Shown here: positions 1-34,118 of the stretch, in pieces
Numbering within the stretch: position 1 is the first letter of the stretch
How the letters are laid out: every line of letters starts with the position of its first letter
From: Ponticaulis sp.
GTDB lineage: Bacteria > Pseudomonadota > Alphaproteobacteria > Caulobacterales > Hyphomonadaceae
Assembly (NCBI GenBank): GCA_002701295.1
Contig: NZUJ01000036.1
Coordinates: 1-34,118 of the forward strand
Reading direction: 5' to 3'
Length of the DNA: 34,118 nt
Made by a program: the position numbers and the translations under genes
Notes under the pieces: generated by a model
Seen by the model: the letters and a program-made list of their open reading frames with translations, nothing else
Databases searched by the model: none
What the model was told of the DNA's origin: nothing

Positions 1-98
1 AATACCCTGTCAGCCGCGCCTTTACCGGAGCCCGTGTGGGCCGGATTTATGGCGGGACGAATGAGATCATGAAAGAGCTGATCTCACGTAATCTCTAG
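1..98 (+). CDS. Acyl-CoA dehydrogenase, C-terminal end (partial)
   Basis: The reading frame starting at base 3 is open from the window edge and ends at TAG 96-98, giving 31 residues that include R-I-Y-G-G-T-N-E-I-M-K-E-L-I. This is the hallmark C-terminal segment of the acyl-CoA dehydrogenase family, FAD enzymes that oxidise acyl-CoA to trans-2-enoyl-CoA in fatty acid or branched-chain amino acid breakdown. In this family the Y-G-G-T-N-E stretch lies close to the FAD of the partner subunit and precedes the final helix. The rest of the gene lies outside the window, so the substrate class cannot be judged. The next gene is convergent and ends only 10 bases away. Confidence 0.85.
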   Translation, partial: YPVSRAFTGARVGRIYGGTNEIMKELISRNL

Positions 99-108
99 TG
101 GGGCCGTC

Positions 109-1434
109 TCAGGTTGCGCTGGCGATTTCAGTGATGGCCTTTCGCAAGGCGATCACGTCATCCGGCGTGGTGAAATAGCTTGGCGCGACACGGACGCAGG
201 CACCCTGGGCGAGATCGATGCGGTAGACAGTGTAGATGCCATAATCCTCGAGGAGCTTTCTCGCCAGCTCAACATTATGGGCGTTGGAGGTTTTGCCCTT
301 CAGGCGGAATGAGGTGATGCCGGCATGCATGGTCGGGTCCGCCGGTGTGAGGATGTCGACCTGAGGGTGATCACGTAGCGGTTCGGCCCAGAGGTCGCGA
401 AGATAACGCAGTCGCGCGCCCTTGTTCGCTACGCCGATGGCCTGATGGACCTCTATGGCTTTTGGCATGCTGAGATAAGCCGCGAAGTTAGCTGTTCCTG
501 TGTGAATGCGCTTGGTGATGGTTGGCGGGCCGGGGTCAAATTCGCCCATGAACGGATCGATATCGCCGATCCGGTCTTTCCTGATGTAGAGGATGCCAAC
601 ACCAATCGGCGCGCCAATCCATTTGTGCATGTTAAGACCAACGAAATCGGCCTTCAGGTCCGGGACTTTGAAGTCGGTCTGACCAAAAGAGTGAGCGGCA
701 TCACAGATGACATCGACGCCGCGTTCGCGTGCCATGTCTGTGATCTCTGCGATGGGCATCATCAGGCCGCTTCGATGGCTGATATGCGTAGTGAGCAGCA
801 GTCTGACGTTCGGATTGGATTTCAGGGCAGTGTCATAGGCAGCCAGCACGCTTTCGCGGGTGGCGGGTTCCGGAATATCGAACCTGATGACGTCCACACC
901 GCGCCTGGTCTTCAGCCAGTCCATAGCGGTGATCATGCTGTCATAGTCGAGGTCGCAATACATGACAGCGTCACCGGGCTTCAGCTTGTTATAGCCGCCA
1001 ATGAGGGATTGCAGGGCTTCAGTTGCACCGCGCGTGAACACAATCTCATCCCTGGAGACGCCAAGCATGTCGGCAGTTTGCTGGATGATCGGCGTCATAT
1101 CGGGCCAGTAGTCGCGACGCTGATAATAGCTGCTCTCCCGGTTCACCATTTCGGTCTGAGCGAAAAAGGTTTCCATCACGGGTCTGGCCATGACGCCCCA
1201 ATTGGCATTTTCAAGCTGGATGATGCCATCTTTGGGTGTGTCGTAAAGCGCGGCGATCTGAGACCAATAGGTTTCGTCCTTCGCAAGCTCAGCCGGGCTG
1301 AGCGGAGATGTTGGGATACCCGGATCTGCCGACGCGCCCTGAAGATCAGAACCGGATTGAAACGTGGCGCATCCGGCGAGGGTCAGCCCGCCAGCTGCAC
1401 CGAAGCTCAAGGCTGTGCGTCGTGTTATATCCAT
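109..1434 (-). CDS. Class V aminotransferase-fold PLP enzyme with Tat/lipoprotein signal
   Basis: This 441-residue protein belongs to the class V aminotransferase / cysteine desulfurase / isopenicillin N epimerase-like fold. The N-terminus has a twin arginine (T-R-R-T-A-L-S, residues 4-10), an Ala/Gly-rich hydrophobic stretch and a lipobox L-A-G-C with Cys22, predicting Tat export and lipid attachment. The PLP site is visible: D245 in C-D-A-A-H contacts the pyridine nitrogen and K271 in N-M-H-K-W-I-G-A-P is the Schiff-base lysine. R-G-A-T-E-A near 135-140 matches the phosphate-binding region. The ATG at 1434 follows a GGGGAAG ribosome site. The gene diverges from the nuclease gene at 1547. 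The substrate cannot be told; epimerase, lyase and desulfurase activities all occur in this fold. Confidence 0.85.
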   Translation of the reverse strand: MDITRRTALSFGAAGGLTLAGCATFQSGSDLQGASADPGIPTSPLSPAELAKDETYWSQIAALYDTPKDGIIQLENANWGVMARPVMETFFAQTEMVNRESSYYQRRDYWPDMTPIIQQTADMLGVSRDEIVFTRGATEALQSLIGGYNKLKPGDAVMYCDLDYDSMITAMDWLKTRRGVDVIRFDIPEPATRESVLAAYDTALKSNPNVRLLLTTHISHRSGLMMPIAEITDMARERGVDVICDAAHSFGQTDFKVPDLKADFVGLNMHKWIGAPIGVGILYIRKDRIGDIDPFMGEFDPGPPTITKRIHTGTANFAAYLSMPKAIEVHQAIGVANKGARLRYLRDLWAEPLRDHPQVDILTPADPTMHAGITSFRLKGKTSNAHNVELARKLLEDYGIYTVYRIDLAQGACVRVAPSYFTTPDDVIALRKAITEIASAT

Positions 1435-1546
1435 GATGGCTTCCCCACAGTGTAGACCCTGAAGAGCTTAGTCGGCGCTCGTTTTTCTGACGAGGTCCGG
1501 GGGCGAATTAACCCGGCCTTTACCTGGATTAATCAGGTATGAAGCC

Positions 1547-2014
1547 ATGAAAGCACTCAACTGGATATGGCTTGCCGTAATTTTCGGCGTCGCGCTGGCT
1601 GCGTCAGCATCGGAGATTTTCCCGGCCGATGACGAGCGGGTTGCGACGGATATCTACTGGTCCGATGGCGATAGCGGTCGGCTGAACGGCCACAGTTTTC
1701 GGCTGGCGAATGTCGACTCGCCTGAAAAGGGCGGGATTGGCTCTATTGGTGGCGCAAAATGCGAGCTGGAACGTGAGCGCGCATTTGAAGCCAAAGCCTT
1801 CATCATTGAGCTGACGCGTCGCGCCGATGTGCGTATTTCAAAATCCTATGGCGATGACCGGTATGGCCGTGAAGTCGTTGACCTTGAGGTGAATGGTCAG
1901 GACCTGGCTGAAATCGGACTTCGTGAAGGTGTCTATCAACCCTGGCCGCACAAGGGCCAGCGGGCAATGACGAAGAAGCCAGACTGGTGCGGCCGGAAGC
2001 TCGCGTCACGCTAG
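1547..2014 (+). CDS. Secreted thermonuclease (SNase-like) family protein
   Basis: This 155-residue protein has a signal-like start (M-K-A-L-N-W-I-W followed by a hydrophobic core ending in A-S-A-S near residue 22) and then one staphylococcal-nuclease-like OB-fold domain. D-G-D-S (40-43) matches the usual D-G-D-T. F-R-L-A-N-V-D-S-P-E (51-60) carries the equivalents of catalytic Arg35, Asp40 and Glu43 as R52, D57 and E60. D-D-R-Y-G-R supplies R108, the equivalent of Arg87. All catalytic residues are therefore present, so a Ca-dependent phosphodiesterase acting outside the cytoplasm is likely. C72 and C148 may form a disulfide. Its last four bases overlap the end of the convergent YihY gene. Many such small alphaproteobacterial homologues are uncharacterised. 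Confidence 0.85.
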   Translation: MKALNWIWLAVIFGVALAASASEIFPADDERVATDIYWSDGDSGRLNGHSFRLANVDSPEKGGIGSIGGAKCELERERAFEAKAFIIELTRRADVRISKSYGDDRYGREVVDLEVNGQDLAEIGLREGVYQPWPHKGQRAMTKKPDWCGRKLASR

Positions 2015-3063
2015 ATCCGGTCATTTGCCGGACGCGCATTTTCCTCATGACTAAGATCAGGACGTAGTGCCACGCTGTCGGCGACGACGGCGCCGCGCGC
2101 GCCAAGCTCTTCGGGTGCACCGGTTGTTGTGTCCCGTATCACCTCGCGTTCGAGTTCCGAGTTAAGCTCAGCACCCAGAAGCACAATGAGGAAGGTCCAG
2201 TTCAGCCATAGGAGAAGCACGACTATGGCCCCGAAGGACCCATACGTGGCATCAAAGTTCGCGAAGTTGGTGACATAGAGCGAGAAGAGACCAGAGGCAA
2301 TCAGCCAGGCGGCAGTGGCAAAGAGCGCGCCGGGCAAGACCCAGTTCCAGCGCGCCAGCTCTCTTGAAGGGGCATGCTGATAGAGAAACACAAGGCCGAA
2401 CAGGAAGACCATTGCGAGCAGTGGCCAGCGTAGCATGACCAGCGCCTGTTCCGTATCGCTATGCAGTCCGATCATGGAGAGCAGGAAGGGCGTGACCGTC
2501 AGCATGATCTGAATCAGGACAAAGCTGAAGATCGCTGCGAGCGTGAAGGCGAAAATGCTGAGATTCAGGCGAATGAAATGCCGTTTTTCTTTTTCATCAT
2601 AGACAATGTTCAGCGCGTTAAGGGTGGCGCGTACGGCATTGGATGAACTCCACCATGCGACGCCTAACGCAATGACGATACCCACGCCGACTGCATGGTC
2701 CGGCGATGTGGCGAGCTCCGTTAGCCGGTCGCTCAGGAGGCGGGATGCGTCGCCCGGCAAAACGGCAAGGAAAGGCTGGACATTTCGCGCTGCCTCAGAC
2801 GGGTCAGAAAGCATGCCATACAGCAAGAGAACCGCGGTAAGTGCCGGTAATAAGGCGAGCAGGGTGAAAAAGGCGCAGCCAGCGGCAATAATGGTGAGAT
2901 TGTCGTCGCCATACTGTTTCGCGACACGCTTGATCACGTGCCACCAGGCGGAAGCCGGCAGGCTGAAAGGATTGCCTGCACGAGTTAGCTCATGCTCCTT
3001 GCGGGCATAGTCCGGAATTACGGGATCGGTGCTGGTCATGTCGCGTCCTGAAGAGGCACTCAT
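2011..3063 (-). CDS. YihY/BrkB family inner-membrane protein
   Basis: This 350-residue polytopic protein has about six hydrophobic segments. It ends in the family hallmark Y-G-S-F-G-A-I-V-V-L-L-L-W-L-N-W followed by L-L-G-A-E-L-N-S-E-L-E-R. The family was once annotated as ribonuclease BN, a name since shown to be wrong for it, and its function remains unclear (envelope or transport roles have been proposed). A polar tail of about 60 residues follows the last membrane segment. The drawn start is the first ATG; the in-frame ATG at 3037-3039 (residue 9) has a better ribosome site (AGGA six bases upstream) and may be the real start. The gene is divergent from the asparaginase-domain gene. Confidence 0.85.
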   Translation of the reverse strand: MSASSGRDMTSTDPVIPDYARKEHELTRAGNPFSLPASAWWHVIKRVAKQYGDDNLTIIAAGCAFFTLLALLPALTAVLLLYGMLSDPSEAARNVQPFLAVLPGDASRLLSDRLTELATSPDHAVGVGIVIALGVAWWSSSNAVRATLNALNIVYDEKEKRHFIRLNLSIFAFTLAAIFSFVLIQIMLTVTPFLLSMIGLHSDTEQALVMLRWPLLAMVFLFGLVFLYQHAPSRELARWNWVLPGALFATAAWLIASGLFSLYVTNFANFDATYGSFGAIVVLLLWLNWTFLIVLLGAELNSELEREVIRDTTTGAPEELGARGAVVADSVALRPDLSHEENARPANDRI

Positions 3064-3182
3064 AGGTCTTCAACGCGATAGACCGGCAGAAGTTTCTCGG
3101 TATCTGAACGATCGCGGAAAACGGGGGTGGCGGTGCGGGCGCGTTTTCGATATGGGCGTGGCAAAACCTGAAAGGCAGGCAG

Positions 3183-3677
3183 ATGGCTGACATGCGACGC
3201 GTAGATATCTTCACGACCGGCGGCACGATCGACAAGGTGTATTTTGACGCGCTGAGTGAGTTCAAGATCGGTGACAACGCGGTCGGAAACATTTTGGCCG
3301 AGGCCAATGTGCAGAGCGACGTGCGCATTACCGAGCTGATGCGGAAAGATAGTCTGGAACTGACCGATCAGGATCGTTCAACCATCCGTACAGCCGTTGA
3401 GGTGAGTGAGCGCAAAGGCATTCTGATTACGCATGGCACGGACACCATGACGACGACAGCTGCAGCGCTGGAAGGCATCACAGACAAGACGGTAGTTTTC
3501 GTCGGCGCCATGCAGCCAGCGCGCCTCAAAGCTACTGATGCCGTCTTCAATGTAGGCTTTGCGCTGGCCGGAGCAATGATGCTGCCGCCCGGGCTTTATA
3601 TTGCCATGAATGGCCGCTTCCTCGATGCGCTGCACGCGAAGAAGAACCGCGATGCGCAGATGTTCGAGGAAGGCTGA
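3183..3677 (+). CDS. Stand-alone asparaginase N-terminal domain protein
   Basis: This 164-residue protein matches only the N-terminal catalytic domain of L-asparaginase/glutaminase, which normally exceeds 320 residues. T-G-G-T-I-D (12-17) supplies the nucleophilic threonine of the first motif, and H-G-T-D-T-M supplies the Thr-Asp pair. Near the end, L-D-A-L-H-A-K-K-N-R-D-A aligns with the segment that carries the catalytic lysine of type II enzymes. The C-terminal domain that completes the dimer is absent. A hairpin begins seven bases after the stop and the next gene ends 53 bases away, so there is no room for a frameshifted remainder. The start ATG follows an AAGGCAGGCAG ribosome site. Short homologues like this are known as asparaginase-domain proteins; their activity is unproven. 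Confidence 0.8.
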   Translation: MADMRRVDIFTTGGTIDKVYFDALSEFKIGDNAVGNILAEANVQSDVRITELMRKDSLELTDQDRSTIRTAVEVSERKGILITHGTDTMTTTAAALEGITDKTVVFVGAMQPARLKATDAVFNVGFALAGAMMLPPGLYIAMNGRFLDALHAKKNRDAQMFEEG

Positions 3678-3683
3678 ACCACA

Positions 3684-3708
3684 AACGGCCAGTCGTTGAC
3701 TGGCCGTT
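3684..3708. terminator. Shared terminator hairpin between convergent genes
   Basis: A perfect 11-bp stem, AACGGCCAGTC (3684-3694) with GACTGGCCGTT (3698-3708), closes a 3-base loop. It sits between the stop of the asparaginase-domain gene (plus) and the stop of putP (minus). T-tracts on both sides are weak (TTCTGAATGATTT on plus, TTTGTGG on minus), so it may also act as an mRNA 3' end stabiliser. Confidence 0.65.
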
Positions 3709-3730
3709 CTGAATGATTTGGGTGTTCGGA

Positions 3731-5302
3731 TCAGATGATCGAGCCGAGGCCTTTGCCGTGAACCTCGTCCATAGTCTCTTCCATGGTCGAGAATTCTGAC
3801 ATGACGCCTTCGTCTGGCTTTTTGGTCACGAAGCTGACCACGATGCCTGAAAGACCTGACAGGATGAAGCCCGGGATCATCGCATAGATGACACTCTCCA
3901 GCGGTGCGCCGTCCAGCACTGGCACATAGAGCCAGAAGAGCACGGTGAGTGCGCCGACAATCATGGAGGCGAGCGCGCCATCGCGGGTATAGCCCTTCCA
4001 GAACAACATCAGAATGACCATCGGGCCAAAGGCTGAGCCGAAACCTGCCCATGCGTTCGACACGAGGCCGAGGATGGAGCTGTCCGGGTTCCAGGCGAGG
4101 GCAATCGCCACGACCGACACGCCAACGGTGGCGATCCGGCCAATGGTGACAAGAAGCCCCTGAGGCGCATCTTCATTCACGAAGGTCTTGTAGATGTCCT
4201 CTGTCAGGGAGCTGGACGAAACCAGTAGCTGAGAGGAAATCGTGGACATGATCGCCGCGAGGATGGCCGCCAGCAGGAAGCCGGAAATCAGCGGGTGGAA
4301 CAGGGTCTGCGAGAGCAGGATAAAGATGGTTTCGTTATCGCGCAGGTTTTCCTGAAGGCTGTTTTCATTGACATACGCCACGCCAACAATGCCGACGAGC
4401 ACCGCGCCGATAACGGTGACCAGCATCCAGCTCATACCAATCCAGCGGGCTGTCGCGACGGCCTTGAGGGATTTGATTGCCATGAAGCGGACGATGATGT
4501 GCGGCTGGCCAAAATAGCCAAGGCCCCATGCCATGAGGGAGAAGAAGCCAACGGCTGTCATTCCATCAAACCAGTTGAAGAAGCCCTGCCGGACCGGGCC
4601 TTCCGAGCCATCTATATCGGTGAAAGGCGGTGCGGTGAGCACGGTTTCAGCGATTGCGTCCGTGCTGCCATTGAAGTGGAAGTAACACACGATGGGCACA
4701 AGGATCAGGGCAATAAACATGATGCAGCCCTGCACGAAGTCGGTCAGGGACACGGCGAGGAATCCGCCAACAACTGTGTAGGCGAGCACCACGCCAGCCG
4801 TCGCAAACAGACCCATCTGATAGTTCATGCCGAAGCTTTCGGCGAAAAGCTTGCCGCCAGACACGATGCCAGCGGAAGTGTAGACCGTGAAGAAGATGAT
4901 GATCACGATGGCCGAAATGGCGCGCAGAATATGGGATTTGTCTTTGAAGCGGTTCTCGAAGAAATCCGGCAGGGTGATCGAGTCGTCAGCGATCTCTGTA
5001 TAGATGCGCAGGCGCGGCGCGACGAAACGATAGTTGAGATAAGCACCAATGGTGAGACCAACCGCAATCCAGGCCTGACCAACACCGGCAAGATAGACAG
5101 CTCCGGGGAGGCCCATAAGCATCCAGCCAGACATATCGGACGCACCTGCAGAGAGGGCGGCGACAGCCGGGTGGAGCTTGCGTCCGCCGAGCATGTATTC
5201 GTTCAGGTCGGACGTGGATTCCTTGTAGGCGTAGACCCCGATCCCGATCATCAGGAGGAAATATACGCCAAGCGAGATCATCTCATAGACATTGATTGTC
5301 AT
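3731..5302 (-). CDS. putP: Sodium/proline symporter PutP
   Basis: This 523-residue protein of the sodium:solute symporter family has about 13 membrane segments. It carries the PutP signature S-A-G-A-S-D-M-S-G-W-M-L-M-G-L-P-G-A (residues about 52-69), a stretch important for sodium and proline binding in the E. coli protein. It should import proline with sodium across the inner membrane. Its length is typical for PutP. It lies downstream of proC and proA on the same strand but a terminator at 5355-5377 separates it, so it probably has its own promoter in 5303-5354. Being next to the proline biosynthesis genes strengthens the substrate call over pantothenate or other family members. Confidence 0.93.
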   Translation of the reverse strand: MTINVYEMISLGVYFLLMIGIGVYAYKESTSDLNEYMLGGRKLHPAVAALSAGASDMSGWMLMGLPGAVYLAGVGQAWIAVGLTIGAYLNYRFVAPRLRIYTEIADDSITLPDFFENRFKDKSHILRAISAIVIIIFFTVYTSAGIVSGGKLFAESFGMNYQMGLFATAGVVLAYTVVGGFLAVSLTDFVQGCIMFIALILVPIVCYFHFNGSTDAIAETVLTAPPFTDIDGSEGPVRQGFFNWFDGMTAVGFFSLMAWGLGYFGQPHIIVRFMAIKSLKAVATARWIGMSWMLVTVIGAVLVGIVGVAYVNENSLQENLRDNETIFILLSQTLFHPLISGFLLAAILAAIMSTISSQLLVSSSSLTEDIYKTFVNEDAPQGLLVTIGRIATVGVSVVAIALAWNPDSSILGLVSNAWAGFGSAFGPMVILMLFWKGYTRDGALASMIVGALTVLFWLYVPVLDGAPLESVIYAMIPGFILSGLSGIVVSFVTKKPDEGVMSEFSTMEETMDEVHGKGLGSII

Positions 5303-5354
5303 CTGTTCTGGTCTGCCTCTTGGTCAGTGAATGAAGTGAATAAAACAGGTATGG

Positions 5355-5377
5355 AAAAGGGCGCTTGTGGCGCCCTT
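5355..5377 (-). terminator. Rho-independent terminator after proA
   Basis: On the minus strand an 8-bp stem, AAGGGCGC with GCGCCCTT, closes a 5-base loop and runs straight into TTTTCC. It begins 8 bases after the proA stop and lies before putP, so it should separate the proC-proA transcript from putP. Confidence 0.75.
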
Positions 5378-5384
5378 GAAGGTG

Positions 5385-6650
5385 TTATGGTCGAGTTTGT
5401 CCCGTCCCGTGGACAAGGTATTTGAAGCTAGTCAGCTGTTCCAGCCCGACCGGGCCGCGGGCGTGCATTTTACCCGTCGCGATACCAATTTCAGCACCCA
5501 TGCCGAACTCGCCACCATCAGCGAACTGTGTGGAGGCATTATTCATGACGATCGCGCTGTCGACTTCCGTCTGGAAGCGGCGGACTGCAGTTTCGTCCTG
5601 GGCCATGATCGAGTCTGTGTGGCCGGAAGAGTGCTTTTTGACGTGGGCAATGCCTTCATCAAGTCCGTCTACGATTTTCACAGACAGAATGGCGTCGAGA
5701 TATTCGGTGAAGAAGTCCTGAGGCGTAGCCGCATTCACGCGGCTGTCGATTGCCTGAGAGGCTTCATCTCCGCGGAATTCACATTCCGGCATCGCATCGA
5801 GCAGCTTGGGCAGAACCGTGTCCGCGACGGATTTGTCGATGACGAGGCTTTCCGTTGCGCCACACACGCCGAGACGGCGGAGCTTGGCGTTGCGAACAAC
5901 CTCCACGGATTTCTCAAGATCAGCAGAGCTGTGAATGTAGATGTGGCAATTGCCATCAAGGTGCAGAAGCGTCGGCACAGAAGCCTGATCACGTACGAGT
6001 TCGACGAGCCCGCGACCACCGCGTGGAATGACGAGATCAACATACTCATTGCACTGAAGAAGTGCTGTGACGGCCTGACGATCTGCAATCTCGATGGTCT
6101 GAACCGCATGCTCCGGAAGACCGGCAGCCTTCAGGCCGCGCGCCAAACAATCGACGATTACTTTGGTCGAGTTCCGGCTGTCCGATCCGCCGCGCAGAAT
6201 GACGGCATTACCTGATTTCAGGCAGAGTGCGCTGGCATCCGAGCCGACATTCGGGCGGGATTCGTAGATCATGCCGATCACGCCCAGTGGCACGGCTACA
6301 CGCTCAATGCGGAGGCCGTTTGGACGGTTGAATTCAGCGAGCTTGCGGCCGACAGGGTCCGGCAATTCAGCGATCTGCTCAAGCGCGCCGGCCATGCCTT
6401 CAATGCGCTCGGCATTCAGCATCAAACGGTCGATGAAGGAGTCCGGCTTGCCGGCTTCTTTCGCATAGGCGACGTCTTTCTCGTTGGCGGCGACGAGATC
6501 ATCTGTCGCGTCGCGGAGATTTTTCGCGCCCTCACGGAGCGCCTGGTTTTTCTGCTCAGTTGTTGCTGAGAGCAGCTGGCCTGCAGCGGCTTTCGCGCGC
6601 TGGCCGAGCTCTTCAACATAAGCAATAATTTTTTGATCGAGCGTACTCAT
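5385..6650 (-). CDS. proA: Glutamate-5-semialdehyde dehydrogenase (gamma-glutamyl phosphate reductase)
   Basis: This 421-residue cytoplasmic enzyme reduces gamma-glutamyl phosphate to glutamate 5-semialdehyde with NADPH, the second step of proline synthesis. Family landmarks are [15 protein letters not shown] (121-135), [13 protein letters not shown] (143-155), I-P-R-G-G-R-G-L near 208-215, and the catalytic cysteine C263 in [11 protein letters not shown], a slight variant of the usual R-P-G-V-C-N-A-x-E. The ATG follows AAGGA six bases upstream. It lies 42 bases downstream of proC on the same strand, which suggests a proC-proA operon. Confidence 0.95.
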
Positions 6651-6692
6651 ATCTATCCTTGGATTGAATTCAATTTGCCTGTTGTAACAGGA

Positions 6693-7532
6693 TTATCGCA
6701 GTTCCACAGCCCGGTTATAGGCAGACTCCACTGTGCGATTGAGAAGACCGGCGAGAACATCGTCGGCCATTAGTTGCTGAAGACCAGCAAGCGTAACCCC
6801 TTTCTTACTGGTGACGGCTTCACGAAGCTCTTCCAGTGGTTTCGGGTTTTCGGCTGCCATGCCAGCAGAGCCATAGACGGTGTTGACCGACAGGAGGCGG
6901 GCTTCCTCTTCGGTGAAGCCGAGCGTCATGGCTGCGGTCTGGAAGAGGCGCATGATTTCGAAAACATAACCCGGGCCGGAACCCGCAATTGCTGTGAACC
7001 GATCGAGCTTGTCTTCGCTGTCGAGCCAGAGAAATTCACCGTTCTCAGACGCCATTTTCTCGATGAGGGACTTCTCAACATCGCCGCACTGTTCGTTCGC
7101 GAGGAGGCCGGAAAGCCCAAGCTTCACGGATGCTGGCATATTCGGCATCATGCGGACGATTGCCTTGTCGCCGAGAATGCCCTGAAGGGTTTTCACCGAC
7201 GTGCCTGCGGCGATGGAAAGCACCAGCCCGGCAGGATCCACAAGATGTTTCGCCGCAGACATAACGTCGGCGATCATCTGAGGTTTCACGGCGATGATGA
7301 TCAGGCCGAATTCGCCTTCGAGGCTGTCCATGCTGGCATGAACGTCGACGCCCTCAAGGTCTGGCCCGGCCGGGTCAACGACTGTAAAATCAATACCATC
7401 CGCTTTTTTCCATCCAGAAATCAGCGCCTGACCCATATTGCCGCAGCCGAACATCAGCGCGCGGACGGGTGTTGTCGTCAGGTTTGCGGTATTGTCATTC
7501 ATAAAATTTGTCTCACTTTTCATGTGTGTCAT
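6693..7532 (-). CDS. proC: Pyrroline-5-carboxylate reductase
   Basis: This protein of up to 279 residues performs the last step of proline synthesis, NAD(P)H-dependent reduction of 1-pyrroline-5-carboxylate. The N-terminal Rossmann fold is marked by M-F-G-C-G-N-M-G-Q-A-L, followed by I-I-I-A-V-K-P-Q. The C-terminal dimerisation domain contains I-A-G-S-G-P-G-Y-V-F and ends with V-T-S-K-K-G-V-T-L-A-G-L, where the family usually has V-T-S-P-G-G-T-T. The drawn start is the furthest upstream ATG, which lacks a clear ribosome site. ATG 7500-7502 (residue 11), preceded by AGTGAG, gives a more typical N-terminus and may be the true start. It diverges from proB and precedes proA. Confidence 0.93.
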   Translation of the reverse strand: MTHMKSETNFMNDNTANLTTTPVRALMFGCGNMGQALISGWKKADGIDFTVVDPAGPDLEGVDVHASMDSLEGEFGLIIIAVKPQMIADVMSAAKHLVDPAGLVLSIAAGTSVKTLQGILGDKAIVRMMPNMPASVKLGLSGLLANEQCGDVEKSLIEKMASENGEFLWLDSEDKLDRFTAIAGSGPGYVFEIMRLFQTAAMTLGFTEEEARLLSVNTVYGSAGMAAENPKPLEELREAVTSKKGVTLAGLQQLMADDVLAGLLNRTVESAYNRAVELR

Positions 7533-7590
7533 ATAGTTCGTGTTCTAAACATTCAACACGTGAGGAATGTTAGCGTTCCACTCTTTTTGA

Positions 7591-7607
7591 ACTAATTTCC
7601 CGTTAGT
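7591..7607. promoter_or_regulatory. Short inverted repeat in the proC-proB control region
   Basis: ACTAA (7591-7595) and TTAGT (7603-7607) form a 5-bp dyad with a 7-base spacer in the divergent proC/proB intergenic region. A second loose dyad, GGAA-N8-TTCC, lies just to its left at 7564-7579. Either could be a regulator site, but both are short enough to occur by chance. Confidence 0.25.
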
Positions 7608-7690
7608 GCGTTCGTGTGTCTGTGCCACTAACCGGCCTGAGGGGTTGAGATATGTCTCGGCCCGCCCTAGGTGGTAGTCGAAAAAACTTT

Positions 7691-7696
7691 GAGGAG
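7691..7696 (+). promoter_or_regulatory. Ribosome binding site that selects the proB TTG start
   Basis: GAGGAG lies six bases before TTG 7703-7705, which is in frame with proB. The ATG at 7652 further upstream has no comparable site, so the TTG is the better start. Confidence 0.75.
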
Positions 7697-7702
7697 AAAG
7701 TA

Positions 7703-8875
7703 TTGGTTTCGCAAAATCGAATGGTCGTAAAGGTCGGCTCGAGTCTTCTGGTCAATGAAGAGAAGCTGACGCCTTCGTATGCGTTTATTCACGGATTGCT
7801 CGGAGACATTGCTACTCTGCGCGCTGAAGGCAAAGAAGTCGTTCTGACTTCATCTGGTTCTGTTGCTCTTGGACTGGGCATGCTTGGCGCCGATCCGGCG
7901 ACGGCAGGCGTTCAGGAGAAGCAGGCGGCAGCCGCCGTCGGCCAGCCCATGCTGTTGAACGTCTATAAGCAGATCGCGCTCGAATACGGATTCGACATCG
8001 CGCAGGTTCTGATTACGCTTGAAGATCTCGAAAATCGTCGGCGGTTCCTGAATACGCGCAACACGATTATCCGTCTTCTGGAACGCGGCATTCTGCCGAT
8101 TGTGAATGAGAACGATACGGTCACGACACAAGAAATTCGCGTCGGCGATAATGACCGGCTCGCGGCGAAGGTCGCGCAGATGCTTCAGGCGCAGGATTTG
8201 GTTATTCTGACCAGCATCGATGGTCTGTATGACCGTAACCCGGATGAAGAGGGTGCGCAGTTTGTCGAGAAAGTCGATGACGTTGCCGACTATCTCGAAG
8301 TCACAAAGTCCACGAGCTCTCTGGGCTCGGGCGGCATGATGACCAAGATGCAGGCTGCCAACATGGCGCAGAATGCGGGTTGCACGACCTATATTGCCGA
8401 AGGCACGCTCGAACGCCCGGTTACGGGCATTTTCTCCGGCGAACGTCGGTACACGGAATGTGTCGCGCAGACCGATCCTGCATCGAGCTGGTCAGTCTGG
8501 CTTACGGACCGTCTGGCTATGGCGGGCAGTATTGTTGTTCGCAGTAATCCCGCGCGTGATATCCGATCCGGAGAGATTGGTGTGCGCGCTGCAGACGTTG
8601 TGTCTATGTCCGGCGACTTCAACAAAGGTGATGTGCTGCACGTCTTTGATGAAGACGGGCATGAAGTGGCACGCGGCCTGACCAATTATGGATCCCAGGA
8701 AGCGCTCATTCTGGCGCGTCATCCAGATCTGCCGTCGAAAGAGACGCTTGGTTATGCGGCCAGTGATGTGATCATCAATCGGAAGAACCTGATTCTTCTG
8801 GAAGAGCACCATCTGCACTGGGATCAGCCCGCGGAAGAAGATGTTCTGGAGATTGGTGAGCCAAGCCAGAGCTAG
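7703..8875 (+). CDS. proB: Glutamate 5-kinase with C-terminal PUA domain
   Basis: The enzyme phosphorylates glutamate with ATP, the committed and normally proline-inhibited step of proline synthesis. From the TTG start it has 390 residues. The amino acid kinase domain shows R-M-V-V-K-V-G-S-S-L at the start, V-L-T-S-S-G-S-V-A-L-G, L-P-I-V-N-E-N-D-T-V and G-D-N-D-R-L-A-A-K-V-A, then S-L-G-S-G-G-M-M-T-K-M-Q-A-A. A PUA domain of about 80 residues follows (R-D-I-R-S-G-E-I through D-V-I-I-N-R-K-N-L). A tail of about 25 acidic and His-rich residues extends past the usual end. A longer form from ATG 7652 (407 residues) is possible but less likely. The 3' end overlaps the convergent MarR gene by 4 bases. 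Confidence 0.93.
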   Translation: MVSQNRMVVKVGSSLLVNEEKLTPSYAFIHGLLGDIATLRAEGKEVVLTSSGSVALGLGMLGADPATAGVQEKQAAAAVGQPMLLNVYKQIALEYGFDIAQVLITLEDLENRRRFLNTRNTIIRLLERGILPIVNENDTVTTQEIRVGDNDRLAAKVAQMLQAQDLVILTSIDGLYDRNPDEEGAQFVEKVDDVADYLEVTKSTSSLGSGGMMTKMQAANMAQNAGCTTYIAEGTLERPVTGIFSGERRYTECVAQTDPASSWSVWLTDRLAMAGSIVVRSNPARDIRSGEIGVRAADVVSMSGDFNKGDVLHVFDEDGHEVARGLTNYGSQEALILARHPDLPSKETLGYAASDVIINRKNLILLEEHHLHWDQPAEEDVLEIGEPSQS

Positions 8876-9345
8876 GACTCTTTCAAATCTCCGAGTTCGA
8901 GGATCGGGGCTGCGTCCAGATCCTCGGCGTCCATCATGGACGCGATGCGCTGGATGGACGCTACAAGCTGGTGGCGTTCCCAGCTTTCCAGACTATCAAA
9001 CTTTTCAATGAACCCGGCCTGTAAAAGGTCGGGCGCGGATTGCGCTTTGGCGTGACCCTCGGAAGTGAGTTCCAGATGGATGACGCGGCGATCGGTTTCG
9101 CTTCGCGTTCGAAGGATTAATCCTGCTTTCTCCAGCCGGTCGAGAATGCTGGTGACGGTCGCCTGAGACAGGTGAACCTCCCGGGCAACATTTGACGGTA
9201 TCACTGAACCTTCGGCTTCAATCACCTTCAACACCAGTAATTGCGGCGCTGTAAGGCCGACTTCACGCATCAGCTTCTTCGACTGAAGGTCGATTGCGCG
9301 GGTGATTTTACGAAAGGCGACGAGCACGTCGTGATGGTCTGACAT
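8872..9345 (-). CDS. MarR family transcriptional regulator
   Basis: From the ATG at 9343-9345 this is a 157-residue protein with a winged helix-turn-helix of MarR type. L-T-A-P-Q-L-L-V-L-K-V-I-E is helix 2, A-R-E-V-H-L-S-Q-A-T-V-T-S-I-L-D-R-L-E is the recognition region, and R-T-R-S-E-T-D-R-R-V-I-H-L-E-L-T is the wing with its conserved D-x-R. Such dimers usually repress nearby or own promoters and respond to small ligands. The frame could be extended upstream to a TTG at 9412-9414, but that codon lies inside the T-tract of a terminator, so the ATG is preferred. The start region carries a palindrome and a promoter described separately. The ligand is unknown. Confidence 0.88.
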   Translation of the reverse strand: MSDHHDVLVAFRKITRAIDLQSKKLMREVGLTAPQLLVLKVIEAEGSVIPSNVAREVHLSQATVTSILDRLEKAGLILRTRSETDRRVIHLELTSEGHAKAQSAPDLLQAGFIEKFDSLESWERHQLVASIQRIASMMDAEDLDAAPILELGDLKES

Positions 9346-9380
9346 ATTCTTAGAATAGGAAGCGTTTTGTGATTTCGCAA
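9345..9380 (-). promoter_or_regulatory. Promoter and palindromic operator of the MarR gene, probably leaderless
   Basis: On the minus strand TTGCGA (9380-9375) and TATTCT (9357-9352) are spaced by exactly 17 bases, each matching the sigma-70 hexamers at four of six positions. Seven bases after the -10 box is the A of the MarR ATG, so transcription should begin at or next to the start codon. The -10 box is one arm of a perfect 13-base palindrome, TATTCT-T-AGAATA on the plus strand at 9345-9357, a likely site for autorepression. No Shine-Dalgarno sequence is present. Confidence 0.55.
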
Positions 9381-9412
9381 ACACGTGTTGGCTGACGAAA
9401 TTGCGATCGCCC

Positions 9413-9446
9413 AAAAGAAAACCACCTCCCTGTGACAGGAGGTGGT
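9413..9446 (-). terminator. Rho-independent terminator after the S46 peptidase gene
   Basis: ACCACCTCC (9421-9429) pairs perfectly with GGAGGTGGT (9438-9446) around an 8-base loop. On the minus strand the stem is followed by TTTTCTTTT. It lies about 30 bases past the stop of the minus-strand peptidase gene. Confidence 0.85.
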
Positions 9447-9477
9447 TTCGATGGTTCAGCGACTGGGTCGTCGAGGT

Positions 9478-11655
9478 TTATTCGCTCTCGCTACCATCAA
9501 CGAGGGTCATTTCCTCGATCAGCCAGTCGGCATCTTTCACGTAGTCCATGACCCAGAGCATGTAGCGCGTATCGACATGGATCGACCGCGTCGTTTTCGG
9601 ATCAAAGTGCCAGTCAGAGTTCACGGACTCGATGGTGCCATCGAAGAGCAGGCCAACGAGTTCGCCTTTGCTGTTCAGCGTGGCTGAGCCGGAATTGCCG
9701 CCGGTGGAGTCGAGGTCAGTGAGGAAGTTCACCGGCACAGAGCCCAGCGAGTCGAGCTCATAGTCGCCATATTGCTGCGCTTCGATCAGGTCGAGCTGTT
9801 TCTGCGGCGCATCAAATGGTTCAATGCCGGAGTCTTTCTCGGTAATGCCTTCAAGTGTGGTGAACGGCAGGTACATCATGCCGTCTTTTGGCTCTCCGCC
9901 CATGACATTGCCGTAAGTGACCCGCAGGGTGGAGTTGGCATCCGGATAGGTTGCCTGACCTTCAGACTTCTGGAAGGCGATAATCGCGTCCATGTATTGC
10001 GGCTTGAGAGCCTTCAGTTCGCCGGACTGACGCTTGGATGTGGCCTCCATCTCCATCTGAGTCTCATAGAGTTCGATGGCGAGCTTCATCCATGGATCAT
10101 CGAGGGCTTCGAGCTCTTCGACACTGGCATCCATGAGGGCGAGGCGTTCATCCTGATCGGCGATCACGCTGTCTTCATAGTAAGGCGCCAGTTTGGCCGC
10201 GATTTCCGCTGCATCATAGTCAGCGCCAAGTTCAAGCGCTTCATCGAGCGCTTTCACACGCATCTCTGTTGGCGCGTCCATGTAGAACTTCAGCATGCGC
10301 GACCAGACGGCCTGATCAACAACCGGATCATAGCGACGGTCGATCCGCTGCAGACCTTGCTTGAAGAAGGTCATGTCGCGTTCCTGATACCCGCCTTCGC
10401 GATCTGCATCGGGCAGTTCTTTTTCATTGGCCAGACGATAGAGGCGGTAAGCCGCGTAAAGGAGGTCCGGGTTTGTGGCGTAGTTGTAAAAGAACTCACG
10501 CTTGTTCCGGGCGGCAATTTCCTGAGTCAGAGCGTCGAGTTCTGTGATCGCATCGCCATAGGCGGCACGTGACGCATCTGCTGCGATCCATGCATCAAGC
10601 GCCGCTTCGCGCTCTGCGCGGAGGTCCGTCAGACCAACACGGCGTGCGCCTTCGATCTGACCGCCACGGTTTTTGATGTAGTTGTTGAGGCTCGCCAGGC
10701 GGCTCTCATACTTGATGCGGGCGTCAGATCCTTCAGGTGCTGCGTCGAGAATAGTGTCGACCCATGCCTGAGAGAGTTCGATCCAGGTTGGGTAGTACCA
10801 GTCGAACACGTATTCGACCTGAACGAGGCGCTCATAGCGCGAGGTGGAGCCCGGATAGCCCGCAACCATGACGAAATCGCCGTCGTCAAGGCCGCCGGAA
10901 GACACTTTCAGCATGTGCTCTGGCTGGTAGGGAACGTTATCTTCTGAGAAGTCAGCTGGCTGGCCATCAGGACCGACATAGGCGCGATAAAAGCCCCAGT
11001 CGCCTGTGTGGCGTGGCCACATCCAGTTATCAATGTCGCCGCCATACTTGCCGATATTGTCACCATCGGCATAGACGAGGCGCACGTCACGGATTTCGAG
11101 CTGTTTGATCAGCTTGTATTGCAGGCCGCCGAAGAATTCGCCAACCCGGCAGCGGTAGCCTTCGTCTTCTTCACATTCCGAGACGATGATCTTCTTCATG
11201 GCGTCGATGGCGGCATAGCGCGTCGAACCATCCATCTCGTCTGTCAGGTCAGCAGTGATGCGATCGGAGACGTCAGTCAGCTCTGTTGTGACATAGATAC
11301 GGGTACCGGGAGCGGCAGGAAGTTCCTCGCTCATATCACCGGCAAGGAAGCCTTCCTTGAGGTAGTTGTTTTCCTCTGTTGAGTTGATCTGGATGGAGCC
11401 GCGAACACAGTGGTGGTTCGACACGACCAGACCCTGCGGCGATACAAAGCTCGCTGTACATCCACCGAGTGAGACAACAGCGCCCATTGGAAACTCGGTG
11501 AGGTCAGTCAGGTCTGCCGGGTCAAGCTCCAGGCCTTTTGCCTTCAGTTCATCTGCGATTTCCGGCAGTTGGTCGGGGGTGAACATGCCCTCAACGGCAT
11601 AGGCAGATTGCGACAGGGCCATAAGGCCTGCAGCGGCGAGCAAGATCTGTTTCAT
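9478..11655 (-). CDS. S46 family dipeptidyl peptidase (DPP7/DPP11 type)
   Basis: This 725-residue exported serine exopeptidase (signal peptide M-K-Q-I-L-L-A-A-A-G-L ending in A-Y-A at about residue 20) removes dipeptides from peptide N-termini. The family histidine is in V-V-S-N-H-H-C (residues 79-83), the aspartate region is G-G-D-I-D-N-W-M-W-P-R-H-T-G-D, and the catalytic serine is S655 in G-G-N-S-G-S. Gly673 in L-F-D-G occupies the position that is Gly in DPP7-type and Arg in DPP11-type enzymes, so hydrophobic rather than acidic P1 residues are expected. The start was set at ATG 11653-11655 because GGAG lies six bases upstream; a TTG 21 bases further upstream is less likely. It should feed peptides from environmental protein to the cell. 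Confidence 0.92.
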   Translation of the reverse strand: MKQILLAAAGLMALSQSAYAVEGMFTPDQLPEIADELKAKGLELDPADLTDLTEFPMGAVVSLGGCTASFVSPQGLVVSNHHCVRGSIQINSTEENNYLKEGFLAGDMSEELPAAPGTRIYVTTELTDVSDRITADLTDEMDGSTRYAAIDAMKKIIVSECEEDEGYRCRVGEFFGGLQYKLIKQLEIRDVRLVYADGDNIGKYGGDIDNWMWPRHTGDWGFYRAYVGPDGQPADFSEDNVPYQPEHMLKVSSGGLDDGDFVMVAGYPGSTSRYERLVQVEYVFDWYYPTWIELSQAWVDTILDAAPEGSDARIKYESRLASLNNYIKNRGGQIEGARRVGLTDLRAEREAALDAWIAADASRAAYGDAITELDALTQEIAARNKREFFYNYATNPDLLYAAYRLYRLANEKELPDADREGGYQERDMTFFKQGLQRIDRRYDPVVDQAVWSRMLKFYMDAPTEMRVKALDEALELGADYDAAEIAAKLAPYYEDSVIADQDERLALMDASVEELEALDDPWMKLAIELYETQMEMEATSKRQSGELKALKPQYMDAIIAFQKSEGQATYPDANSTLRVTYGNVMGGEPKDGMMYLPFTTLEGITEKDSGIEPFDAPQKQLDLIEAQQYGDYELDSLGSVPVNFLTDLDSTGGNSGSATLNSKGELVGLLFDGTIESVNSDWHFDPKTTRSIHVDTRYMLWVMDYVKDADWLIEEMTLVDGSESE

Positions 11656-11835
11656 GAATAGCTCCGGAATTGGCAAAACTTTTCGATGTTATTGTTTTGC
11701 GGAAACTAGACCTGTCGGCATTGATCGATCAAGCGCTTAAATATTGCGGGTTTGTAATGTGAATGGCGAATGCGACCATTCCTTCTCCGTGAAGGAGGGG
11801 AAGGTAGAATGATCAAGTCGAGTGTTCAAATGGGC

Positions 11836-12378
11836 TTAGCTGTTGTCGTAGTCAGCGCATCCGCCCGGACTGTCATTGATGATGTCGCCAACGCAGTCGT
11901 TAATCTCGTCTTCGGCCTCGTTATACAGCACGGCCAGAGCGCCGACTGTGACCACGGCGCCGCCCAGTATCAGAGACCATGTCCGGCCACCATTTGAACC
12001 TGACTCCTCATCGCCCTCGGCATACATGCGGTCATTGAGCGACAGGTACGTGATCGGTGTGTCGCTCACGCCGATATAAAAATCGCCATCAAACGTGAAG
12101 CCGAAAGACATATCCCGGGCGAAGCCTGGCCGGTCATAGGCATAGTTGAACCGGTCATCGGGGGTGTAAATGAGCGACAGACGGGATTTGTCCATCGGGT
12201 GATCGGGCGACGTGCTACCGCCAAGTGGGAATGTGAGTTTGAGTTGGATTGAGCTGCGGTCATACTCAGAAATGCCGTAATAAACGCTCTGTTCGTTTTG
12301 CAGAGCATCCTGAGCCTGCGCCTGCGCGCTGATCAGACTCACGACGCTGGCAGCTGTCAGTAAGGTGCGAAAATTCAT
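11836..12378 (-). CDS. Exported hypothetical protein with C-terminal membrane segment
   Basis: I do not recognise this 180-residue protein. It has a cleavable-looking signal (M-N-F-R-T-L-L-T-A-A-S then A-Q-A-Q-A near 18-22). A soluble part follows that is rich in aromatic and beta-strand-like segments (I-Q-L-K-L-T-F-P-L-G-G and M-S-F-G-F-T-F-D-G-D-F-Y-I-G-V), resembling outer-membrane or periplasmic beta proteins. One hydrophobic helix (W-S-L-I-L-G-G-A-V-V-T-V-G-A-L-A-V-L-Y, about 134-152) precedes an acidic tail with two cysteines. The ATG follows GGGGAAAG. It stands alone between the S46 peptidase and ccmI on the same strand, without obvious operon contact to either. Confidence 0.7.
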   Translation of the reverse strand: MNFRTLLTAASVVSLISAQAQAQDALQNEQSVYYGISEYDRSSIQLKLTFPLGGSTSPDHPMDKSRLSLIYTPDDRFNYAYDRPGFARDMSFGFTFDGDFYIGVSDTPITYLSLNDRMYAEGDEESGSNGGRTWSLILGGAVVTVGALAVLYNEAEDEINDCVGDIINDSPGGCADYDNS

Positions 12379-12458
12379 GGCTTTCCCCGCTGATGATAAG
12401 ACTCTCGTTACAACTGTTTTTAAGGCCAGATGTAACTCAGCGGATACTTGGAAGTTGA

Positions 12459-13400
12459 TTATAGTTCAAGTTCAGTTTCGAGTTGATTGAGGGCGGCAAG
12501 CGCTTCTGGATTACCATCAAAAGCGGCACGCGCGTCCGCGAGGTGGTCCGCTGCAACTTCTGACTCACCAAGAACAGTCCGTGCACGGATGAGGCGCAGC
12601 CAGCCCTGCAGATCGTCAGGATTGTCTTCGAGGCGAACGGCAAGGCCATCGACCATGCTGCGGATTTGCGCCTGCTGCTGTTCGGGCGTCATTTCGCGGA
12701 TGGAGTTCGCCATATCAGCGGCATCACCGCTCTCAATATCTGGCGCAGCCGAGGAGGGAGACTGGCTTCTGACGCGCTCAATATAGGCGCGCGCCTGTTC
12801 AATTTCCTGAACCACATTGGGATTGTTATCTGAGAGTTCGGCGGCGGTCTGGTAGGCCTCCAGCGCGTCATCAAACTTGCCCATATCCATTCGGACACGC
12901 GCCAGATAGACAAAGCCAGTCGGATCTTGCGATCCAGAGCTTTGAATGCGCTGGACCAGAAGCGCCTCGATTTCCGGAAGCGACATGTCGGCGATAGCTT
13001 GTTCTTCAGGCGTAAGCTCGCGGTTCGCCGTTGTTTGCGGGCTGTAATTCGGACTGCCGACCAGTGGGTAGAGCCCAAATGCCGAGATGGCCAACACTGC
13101 GGGAACGCCCAACTTGATCCAGATTGGCAGCGCGGGTTCTCCGCCTGCGTCATCCAGCGCGTCCAGCCGGTCGCCAAGAGCCAGAATGCGCCGTTCCATA
13201 GCGCGCTTGGCGCGTGCGGCGCCCTGTTCGTCGAGGAAGCCGGAGTCAATTTCGGCTTCGATCTGAGATAACTGGGTTTTGCTGGCGTCGAGCTCGCGAG
13301 TGATGGCCTCACGCGCGGATTCTGACGACGGACGAATAAGCGCCGGTAGAACCAAGACGACAGAGAGTCCGACCAGACCGAGTAGAATGATCCAGATCAT
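12459..13400 (-). CDS. ccmI: Cytochrome c maturation protein CcmI (CycH)
   Basis: This 313-residue inner-membrane protein chaperones apocytochrome c to the CcmFH haem ligation complex. A first membrane helix spans about 2-22 (W-I-I-L-L-G-L-V-G-L). A cytoplasmic loop carries the family pattern L-S-Q-I-E-A-E-I-D-S-G-F-L-D with R-A-K-R-A-M-E-R-R-I-L. A second membrane helix spans about 96-113, and a periplasmic tail holds TPR-like helices (Y-L-A-R-V-R-M-D-M-G-K-F-D-D-A-L-E-A-Y and W-L-R-L-I-R-A-R). Its start overlaps the ccmH stop by one base. It is the last gene of the ccmF-G-H-I cluster. Confidence 0.9.
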   Translation of the reverse strand: MIWIILLGLVGLSVVLVLPALIRPSSESAREAITRELDASKTQLSQIEAEIDSGFLDEQGAARAKRAMERRILALGDRLDALDDAGGEPALPIWIKLGVPAVLAISAFGLYPLVGSPNYSPQTTANRELTPEEQAIADMSLPEIEALLVQRIQSSGSQDPTGFVYLARVRMDMGKFDDALEAYQTAAELSDNNPNVVQEIEQARAYIERVRSQSPSSAAPDIESGDAADMANSIREMTPEQQQAQIRSMVDGLAVRLEDNPDDLQGWLRLIRARTVLGESEVAADHLADARAAFDGNPEALAALNQLETELEL

Positions 13401-13867
13401 CAGCGGTTGTCCTCTTTGTCGAGAAGTGCGGCGAGTTTTTCCTGCTCCGCCTCGGACAATGTTTCATCGCTATTGTCGACGGAACGGGAGGGTGCTTTTC
13501 GAATGGCCAGAATATACCAGGTGAGCCCCGCCAGAACGAGACAAAGCGGCCCGAACCAGAGGATCAGCGTGGCGGTTTTGAGCGGCGGTGTCATGAGAAC
13601 GAAGTCGCCATAGCGTTCCTGCATGAAAGCGCGCACCTGCTCATTGCTCTCGCCAGCCCGGACACGGGACTCCACCAGTCGGCGCATGTCTTCTGCAAGC
13701 GTGGCGTTGGAGTCTGCAATCGACTGGTTCTGACAGACAACGCAGCGCAGGGTTTTGGAGATTTCTTCGGTTCTGGCTTCAACTTCAGCGTCGCTAAGTG
13801 ATGCGTCCTGTGCAAAGGCGGGAGCTGTCAGGATGAGCGCAAAGGCGGCAATCAGTGCACGGATCAT
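13400..13867 (-). CDS. ccmH: Cytochrome c maturation protein CcmH (CcmL-type)
   Basis: This 155-residue protein has a signal peptide (cleavage after A-F-A near 19), a small periplasmic three-helix domain and one C-terminal membrane helix (L-W-F-G-P-L-C-L-V-L-A-G-L-T-W-Y). The redox motif L-R-C-V-V-C-Q (C42, C45) is intact and is used to reduce apocytochrome c cysteines before haem attachment. The cytoplasmic tail is acidic. The start overlaps the ccmG stop by four bases and the end overlaps ccmI by one, so translation is coupled. Confidence 0.93.
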   Translation of the reverse strand: MIRALIAAFALILTAPAFAQDASLSDAEVEARTEEISKTLRCVVCQNQSIADSNATLAEDMRRLVESRVRAGESNEQVRAFMQERYGDFVLMTPPLKTATLILWFGPLCLVLAGLTWYILAIRKAPSRSVDNSDETLSEAEQEKLAALLDKEDNR

Positions 13868-14403
13868 TGGACGGCTCCGCTTTTAATGGCGTCGATACGT
13901 GGCACGAATTCTGTCAGCCAGATTTCAGGCGTGATGGGGCCGACTTGCTTGTAGCGGATCTGACCCTGAGGATCGACGAGAAAGGTTTCGGGCGCACCGG
14001 TAACGCCCAGGCCGATCGCGACTTCTGAAAATTCGTCAAACCCGATCACGTCGTAAGGGTTTCCATGGCGTTGCAGCCAGTCGAGCGCATCTGTGCGTTT
14101 ATCCCGCCAATCAAGCCCGACAATATGGATCGCGTCATTGGCCTTGAGTTCCATCAGGTATGGATGCTCGACGAGGCAGGCGACACACCATGACCCGAAA
14201 ACGTTGAGAAGGAAAAAGTCGCCCTGAAGGTCGGCTGACCTTACGGGTGGTTCGCCTTCCAGAAGGCTCTCAAGTTCGAATTCAGGGACGGGTTTGTCGA
14301 TGAATTCGGAGGGCAGTTCTTTGGGATTGAGGGTCAGGCCGACCATAAGCATCACAACAAGTGCTGCGAAAATGCCAAGAGGGATGAATGCTTTCAGAGA
14401 CAC
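13864..14403 (-). CDS. ccmG: Cytochrome c biogenesis thioredoxin CcmG/DsbE
   Basis: This 179-residue thioredoxin-like protein is anchored by an N-terminal membrane helix (about 6-25) and faces the periplasm. The active site is F-G-S-W-C-V-A-C-L-V-E-H-P (C73, C76); the residue before the second cysteine is Ala where Pro is usual (W-C-V-P-C). Later family features, V-T-G-A-P-E-T-F-L-V-D and the acidic D-E-F-S-E-V loop, are present. It passes reductant from CcdA/DsbD to CcmH or apocytochrome c. It begins 18 bases after the ccmF stop. Confidence 0.93.
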   Translation of the reverse strand: MSLKAFIPLGIFAALVVMLMVGLTLNPKELPSEFIDKPVPEFELESLLEGEPPVRSADLQGDFFLLNVFGSWCVACLVEHPYLMELKANDAIHIVGLDWRDKRTDALDWLQRHGNPYDVIGFDEFSEVAIGLGVTGAPETFLVDPQGQIRYKQVGPITPEIWLTEFVPRIDAIKSGAVQ

Positions 14404-14421
14404 TGATGAAGAGCCTTGTGA

Positions 14422-16410
14422 TTATTCTGCAGGGGCCGGAACAGCCTGAGAGCCGGCCGTCTTGCGGGATGGCAGGCGGAAACGGGCATCGGCGAGAGAG
14501 ATAAATCCGCCAATCGCCATGATCAATGCACCGCCCCAGATCCAACCAACAAATGGATGTACGTAAAAGCGGATGCGGTAACGACCATCCTCAAGACCTT
14601 CGCCGACAGCCGCGAACAGATTGCGGGTGAAGCCCACATCGAGGGCAGCTTCCGTCGTCATTTGCTGCTCAACCTTGTAGAGGCGGCGTTCCGGGCGGAG
14701 CGTTGTGATTGTGCGGCCATCCTTGAGAATATCGAGTGTGGCGCTCTGGCTTATATAATTCTCGCCCTCACCCTCCGACACGCTTTGCAAAAGGACCTCA
14801 TAGCCTGCGACTTCCGCGGACTGCGCCGGAGCAAGTGCCAGCTGATCTTCTGATGACCAGACACTCATGCTGGTGACCCCGACCATCGTAACGGCAAGCC
14901 CGACGTGACCAAGCAGGAAACCAAAGGCGGCAGCCGGCAGGCGCGTCATCAGTTTGAAACTGTCAGCCATCGGGATTTTGCCGATGCGGGCTTTGTCAGC
15001 GAATGTGAGAACGGCGCTGATCAGGAGGAATAGCGCCAGACCAATCGCCAGGGCGCCGAGAACGGATTTGCCGATGATCGCCACGAGAATTGCAAGCGCC
15101 CCCCCAGAGACTGCCATGATGGCCAGCGGTTTTGCCAGCCGTTTCGGGTCATCGAGACGCCATTTCAGAAGCGGCCCAACCCCCATGAAAAGAATGAGGA
15201 TCGTCATGATTGGGGCAAAGGTCATGTTGAAATAGGGTGGACCAACGGTGAGCTTTGAATTGGACAGGGCGTCAATCAGAAGCGGGTAGAAGGTGCCGAT
15301 GAAAACAGTGGCGGTCGCTGCGCAAAGAAGAAGGTTATTGAGGACAAGGCTGCCTTCGCGGCTGACGGCATCAAAGGTGGTCGTAGAGGCGATACGGTTA
15401 GCGCGTATCGCATAGAGCGTGAGTGCGCCGCCGGTTGCGAGGGCGAGAAGACCGAGCAGGAACACGCCGCGTTCAGGGTCGACGGCAAAGGCGTGGACGC
15501 TGGTCAGAACGCCGGAGCGCACAATGAATGTACCGATCAGGCTGAGTGAGAAGGTGGCGATCGCCAGAAGCAAAGTCCAGTTCATGAAAGTGTGGCGCTT
15601 CTCAACGACGAGGGTCGAGTGCAGCAACGCCGTACCGGCCAGCCAGGGCATGAGGGAGACGTTCTCGACAGGGTCCCAGAACCACCAGCCGCCCCAGCCG
15701 AGTTCGTAATATGCCCAGAGGCTCCCGAGCGCGATGCCGATGGTAAGGAAGGACCAGGCGGCCAGCACCCACGGACGCACAAAGCGGGCCCAGAGCGCAT
15801 CAACGCGGCCTTCGATCAGCGCGGCGATGGCAAAAGAGAACGCGACCGAGAAGCCGACATAACCGAGATAGAGAAACGGGGGATGAAAGGCGAGGCCGGG
15901 GTCCTGCAGGAGCGGGTTGAGGCCTGAGCCATCCGCCGGGATGACGTCAAGCCGCGTAAACGGGTTGGATGTGAAGATCAGGAAGCCGAGAAATCCGGCA
16001 CCGATAATGCCCTGAACGCCGATAGCGCGCGCCCGCAGAGTAGAGGGCAGAGACTGTCCCAGAAACGCCATGGCGCCACCGAAGATCGCGACGATCATGA
16101 CCCATAACAACATGGACCCTTCATGATTTCCCCAAGCGCCTGACAGCTTGTAGAGAAGTGGCTTGGACGTATGCGAATAGTTGGCCACCAGAGCGACCGA
16201 AAAATCGGATTCCAGAAACAGCGATGCAAGAAGTGCGAAGGCTGTCGCGAGGAATACGGCTTGTCCCATTGCGGCATGATCCGCAAACGCCATCAAACGG
16301 CCATTGACCGACTGAGCGCCCCACAGACCCAGAGTCCCCTGCAGAAGGGCGAGGGTGAGGGAAAGAAGGAGTAGGATTTGACCGGCTTCAGCTAACATGG
16401 GGTCCGTCAT
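14422..16410 (-). CDS. ccmF: Haem lyase subunit CcmF
   Basis: This 662-residue polytopic protein of the CcmF/CycK/CcsA family is the haem-ligating core that attaches haem to apocytochrome c together with CcmH and CcmI. The WWD domain is clear (W-G-G-W-W-F-W-D-P-V-E-N-V-S-L-M-P-W) and is flanked by membrane segments. A large periplasmic loop (about 530-620) precedes the last membrane helix, as in typical CcmF. Length is normal (E. coli is about 650). The start ATG has only a weak ribosome site. It heads the ccmF-G-H-I operon. ccmE, which often precedes ccmF, is not here. Confidence 0.95.
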   Translation of the reverse strand: MTDPMLAEAGQILLLLSLTLALLQGTLGLWGAQSVNGRLMAFADHAAMGQAVFLATAFALLASLFLESDFSVALVANYSHTSKPLLYKLSGAWGNHEGSMLLWVMIVAIFGGAMAFLGQSLPSTLRARAIGVQGIIGAGFLGFLIFTSNPFTRLDVIPADGSGLNPLLQDPGLAFHPPFLYLGYVGFSVAFSFAIAALIEGRVDALWARFVRPWVLAAWSFLTIGIALGSLWAYYELGWGGWWFWDPVENVSLMPWLAGTALLHSTLVVEKRHTFMNWTLLLAIATFSLSLIGTFIVRSGVLTSVHAFAVDPERGVFLLGLLALATGGALTLYAIRANRIASTTTFDAVSREGSLVLNNLLLCAATATVFIGTFYPLLIDALSNSKLTVGPPYFNMTFAPIMTILILFMGVGPLLKWRLDDPKRLAKPLAIMAVSGGALAILVAIIGKSVLGALAIGLALFLLISAVLTFADKARIGKIPMADSFKLMTRLPAAAFGFLLGHVGLAVTMVGVTSMSVWSSEDQLALAPAQSAEVAGYEVLLQSVSEGEGENYISQSATLDILKDGRTITTLRPERRLYKVEQQMTTEAALDVGFTRNLFAAVGEGLEDGRYRIRFYVHPFVGWIWGGALIMAIGGFISLADARFRLPSRKTAGSQAVPAPAE

Positions 16411-16546
16411 TCTGATCAGTTCTGGAAATCGAGACCATAATCATTTGCAGGCAAGACGCCAGACTTATGCCGAAGGTTTGATCTTCTGTCGCAGGTGTTC
16501 AGCGCTTCGACCGGGGGAAGAGCAGTCGGAAGTCTCGCGGCAGAAG

Positions 16547-16599
16547 GGCGGTTTTGGCCGTTCCACCAAAACTCGCCTCAAATGCGAACTTCCTAGGAA
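16547..16599. promoter_or_regulatory. Hairpin and palindrome in the ccmF/pseudokinase divergent region
   Basis: GGCG-GTTTTGG (16547-16557) pairs with CCAAAAC-T-CGCC (16566-16577) over 11 bp with one bulged T and an 8-base loop. Thirteen bases further is the perfect 10-base palindrome TTCCTAGGAA (16590-16599). Neither is followed by a T-tract, so they look like control elements or an mRNA leader structure for the plus-strand gene rather than terminators. The remainder of the 242-base gap shows nothing I recognise. Confidence 0.4.
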
Positions 16600-16652
16600 T
16601 GGTTAACGGCTCATGCCAAACATGTTAATGATAATGGAAACAGGATCGCAGA

Positions 16653-19007
16653 ATGGCACGTAAGGCTTTAAAGCCCGGAAAGGCTGTTGGTCAGTACATC
16701 ATCAGGTCAGAGAAAGCTCAGGACGTTCTGGGCGTGACATATCTCGGTGATGAAGGACCTACAGCCCCGGGCTCGGCTGCGGTGCTGATCCGGGAAGTCT
16801 TTCCAGCCAATCTGGCGCGACGTCGAGGCGACAAGATTCACGCGTCGCGCAGCACCCAACGCGATGAATTCGACGCGCTGATTGCTTTGGAAAGCGAAAA
16901 GCAAAAACGATATCTGGCTCTTGATACAGACGGTCTTATTCCCGCGCTCGACCACGTTGAGAAAAATGGCACGGTTTATCTGGTCACTGAATGGCCAAGC
17001 GGGGAAAGTCTGGCGCAGACACTGGCAAGAGATGGCCTGTTCTCGCCCGGGTTCGCGCGGTCGCTGCTCAGCGTGCTTCTGCCTGGGTTGAAAGCGCTGG
17101 GCGAGGCCGGGCTGGTGCACAGCCTGATTTCGCCAACGACAATTATGCGTCTGGATGACGGAAAGCCCTGTGTGATCGCACCAGACCGGCTCAAGTTTTC
17201 AGGGCGCGATACTCGCGTGATGACGCTGGACGCCTCCGAAAAAACACCTTATCTGGCGCCAGAATTTCTGAATGCGAGCGTAGGGGAACCGGGCACTGCA
17301 AGTGACGTCTATTCCTTGTGCGCGACATTTTATAATCTGTTGACAGGCAAGACGCCGGCGTCCCCCACAGACCGCCTCAAAGCGGCTGAAGCCGGAGAAG
17401 AGGATCCTCTTGATCTGGAGGTTCTGCGATCCGGTCTGAGTGATGACCCGCAATTGTCTGCTGCACTCGACAAGGGGCTCAGGCTGCGGGTGGCGGAGCG
17501 CCTGGCGACCATGTCTGAACTGGAGTCTGCGATGTATCTTGGGCCCGTTGATGCGGATTTCGAGGATGATGATCAGGCCGTTGGCTTGTCAACGACCGCA
17601 GCGCCGAGCTGGTGGTCGCGCAATGGTCGTGGCCTGATGGCAGGCGTTGGTGCGCTTTTGTTTGTTCTGCTCATCTTTCCGCTGATCAGTTATTTTGTGC
17701 CGGGCGATGGCTCGGTCGATGACGGGGCCGGTGAGGCGCCAATGGTTGAGGTTGAGCGCACGCAGGAGGCGGATGAGCCGACGGCCGTTGCTGCAGAGGT
17801 GCCGGTCGAAGAAGACGAGGTGAGCGTTCAGTCGGGTGATGCGCCCGAGCCTGCAGACCCGGCCATAGTTGCTGAGCCTGAAACGGACGCCGGAATTGGC
17901 CAATGGCTGGCGGTTGATCAAAGCGATCCTGCGGCCATTCTTGCTTTCCTGAATACGGATAATTTGAGCGCGTCCGTCAGAGCGCAGGCGCGAGCACGTT
18001 GGCGAACGCTGGAAGCGCAGGCGTGGCAGGCCGCTGAAGCTGATGGCACTGAGCCTGTGCTTCAGGCCTTTGTGGATGAGTTTGCGACTGAGCCTCCCCA
18101 ATTCGCGCGTTTTGCTGAAGCGGCAAATCTGGCGCTTTCCGAGGTAGGCACGCCGGTTGATACACCGGCATCCGAGCCTGACGCCGTTGAAGACGCGAGC
18201 GAAGATGCTTCAGAAGACGCGCCAGAGGCTGACAATGTGGACGGCAGTGAAAGTGCTGATCCTGCTCCTGAAGAGACGACACCCGAGGAAACGCCAGAAA
18301 ACCCGCCTTTGCCGCCGGTCGAACAAGAGGTGGTGCGGGCGTGCGATGATTGTCCTCCAATGCGGGCAGCGGCTGGTGGTCTCATGTTCAGCGTTCATGA
18401 AGTAACCGTGAGCGAGTATCAGGCCTTCGTGCAGGCAACTGGTCGCAGAGTGTCGCAAGGGTGTTTTGTTCAACGCGCAAATTCAGAGACCGTCTGGGGA
18501 TATGAGTCCGGCGCGAGCTTTGAGGCGCCTGGGTATCCGGTCACTGATGCGCATCCGGCTGTGTGTGTGTCTTTTGATGATGCAACCGCGTTTGCGCAAT
18601 GGTTGAGCGAAATTTCAGACGAGGTTTACAGACTGCCGACTGAAGACGAATGGACCGCTCTCGCAGGTGCGCCATCTCCTGCAGCACTGGCATGTGGGAG
18701 CGGTAACTTCGCTGATGCCAGCCTGAGTGATCTGGGCGTTGGCATTCCAGGCCAGACATGTCGCGATGGGTCCGCCTTCGCCATGCCGGCGTCTTCATCA
18801 GATGATGCATTTTCAGGCTTGCTGGGCAATGTAGCAGAATGGGTTGCGAGCTGCGATGGCGGTGACTGCTCAAAGCGCGTCATTTTAGGGGGCTCCTGGG
18901 CGTCCACGCCGGCGCAAATTCAGCGTGGCTTGAGAGAGATTTACCCGACCAATAGCCGTAACAACTCACTGGGATTCAGGGTTGTATTAGATACATCGTC
19001 TTCGTAA
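16653..19007 (+). CDS. Membrane-anchored pseudokinase fused to FGE/SUMF-like domain
   Basis: This 784-residue protein has a Ser/Thr kinase fold at about 14-295, a polar linker, one membrane helix at about 328-349, a long Glu/Pro-rich periplasmic stretch (350-560) and a formylglycine-generating-enzyme-like domain (565-780). The kinase looks dead. The beta-3 Lys is R47 (V-L-I-R-E-V-F-P), the H-R-D loop reads H156-S-L-I-S-P-T-T-I, and D-F-G is replaced in C-V-I-A-P-D-R-L. Structural marks A-P-E (202-204) and D218-V-Y-S-L remain. The C-terminal domain shows Y-R-L-P-T-E-D-E-W, L-L-G-N-V-A-E-W, L-G-G-S-W and G-F-R-V, but no cysteine follows G-G-S-W, so FGE catalysis is unlikely. The ATG follows CAGGA. 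A sensing or scaffold role is inferred. Confidence 0.82.
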   Translation: MARKALKPGKAVGQYIIRSEKAQDVLGVTYLGDEGPTAPGSAAVLIREVFPANLARRRGDKIHASRSTQRDEFDALIALESEKQKRYLALDTDGLIPALDHVEKNGTVYLVTEWPSGESLAQTLARDGLFSPGFARSLLSVLLPGLKALGEAGLVHSLISPTTIMRLDDGKPCVIAPDRLKFSGRDTRVMTLDASEKTPYLAPEFLNASVGEPGTASDVYSLCATFYNLLTGKTPASPTDRLKAAEAGEEDPLDLEVLRSGLSDDPQLSAALDKGLRLRVAERLATMSELESAMYLGPVDADFEDDDQAVGLSTTAAPSWWSRNGRGLMAGVGALLFVLLIFPLISYFVPGDGSVDDGAGEAPMVEVERTQEADEPTAVAAEVPVEEDEVSVQSGDAPEPADPAIVAEPETDAGIGQWLAVDQSDPAAILAFLNTDNLSASVRAQARARWRTLEAQAWQAAEADGTEPVLQAFVDEFATEPPQFARFAEAANLALSEVGTPVDTPASEPDAVEDASEDASEDAPEADNVDGSESADPAPEETTPEETPENPPLPPVEQEVVRACDDCPPMRAAAGGLMFSVHEVTVSEYQAFVQATGRRVSQGCFVQRANSETVWGYESGASFEAPGYPVTDAHPAVCVSFDDATAFAQWLSEISDEVYRLPTEDEWTALAGAPSPAALACGSGNFADASLSDLGVGIPGQTCRDGSAFAMPASSSDDAFSGLLGNVAEWVASCDGGDCSKRVILGGSWASTPAQIQRGLREIYPTNSRNNSLGFRVVLDTSSS

Positions 19008-19024
19008 AATGGAGTTAACGTCTG

Positions 19025-19071
19025 GTGAAGGCCGATTGCGGACTTCACAGCATCCGGTTTTCGCTTTTTTT
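19025..19071 (+). terminator. Possible terminator after the pseudokinase gene
   Basis: GTGAAG (19025-19030) with CTTCAC (19043-19048), extended inside by CCG/CGG across one mismatch, forms a stem with an ATTG loop. A run of seven Ts follows at 19065-19071, about 16 bases after the stem, which is further than usual. It lies 18 bases past the stop codon. Confidence 0.4.
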
Positions 19072-19120
19072 GCAGGTGCGAAGGTATAACAGTCCTAACT
19101 AATAAGGGGGCTGAAGCCTT

Positions 19121-20803
19121 ATGCGTATGCTATTTTCCGACAAGCGCGGCAATGTCGCCATGATTTTTGCGTTATGTCTGTTACCTCTCCTGGTCATGGT
19201 GGGGGGCGTTATCGACATGTCTCGCCAGCGTGGTGGCGAGGGACGTGCGCAGGATGCACTGGACGCAGCATTGCTGGCCGTGGCCAAAAATGCAGACGGA
19301 AAAAACGACAGTCAGCTGACGCGTGATGCATTGGTCTGGTTTCAAAACCATCTGAATGATCCGAGCTTTTCGGTCGAGTCCTTCACAGTGACGCGGGTGG
19401 ATGATGGCCTGCGCGCAGAAATTACCGGCGGCGTGGAAACTCTGTTTCTGGGGCTGATCGGTATTGAAGACCTCGGCGTGACACGGTCTGCCGAAGTGCA
19501 GGTTGGTCTGACAAAAATCGAACTGGCGTTGGTGCTGGATACCACGGGCTCTATGGGGGCGACGCCATCAGGTCAGTCACAAACCAAGCTGGAAAGCCTT
19601 CAGAATGCGGCCAAGCGCATGGTCACCACACTGGACGCCTTGTCGCCAAATGACAGCATGATTGAAATCGGGATTGTTCCCTTCGCGACCTATGTGAATG
19701 TTGGCGCGGACAATGATAGCGCGCCGTGGATCGATACTGGCGGTGTTTCGCCGGTTCATGGCGATAATCTTGTTGAGGGAATTAATCGGTTTGACCTCTA
19801 TGAACATCTGGGTGCGGAATGGAAGGGCTGCGTTATGGCGCGTCCGGCACCTTATGATGTGGACGATACCCGACCGCGCACAAGCAGACCGGAAACGCTG
19901 TTCGTTCCGCTGTTTCACCCGGATGAACCCGACAGAACCGGGCGTTGGGAGGATTATCCAAACAATTATGTCGACGATCCCGACGCGTCATTTGGCATTC
20001 CGTTTCTCGACCTTGGTAACCCGGTTAAGTATGGCGTTCCATGGGAAATTATCCGCGATATTCCTGGTCTGCCGCAGAGTGTTATCAACCTTCTGATCGG
20101 GCCGGTGTGTGTCGATGGTCTCGACCCAAATAATGGTGAAGGTCAGGAGTGTGGTACAGATCCAACCAATCCTGTGACCTGGACGCCTGTCGATCTTCAC
20201 CCGAACTATCGGTATTACTCTGACGTCGATACGGAAATCGGACCAAGCTTCAGCTGTGAAATGCGTCCAATCACGCCACTGACCTCGAATTATGCAGTGC
20301 TTCGCAGTGAGATTGATTCACTGGTGTCATCTGGCTCGACAAATATTTCTGAGGGTGTGTCTTGGGGTTTGCGGGTCTTGTCGCCTCAATATCCGTTCCG
20401 TGAAGCGGATCAGTACTCATCCAAGGTTCAGAAGGTGATGGTTGTCCTGTCCGATGGAAACAACATGATTGTGAAGCGTGACGGCCATCCGGGCGGCTCT
20501 GACTTCTCAGCCTACGGATATATGGAAAACCGTCGTCTGGAAGGCGTTGAGGGCCGCTATGACCAGCAGGAAATCCTCGATGCGATGGATGCACGGACGC
20601 AGCTGGCTTGCCAGAATGCGAAGGCAGTTGGCATTCGCGTCTTCACCATCCGTCTGGCTCTGGAAGATGATCGTTCAGAAAACCTGCTGACAGAATGCGC
20701 TTCTGATCCGGAGGATTTCATCGATGTTCAGGATTCTGATGATCTGGATGAAGCCTTTGCAGAGATCGCTGACCGGATATCGATCCTGTACCTCTCTCAC
20801 TGA
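19121..20803 (+). CDS. TadG-like protein with von Willebrand A domain
   Basis: This 560-residue protein starts with the Flp/TadE-TadG pattern: K-R-G-N-V-A-M-I-F-A-L (8-18) leads into one membrane helix and then I-D-M-S-R-Q-R followed by A-Q-D-A-L-D-A-A-L-L-A-V-A. A von Willebrand A domain begins near 133 with the metal site D140-T-T-G-S144 and continues to V-M-V-V-L-S-D-G-N-N. A roughly 250-residue cysteine- and Asp-rich insertion sits inside it, as in many TadG proteins. The helix should anchor it in the inner membrane with the vWA part in the periplasm, where TadG-type proteins assist tight-adherence pilus function. No other tad genes are in the window, so it may act alone or with the adjacent pseudokinase. 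The ribosome site is AAGGGGG. Confidence 0.88.
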   Translation: MRMLFSDKRGNVAMIFALCLLPLLVMVGGVIDMSRQRGGEGRAQDALDAALLAVAKNADGKNDSQLTRDALVWFQNHLNDPSFSVESFTVTRVDDGLRAEITGGVETLFLGLIGIEDLGVTRSAEVQVGLTKIELALVLDTTGSMGATPSGQSQTKLESLQNAAKRMVTTLDALSPNDSMIEIGIVPFATYVNVGADNDSAPWIDTGGVSPVHGDNLVEGINRFDLYEHLGAEWKGCVMARPAPYDVDDTRPRTSRPETLFVPLFHPDEPDRTGRWEDYPNNYVDDPDASFGIPFLDLGNPVKYGVPWEIIRDIPGLPQSVINLLIGPVCVDGLDPNNGEGQECGTDPTNPVTWTPVDLHPNYRYYSDVDTEIGPSFSCEMRPITPLTSNYAVLRSEIDSLVSSGSTNISEGVSWGLRVLSPQYPFREADQYSSKVQKVMVVLSDGNNMIVKRDGHPGGSDFSAYGYMENRRLEGVEGRYDQQEILDAMDARTQLACQNAKAVGIRVFTIRLALEDDRSENLLTECASDPEDFIDVQDSDDLDEAFAEIADRISILYLSH

Positions 20804-20813
20804 TCATCGGTCC

Positions 20814-20863
20814 AAAAAAAGAACCCGCAGGATGATGAGGGGTATCATCCTGCGGGTTTCATT
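20814..20863. terminator. Bidirectional Rho-independent terminator
   Basis: A perfect 15-bp stem, AACCCGCAGGATGAT (20822-20836) with ATCATCCTGCGGGTT (20844-20858), closes a 7-base loop. On the minus strand it is followed by seven Ts, ideal for the YadA-like gene. On the plus strand it is followed by TCATTTTG, adequate for the TadG-like gene. Confidence 0.9.
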
Positions 20864-20943
20864 TTGAGGTTATCGGTTCTTCACAATTTGGGCGTTGTGA
20901 TTGGGGGCAAACCGATCACCCCGGGAAGTCGGATGGGGTGCTT

Positions 20944-23472
20944 TTACCAGCTACCAGAAAACCCAATCCGTCCACCTGTCTCACCACGGTCAATGCCCGT
21001 CGCGACACCCGCATTGAACTGCCATGTGTCGTTGATACGGAAGGCACCAGCCGCCGAGAAGGCTGTCTCACCACCATAGAAGCCGAAGCCGCCAGAGACG
21101 CCGAAGGTGTCGCCGCGTGGAACGTATGGTGTGTCGAGCGCCATAGCCGCTGCGATACCGCCCTTGTTTTCCTGGATCATGTCGACGTTAGACGCGATGA
21201 GCGTGCTGTTCGCCGTGATCAGGTCAGCATTGTTCTGGATCGCCAGAGCATTGCGGGAGATATCCGTTGCGTTCTGAGAGATCGCACCAGCATTAGAGGA
21301 CAGCGTATTGGCGAAGGTGAAATCTGTCGCCAGATTGCCATTGCCGTCAGATGTCACGAGGCCGATAGGACCTGACTGAGCCATGGTGCTGGCCGTCGAT
21401 GTAACGCCTGGCATTGTGTAGGTGCTGGTGGACGAGCCAACCACAACCTGATTGTCACGGGTTGCTGTTGCACCATTACCGATCGCAACGGAGTTGGCAT
21501 AATCAGCGCTGGCTTCGTTGCCGACTGCGACAGCGTATTCGCCGCCTGCCGATGCTGCTTCACCAACCGCAGTTGCCCGCAGAGCACCAGCATTTGCGAG
21601 GTGACCGAGAGCCGTCGAGCGTTCGGCGCCTGCAGAAGACTGCCAGCCATAAGCTGTTGCGCCAGGACCCGTCGCGACACTTTCACCACCGACGGATGTG
21701 GTTGATGGGCCGGTTGCTGTTGAGCTGTCGCCAATCGCGAGGGCGTCGATGCCGTCTGCCATTGCCATGTTGCCGATGGCTGTAGAGTTGTCAGACATTG
21801 CCATAGCCGCTTCGCCGACTGCGAGAGAGCGGAGACCTGCAGCGTTTGCAAGGTGACCAAATGCCTGAGCACGTTCACCAGTTGCCTGAGCCTGCCAGCC
21901 GATAGCTGAAGAGCCGATGCCGCTGGCGACTGACTCACCGCCGACAGCCGTGGTCGAGGTGTTGGTGGCCATGGAGTTGTCACCAACCGCGAGGGCGTCG
22001 ATGCCGTCCGCCATAGCCATGTTGCCAATAGCTGTCGAGTTATCAGACATCGCTGTTGCTGCTTCGCCAACCGCGAGGGAGCGGAGACCTGCAGCGTTTG
22101 CAAGGTGACCAAATGCCTGAGCACGTTCACCAGTTGCCTGAGCCTGCCAACCGATAGCTGAAGATCCGATGCCGCTAGCGACTGACTCGCCGCCGACTGC
22201 CGTGGTCGAGGTGTTGGTCGCCATGGAGTTGTCACCAACTGCGAGGGCGTCGATGCCGTCAGCCATGGCCATATTGCCGATGGCTGTAGAGTTGTCAGAC
22301 ATAGCCATAGCCGCTTCGCCGACCGCGAGAGAGCGGAGGCCTGATGCATTAGCAAGGTGACCAAACGCCTGAGCACGTTCACCAGTTGCCTGAGCCTGCC
22401 AGCCGATTGCTGATGAGCCGATGCCGCTGGCGACTGACTCACCGCCGACAGCCGTGGTCGAGGTGTTCGTCGCCATGGAGTTGTCACCGACTGCGAGGGC
22501 GTCGATGCCGTCAGCCATGGCCATATTGCCGATCGCTGTTGAGTTGTCAGACATGGCAGAAGCAGCTTCGCCGACTGCGAGCGAGCGAAGACCTGATGCA
22601 TTAGCAAGGTGACCAAATGCCTGAGCACGTTCGCCAGTTGCCTGAGCCTGCCAGCCGATTGCAGATGAGCCGATGCCGCTAGCGACTGACTCGCCACCGA
22701 TTGCTGTAGTTGAGGTGTTCACAGCGCGTGCTGAGTCACCAACTGCGAGCGCGTCAACGCCATTTGCGACAGAGAGGTTACCAATCGCGGTCGAGAAGTC
22801 AGAAACCGCTGATGCATCTTCGCCGATTGCAAGAGAGCGTTCGCCGCGGGCGGTTGCGAGGTGACCGAATGCCTGAGCGCGCTCACCGGTCGCGCGGGCT
22901 TGCCAGCCAATTGCAGAAGAGCCAATGCCGTTTGCAACGGCTTCGCCACCGATCGCCGTGGTCGAGGTGTTCAGCGCCTTACTGCTGTCGCCAACTGCCA
23001 GGGCGTCTGTTCCGTTTGCTGTAGAGAGGTTGCCGATTGCTGTAGAGTAATCAGACAACGCCCGGGCACCTTCACCTACGGCAAGGGAGCGAACACCTGC
23101 AGCATTGGCGAGGTGCCCGAGCGCTGTCGCGCGTTCAGCGCCGGCGACTGCCCGCCAGCCAAAGGCGCTCGCGCCTGGTCCCGTAGCGGTGGATTCGCCA
23201 CCGACTGCGGATGTTGATGGCCCGAAGGCATTCGAGTCACTGCCGAGCGCAGTCGCGTCAGAGCCGTCAGCCGTGGCGTTGTCGCCAAGGGCTGTCGCAT
23301 TGTCGCCAGTCGCGGTGGCGCCATCACCAATGGCTGCTGCAGCGGTTGGTGTCGCGTTTGCACCCGTTCCGATCTGAACTTGTGCGGATGCCTGAAAGAA
23401 CATGCCGCTCAGTCCGAAGACTGTCGCCAGACACGTCGTGTTGATCAGGGATCTGGAAATCTTGGAAGTCAT
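20944..23472 (-). CDS. YadA-like trimeric autotransporter-type repeat protein
   Basis: This 842-residue protein has a signal peptide (cleavage near A-S-A-Q, residue 30) and a head of left-handed beta-roll coils of YadA type (S-x-A-I-G-x-x-A-x-A). From 94 to 681 it consists of seven 84-residue units, each equal to six 14-residue coils. Next come a neck-like stretch, a short Asn-rich coiled coil (D-I-S-R-N-A-L-A-I-Q-N-N-A-D-L-I through N-V-D-M-I-Q-E-N-K) and a YadA-type anchor from G-G-I-A-A-A-M-A-L (771) to the C-terminal Trp842. The anchor should trimerise into a 12-strand barrel in the outer membrane with the head outside. The stalk is very short, holding the head near the surface. An adhesive or surface-coat role is inferred. 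Confidence 0.88.
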   Translation of the reverse strand: MTSKISRSLINTTCLATVFGLSGMFFQASAQVQIGTGANATPTAAAAIGDGATATGDNATALGDNATADGSDATALGSDSNAFGPSTSAVGGESTATGPGASAFGWRAVAGAERATALGHLANAAGVRSLAVGEGARALSDYSTAIGNLSTANGTDALAVGDSSKALNTSTTAIGGEAVANGIGSSAIGWQARATGERAQAFGHLATARGERSLAIGEDASAVSDFSTAIGNLSVANGVDALAVGDSARAVNTSTTAIGGESVASGIGSSAIGWQAQATGERAQAFGHLANASGLRSLAVGEAASAMSDNSTAIGNMAMADGIDALAVGDNSMATNTSTTAVGGESVASGIGSSAIGWQAQATGERAQAFGHLANASGLRSLAVGEAAMAMSDNSTAIGNMAMADGIDALAVGDNSMATNTSTTAVGGESVASGIGSSAIGWQAQATGERAQAFGHLANAAGLRSLAVGEAATAMSDNSTAIGNMAMADGIDALAVGDNSMATNTSTTAVGGESVASGIGSSAIGWQAQATGERAQAFGHLANAAGLRSLAVGEAAMAMSDNSTAIGNMAMADGIDALAIGDSSTATGPSTTSVGGESVATGPGATAYGWQSSAGAERSTALGHLANAGALRATAVGEAASAGGEYAVAVGNEASADYANSVAIGNGATATRDNQVVVGSSTSTYTMPGVTSTASTMAQSGPIGLVTSDGNGNLATDFTFANTLSSNAGAISQNATDISRNALAIQNNADLITANSTLIASNVDMIQENKGGIAAAMALDTPYVPRGDTFGVSGGFGFYGGETAFSAAGAFRINDTWQFNAGVATGIDRGETGGRIGFSGSW
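21430..23193 (-). repeat. Tandem 252-bp coding repeats in the YadA-like gene
   Basis: Seven units of exactly 252 bp run end to end. In gene order they are 23193-22942, 22941-22690, 22689-22438, 22437-22186, 22185-21934, 21933-21682 and 21681-21430. Units 3 to 6 are nearly identical in DNA and differ by only a few residues, for example A-A-S-A, A-A-M-A or A-A-T-A before M-S-D-N. Units 1, 2 and 7 are clearly diverged. The array can expand or contract by unequal recombination without changing the frame. Confidence 0.93.
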
Positions 23473-23607
23473 ACTTTTCGCTCCGTTTTTTCAAAGGTTG
23501 CGAGCCGCAGATCAGACTTTCCCGAGTTGCCTGAATGTCGCGGACCACAAACCCAGTACGGTGGCGAACTGAAAAGCAGTGCACCGAACGGAGCAAAAAG
23601 TTGAATA

Positions 23608-23635
23608 AAACCAATCGGTTTCTCGAAATTGGTTT
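23608..23635. repeat. Inverted repeat between esterase and YadA-like gene
   Basis: AAACCAAT (23608-23615) and ATTGGTTT (23628-23635) form an 8-bp dyad with a 12-base spacer. On the minus strand it runs into TTTTATTC. It lies about 60 bases past the esterase stop and 135 bases before the YadA-like start, so it may be a weak AT-rich terminator of the esterase or a regulator site. The rest of this 223-base gap shows nothing I recognise. Confidence 0.4.
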
Positions 23636-23695
23636 GTTTACAAAGAGGTAAGGTTTGGATTTTTTCTAGAAAACGGACAGGTTTTTTCCGTGGCA

Positions 23696-25312
23696 CTAGC
23701 CGTCGGCATCAACGCCTTCCCAGAAATCCCGGATGTCTGCGCGCGGATCCTCCACCACCTTCATTTCATTGTCGAAAATCATGGTAGCGCGATCAGACTG
23801 AGTATATTCAGGCCAGTCTGGCACATATTCATTGTTCGGGTTTCCGGTGGCTGCGAAGGCAGCCCAGGTGCCCGCAAGACGATCGGCCATTGCGACGCTT
23901 TCCGCCGACGCGCCGGTGAGACCACCTCTGACGCTGTGCAGCGCAAGTCCGACATCAATGCCATGCACCGCGCCATATCGGCCTTCATATGCGGGGCTTG
24001 GCCAGGTCCAGAGATAGGTCCAGACAGGTGCACCGCCCTGAGCCGCCTTGCGCTCTGCCATGGTGAAGGCTGAACGGCGGAACCCCGTGTCGGTGTCCAT
24101 GCGGGCTGCGAGATGGAAAGGGCGGGCGTCGGGATCATCTTCTTTATAGAGCGCGACGGCCTCTTCTGCCTGTTCGCCGGCACGTTCGCGTGCAAACTCC
24201 AGAAGTTCAGCATCGGTCATGTCGAAGTTGCGCATGCGATAGGTGCGTTCATCAAGCGCGGTAGAGATCACCATTGGAACGTCGGCAGATTCCTCTGGTG
24301 CATCCGGCGTCCAGGTCTGATGCGGTATGGCAAGACCATCCACACATGGACCGAAAGTGCGTGGTGCTTCGCCTCGTGCGCGCATGTCCGCTTCCATGCC
24401 TGCCTGAGCGGCAATAAGCGTCGTCAACGGGAGCTGGCGCAGCTTGTGGACTTCACCCTTGTTCAGGCCCAATACGCGCAGATAGGCGTCAGCTGTCCGC
24501 GCAGCATCGTCTTTGCTCTGAAGGGCGAGTGACGAGCCAGACATGACCCCAGCGCGATGCATGAGGCCTTTTGCAGACGGCATGGCGAGGAGGTTACTGG
24601 TTTTTGCACCGCCTCCTGACTGGCCATAAACCAGAACGCGATCCGGGTCACCGCCGAACGCGGCGATGTTTTCCTGAATCCAGGCTAGGGCAGCGACGAG
24701 GTCCTGCATGCCGACTGTGCCAGAGCTCGCGAAATCTGATCCGCCAAAGTCTTCCAGATTGGCAAAACCCATGGCGCCAAGGCGGTGGTTGACGGCAACG
24801 ACAACGCAATCAGAGAAGCGTGTCATGGCATCGCCATCCATGCCGAAGGAATTGCCGGAGCCACCATAATAACCGCCACCATGTATGACCATGATGACGG
24901 GTTTCCTGGCGTTCTGTTCGAGGCTCGGCGTCCAGATGTTCACAGAGAGGCAATCCTCGCCGATACCTGACGGTTGGCGGTCGAACACGATCAGATCGCC
25001 ATATCCGCTCGTCCGGCCTCCGGGCACTTGTGGGGCGACCTCGCTCATGGTCAGCGCATCTTTGACACCTGCCCATTTCTCGACCGGTTGAGGGGGCATG
25101 AAACGATTGAGCCCTGCGGTAGATGCTGCGTAGTGGACGCCCTTGAACGTGGCGACACCGCTTGTCCAGACACCGCGCAATTTGCCATTCGCGGTGTCTA
25201 CGACTGGAAACATATCCTGCGACCATGCGCGGCCGGACAGACCGGCGATTCCGGCAAAAGCGGTTGATCCGGCAAGGAACAGTCTGCGGCTGGGGTTCGT
25301 TAAAGGTTTCAA
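23696..25312 (-). CDS. Tat-exported type B carboxylesterase
   Basis: This 538-residue alpha/beta-hydrolase of the carboxylesterase/para-nitrobenzyl esterase family has a twin-arginine signal (N-P-S-R-R-L-F-L-A-G, residues 6-15) with an A-W-S-Q cleavage region near 29-32. The oxyanion motif is H-G-G-G-Y-Y-G (144-150). The nucleophile is S232 in Y-G-Q-S-G-G-G, and E355 (T-A-L-D-E-R-T) and H450 (G-A-V-H-G-I-D) complete the triad. It should hydrolyse carboxyl esters in the periplasm; the natural substrate is unknown. The start is TTG, chosen because GGGAGG lies five bases upstream and the Tat signal begins right after it. A palindromic operator sits just upstream, suggesting inducible expression. 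Confidence 0.9.
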   Translation of the reverse strand: MKPLTNPSRRLFLAGSTAFAGIAGLSGRAWSQDMFPVVDTANGKLRGVWTSGVATFKGVHYAASTAGLNRFMPPQPVEKWAGVKDALTMSEVAPQVPGGRTSGYGDLIVFDRQPSGIGEDCLSVNIWTPSLEQNARKPVIMVIHGGGYYGGSGNSFGMDGDAMTRFSDCVVVAVNHRLGAMGFANLEDFGGSDFASSGTVGMQDLVAALAWIQENIAAFGGDPDRVLVYGQSGGGAKTSNLLAMPSAKGLMHRAGVMSGSSLALQSKDDAARTADAYLRVLGLNKGEVHKLRQLPLTTLIAAQAGMEADMRARGEAPRTFGPCVDGLAIPHQTWTPDAPEESADVPMVISTALDERTYRMRNFDMTDAELLEFARERAGEQAEEAVALYKEDDPDARPFHLAARMDTDTGFRRSAFTMAERKAAQGGAPVWTYLWTWPSPAYEGRYGAVHGIDVGLALHSVRGGLTGASAESVAMADRLAGTWAAFAATGNPNNEYVPDWPEYTQSDRATMIFDNEMKVVEDPRADIRDFWEGVDADG

Positions 25313-25317
25313 GTGCG

Positions 25318-25323
25318 CCTCCC
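25318..25323 (-). promoter_or_regulatory. Ribosome binding site that selects the esterase TTG start
   Basis: On the minus strand GGGAGG ends five bases before TTG (25312-25310). No ATG lies upstream of the Tat signal in this frame, so this strong site supports the unusual start. Confidence 0.75.
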
Positions 25324-25325
25324 GC

Positions 25326-25350
25326 GCTTAGTGTCATTTTGTCACTAAGC
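25326..25350. promoter_or_regulatory. Palindromic operator upstream of the esterase gene
   Basis: GCTTAGTG (25326-25333) and CACTAAGC (25343-25350) are perfect inverted arms around a 9-base spacer, and the pairing nearly continues inward (CA/TG). The site ends two bases before the esterase ribosome site, where bound protein would block transcription or its leader. Half-sites of the TTAGTGAC kind are typical of TetR-type operators, but no TetR gene is in the window; the MarR at 8.9 kb is a less likely partner. Confidence 0.6.
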
Positions 25351-25419
25351 TATTTGGGTACGGCGTGCAGGGCAATCTGTGTTGCTCAGGAAACTGGAAC
25401 TCGTATGGTAAAAAAAATT

Positions 25420-25473
25420 TATAATAGATATTTTTCTAATCAATTGGGTTTATATCTAAAAATGCGCTATCTT
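25420..25473 (+). promoter_or_regulatory. AT-rich katG promoter region
   Basis: The stretch before katG is strikingly AT-rich compared with its surroundings. It holds a perfect TATAAT at 25420-25425 without a good -35 at the right distance, and a second pair TTGGGT (25444-25449) and TATCTT (25468-25473) spaced by 18 bases. The second pair would give a leader of about 40 bases. Which one is used cannot be decided by eye. Confidence 0.4.
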
Positions 25474-25505
25474 GCGTCCAGTAGAGTTTTCAAAACCAAC
25501 AATGA

Positions 25506-27695
<2,190 letters not shown>

Positions 27696-27760
27696 GTCCT
27701 TCCGGCTTTTTGGAAGCCGCGTCCTTACCTTCCATATCGCCCCACGGCTTCCGAATTGAG

Positions 27761-27796
27761 AACGGCGCTGCAGTGATGCAGCGCCGTTTGTTTTTC
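27761..27796 (+). terminator. Rho-independent terminator after katG
   Basis: A perfect 12-bp stem, AACGGCGCTGCA (27761-27772) with TGCAGCGCCGTT (27777-27788), closes a GTGA tetraloop and is followed by TGTTTTTC. It lies 65 bases after katG. The same stem may serve the convergent RTX gene, though the minus-strand side lacks a T-run. Confidence 0.92.
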
Positions 27797-27817
27797 GAGG
27801 TTATCCGAAAGGACTGA

Positions 27818-30800
27818 TCAGACCATCTGCCATTCGCCGTCCTGCCAGCCGAAGCTGTTTGTGTGCGCGATGTATTCATCAGCAAGGAAGTCGTCAGCCC
27901 GGGTCTCAAATGTGCCTGAGAGCGGATCAGATGAGGTGCTGAGTGGACCGGTCGAGAACTGGAACCAGTTCGCCTGCACGTCAGCCGCAGCATGGCCGAC
28001 GAGTGTTACGGAATGGGTCTGAAGATCAAAGTCCCATGAGACAACGGCATCACCGTCGGCATTGTCGACAATGATCAAGTCGTTGAAAGCCGTGACTTCG
28101 GCGAGACTTATGATGTCATTCTGGCTTTTTGCATAGTCGAGAATGATGTCATGGCCGGTCGTTCCTATAAAAAAGAAGGTGTCGGCATTCGTTCCGCCCA
28201 GTAATTTATCATCATTCTCACCGCCATCGAGCAAGTCATTGCCGATACCGCCCTGGAGATAGTCGTCTCCAGCCCCGCCAATCAGAATATCTGCGCCGCC
28301 GAGACCGATGATGAGGTCATCGCCGTCATTCCCGTTGAGAGTGTTGATCCGGTCATTGCCGATGAGGTAGTCTGAATAGGCACTGCCTGTCAGGTTTTCG
28401 ACATTAATGAAGGTATCGCCTTCAGCGTCGCCGCCGCGTCCGACTGCATCAAGCGCGATAAAAACCGCCACGGATGACGCGAGGTATGATGCGGTATCGA
28501 TCTGGTCTCCACCATCCAGCAGATCAGCCCCGGGGCCGCCGATGAGAAGATCGTTGCCATGCTCGCCATAGAGCTCGTCGTCCTCAGCGCCGCCATACAG
28601 CTCATCTTCATTGCGGCCGCCATAGAGAGTGTCGTTTCCAAAAGAACCAGCCAGGAAATCGTCCCCCTTGTTTCCGAACAAAACGTCATTTCCACCGTGG
28701 CCTAAAATTGAGTCATCACCTTCAAGAGCGTCAATCACATCATCCTGGTTCGCACCATGGATTGTGTCATCGTAGTAGCTAGCCTGGTTTACCGCGGCGA
28801 TGTCGTTGCCGGAAACTGTCAGACCAGGTTGAACATTTACCGATATGGGCGGGACATGGTTCCAGTTTTCCCAGGTTTGTGGCGGGTACTCAACCGATAC
28901 GTTGTAATCACCCGCAGCCAGGCCTGAGATCAGATAATCGCCGTTTGCATCACTGACGTCGTAAGCTTCTCCGAGATCATAGCTGCCATTGGTGTTCTCA
29001 TCGATATAGACGAGCCAGCCTTCGAGAAGGAATTCGATGTTCGGATTGAAGATGAGATTGCCATTTGTATCGTGAAAGACAGTGCCGGAAATACCGCCGG
29101 TCGTGGCCGCATTGCTGCGGGAACCGAAATCCTCGTTCTGAACCAGTTCTCCGCCGCCAACAGTTACTGTGCGTGCCGATGCATCGACGTCATAATCTGG
29201 TGTAAAGGTGATGGCGAACTGACTGGAGAGCGAGCCTGTGTTGAAGCTGTAGAGTTCAGCCTCACTATTGTCATTTTTCTCGATGCCGACGGTCGCGCTG
29301 CTGCCGTCACTTTGCATGCCGCGATACTGGTATTCAATCTGGCCATCCGAATGCAGAATGACCTGGAAGGTCACGAGCTCAGATGAACCGAAACGCGGAA
29401 CCTGCGTGTACTGAACGATGAATCGACCGGTATCCATGTCGGCATAGTAATGAATGCTGCCGCCGTTGAGCGGGTTCAGATCATCCCAGAAAGGCGCGAT
29501 AATCCCGTCAGGTGAGTTAGCGGTGCCATCTGGAAGCGTGACGTTCTCATAGATGTTGGCGCCAGAACCGCCAAAGGTGAGATAGCCGTTCGAAGAGATG
29601 TGAATACTGGTTTGCACCTCGTCATAGAAGAGGAACTCAAAGGGCAGAGAGACTGAGGCCGAGTCGTCGTCACCGAGTGTCAGTTCTGTTCCGATACCCG
29701 CAATGGTCGACCAGCTGTGCGTGGGGCCAAATAATTCGCTGGAGTCTCTTACGATATAGCCATTAAAACCGGCGGGAGCGGGTGAGGTCTGCTCGTGGAA
29801 ATCTGGCAGTACCTGGCGGATGGTGTAAGTCCCCGCCGTGAGATCCTGCAGACGGTAAATGCCGTTGGAGGCCGTAACGTCAGAAATCTCGCCATCGTCC
29901 AGAATGCCGTTATCGTTCGCGTCGATATAGACTGTGCGGCCTTCAAGACGTGTTTCAGTGGCTTCGCGTATGCCATTGCCGTTGACATCATCAAACAGCT
30001 GACCGCGGATTTCCCCTGTTCCGTTGAAAACGATGTCATCAATGGCGAAAGCATCTGTCGTTGAGGACGACATCCGGACTTCATCAATCGACAGGAAGTC
30101 CAGCTGGACGAGTGTTGGTGATTGATCAGACACAGTTACGGTTTTTGAGTAGGTTTCGACGCCGTCATCCCAGCCGGTAATGGTCACGAGATTCGTCGAT
30201 GCTATCCCAGAGGTCAGGTACATGCTGGACAGATCAAAATCTGTCGTGCCTGTGAATGACATGGGGTCGCCGAAACCGTTCAATACCCCATTGTTCAGCG
30301 AGGTAGCGGCAACTTCATAGCCTTGGCCATCGAAATTCGTGTGAGTCGAATCAAATACGATCACATTGTTCCAGGTCAGGTCCATGTAGCCTGCCGTCAT
30401 TTCGACAAGTGAAAGCCCATTGAGGTCGATGTCATCGAAATTGAGCGTGATTTCGTCCGTTGTGAAGGCGACGCCCGGCGTGCTGGCTGGCGCTTCAGGT
30501 GTGCTTTCTGATGGGGCGTCGGGTGGGCTGCTGAATTCTGGTGCGACCGATCCCGCCCCTGACACGTAATCTGCGAACGTAAACCAGGATTCCTGTACGG
30601 ATGCGGCCGAATGTCCGAGCAGAGTCACAGTGACAAGTGAGCCCCAGCTGATGACTGCGTTTCCGGACGAGTCTTCATTGATGACGACATCGTCAAAAGT
30701 ATAACTCTCGTTGATCCAGATCGTGTCGTTCTGTCCGATACTGAAGTCCGTGATGACGTTATCGCCATCGCCGGTGTAGAACATGAAAATGTCAGCGTTC

Positions 30801-33367
30801 CGCCCGCCCGTCAGCGTGTCGTTGTCTTTGCCACCATAAAGCAGGTCGTTGCCGGTGCCGCCAAAGAGTATGTCGTTGCCATAATAGCCGCGAAGCTCGT
30901 CCGCGCCAGCGAGGCCGAAAAGGATATCATCTCCTTCGTCGCCGTTGACGTCGTTGATCCGATCATTGCCAATAAGCAGGTCTGACGCTTCAGAACCAAA
31001 AAGATTCTCTATGTCGATCAATTGGTCGCCTTCGGCCTCGCCGCCATGACCGAAGAAATCGAGCGCGACATAAATCTCATCGAATGAACCGTTGTACGAT
31101 GCGGTATCGAGCTGGTCTCCGCCATCCAGAAGGTCCGCCCCAGAATTGCCGATCAGGGTGTCGTTGCCGTGTTCGCCATATAGCTTGTCATCGCTGGATT
31201 TGCCGTCCAGGACATCATCGTTTCTGCCGCCATAGAGCGTATCGCGGTTAAAGCCGCCTTCGAGATAATCGTTTCCCTTGTTTCCGTACAGAATGTCGTC
31301 TCCATCGAAGGCGACTATATAGTCGTCGCCGTCCAACCCGTCGATGACATCTGCGTCTACCGTGCCGGTAATTGTATCGTCGCCGCTGGTGGCATTACTG
31401 CCGATACCGAAATCGTTTCCAGTGGATTCCGCGCCGGGAACGACCGCGATCTGGTGAGCAGAGCTTTGAGACGCGACGCCTTCGCCAGGTAAGCCCAATA
31501 CGCCTGGTGTTGTTTCGAACCAGCCTTCCCAGGTTGGTGTCGGGATGGTGATAAAGACGTCCACATCGCCGCGATGAATGCCAGATAATGTGTAGTCGCC
31601 ATTCGCGTCTGTGAACGCATAGGCTTCGCCCATGGTATAAGCGCCGTTTCCGGTTTCATCGGCATAGATAAACCAGCCCTCAAGGCCGAAATCCAGATTC
31701 GGGTTGAACAGGCCGTTCTGATTGCTGTCATGATACAACTTGCCAGAGATCAGGCCGGTTGTGGCAGAGACATCGCGTGAACCGAAATCTACGCCGGTGA
31801 TTAATTCTCCAGCCTCAACGCCGACACCTATTCCGTTATTGTTCACGGTATACATCGGCGTATATGTGATTGCGAACTGGCTGGAGAGGCTGGGGGTGTC
31901 GAAGGAGAAAACCTCCGCCGACTGATTGTCTTCGCTTTCAATTCCGACCGTCGCGCTGCCGCCCTGATCCTGCATGCCGCGATACTGATACTCGATTTTG
32001 CCATCCTGGTAGAGGATGACCTGAAAGGTGACGGTATCAAACCCAAAATAGAGAGGCACCTGTGTGTACTGCACGATGAAGCGCGCATTCTCGGCATCGT
32101 AATAATGGTGAATGCTGCCGCCCGCAGCGGGATTAAGGTCATCCCAGAAGGGCGCGATCATTCCATTGGGTTCACCTAAAGCTGCATTGGGTAGATCGGT
32201 GTTTGTCACGTCGGTGGTGTCTGCGCCATCAAACGTCAGAAACCCATTTGATGAGATGTAGACCTGAGTTTCTTCCTGGCCCCAGAATTCGAAGGTGAAT
32301 GGCAGGGTGACCAACGCAGAGCTGTCATCGCCGAGCGTTACCGCCGTTCCGACGCCAACAATTGTTGACCATTCATGAGACGGGCCGTTCAGATCGTTCC
32401 CGCTCTCCTGAAGATAGTGGCTGAAAAATGTCGGAGTAGGAGAGGTCGTTTCATGAGACTCCGGCAAAATCTGACGAATGATATAAGTATCGGGAAGCAG
32501 GTCCTGAAAGCGATAGATCCCGTTCGATGCGGTGATGGCTGTCTGTTCGCCTTCGTCCAGAAGACCATTGCCGTTTGCATCGATATATACGGTGCGGCCT
32601 TCCAGGCGGGCTTCAGTTCCTTCGCGCACGCCATTTCCGTTGACGTCATCAAACAGCTGACCGCGAATTTCGCCGGTTGTCTCAACGACAAGGTCATCAA
32701 TGCCGAAAAACGTGTTATTCAATGCTGGGTCATAGTTGGAGTTTAAGGTGCCCCCTGATGCCGTGATGACGATGCGATCAATTGAGTTCACTGCGACAAA
32801 AGGCGTGTTTACCGGGCCGAATGTATCAATGTTGAAGCCAGCAGCACCAACGCTCACTCCATCGTCGAAAAACTCCATTGTGATGGTCATGCCATCGCGC
32901 GCTGCAGAGATGAAATTGGCCGAGACGAAGTTGAAATCAGACGAAGACGTGATTTCCACTGCGTTTGCCGCAAACTTATTGGCCACGAGATTCGTGCCGC
33001 TGGTCAGGCCATTGGGAAAGGCGTTCGTGTATGGGAAATCGGCGGGCGCTATGACGACGGCGTTGCTCCATGTCAGGTTGGCGTATTCTGTCAGCACAGG
33101 GCCACCACCATTGGCGTCAGTATCAAAGTCCTCAAAGGTGAGTGTCTGCGCATTGATGGCAATTGACGGACCGGATGTCGCCGCAACTGTTTCAGCACTT
33201 TCAGCAGAAGACGTGTCAGCGCTGCTGCTGGCGAAGAGTGCGCCTGCGGGGAGGGCGGATTGAGAGGGAACCGGAGTGGTGTTGCCAGAAAGCCGGAAGT
33301 TCAGGTCGGCAAGCGCGTCTGTGGTCACATCAAGGCGCGCCTGCGCCAGTCTTTCACGTGTAAGCAT
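27818..33367 (-). CDS. Giant duplicated SdrD-like/RTX secreted protein
   Basis: This 1849-residue acidic protein has no classical signal peptide. It holds two long homologous modules. Each contains a lectin-like beta domain (about 75-230; 971-1115), an SdrD-B-like domain (R-G-Q-L-F-D-D-V-N-G-N-G at 235 and 1121), a nidogen-like beta domain with A-P-F-W-D-D-L-N-P (405-413; 1291-1299), a second SdrD-like domain (540-610; 1426-1496), a block of calcium-binding RTX repeats (660-855; 1530-1725) and an RTX-capping domain ending in L-G-H-S-A-A or V-G-H-A-A-A. Unique ends are residues 1-74 and 1806-1849. Such RTX proteins are normally secreted by type I systems, fold on calcium outside, and act as adhesins or matrix proteins. 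The ATG follows AAGGGGG. The TolC-family gene just upstream fits this. Confidence 0.88.
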   Translation of the reverse strand: MLTRERLAQARLDVTTDALADLNFRLSGNTTPVPSQSALPAGALFASSSADTSSAESAETVAATSGPSIAINAQTLTFEDFDTDANGGGPVLTEYANLTWSNAVVIAPADFPYTNAFPNGLTSGTNLVANKFAANAVEITSSSDFNFVSANFISAARDGMTITMEFFDDGVSVGAAGFNIDTFGPVNTPFVAVNSIDRIVITASGGTLNSNYDPALNNTFFGIDDLVVETTGEIRGQLFDDVNGNGVREGTEARLEGRTVYIDANGNGLLDEGEQTAITASNGIYRFQDLLPDTYIIRQILPESHETTSPTPTFFSHYLQESGNDLNGPSHEWSTIVGVGTAVTLGDDSSALVTLPFTFEFWGQEETQVYISSNGFLTFDGADTTDVTNTDLPNAALGEPNGMIAPFWDDLNPAAGGSIHHYYDAENARFIVQYTQVPLYFGFDTVTFQVILYQDGKIEYQYRGMQDQGGSATVGIESEDNQSAEVFSFDTPSLSSQFAITYTPMYTVNNNGIGVGVEAGELITGVDFGSRDVSATTGLISGKLYHDSNQNGLFNPNLDFGLEGWFIYADETGNGAYTMGEAYAFTDANGDYTLSGIHRGDVDVFITIPTPTWEGWFETTPGVLGLPGEGVASQSSAHQIAVVPGAESTGNDFGIGSNATSGDDTITGTVDADVIDGLDGDDYIVAFDGDDILYGNKGNDYLEGGFNRDTLYGGRNDDVLDGKSSDDKLYGEHGNDTLIGNSGADLLDGGDQLDTASYNGSFDEIYVALDFFGHGGEAEGDQLIDIENLFGSEASDLLIGNDRINDVNGDEGDDILFGLAGADELRGYYGNDILFGGTGNDLLYGGKDNDTLTGGRNADIFMFYTGDGDNVITDFSIGQNDTIWINESYTFDDVVINEDSSGNAVISWGSLVTVTLLGHSAASVQESWFTFADYVSGAGSVAPEFSSPPDAPSESTPEAPASTPGVAFTTDEITLNFDDIDLNGLSLVEMTAGYMDLTWNNVIVFDSTHTNFDGQGYEVAATSLNNGVLNGFGDPMSFTGTTDFDLSSMYLTSGIASTNLVTITGWDDGVETYSKTVTVSDQSPTLVQLDFLSIDEVRMSSSTTDAFAIDDIVFNGTGEIRGQLFDDVNGNGIREATETRLEGRTVYIDANDNGILDDGEISDVTASNGIYRLQDLTAGTYTIRQVLPDFHEQTSPAPAGFNGYIVRDSSELFGPTHSWSTIAGIGTELTLGDDDSASVSLPFEFLFYDEVQTSIHISSNGYLTFGGSGANIYENVTLPDGTANSPDGIIAPFWDDLNPLNGGSIHYYADMDTGRFIVQYTQVPRFGSSELVTFQVILHSDGQIEYQYRGMQSDGSSATVGIEKNDNSEAELYSFNTGSLSSQFAITFTPDYDVDASARTVTVGGGELVQNEDFGSRSNAATTGGISGTVFHDTNGNLIFNPNIEFLLEGWLVYIDENTNGSYDLGEAYDVSDANGDYLISGLAAGDYNVSVEYPPQTWENWNHVPPISVNVQPGLTVSGNDIAAVNQASYYDDTIHGANQDDVIDALEGDDSILGHGGNDVLFGNKGDDFLAGSFGNDTLYGGRNEDELYGGAEDDELYGEHGNDLLIGGPGADLLDGGDQIDTASYLASSVAVFIALDAVGRGGDAEGDTFINVENLTGSAYSDYLIGNDRINTLNGNDGDDLIIGLGGADILIGGAGDDYLQGGIGNDLLDGGENDDKLLGGTNADTFFFIGTTGHDIILDYAKSQNDIISLAEVTAFNDLIIVDNADGDAVVSWDFDLQTHSVTLVGHAAADVQANWFQFSTGPLSTSSDPLSGTFETRADDFLADEYIAHTNSFGWQDGEWQMV
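28100..28790 (-). repeat. RTX calcium-binding repeat block, second copy
   Basis: This encodes residues about 1530-1755. Nonapeptides of the G-G-x-G-x-D-x-L-x kind recur (G-N-K-G-D-D-F-L, G-G-A-G-D-D-Y-L, G-G-I-G-N-D-L-L). The block is interrupted by the spacer D-T-A-S-Y-L to L-I-G-N-D-R-I-N, and ends in a serralysin-type cap (D-I-I-L-D-Y-A-K-S-Q-N-D-I-I). Confidence 0.85.
30710..31390 (-). repeat. RTX calcium-binding repeat block, first copy
   Basis: This encodes residues about 660-885 with the same order as the second block: nonapeptides (G-N-K-G-N-D-Y-L, G-E-H-G-N-D-T-L, G-G-T-G-N-D-L-L), the spacer D-T-A-S-Y-N to L-I-G-N-D-R-I-N, more nonapeptides, then the cap N-V-I-T-D-F-S-I-G-Q-N-D-T-I. 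G-E-H-G-N-D recurs 870 residues later in the second block. Confidence 0.85.
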
Positions 33368-33524
33368 TTTTCATCCCCCTTACGAAAGCCTTCCGACTTT
33401 CAGCCCTGCGCCGATTAGCGTGTAGGTTCAAAGGTACGCGAAAATGTTGCAATTGGCATCTTTAGAAACCTGTAGATGGCCTTATTGCTTCAATTTTGAT
33501 GGAAACTCGACCAGATAGCCCGGC

Positions 33525-34118
33525 TTATTCGACAGTAAAGACTTCCGGACGAACCAGCTCAATCGCTGTGTTCAGAAGCTCGGACTCCAGATTGATGCTT
33601 CGGATCTGAAGCTGAACGAGTCGTTCTTCTGCGTTGAGAAGCTCATCAACTGTGCCTGCCTGAAGGTCGAACCTCCGCCGCGTCGCATTGACATAGGTCT
33701 CTGCGTTCAGGCGGGCATCCTCAGACGCGGATAAGCTGTCTGACAGGACTTCATAGCTTTCCCAATAGGTGTTGCGTTCGGTCCGGATGTCGCTTTCGAG
33801 GGCAGATAGCTGCTGGTCGAGCTGGCGATAGCGAGAGTTGAGGCGGCCAACTTCGCTGGAGCGGGTTCCGCCATCATAAAGCGGGACGGAGACCTGAATG
33901 CCGAACCGGTCGCGATATTCGAAATCGTCACGAAAATCATTGTAAAGTTCGCTGACATAACCGGATGCATTGATGCTCGGCAGCCATTCGCGCTTTGCCG
34001 ATTTCAGCGCCAGGCGGGCGGCTTCGGTGTCTGCTTTCAGCGCGGCATATTCCGGATCATCTTCCATGTCGAAAATGAAGTCTTCCAACGACACGAAGCG
34101 ATTGCCGGACAGATAGGT
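33525..34118 (-). CDS. TolC family outer-membrane channel protein, C-terminal part (partial)
   Basis: The frame is open to the right window edge; the visible 197 residues end at TAA 33525-33527. They match the second half of a TolC-type outer-membrane factor. A first strand and helix segment (L-K-S-A-K-R-E-W-L-P-S-I-N-A-S-G) is followed by the beta pair with V-S-V-P-L-Y-D-G-G-T-R and by long alpha-helical coiled coils ending A-G-T-V-D-E-L-L-N-A-E-E-R-L. TolC proteins form trimeric channels that let type I systems export RTX cargo. It lies 157 bases upstream of the RTX gene on the same strand, so a shared type I operon is likely, with the ABC and membrane-fusion genes perhaps beyond the edge. 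Confidence 0.88.
   Translation of the reverse strand, partial: TYLSGNRFVSLEDFIFDMEDDPEYAALKADTEAARLALKSAKREWLPSINASGYVSELYNDFRDDFEYRDRFGIQVSVPLYDGGTRSSEVGRLNSRYRQLDQQLSALESDIRTERNTYWESYEVLSDSLSASEDARLNAETYVNATRRRFDLQAGTVDELLNAEERLVQLQIRSINLESELLNTAIELVRPEVFTVE

Follow-up and report, generated by a model that had tools for sequence, protein, structure and literature searches.

What does a membrane protein do with a kinase domain that has lost its catalytic residues, and why is such a domain kept? The question is raised by one gene of the marine bacterium Ponticaulis sp. (Alphaproteobacteria, Hyphomonadaceae), located in the 34,118-nucleotide stretch of contig NZUJ01000036.1 analysed here (the window). 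Only a small number of bacterial Ser/Thr pseudokinases have been investigated. Seven bacterial families, mostly of unknown function, are distinguished in a 2025 review, which does not mention an FGE-like domain (PMC12599244). A transmembrane bacterial pseudokinase with an FGE-like partner domain is unreported in the open-access literature searched. It is so far found in one genus, Ponticaulis.

Architecture of the protein

The 784-aa protein has two Pfam matches, both above the curated cut-off: Pkinase (PF00069, residues 91-241, E 4e-11) and FGE-sulfatase (PF03781, residues 579-778, E 1.2e-26). Its features are listed with coordinates in the window, strand and evidence.

16653..19007, +: transmembrane pseudokinase with a C-terminal FGE-like domain, 784 aa (ORF, Pfam, orthologues in 7/7 Ponticaulis genomes).
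16653..17543, +: pseudokinase domain, residues 1-297 (AF2 pLDDT 83.8; VIA-align Z).
17631..17696, +: single transmembrane (TM) helix, about residues 327-348 (hydropathy).
17697..18332, +: acidic, fast-evolving stalk (53 D/E vs 6 K/R in 212 aa; dN/dS).
18333..19004, +: PvdO-type FGE-like domain, without the FGE active-site Cys (Pfam, profile and fold matches).

The stalk is longer by about 100 D/E/T/A-rich residues in the P. koreensis group (L035:7286-9892, L036:7722-10391, L037:7901-10546). Eight Cys are invariant in the 7 orthologues and every one lies inside the FGE-like domain. This fits an oxidising compartment, and the head is accordingly placed, on sequence grounds, on the probable periplasmic side.

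The kinase domain: fold kept, catalytic residues replaced

The bilobal fold of Hanks-type protein kinases is indicated both by Pfam and by a confident AlphaFold model of residues 1-301 (pLDDT 83.8, pTM 0.85). Superposition on active kinases, proposed as a check in the first-pass annotation of this DNA, gives Z 24-25 with PpkA, PknA and PknB (VIA-align; 24.9 for PpkA 5hnv, 24.8 for PknA 4x3f). PpkA is the nearest solved kinase, and Foldseek E-values reach down to 1.9e-15.

Residues were compared in an alignment of the 7 Ponticaulis orthologues with two active relatives. The following replacements were read from it.

16722..16724, +: D24, invariant Asp (7/7) at the second Gly position of the Gly-rich loop.
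16791..16793, +: R47, replaces the beta-3 Lys, Arg invariant (7/7).
16899..16901, +: K83, replaces the alpha-C Glu, Lys or Arg in 7/7.
17124..17126, +: L158, replaces the HRD Asp, L/Q/G in orthologues.
17178..17180, +: A176, replaces the DFG Asp, A/T/H in orthologues, followed by Pro in 7/7.

From the single sequence, the first-pass annotation had reported that A-P-E and D-V-Y-S are retained and that the beta-3 Lys (Arg47), the HRD Asp (Leu158) and the DFG Asp are lost. Both motifs are present in the ORF, and the three losses recur, in kind, in all 7 orthologues. Its list is extended by D24, K83 and T163, which stands for the catalytic-loop Asn. Both Gly of the Gly loop, the Arg and Asp of HRD, the Lys and Asn of the catalytic loop and all three DFG residues are replaced in 7/7, with Pro at the Phe position. 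The HRD-equivalent motif reads HSL, HGL, HGQ or HGG. The HRD His, the Ala and Glu of APE, the alpha-F Asp and the Arg pairing with APE are kept in 7/7. The beta-3 Lys, the Asp of HRD and of DFG and the Gly-rich loop, by which an active Hanks-type kinase is defined, are thus replaced in all 7 orthologues.

A displaced catalytic Lys or Asp was sought in the 7-orthologue alignment, and the active-site region holds no invariant one. Among Lys residues, only the N-terminal K4 is invariant. Outside the Gly loop, invariant Asp are found at 218-265, none of them in the catalytic or Mg loops. The acidic residue of the Gly loop and the Lys/Arg at the alpha-C Glu site would disfavour binding of ATP and Mg. 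The domain is predicted to lack kinase activity.

Conservation and selection in Ponticaulis

Each of the 7 Ponticaulis genomes carries one orthologue with an open reading frame, always between a divergent ccmF and a same-strand Tad/VWA gene. (A single-sequence scan of the genome contigs gave no match; relatives were obtained by an alignment-based scan.) The search of homologues suggested in the first-pass annotation bears it out: the same kinds of substitution and the same domain order are found in 7/7. The cultured species Ponticaulis koreensis DSM 19734 carries the dead form.

The window protein is about 40-46% identical to the orthologues of other species, vs mostly 60-80% across the same species for its immediate neighbours (ccmF, ccmG, S46, VWA gene), so the protein evolves fast overall. 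The dN/dS ratios, calculated from three closely related genomes (G001, which is P. koreensis, G004 and G006), lie at 0.016-0.027 in the kinase domain, at 0.061-0.093 in the FGE domain and at 0.26-0.40 across the TM helix and stalk. They are 0.025-0.028 for ccmF and 0.059-0.102 for the VWA gene. Within the protein, the kinase domain has the lowest ratio (about 0.02, similar to that of ccmF): in this group of close genomes, no other part is as constrained as the dead domain. Being under purifying selection in these three closest species, it is not decaying. Kinase fold, loss of the catalytic motifs and maintenance under selection are found together, as in a pseudokinase. This assignment is strongly supported by the strength of the selection and by the lack of an invariant displaced Lys or Asp in the active-site region.

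The FGE-like head

The C-terminal domain has the PF03781 fold of formylglycine-generating enzymes (E 1.2e-26; PvdO/FGE fold match) and is nearest to PvdO (profile, E 1.6e-41), which is also the closest solved structure (Foldseek, 4.7e-11). The structural check of this half thus also agrees with the initial proposal, with a model of moderate quality only (pLDDT 69.5; model residues 145-170 poor). The active-site Cys of the enzymes (after GGS[YW]x) is replaced by Ser or Thr in the orthologues.

18903..18905, +: S751, at the FGE active-site Cys position (GGSWAS) (profile/structure comparison, relatives).

The lack of a Cys after G-G-S-W had been noticed correctly. The active-kinase relatives described below also have Ser at this site (GGSWFSG). 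A Cys was found in 0 of 97 proteobacterial FGE-like domains with a readable motif, a sample that was fetched by this query and is biased towards its branch. The lack of the Cys is therefore ancestral to the branch and is not a loss coupled to that of the kinase. The description of the protein as two former enzymes stands for the kinase half and falls for the FGE half.

Two gaps are specific to Ponticaulis: a segment of about 30 residues near the domain start is missing and the hairpin before GGSW is shortened. They suggest that the binding face of the head may have changed.

Relatives and evolutionary origin

In the kinase tree, a long stem leads to a single clade of pseudokinases (support 100/100). 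Among the kinases sampled, active ones from a sister genus of Hyphomonadaceae (g8) are nearest to it. The two g8 sequences group together (92/84), and the split joining them to the pseudokinases has moderate support (83/72). The g8 proteins have the same order (kinase, TM, repeats, FGE), with K, HRD and DFG intact. Their gene set includes two VWA proteins, a MotA/ExbB-family protein and a PP2C phosphatase encoded directly downstream of the kinase-FGE gene (L038:5766-13178, L039:4748-11249; kinase-FGE, two VWA_3, MotA/TolQ/ExbB-family, PP2C). This set possibly constitutes an energised envelope signalling system; no description of it as a system was found in the open-access literature searched.

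In another genus (g2), the FGE protein starts shortly ahead of the TM helix; it retains TM, repeats and FGE domain, and the kinase domain is cleanly absent. PP2C was found neither beside the g2 FGE gene nor in either of the two g2 genomes (86-88% complete). The other genes of the set are kept (L165:7726-15220, L166:936-5695). Kinase domain and PP2C phosphatase are thus either both present (g8) or both absent (g2). A search of the 7 Ponticaulis genomes for the VWA/ExbB gene set that accompanies the active kinases found it in none (0/7). The source genome has a single PP2C, located away from the pseudokinase locus.

When 385 alphaproteobacterial genomes were searched, 15 strong non-self matches were obtained. 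Fourteen are kinases with intact HRD and DFG, of which one is fused to an FGE domain; the remaining match is an FGE-only protein. These genomes yielded no further dead kinase-FGE protein. Descent from an active kinase-TM-repeat-FGE receptor kinase that worked with a PP2C phosphatase is suggested by these comparisons. One bacterial family would then present, apparently, three stages: active kinase with phosphatase; dead yet strictly conserved kinase; kinase and phosphatase removed. Such a family is a natural experiment on which functions of a receptor kinase need no catalysis.

Genomic neighbourhood and candidate partner

14422..16410, -: ccmF, divergent neighbour that marks the locus in all 7 genomes and is not a proposed partner (Pfam, synteny).
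19121..20803, +: Tad/pilin-like and split VWA protein, TadG/CpaL-like layout, candidate partner (Pfam, synteny 7/7).
20822..20858, no strand assigned: hairpin with a 15-bp stem 3' of the VWA gene, T tail reads on the - strand (hairpin search).

The VWA neighbour has the pilin-like N-terminus and split VWA of TadG/CpaL-like proteins (Pfam: Tad, 10-56; VWA pieces, 136-194 and 377-448) and bears DTTGS (MIDAS-like). Eight stretches of the source genome match it, and Flp pilins are present in that genome. In Caulobacter, CpaL consists of a pilin-like part followed by a split VWA and is a proposed pilus mechanosensor (PMC12607857); the likeness of the neighbour to CpaL rests on this domain layout.

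The gap between the pseudokinase and VWA genes is 114-203 bp across genomes, and in the window no terminator-like site was found between them. The hairpin at 20822-20858 lies between the convergent VWA and YadA genes and is probably a terminator, perhaps shared. Across genomes the neighbours are ccm genes, S46 peptidase, TadG-VWA, and YadA or an esterase; the genes beyond the VWA gene differ between genomes, and conservation also extends over the entire ccm side of the block. In the window, the YadA-type trimeric autotransporter adhesin is encoded at 20944-23472 (-; Pfam YadA_head, YadA_anchor), with a YadA gene at the same place in only one other Ponticaulis genome (L034). An 1849-aa protein with RTX nonapeptide repeats, SdrD_B and nidogen-like domains is encoded at 27818-33367 (-).

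VWA genes adjoin both the dead (Ponticaulis) and the active (g8) forms, for which reason the VWA protein is taken as the first candidate partner. Its conserved position hints that it may be the leading one.

Two other associations were considered and rejected. The similarity to PpkA prompted a search for a T6SS link, and VipB (PF05943) was found in 0/8 genomes. Matches to defence proteins (PADLOC and NCBIfam: PD-T4-6, MAD6, PglW) span the kinase domain only, and the NCBIfam ones are far under the cut-off, as expected from generic kinase similarity.

Proposed role

A docking surface is the best explanation for a folded dead kinase that is kept under tight selection. It is considered fairly probable that the protein is a non-enzymatic scaffold or relay, in which a dead kinase docking module and a PvdO-type head are joined across the inner membrane. 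A Hanks-type kinase without catalysis would be kept as a folded docking module in the cytoplasm. A single helix in the inner membrane and an acidic, flexible stalk would tether it to a periplasmic head rich in disulfides. The head would bind a ligand or a partner, the adjacent membrane-anchored VWA protein being the leading candidate. This binding would be passed on to, or kept in register with, a partner bound to the pseudokinase domain in the cytoplasm, as in EssB/YukC. An inside-outside sensor or scaffold, as the first-pass annotation had supposed, is the best inference for the Ponticaulis protein. A more elaborate scenario is speculative and judged unlikely in its full form: a single conversion at the base of Ponticaulis would have turned a kinase-FGE/PP2C/VWA/ExbB-type receptor kinase into an envelope transducer without catalysis, which would read the pilin-like (CpaL-like) VWA protein through its FGE head and pass the state to a cytoplasmic partner. 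If true, a receptor kinase would have given rise to phosphorylation-free signalling, with surface sensing as one example of its use.

Other roles can be assigned to the kinase domain. It could be a mere membrane-targeting or folding remnant that is being lost, all the work being done by the head. The clean absence of the domain in g2, which retains TM, repeats and FGE domain, fits such a loss, but no part of the Ponticaulis protein is more constrained than this domain (dN/dS about 0.02), its structural residues are invariant and the frame is open in all 7 genomes, which makes a remnant quite improbable. Eukaryotic pseudokinases often act as regulatory subunits of active kinases. The domain could likewise regulate an active Hanks kinase of the same cell, with the head sensing the envelope. 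The source genome does encode further kinases (C45 and C66, HRD intact in both) besides its one distant PP2C; however, no kinase gene is adjacent and no direct link was found, and this role is rather improbable.

The altered pocket could also bind a nucleotide or carry out another, SidJ-like transfer through Arg47 and other residues. Pseudokinases with other chemistry are on record (PMC12599244, PMC6858067), and the invariance of Arg47 and Asp24, which do not drift, may mean that the pocket itself is selected. Such unorthodox catalysis or nucleotide sensing is nevertheless unlikely, given the remoteness of the invariant Asp from the catalytic and Mg loops, K4 as sole invariant Lys, and the charges at the Gly-loop and alpha-C sites, which would oppose ATP/Mg binding. 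The scaffold or relay is retained as the preferred reading.

Comparison with known systems

PvdO, FGE and GldK (PF03781) have the fold of the C-terminal domain, PvdO being nearest. The Ponticaulis domain differs from them by the missing FGE Cys and by its two deletions, near the domain start and before GGSW. Chlamydial kinase-DUF323/NirV proteins, described in 2005, combine a kinase with an FGE-family domain on its C-terminal side; according to that paper chlamydiae have no TM kinases, and its passages on these proteins do not call them pseudokinases (PMC1262709). In the GLW pseudokinases of proteobacteria, GLW replaces HRD, and Leu/Trp in a poly-Leu motif replaces the beta-3 Lys (PMC12599244); the Ponticaulis proteins have HSL/HGL/HGQ/HGG and Arg.

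EssB/YukC has an N-terminal pseudokinase with all ATP motifs degraded, one TM and an extracytoplasmic C-terminal domain (PMC9600267, PMC12599244). The YukC pseudokinase does not bind ATP, and YukC interacts with other secretion subunits (PMC9600267). The layout (pseudokinase, one TM, extracytoplasmic domain) is shared with the Ponticaulis protein, homology being claimed for the kinase fold only. EssB/YukC differs by a helical extracellular domain and by belonging to the T7SSb of Firmicutes, in contrast to an FGE-like head in an alphaproteobacterium, and the neighbours of the Ponticaulis gene are not T7SSb components.

The g8 kinase-TM-repeat-FGE proteins differ by intact kinase motifs, by the PP2C, two VWA and MotA/ExbB genes alongside and by a context other than ccmF/TadG. 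They have in common with the Ponticaulis protein the domain order, the TM, the CxxCP start of an FGE domain devoid of the active-site Cys, and the link to a VWA gene.
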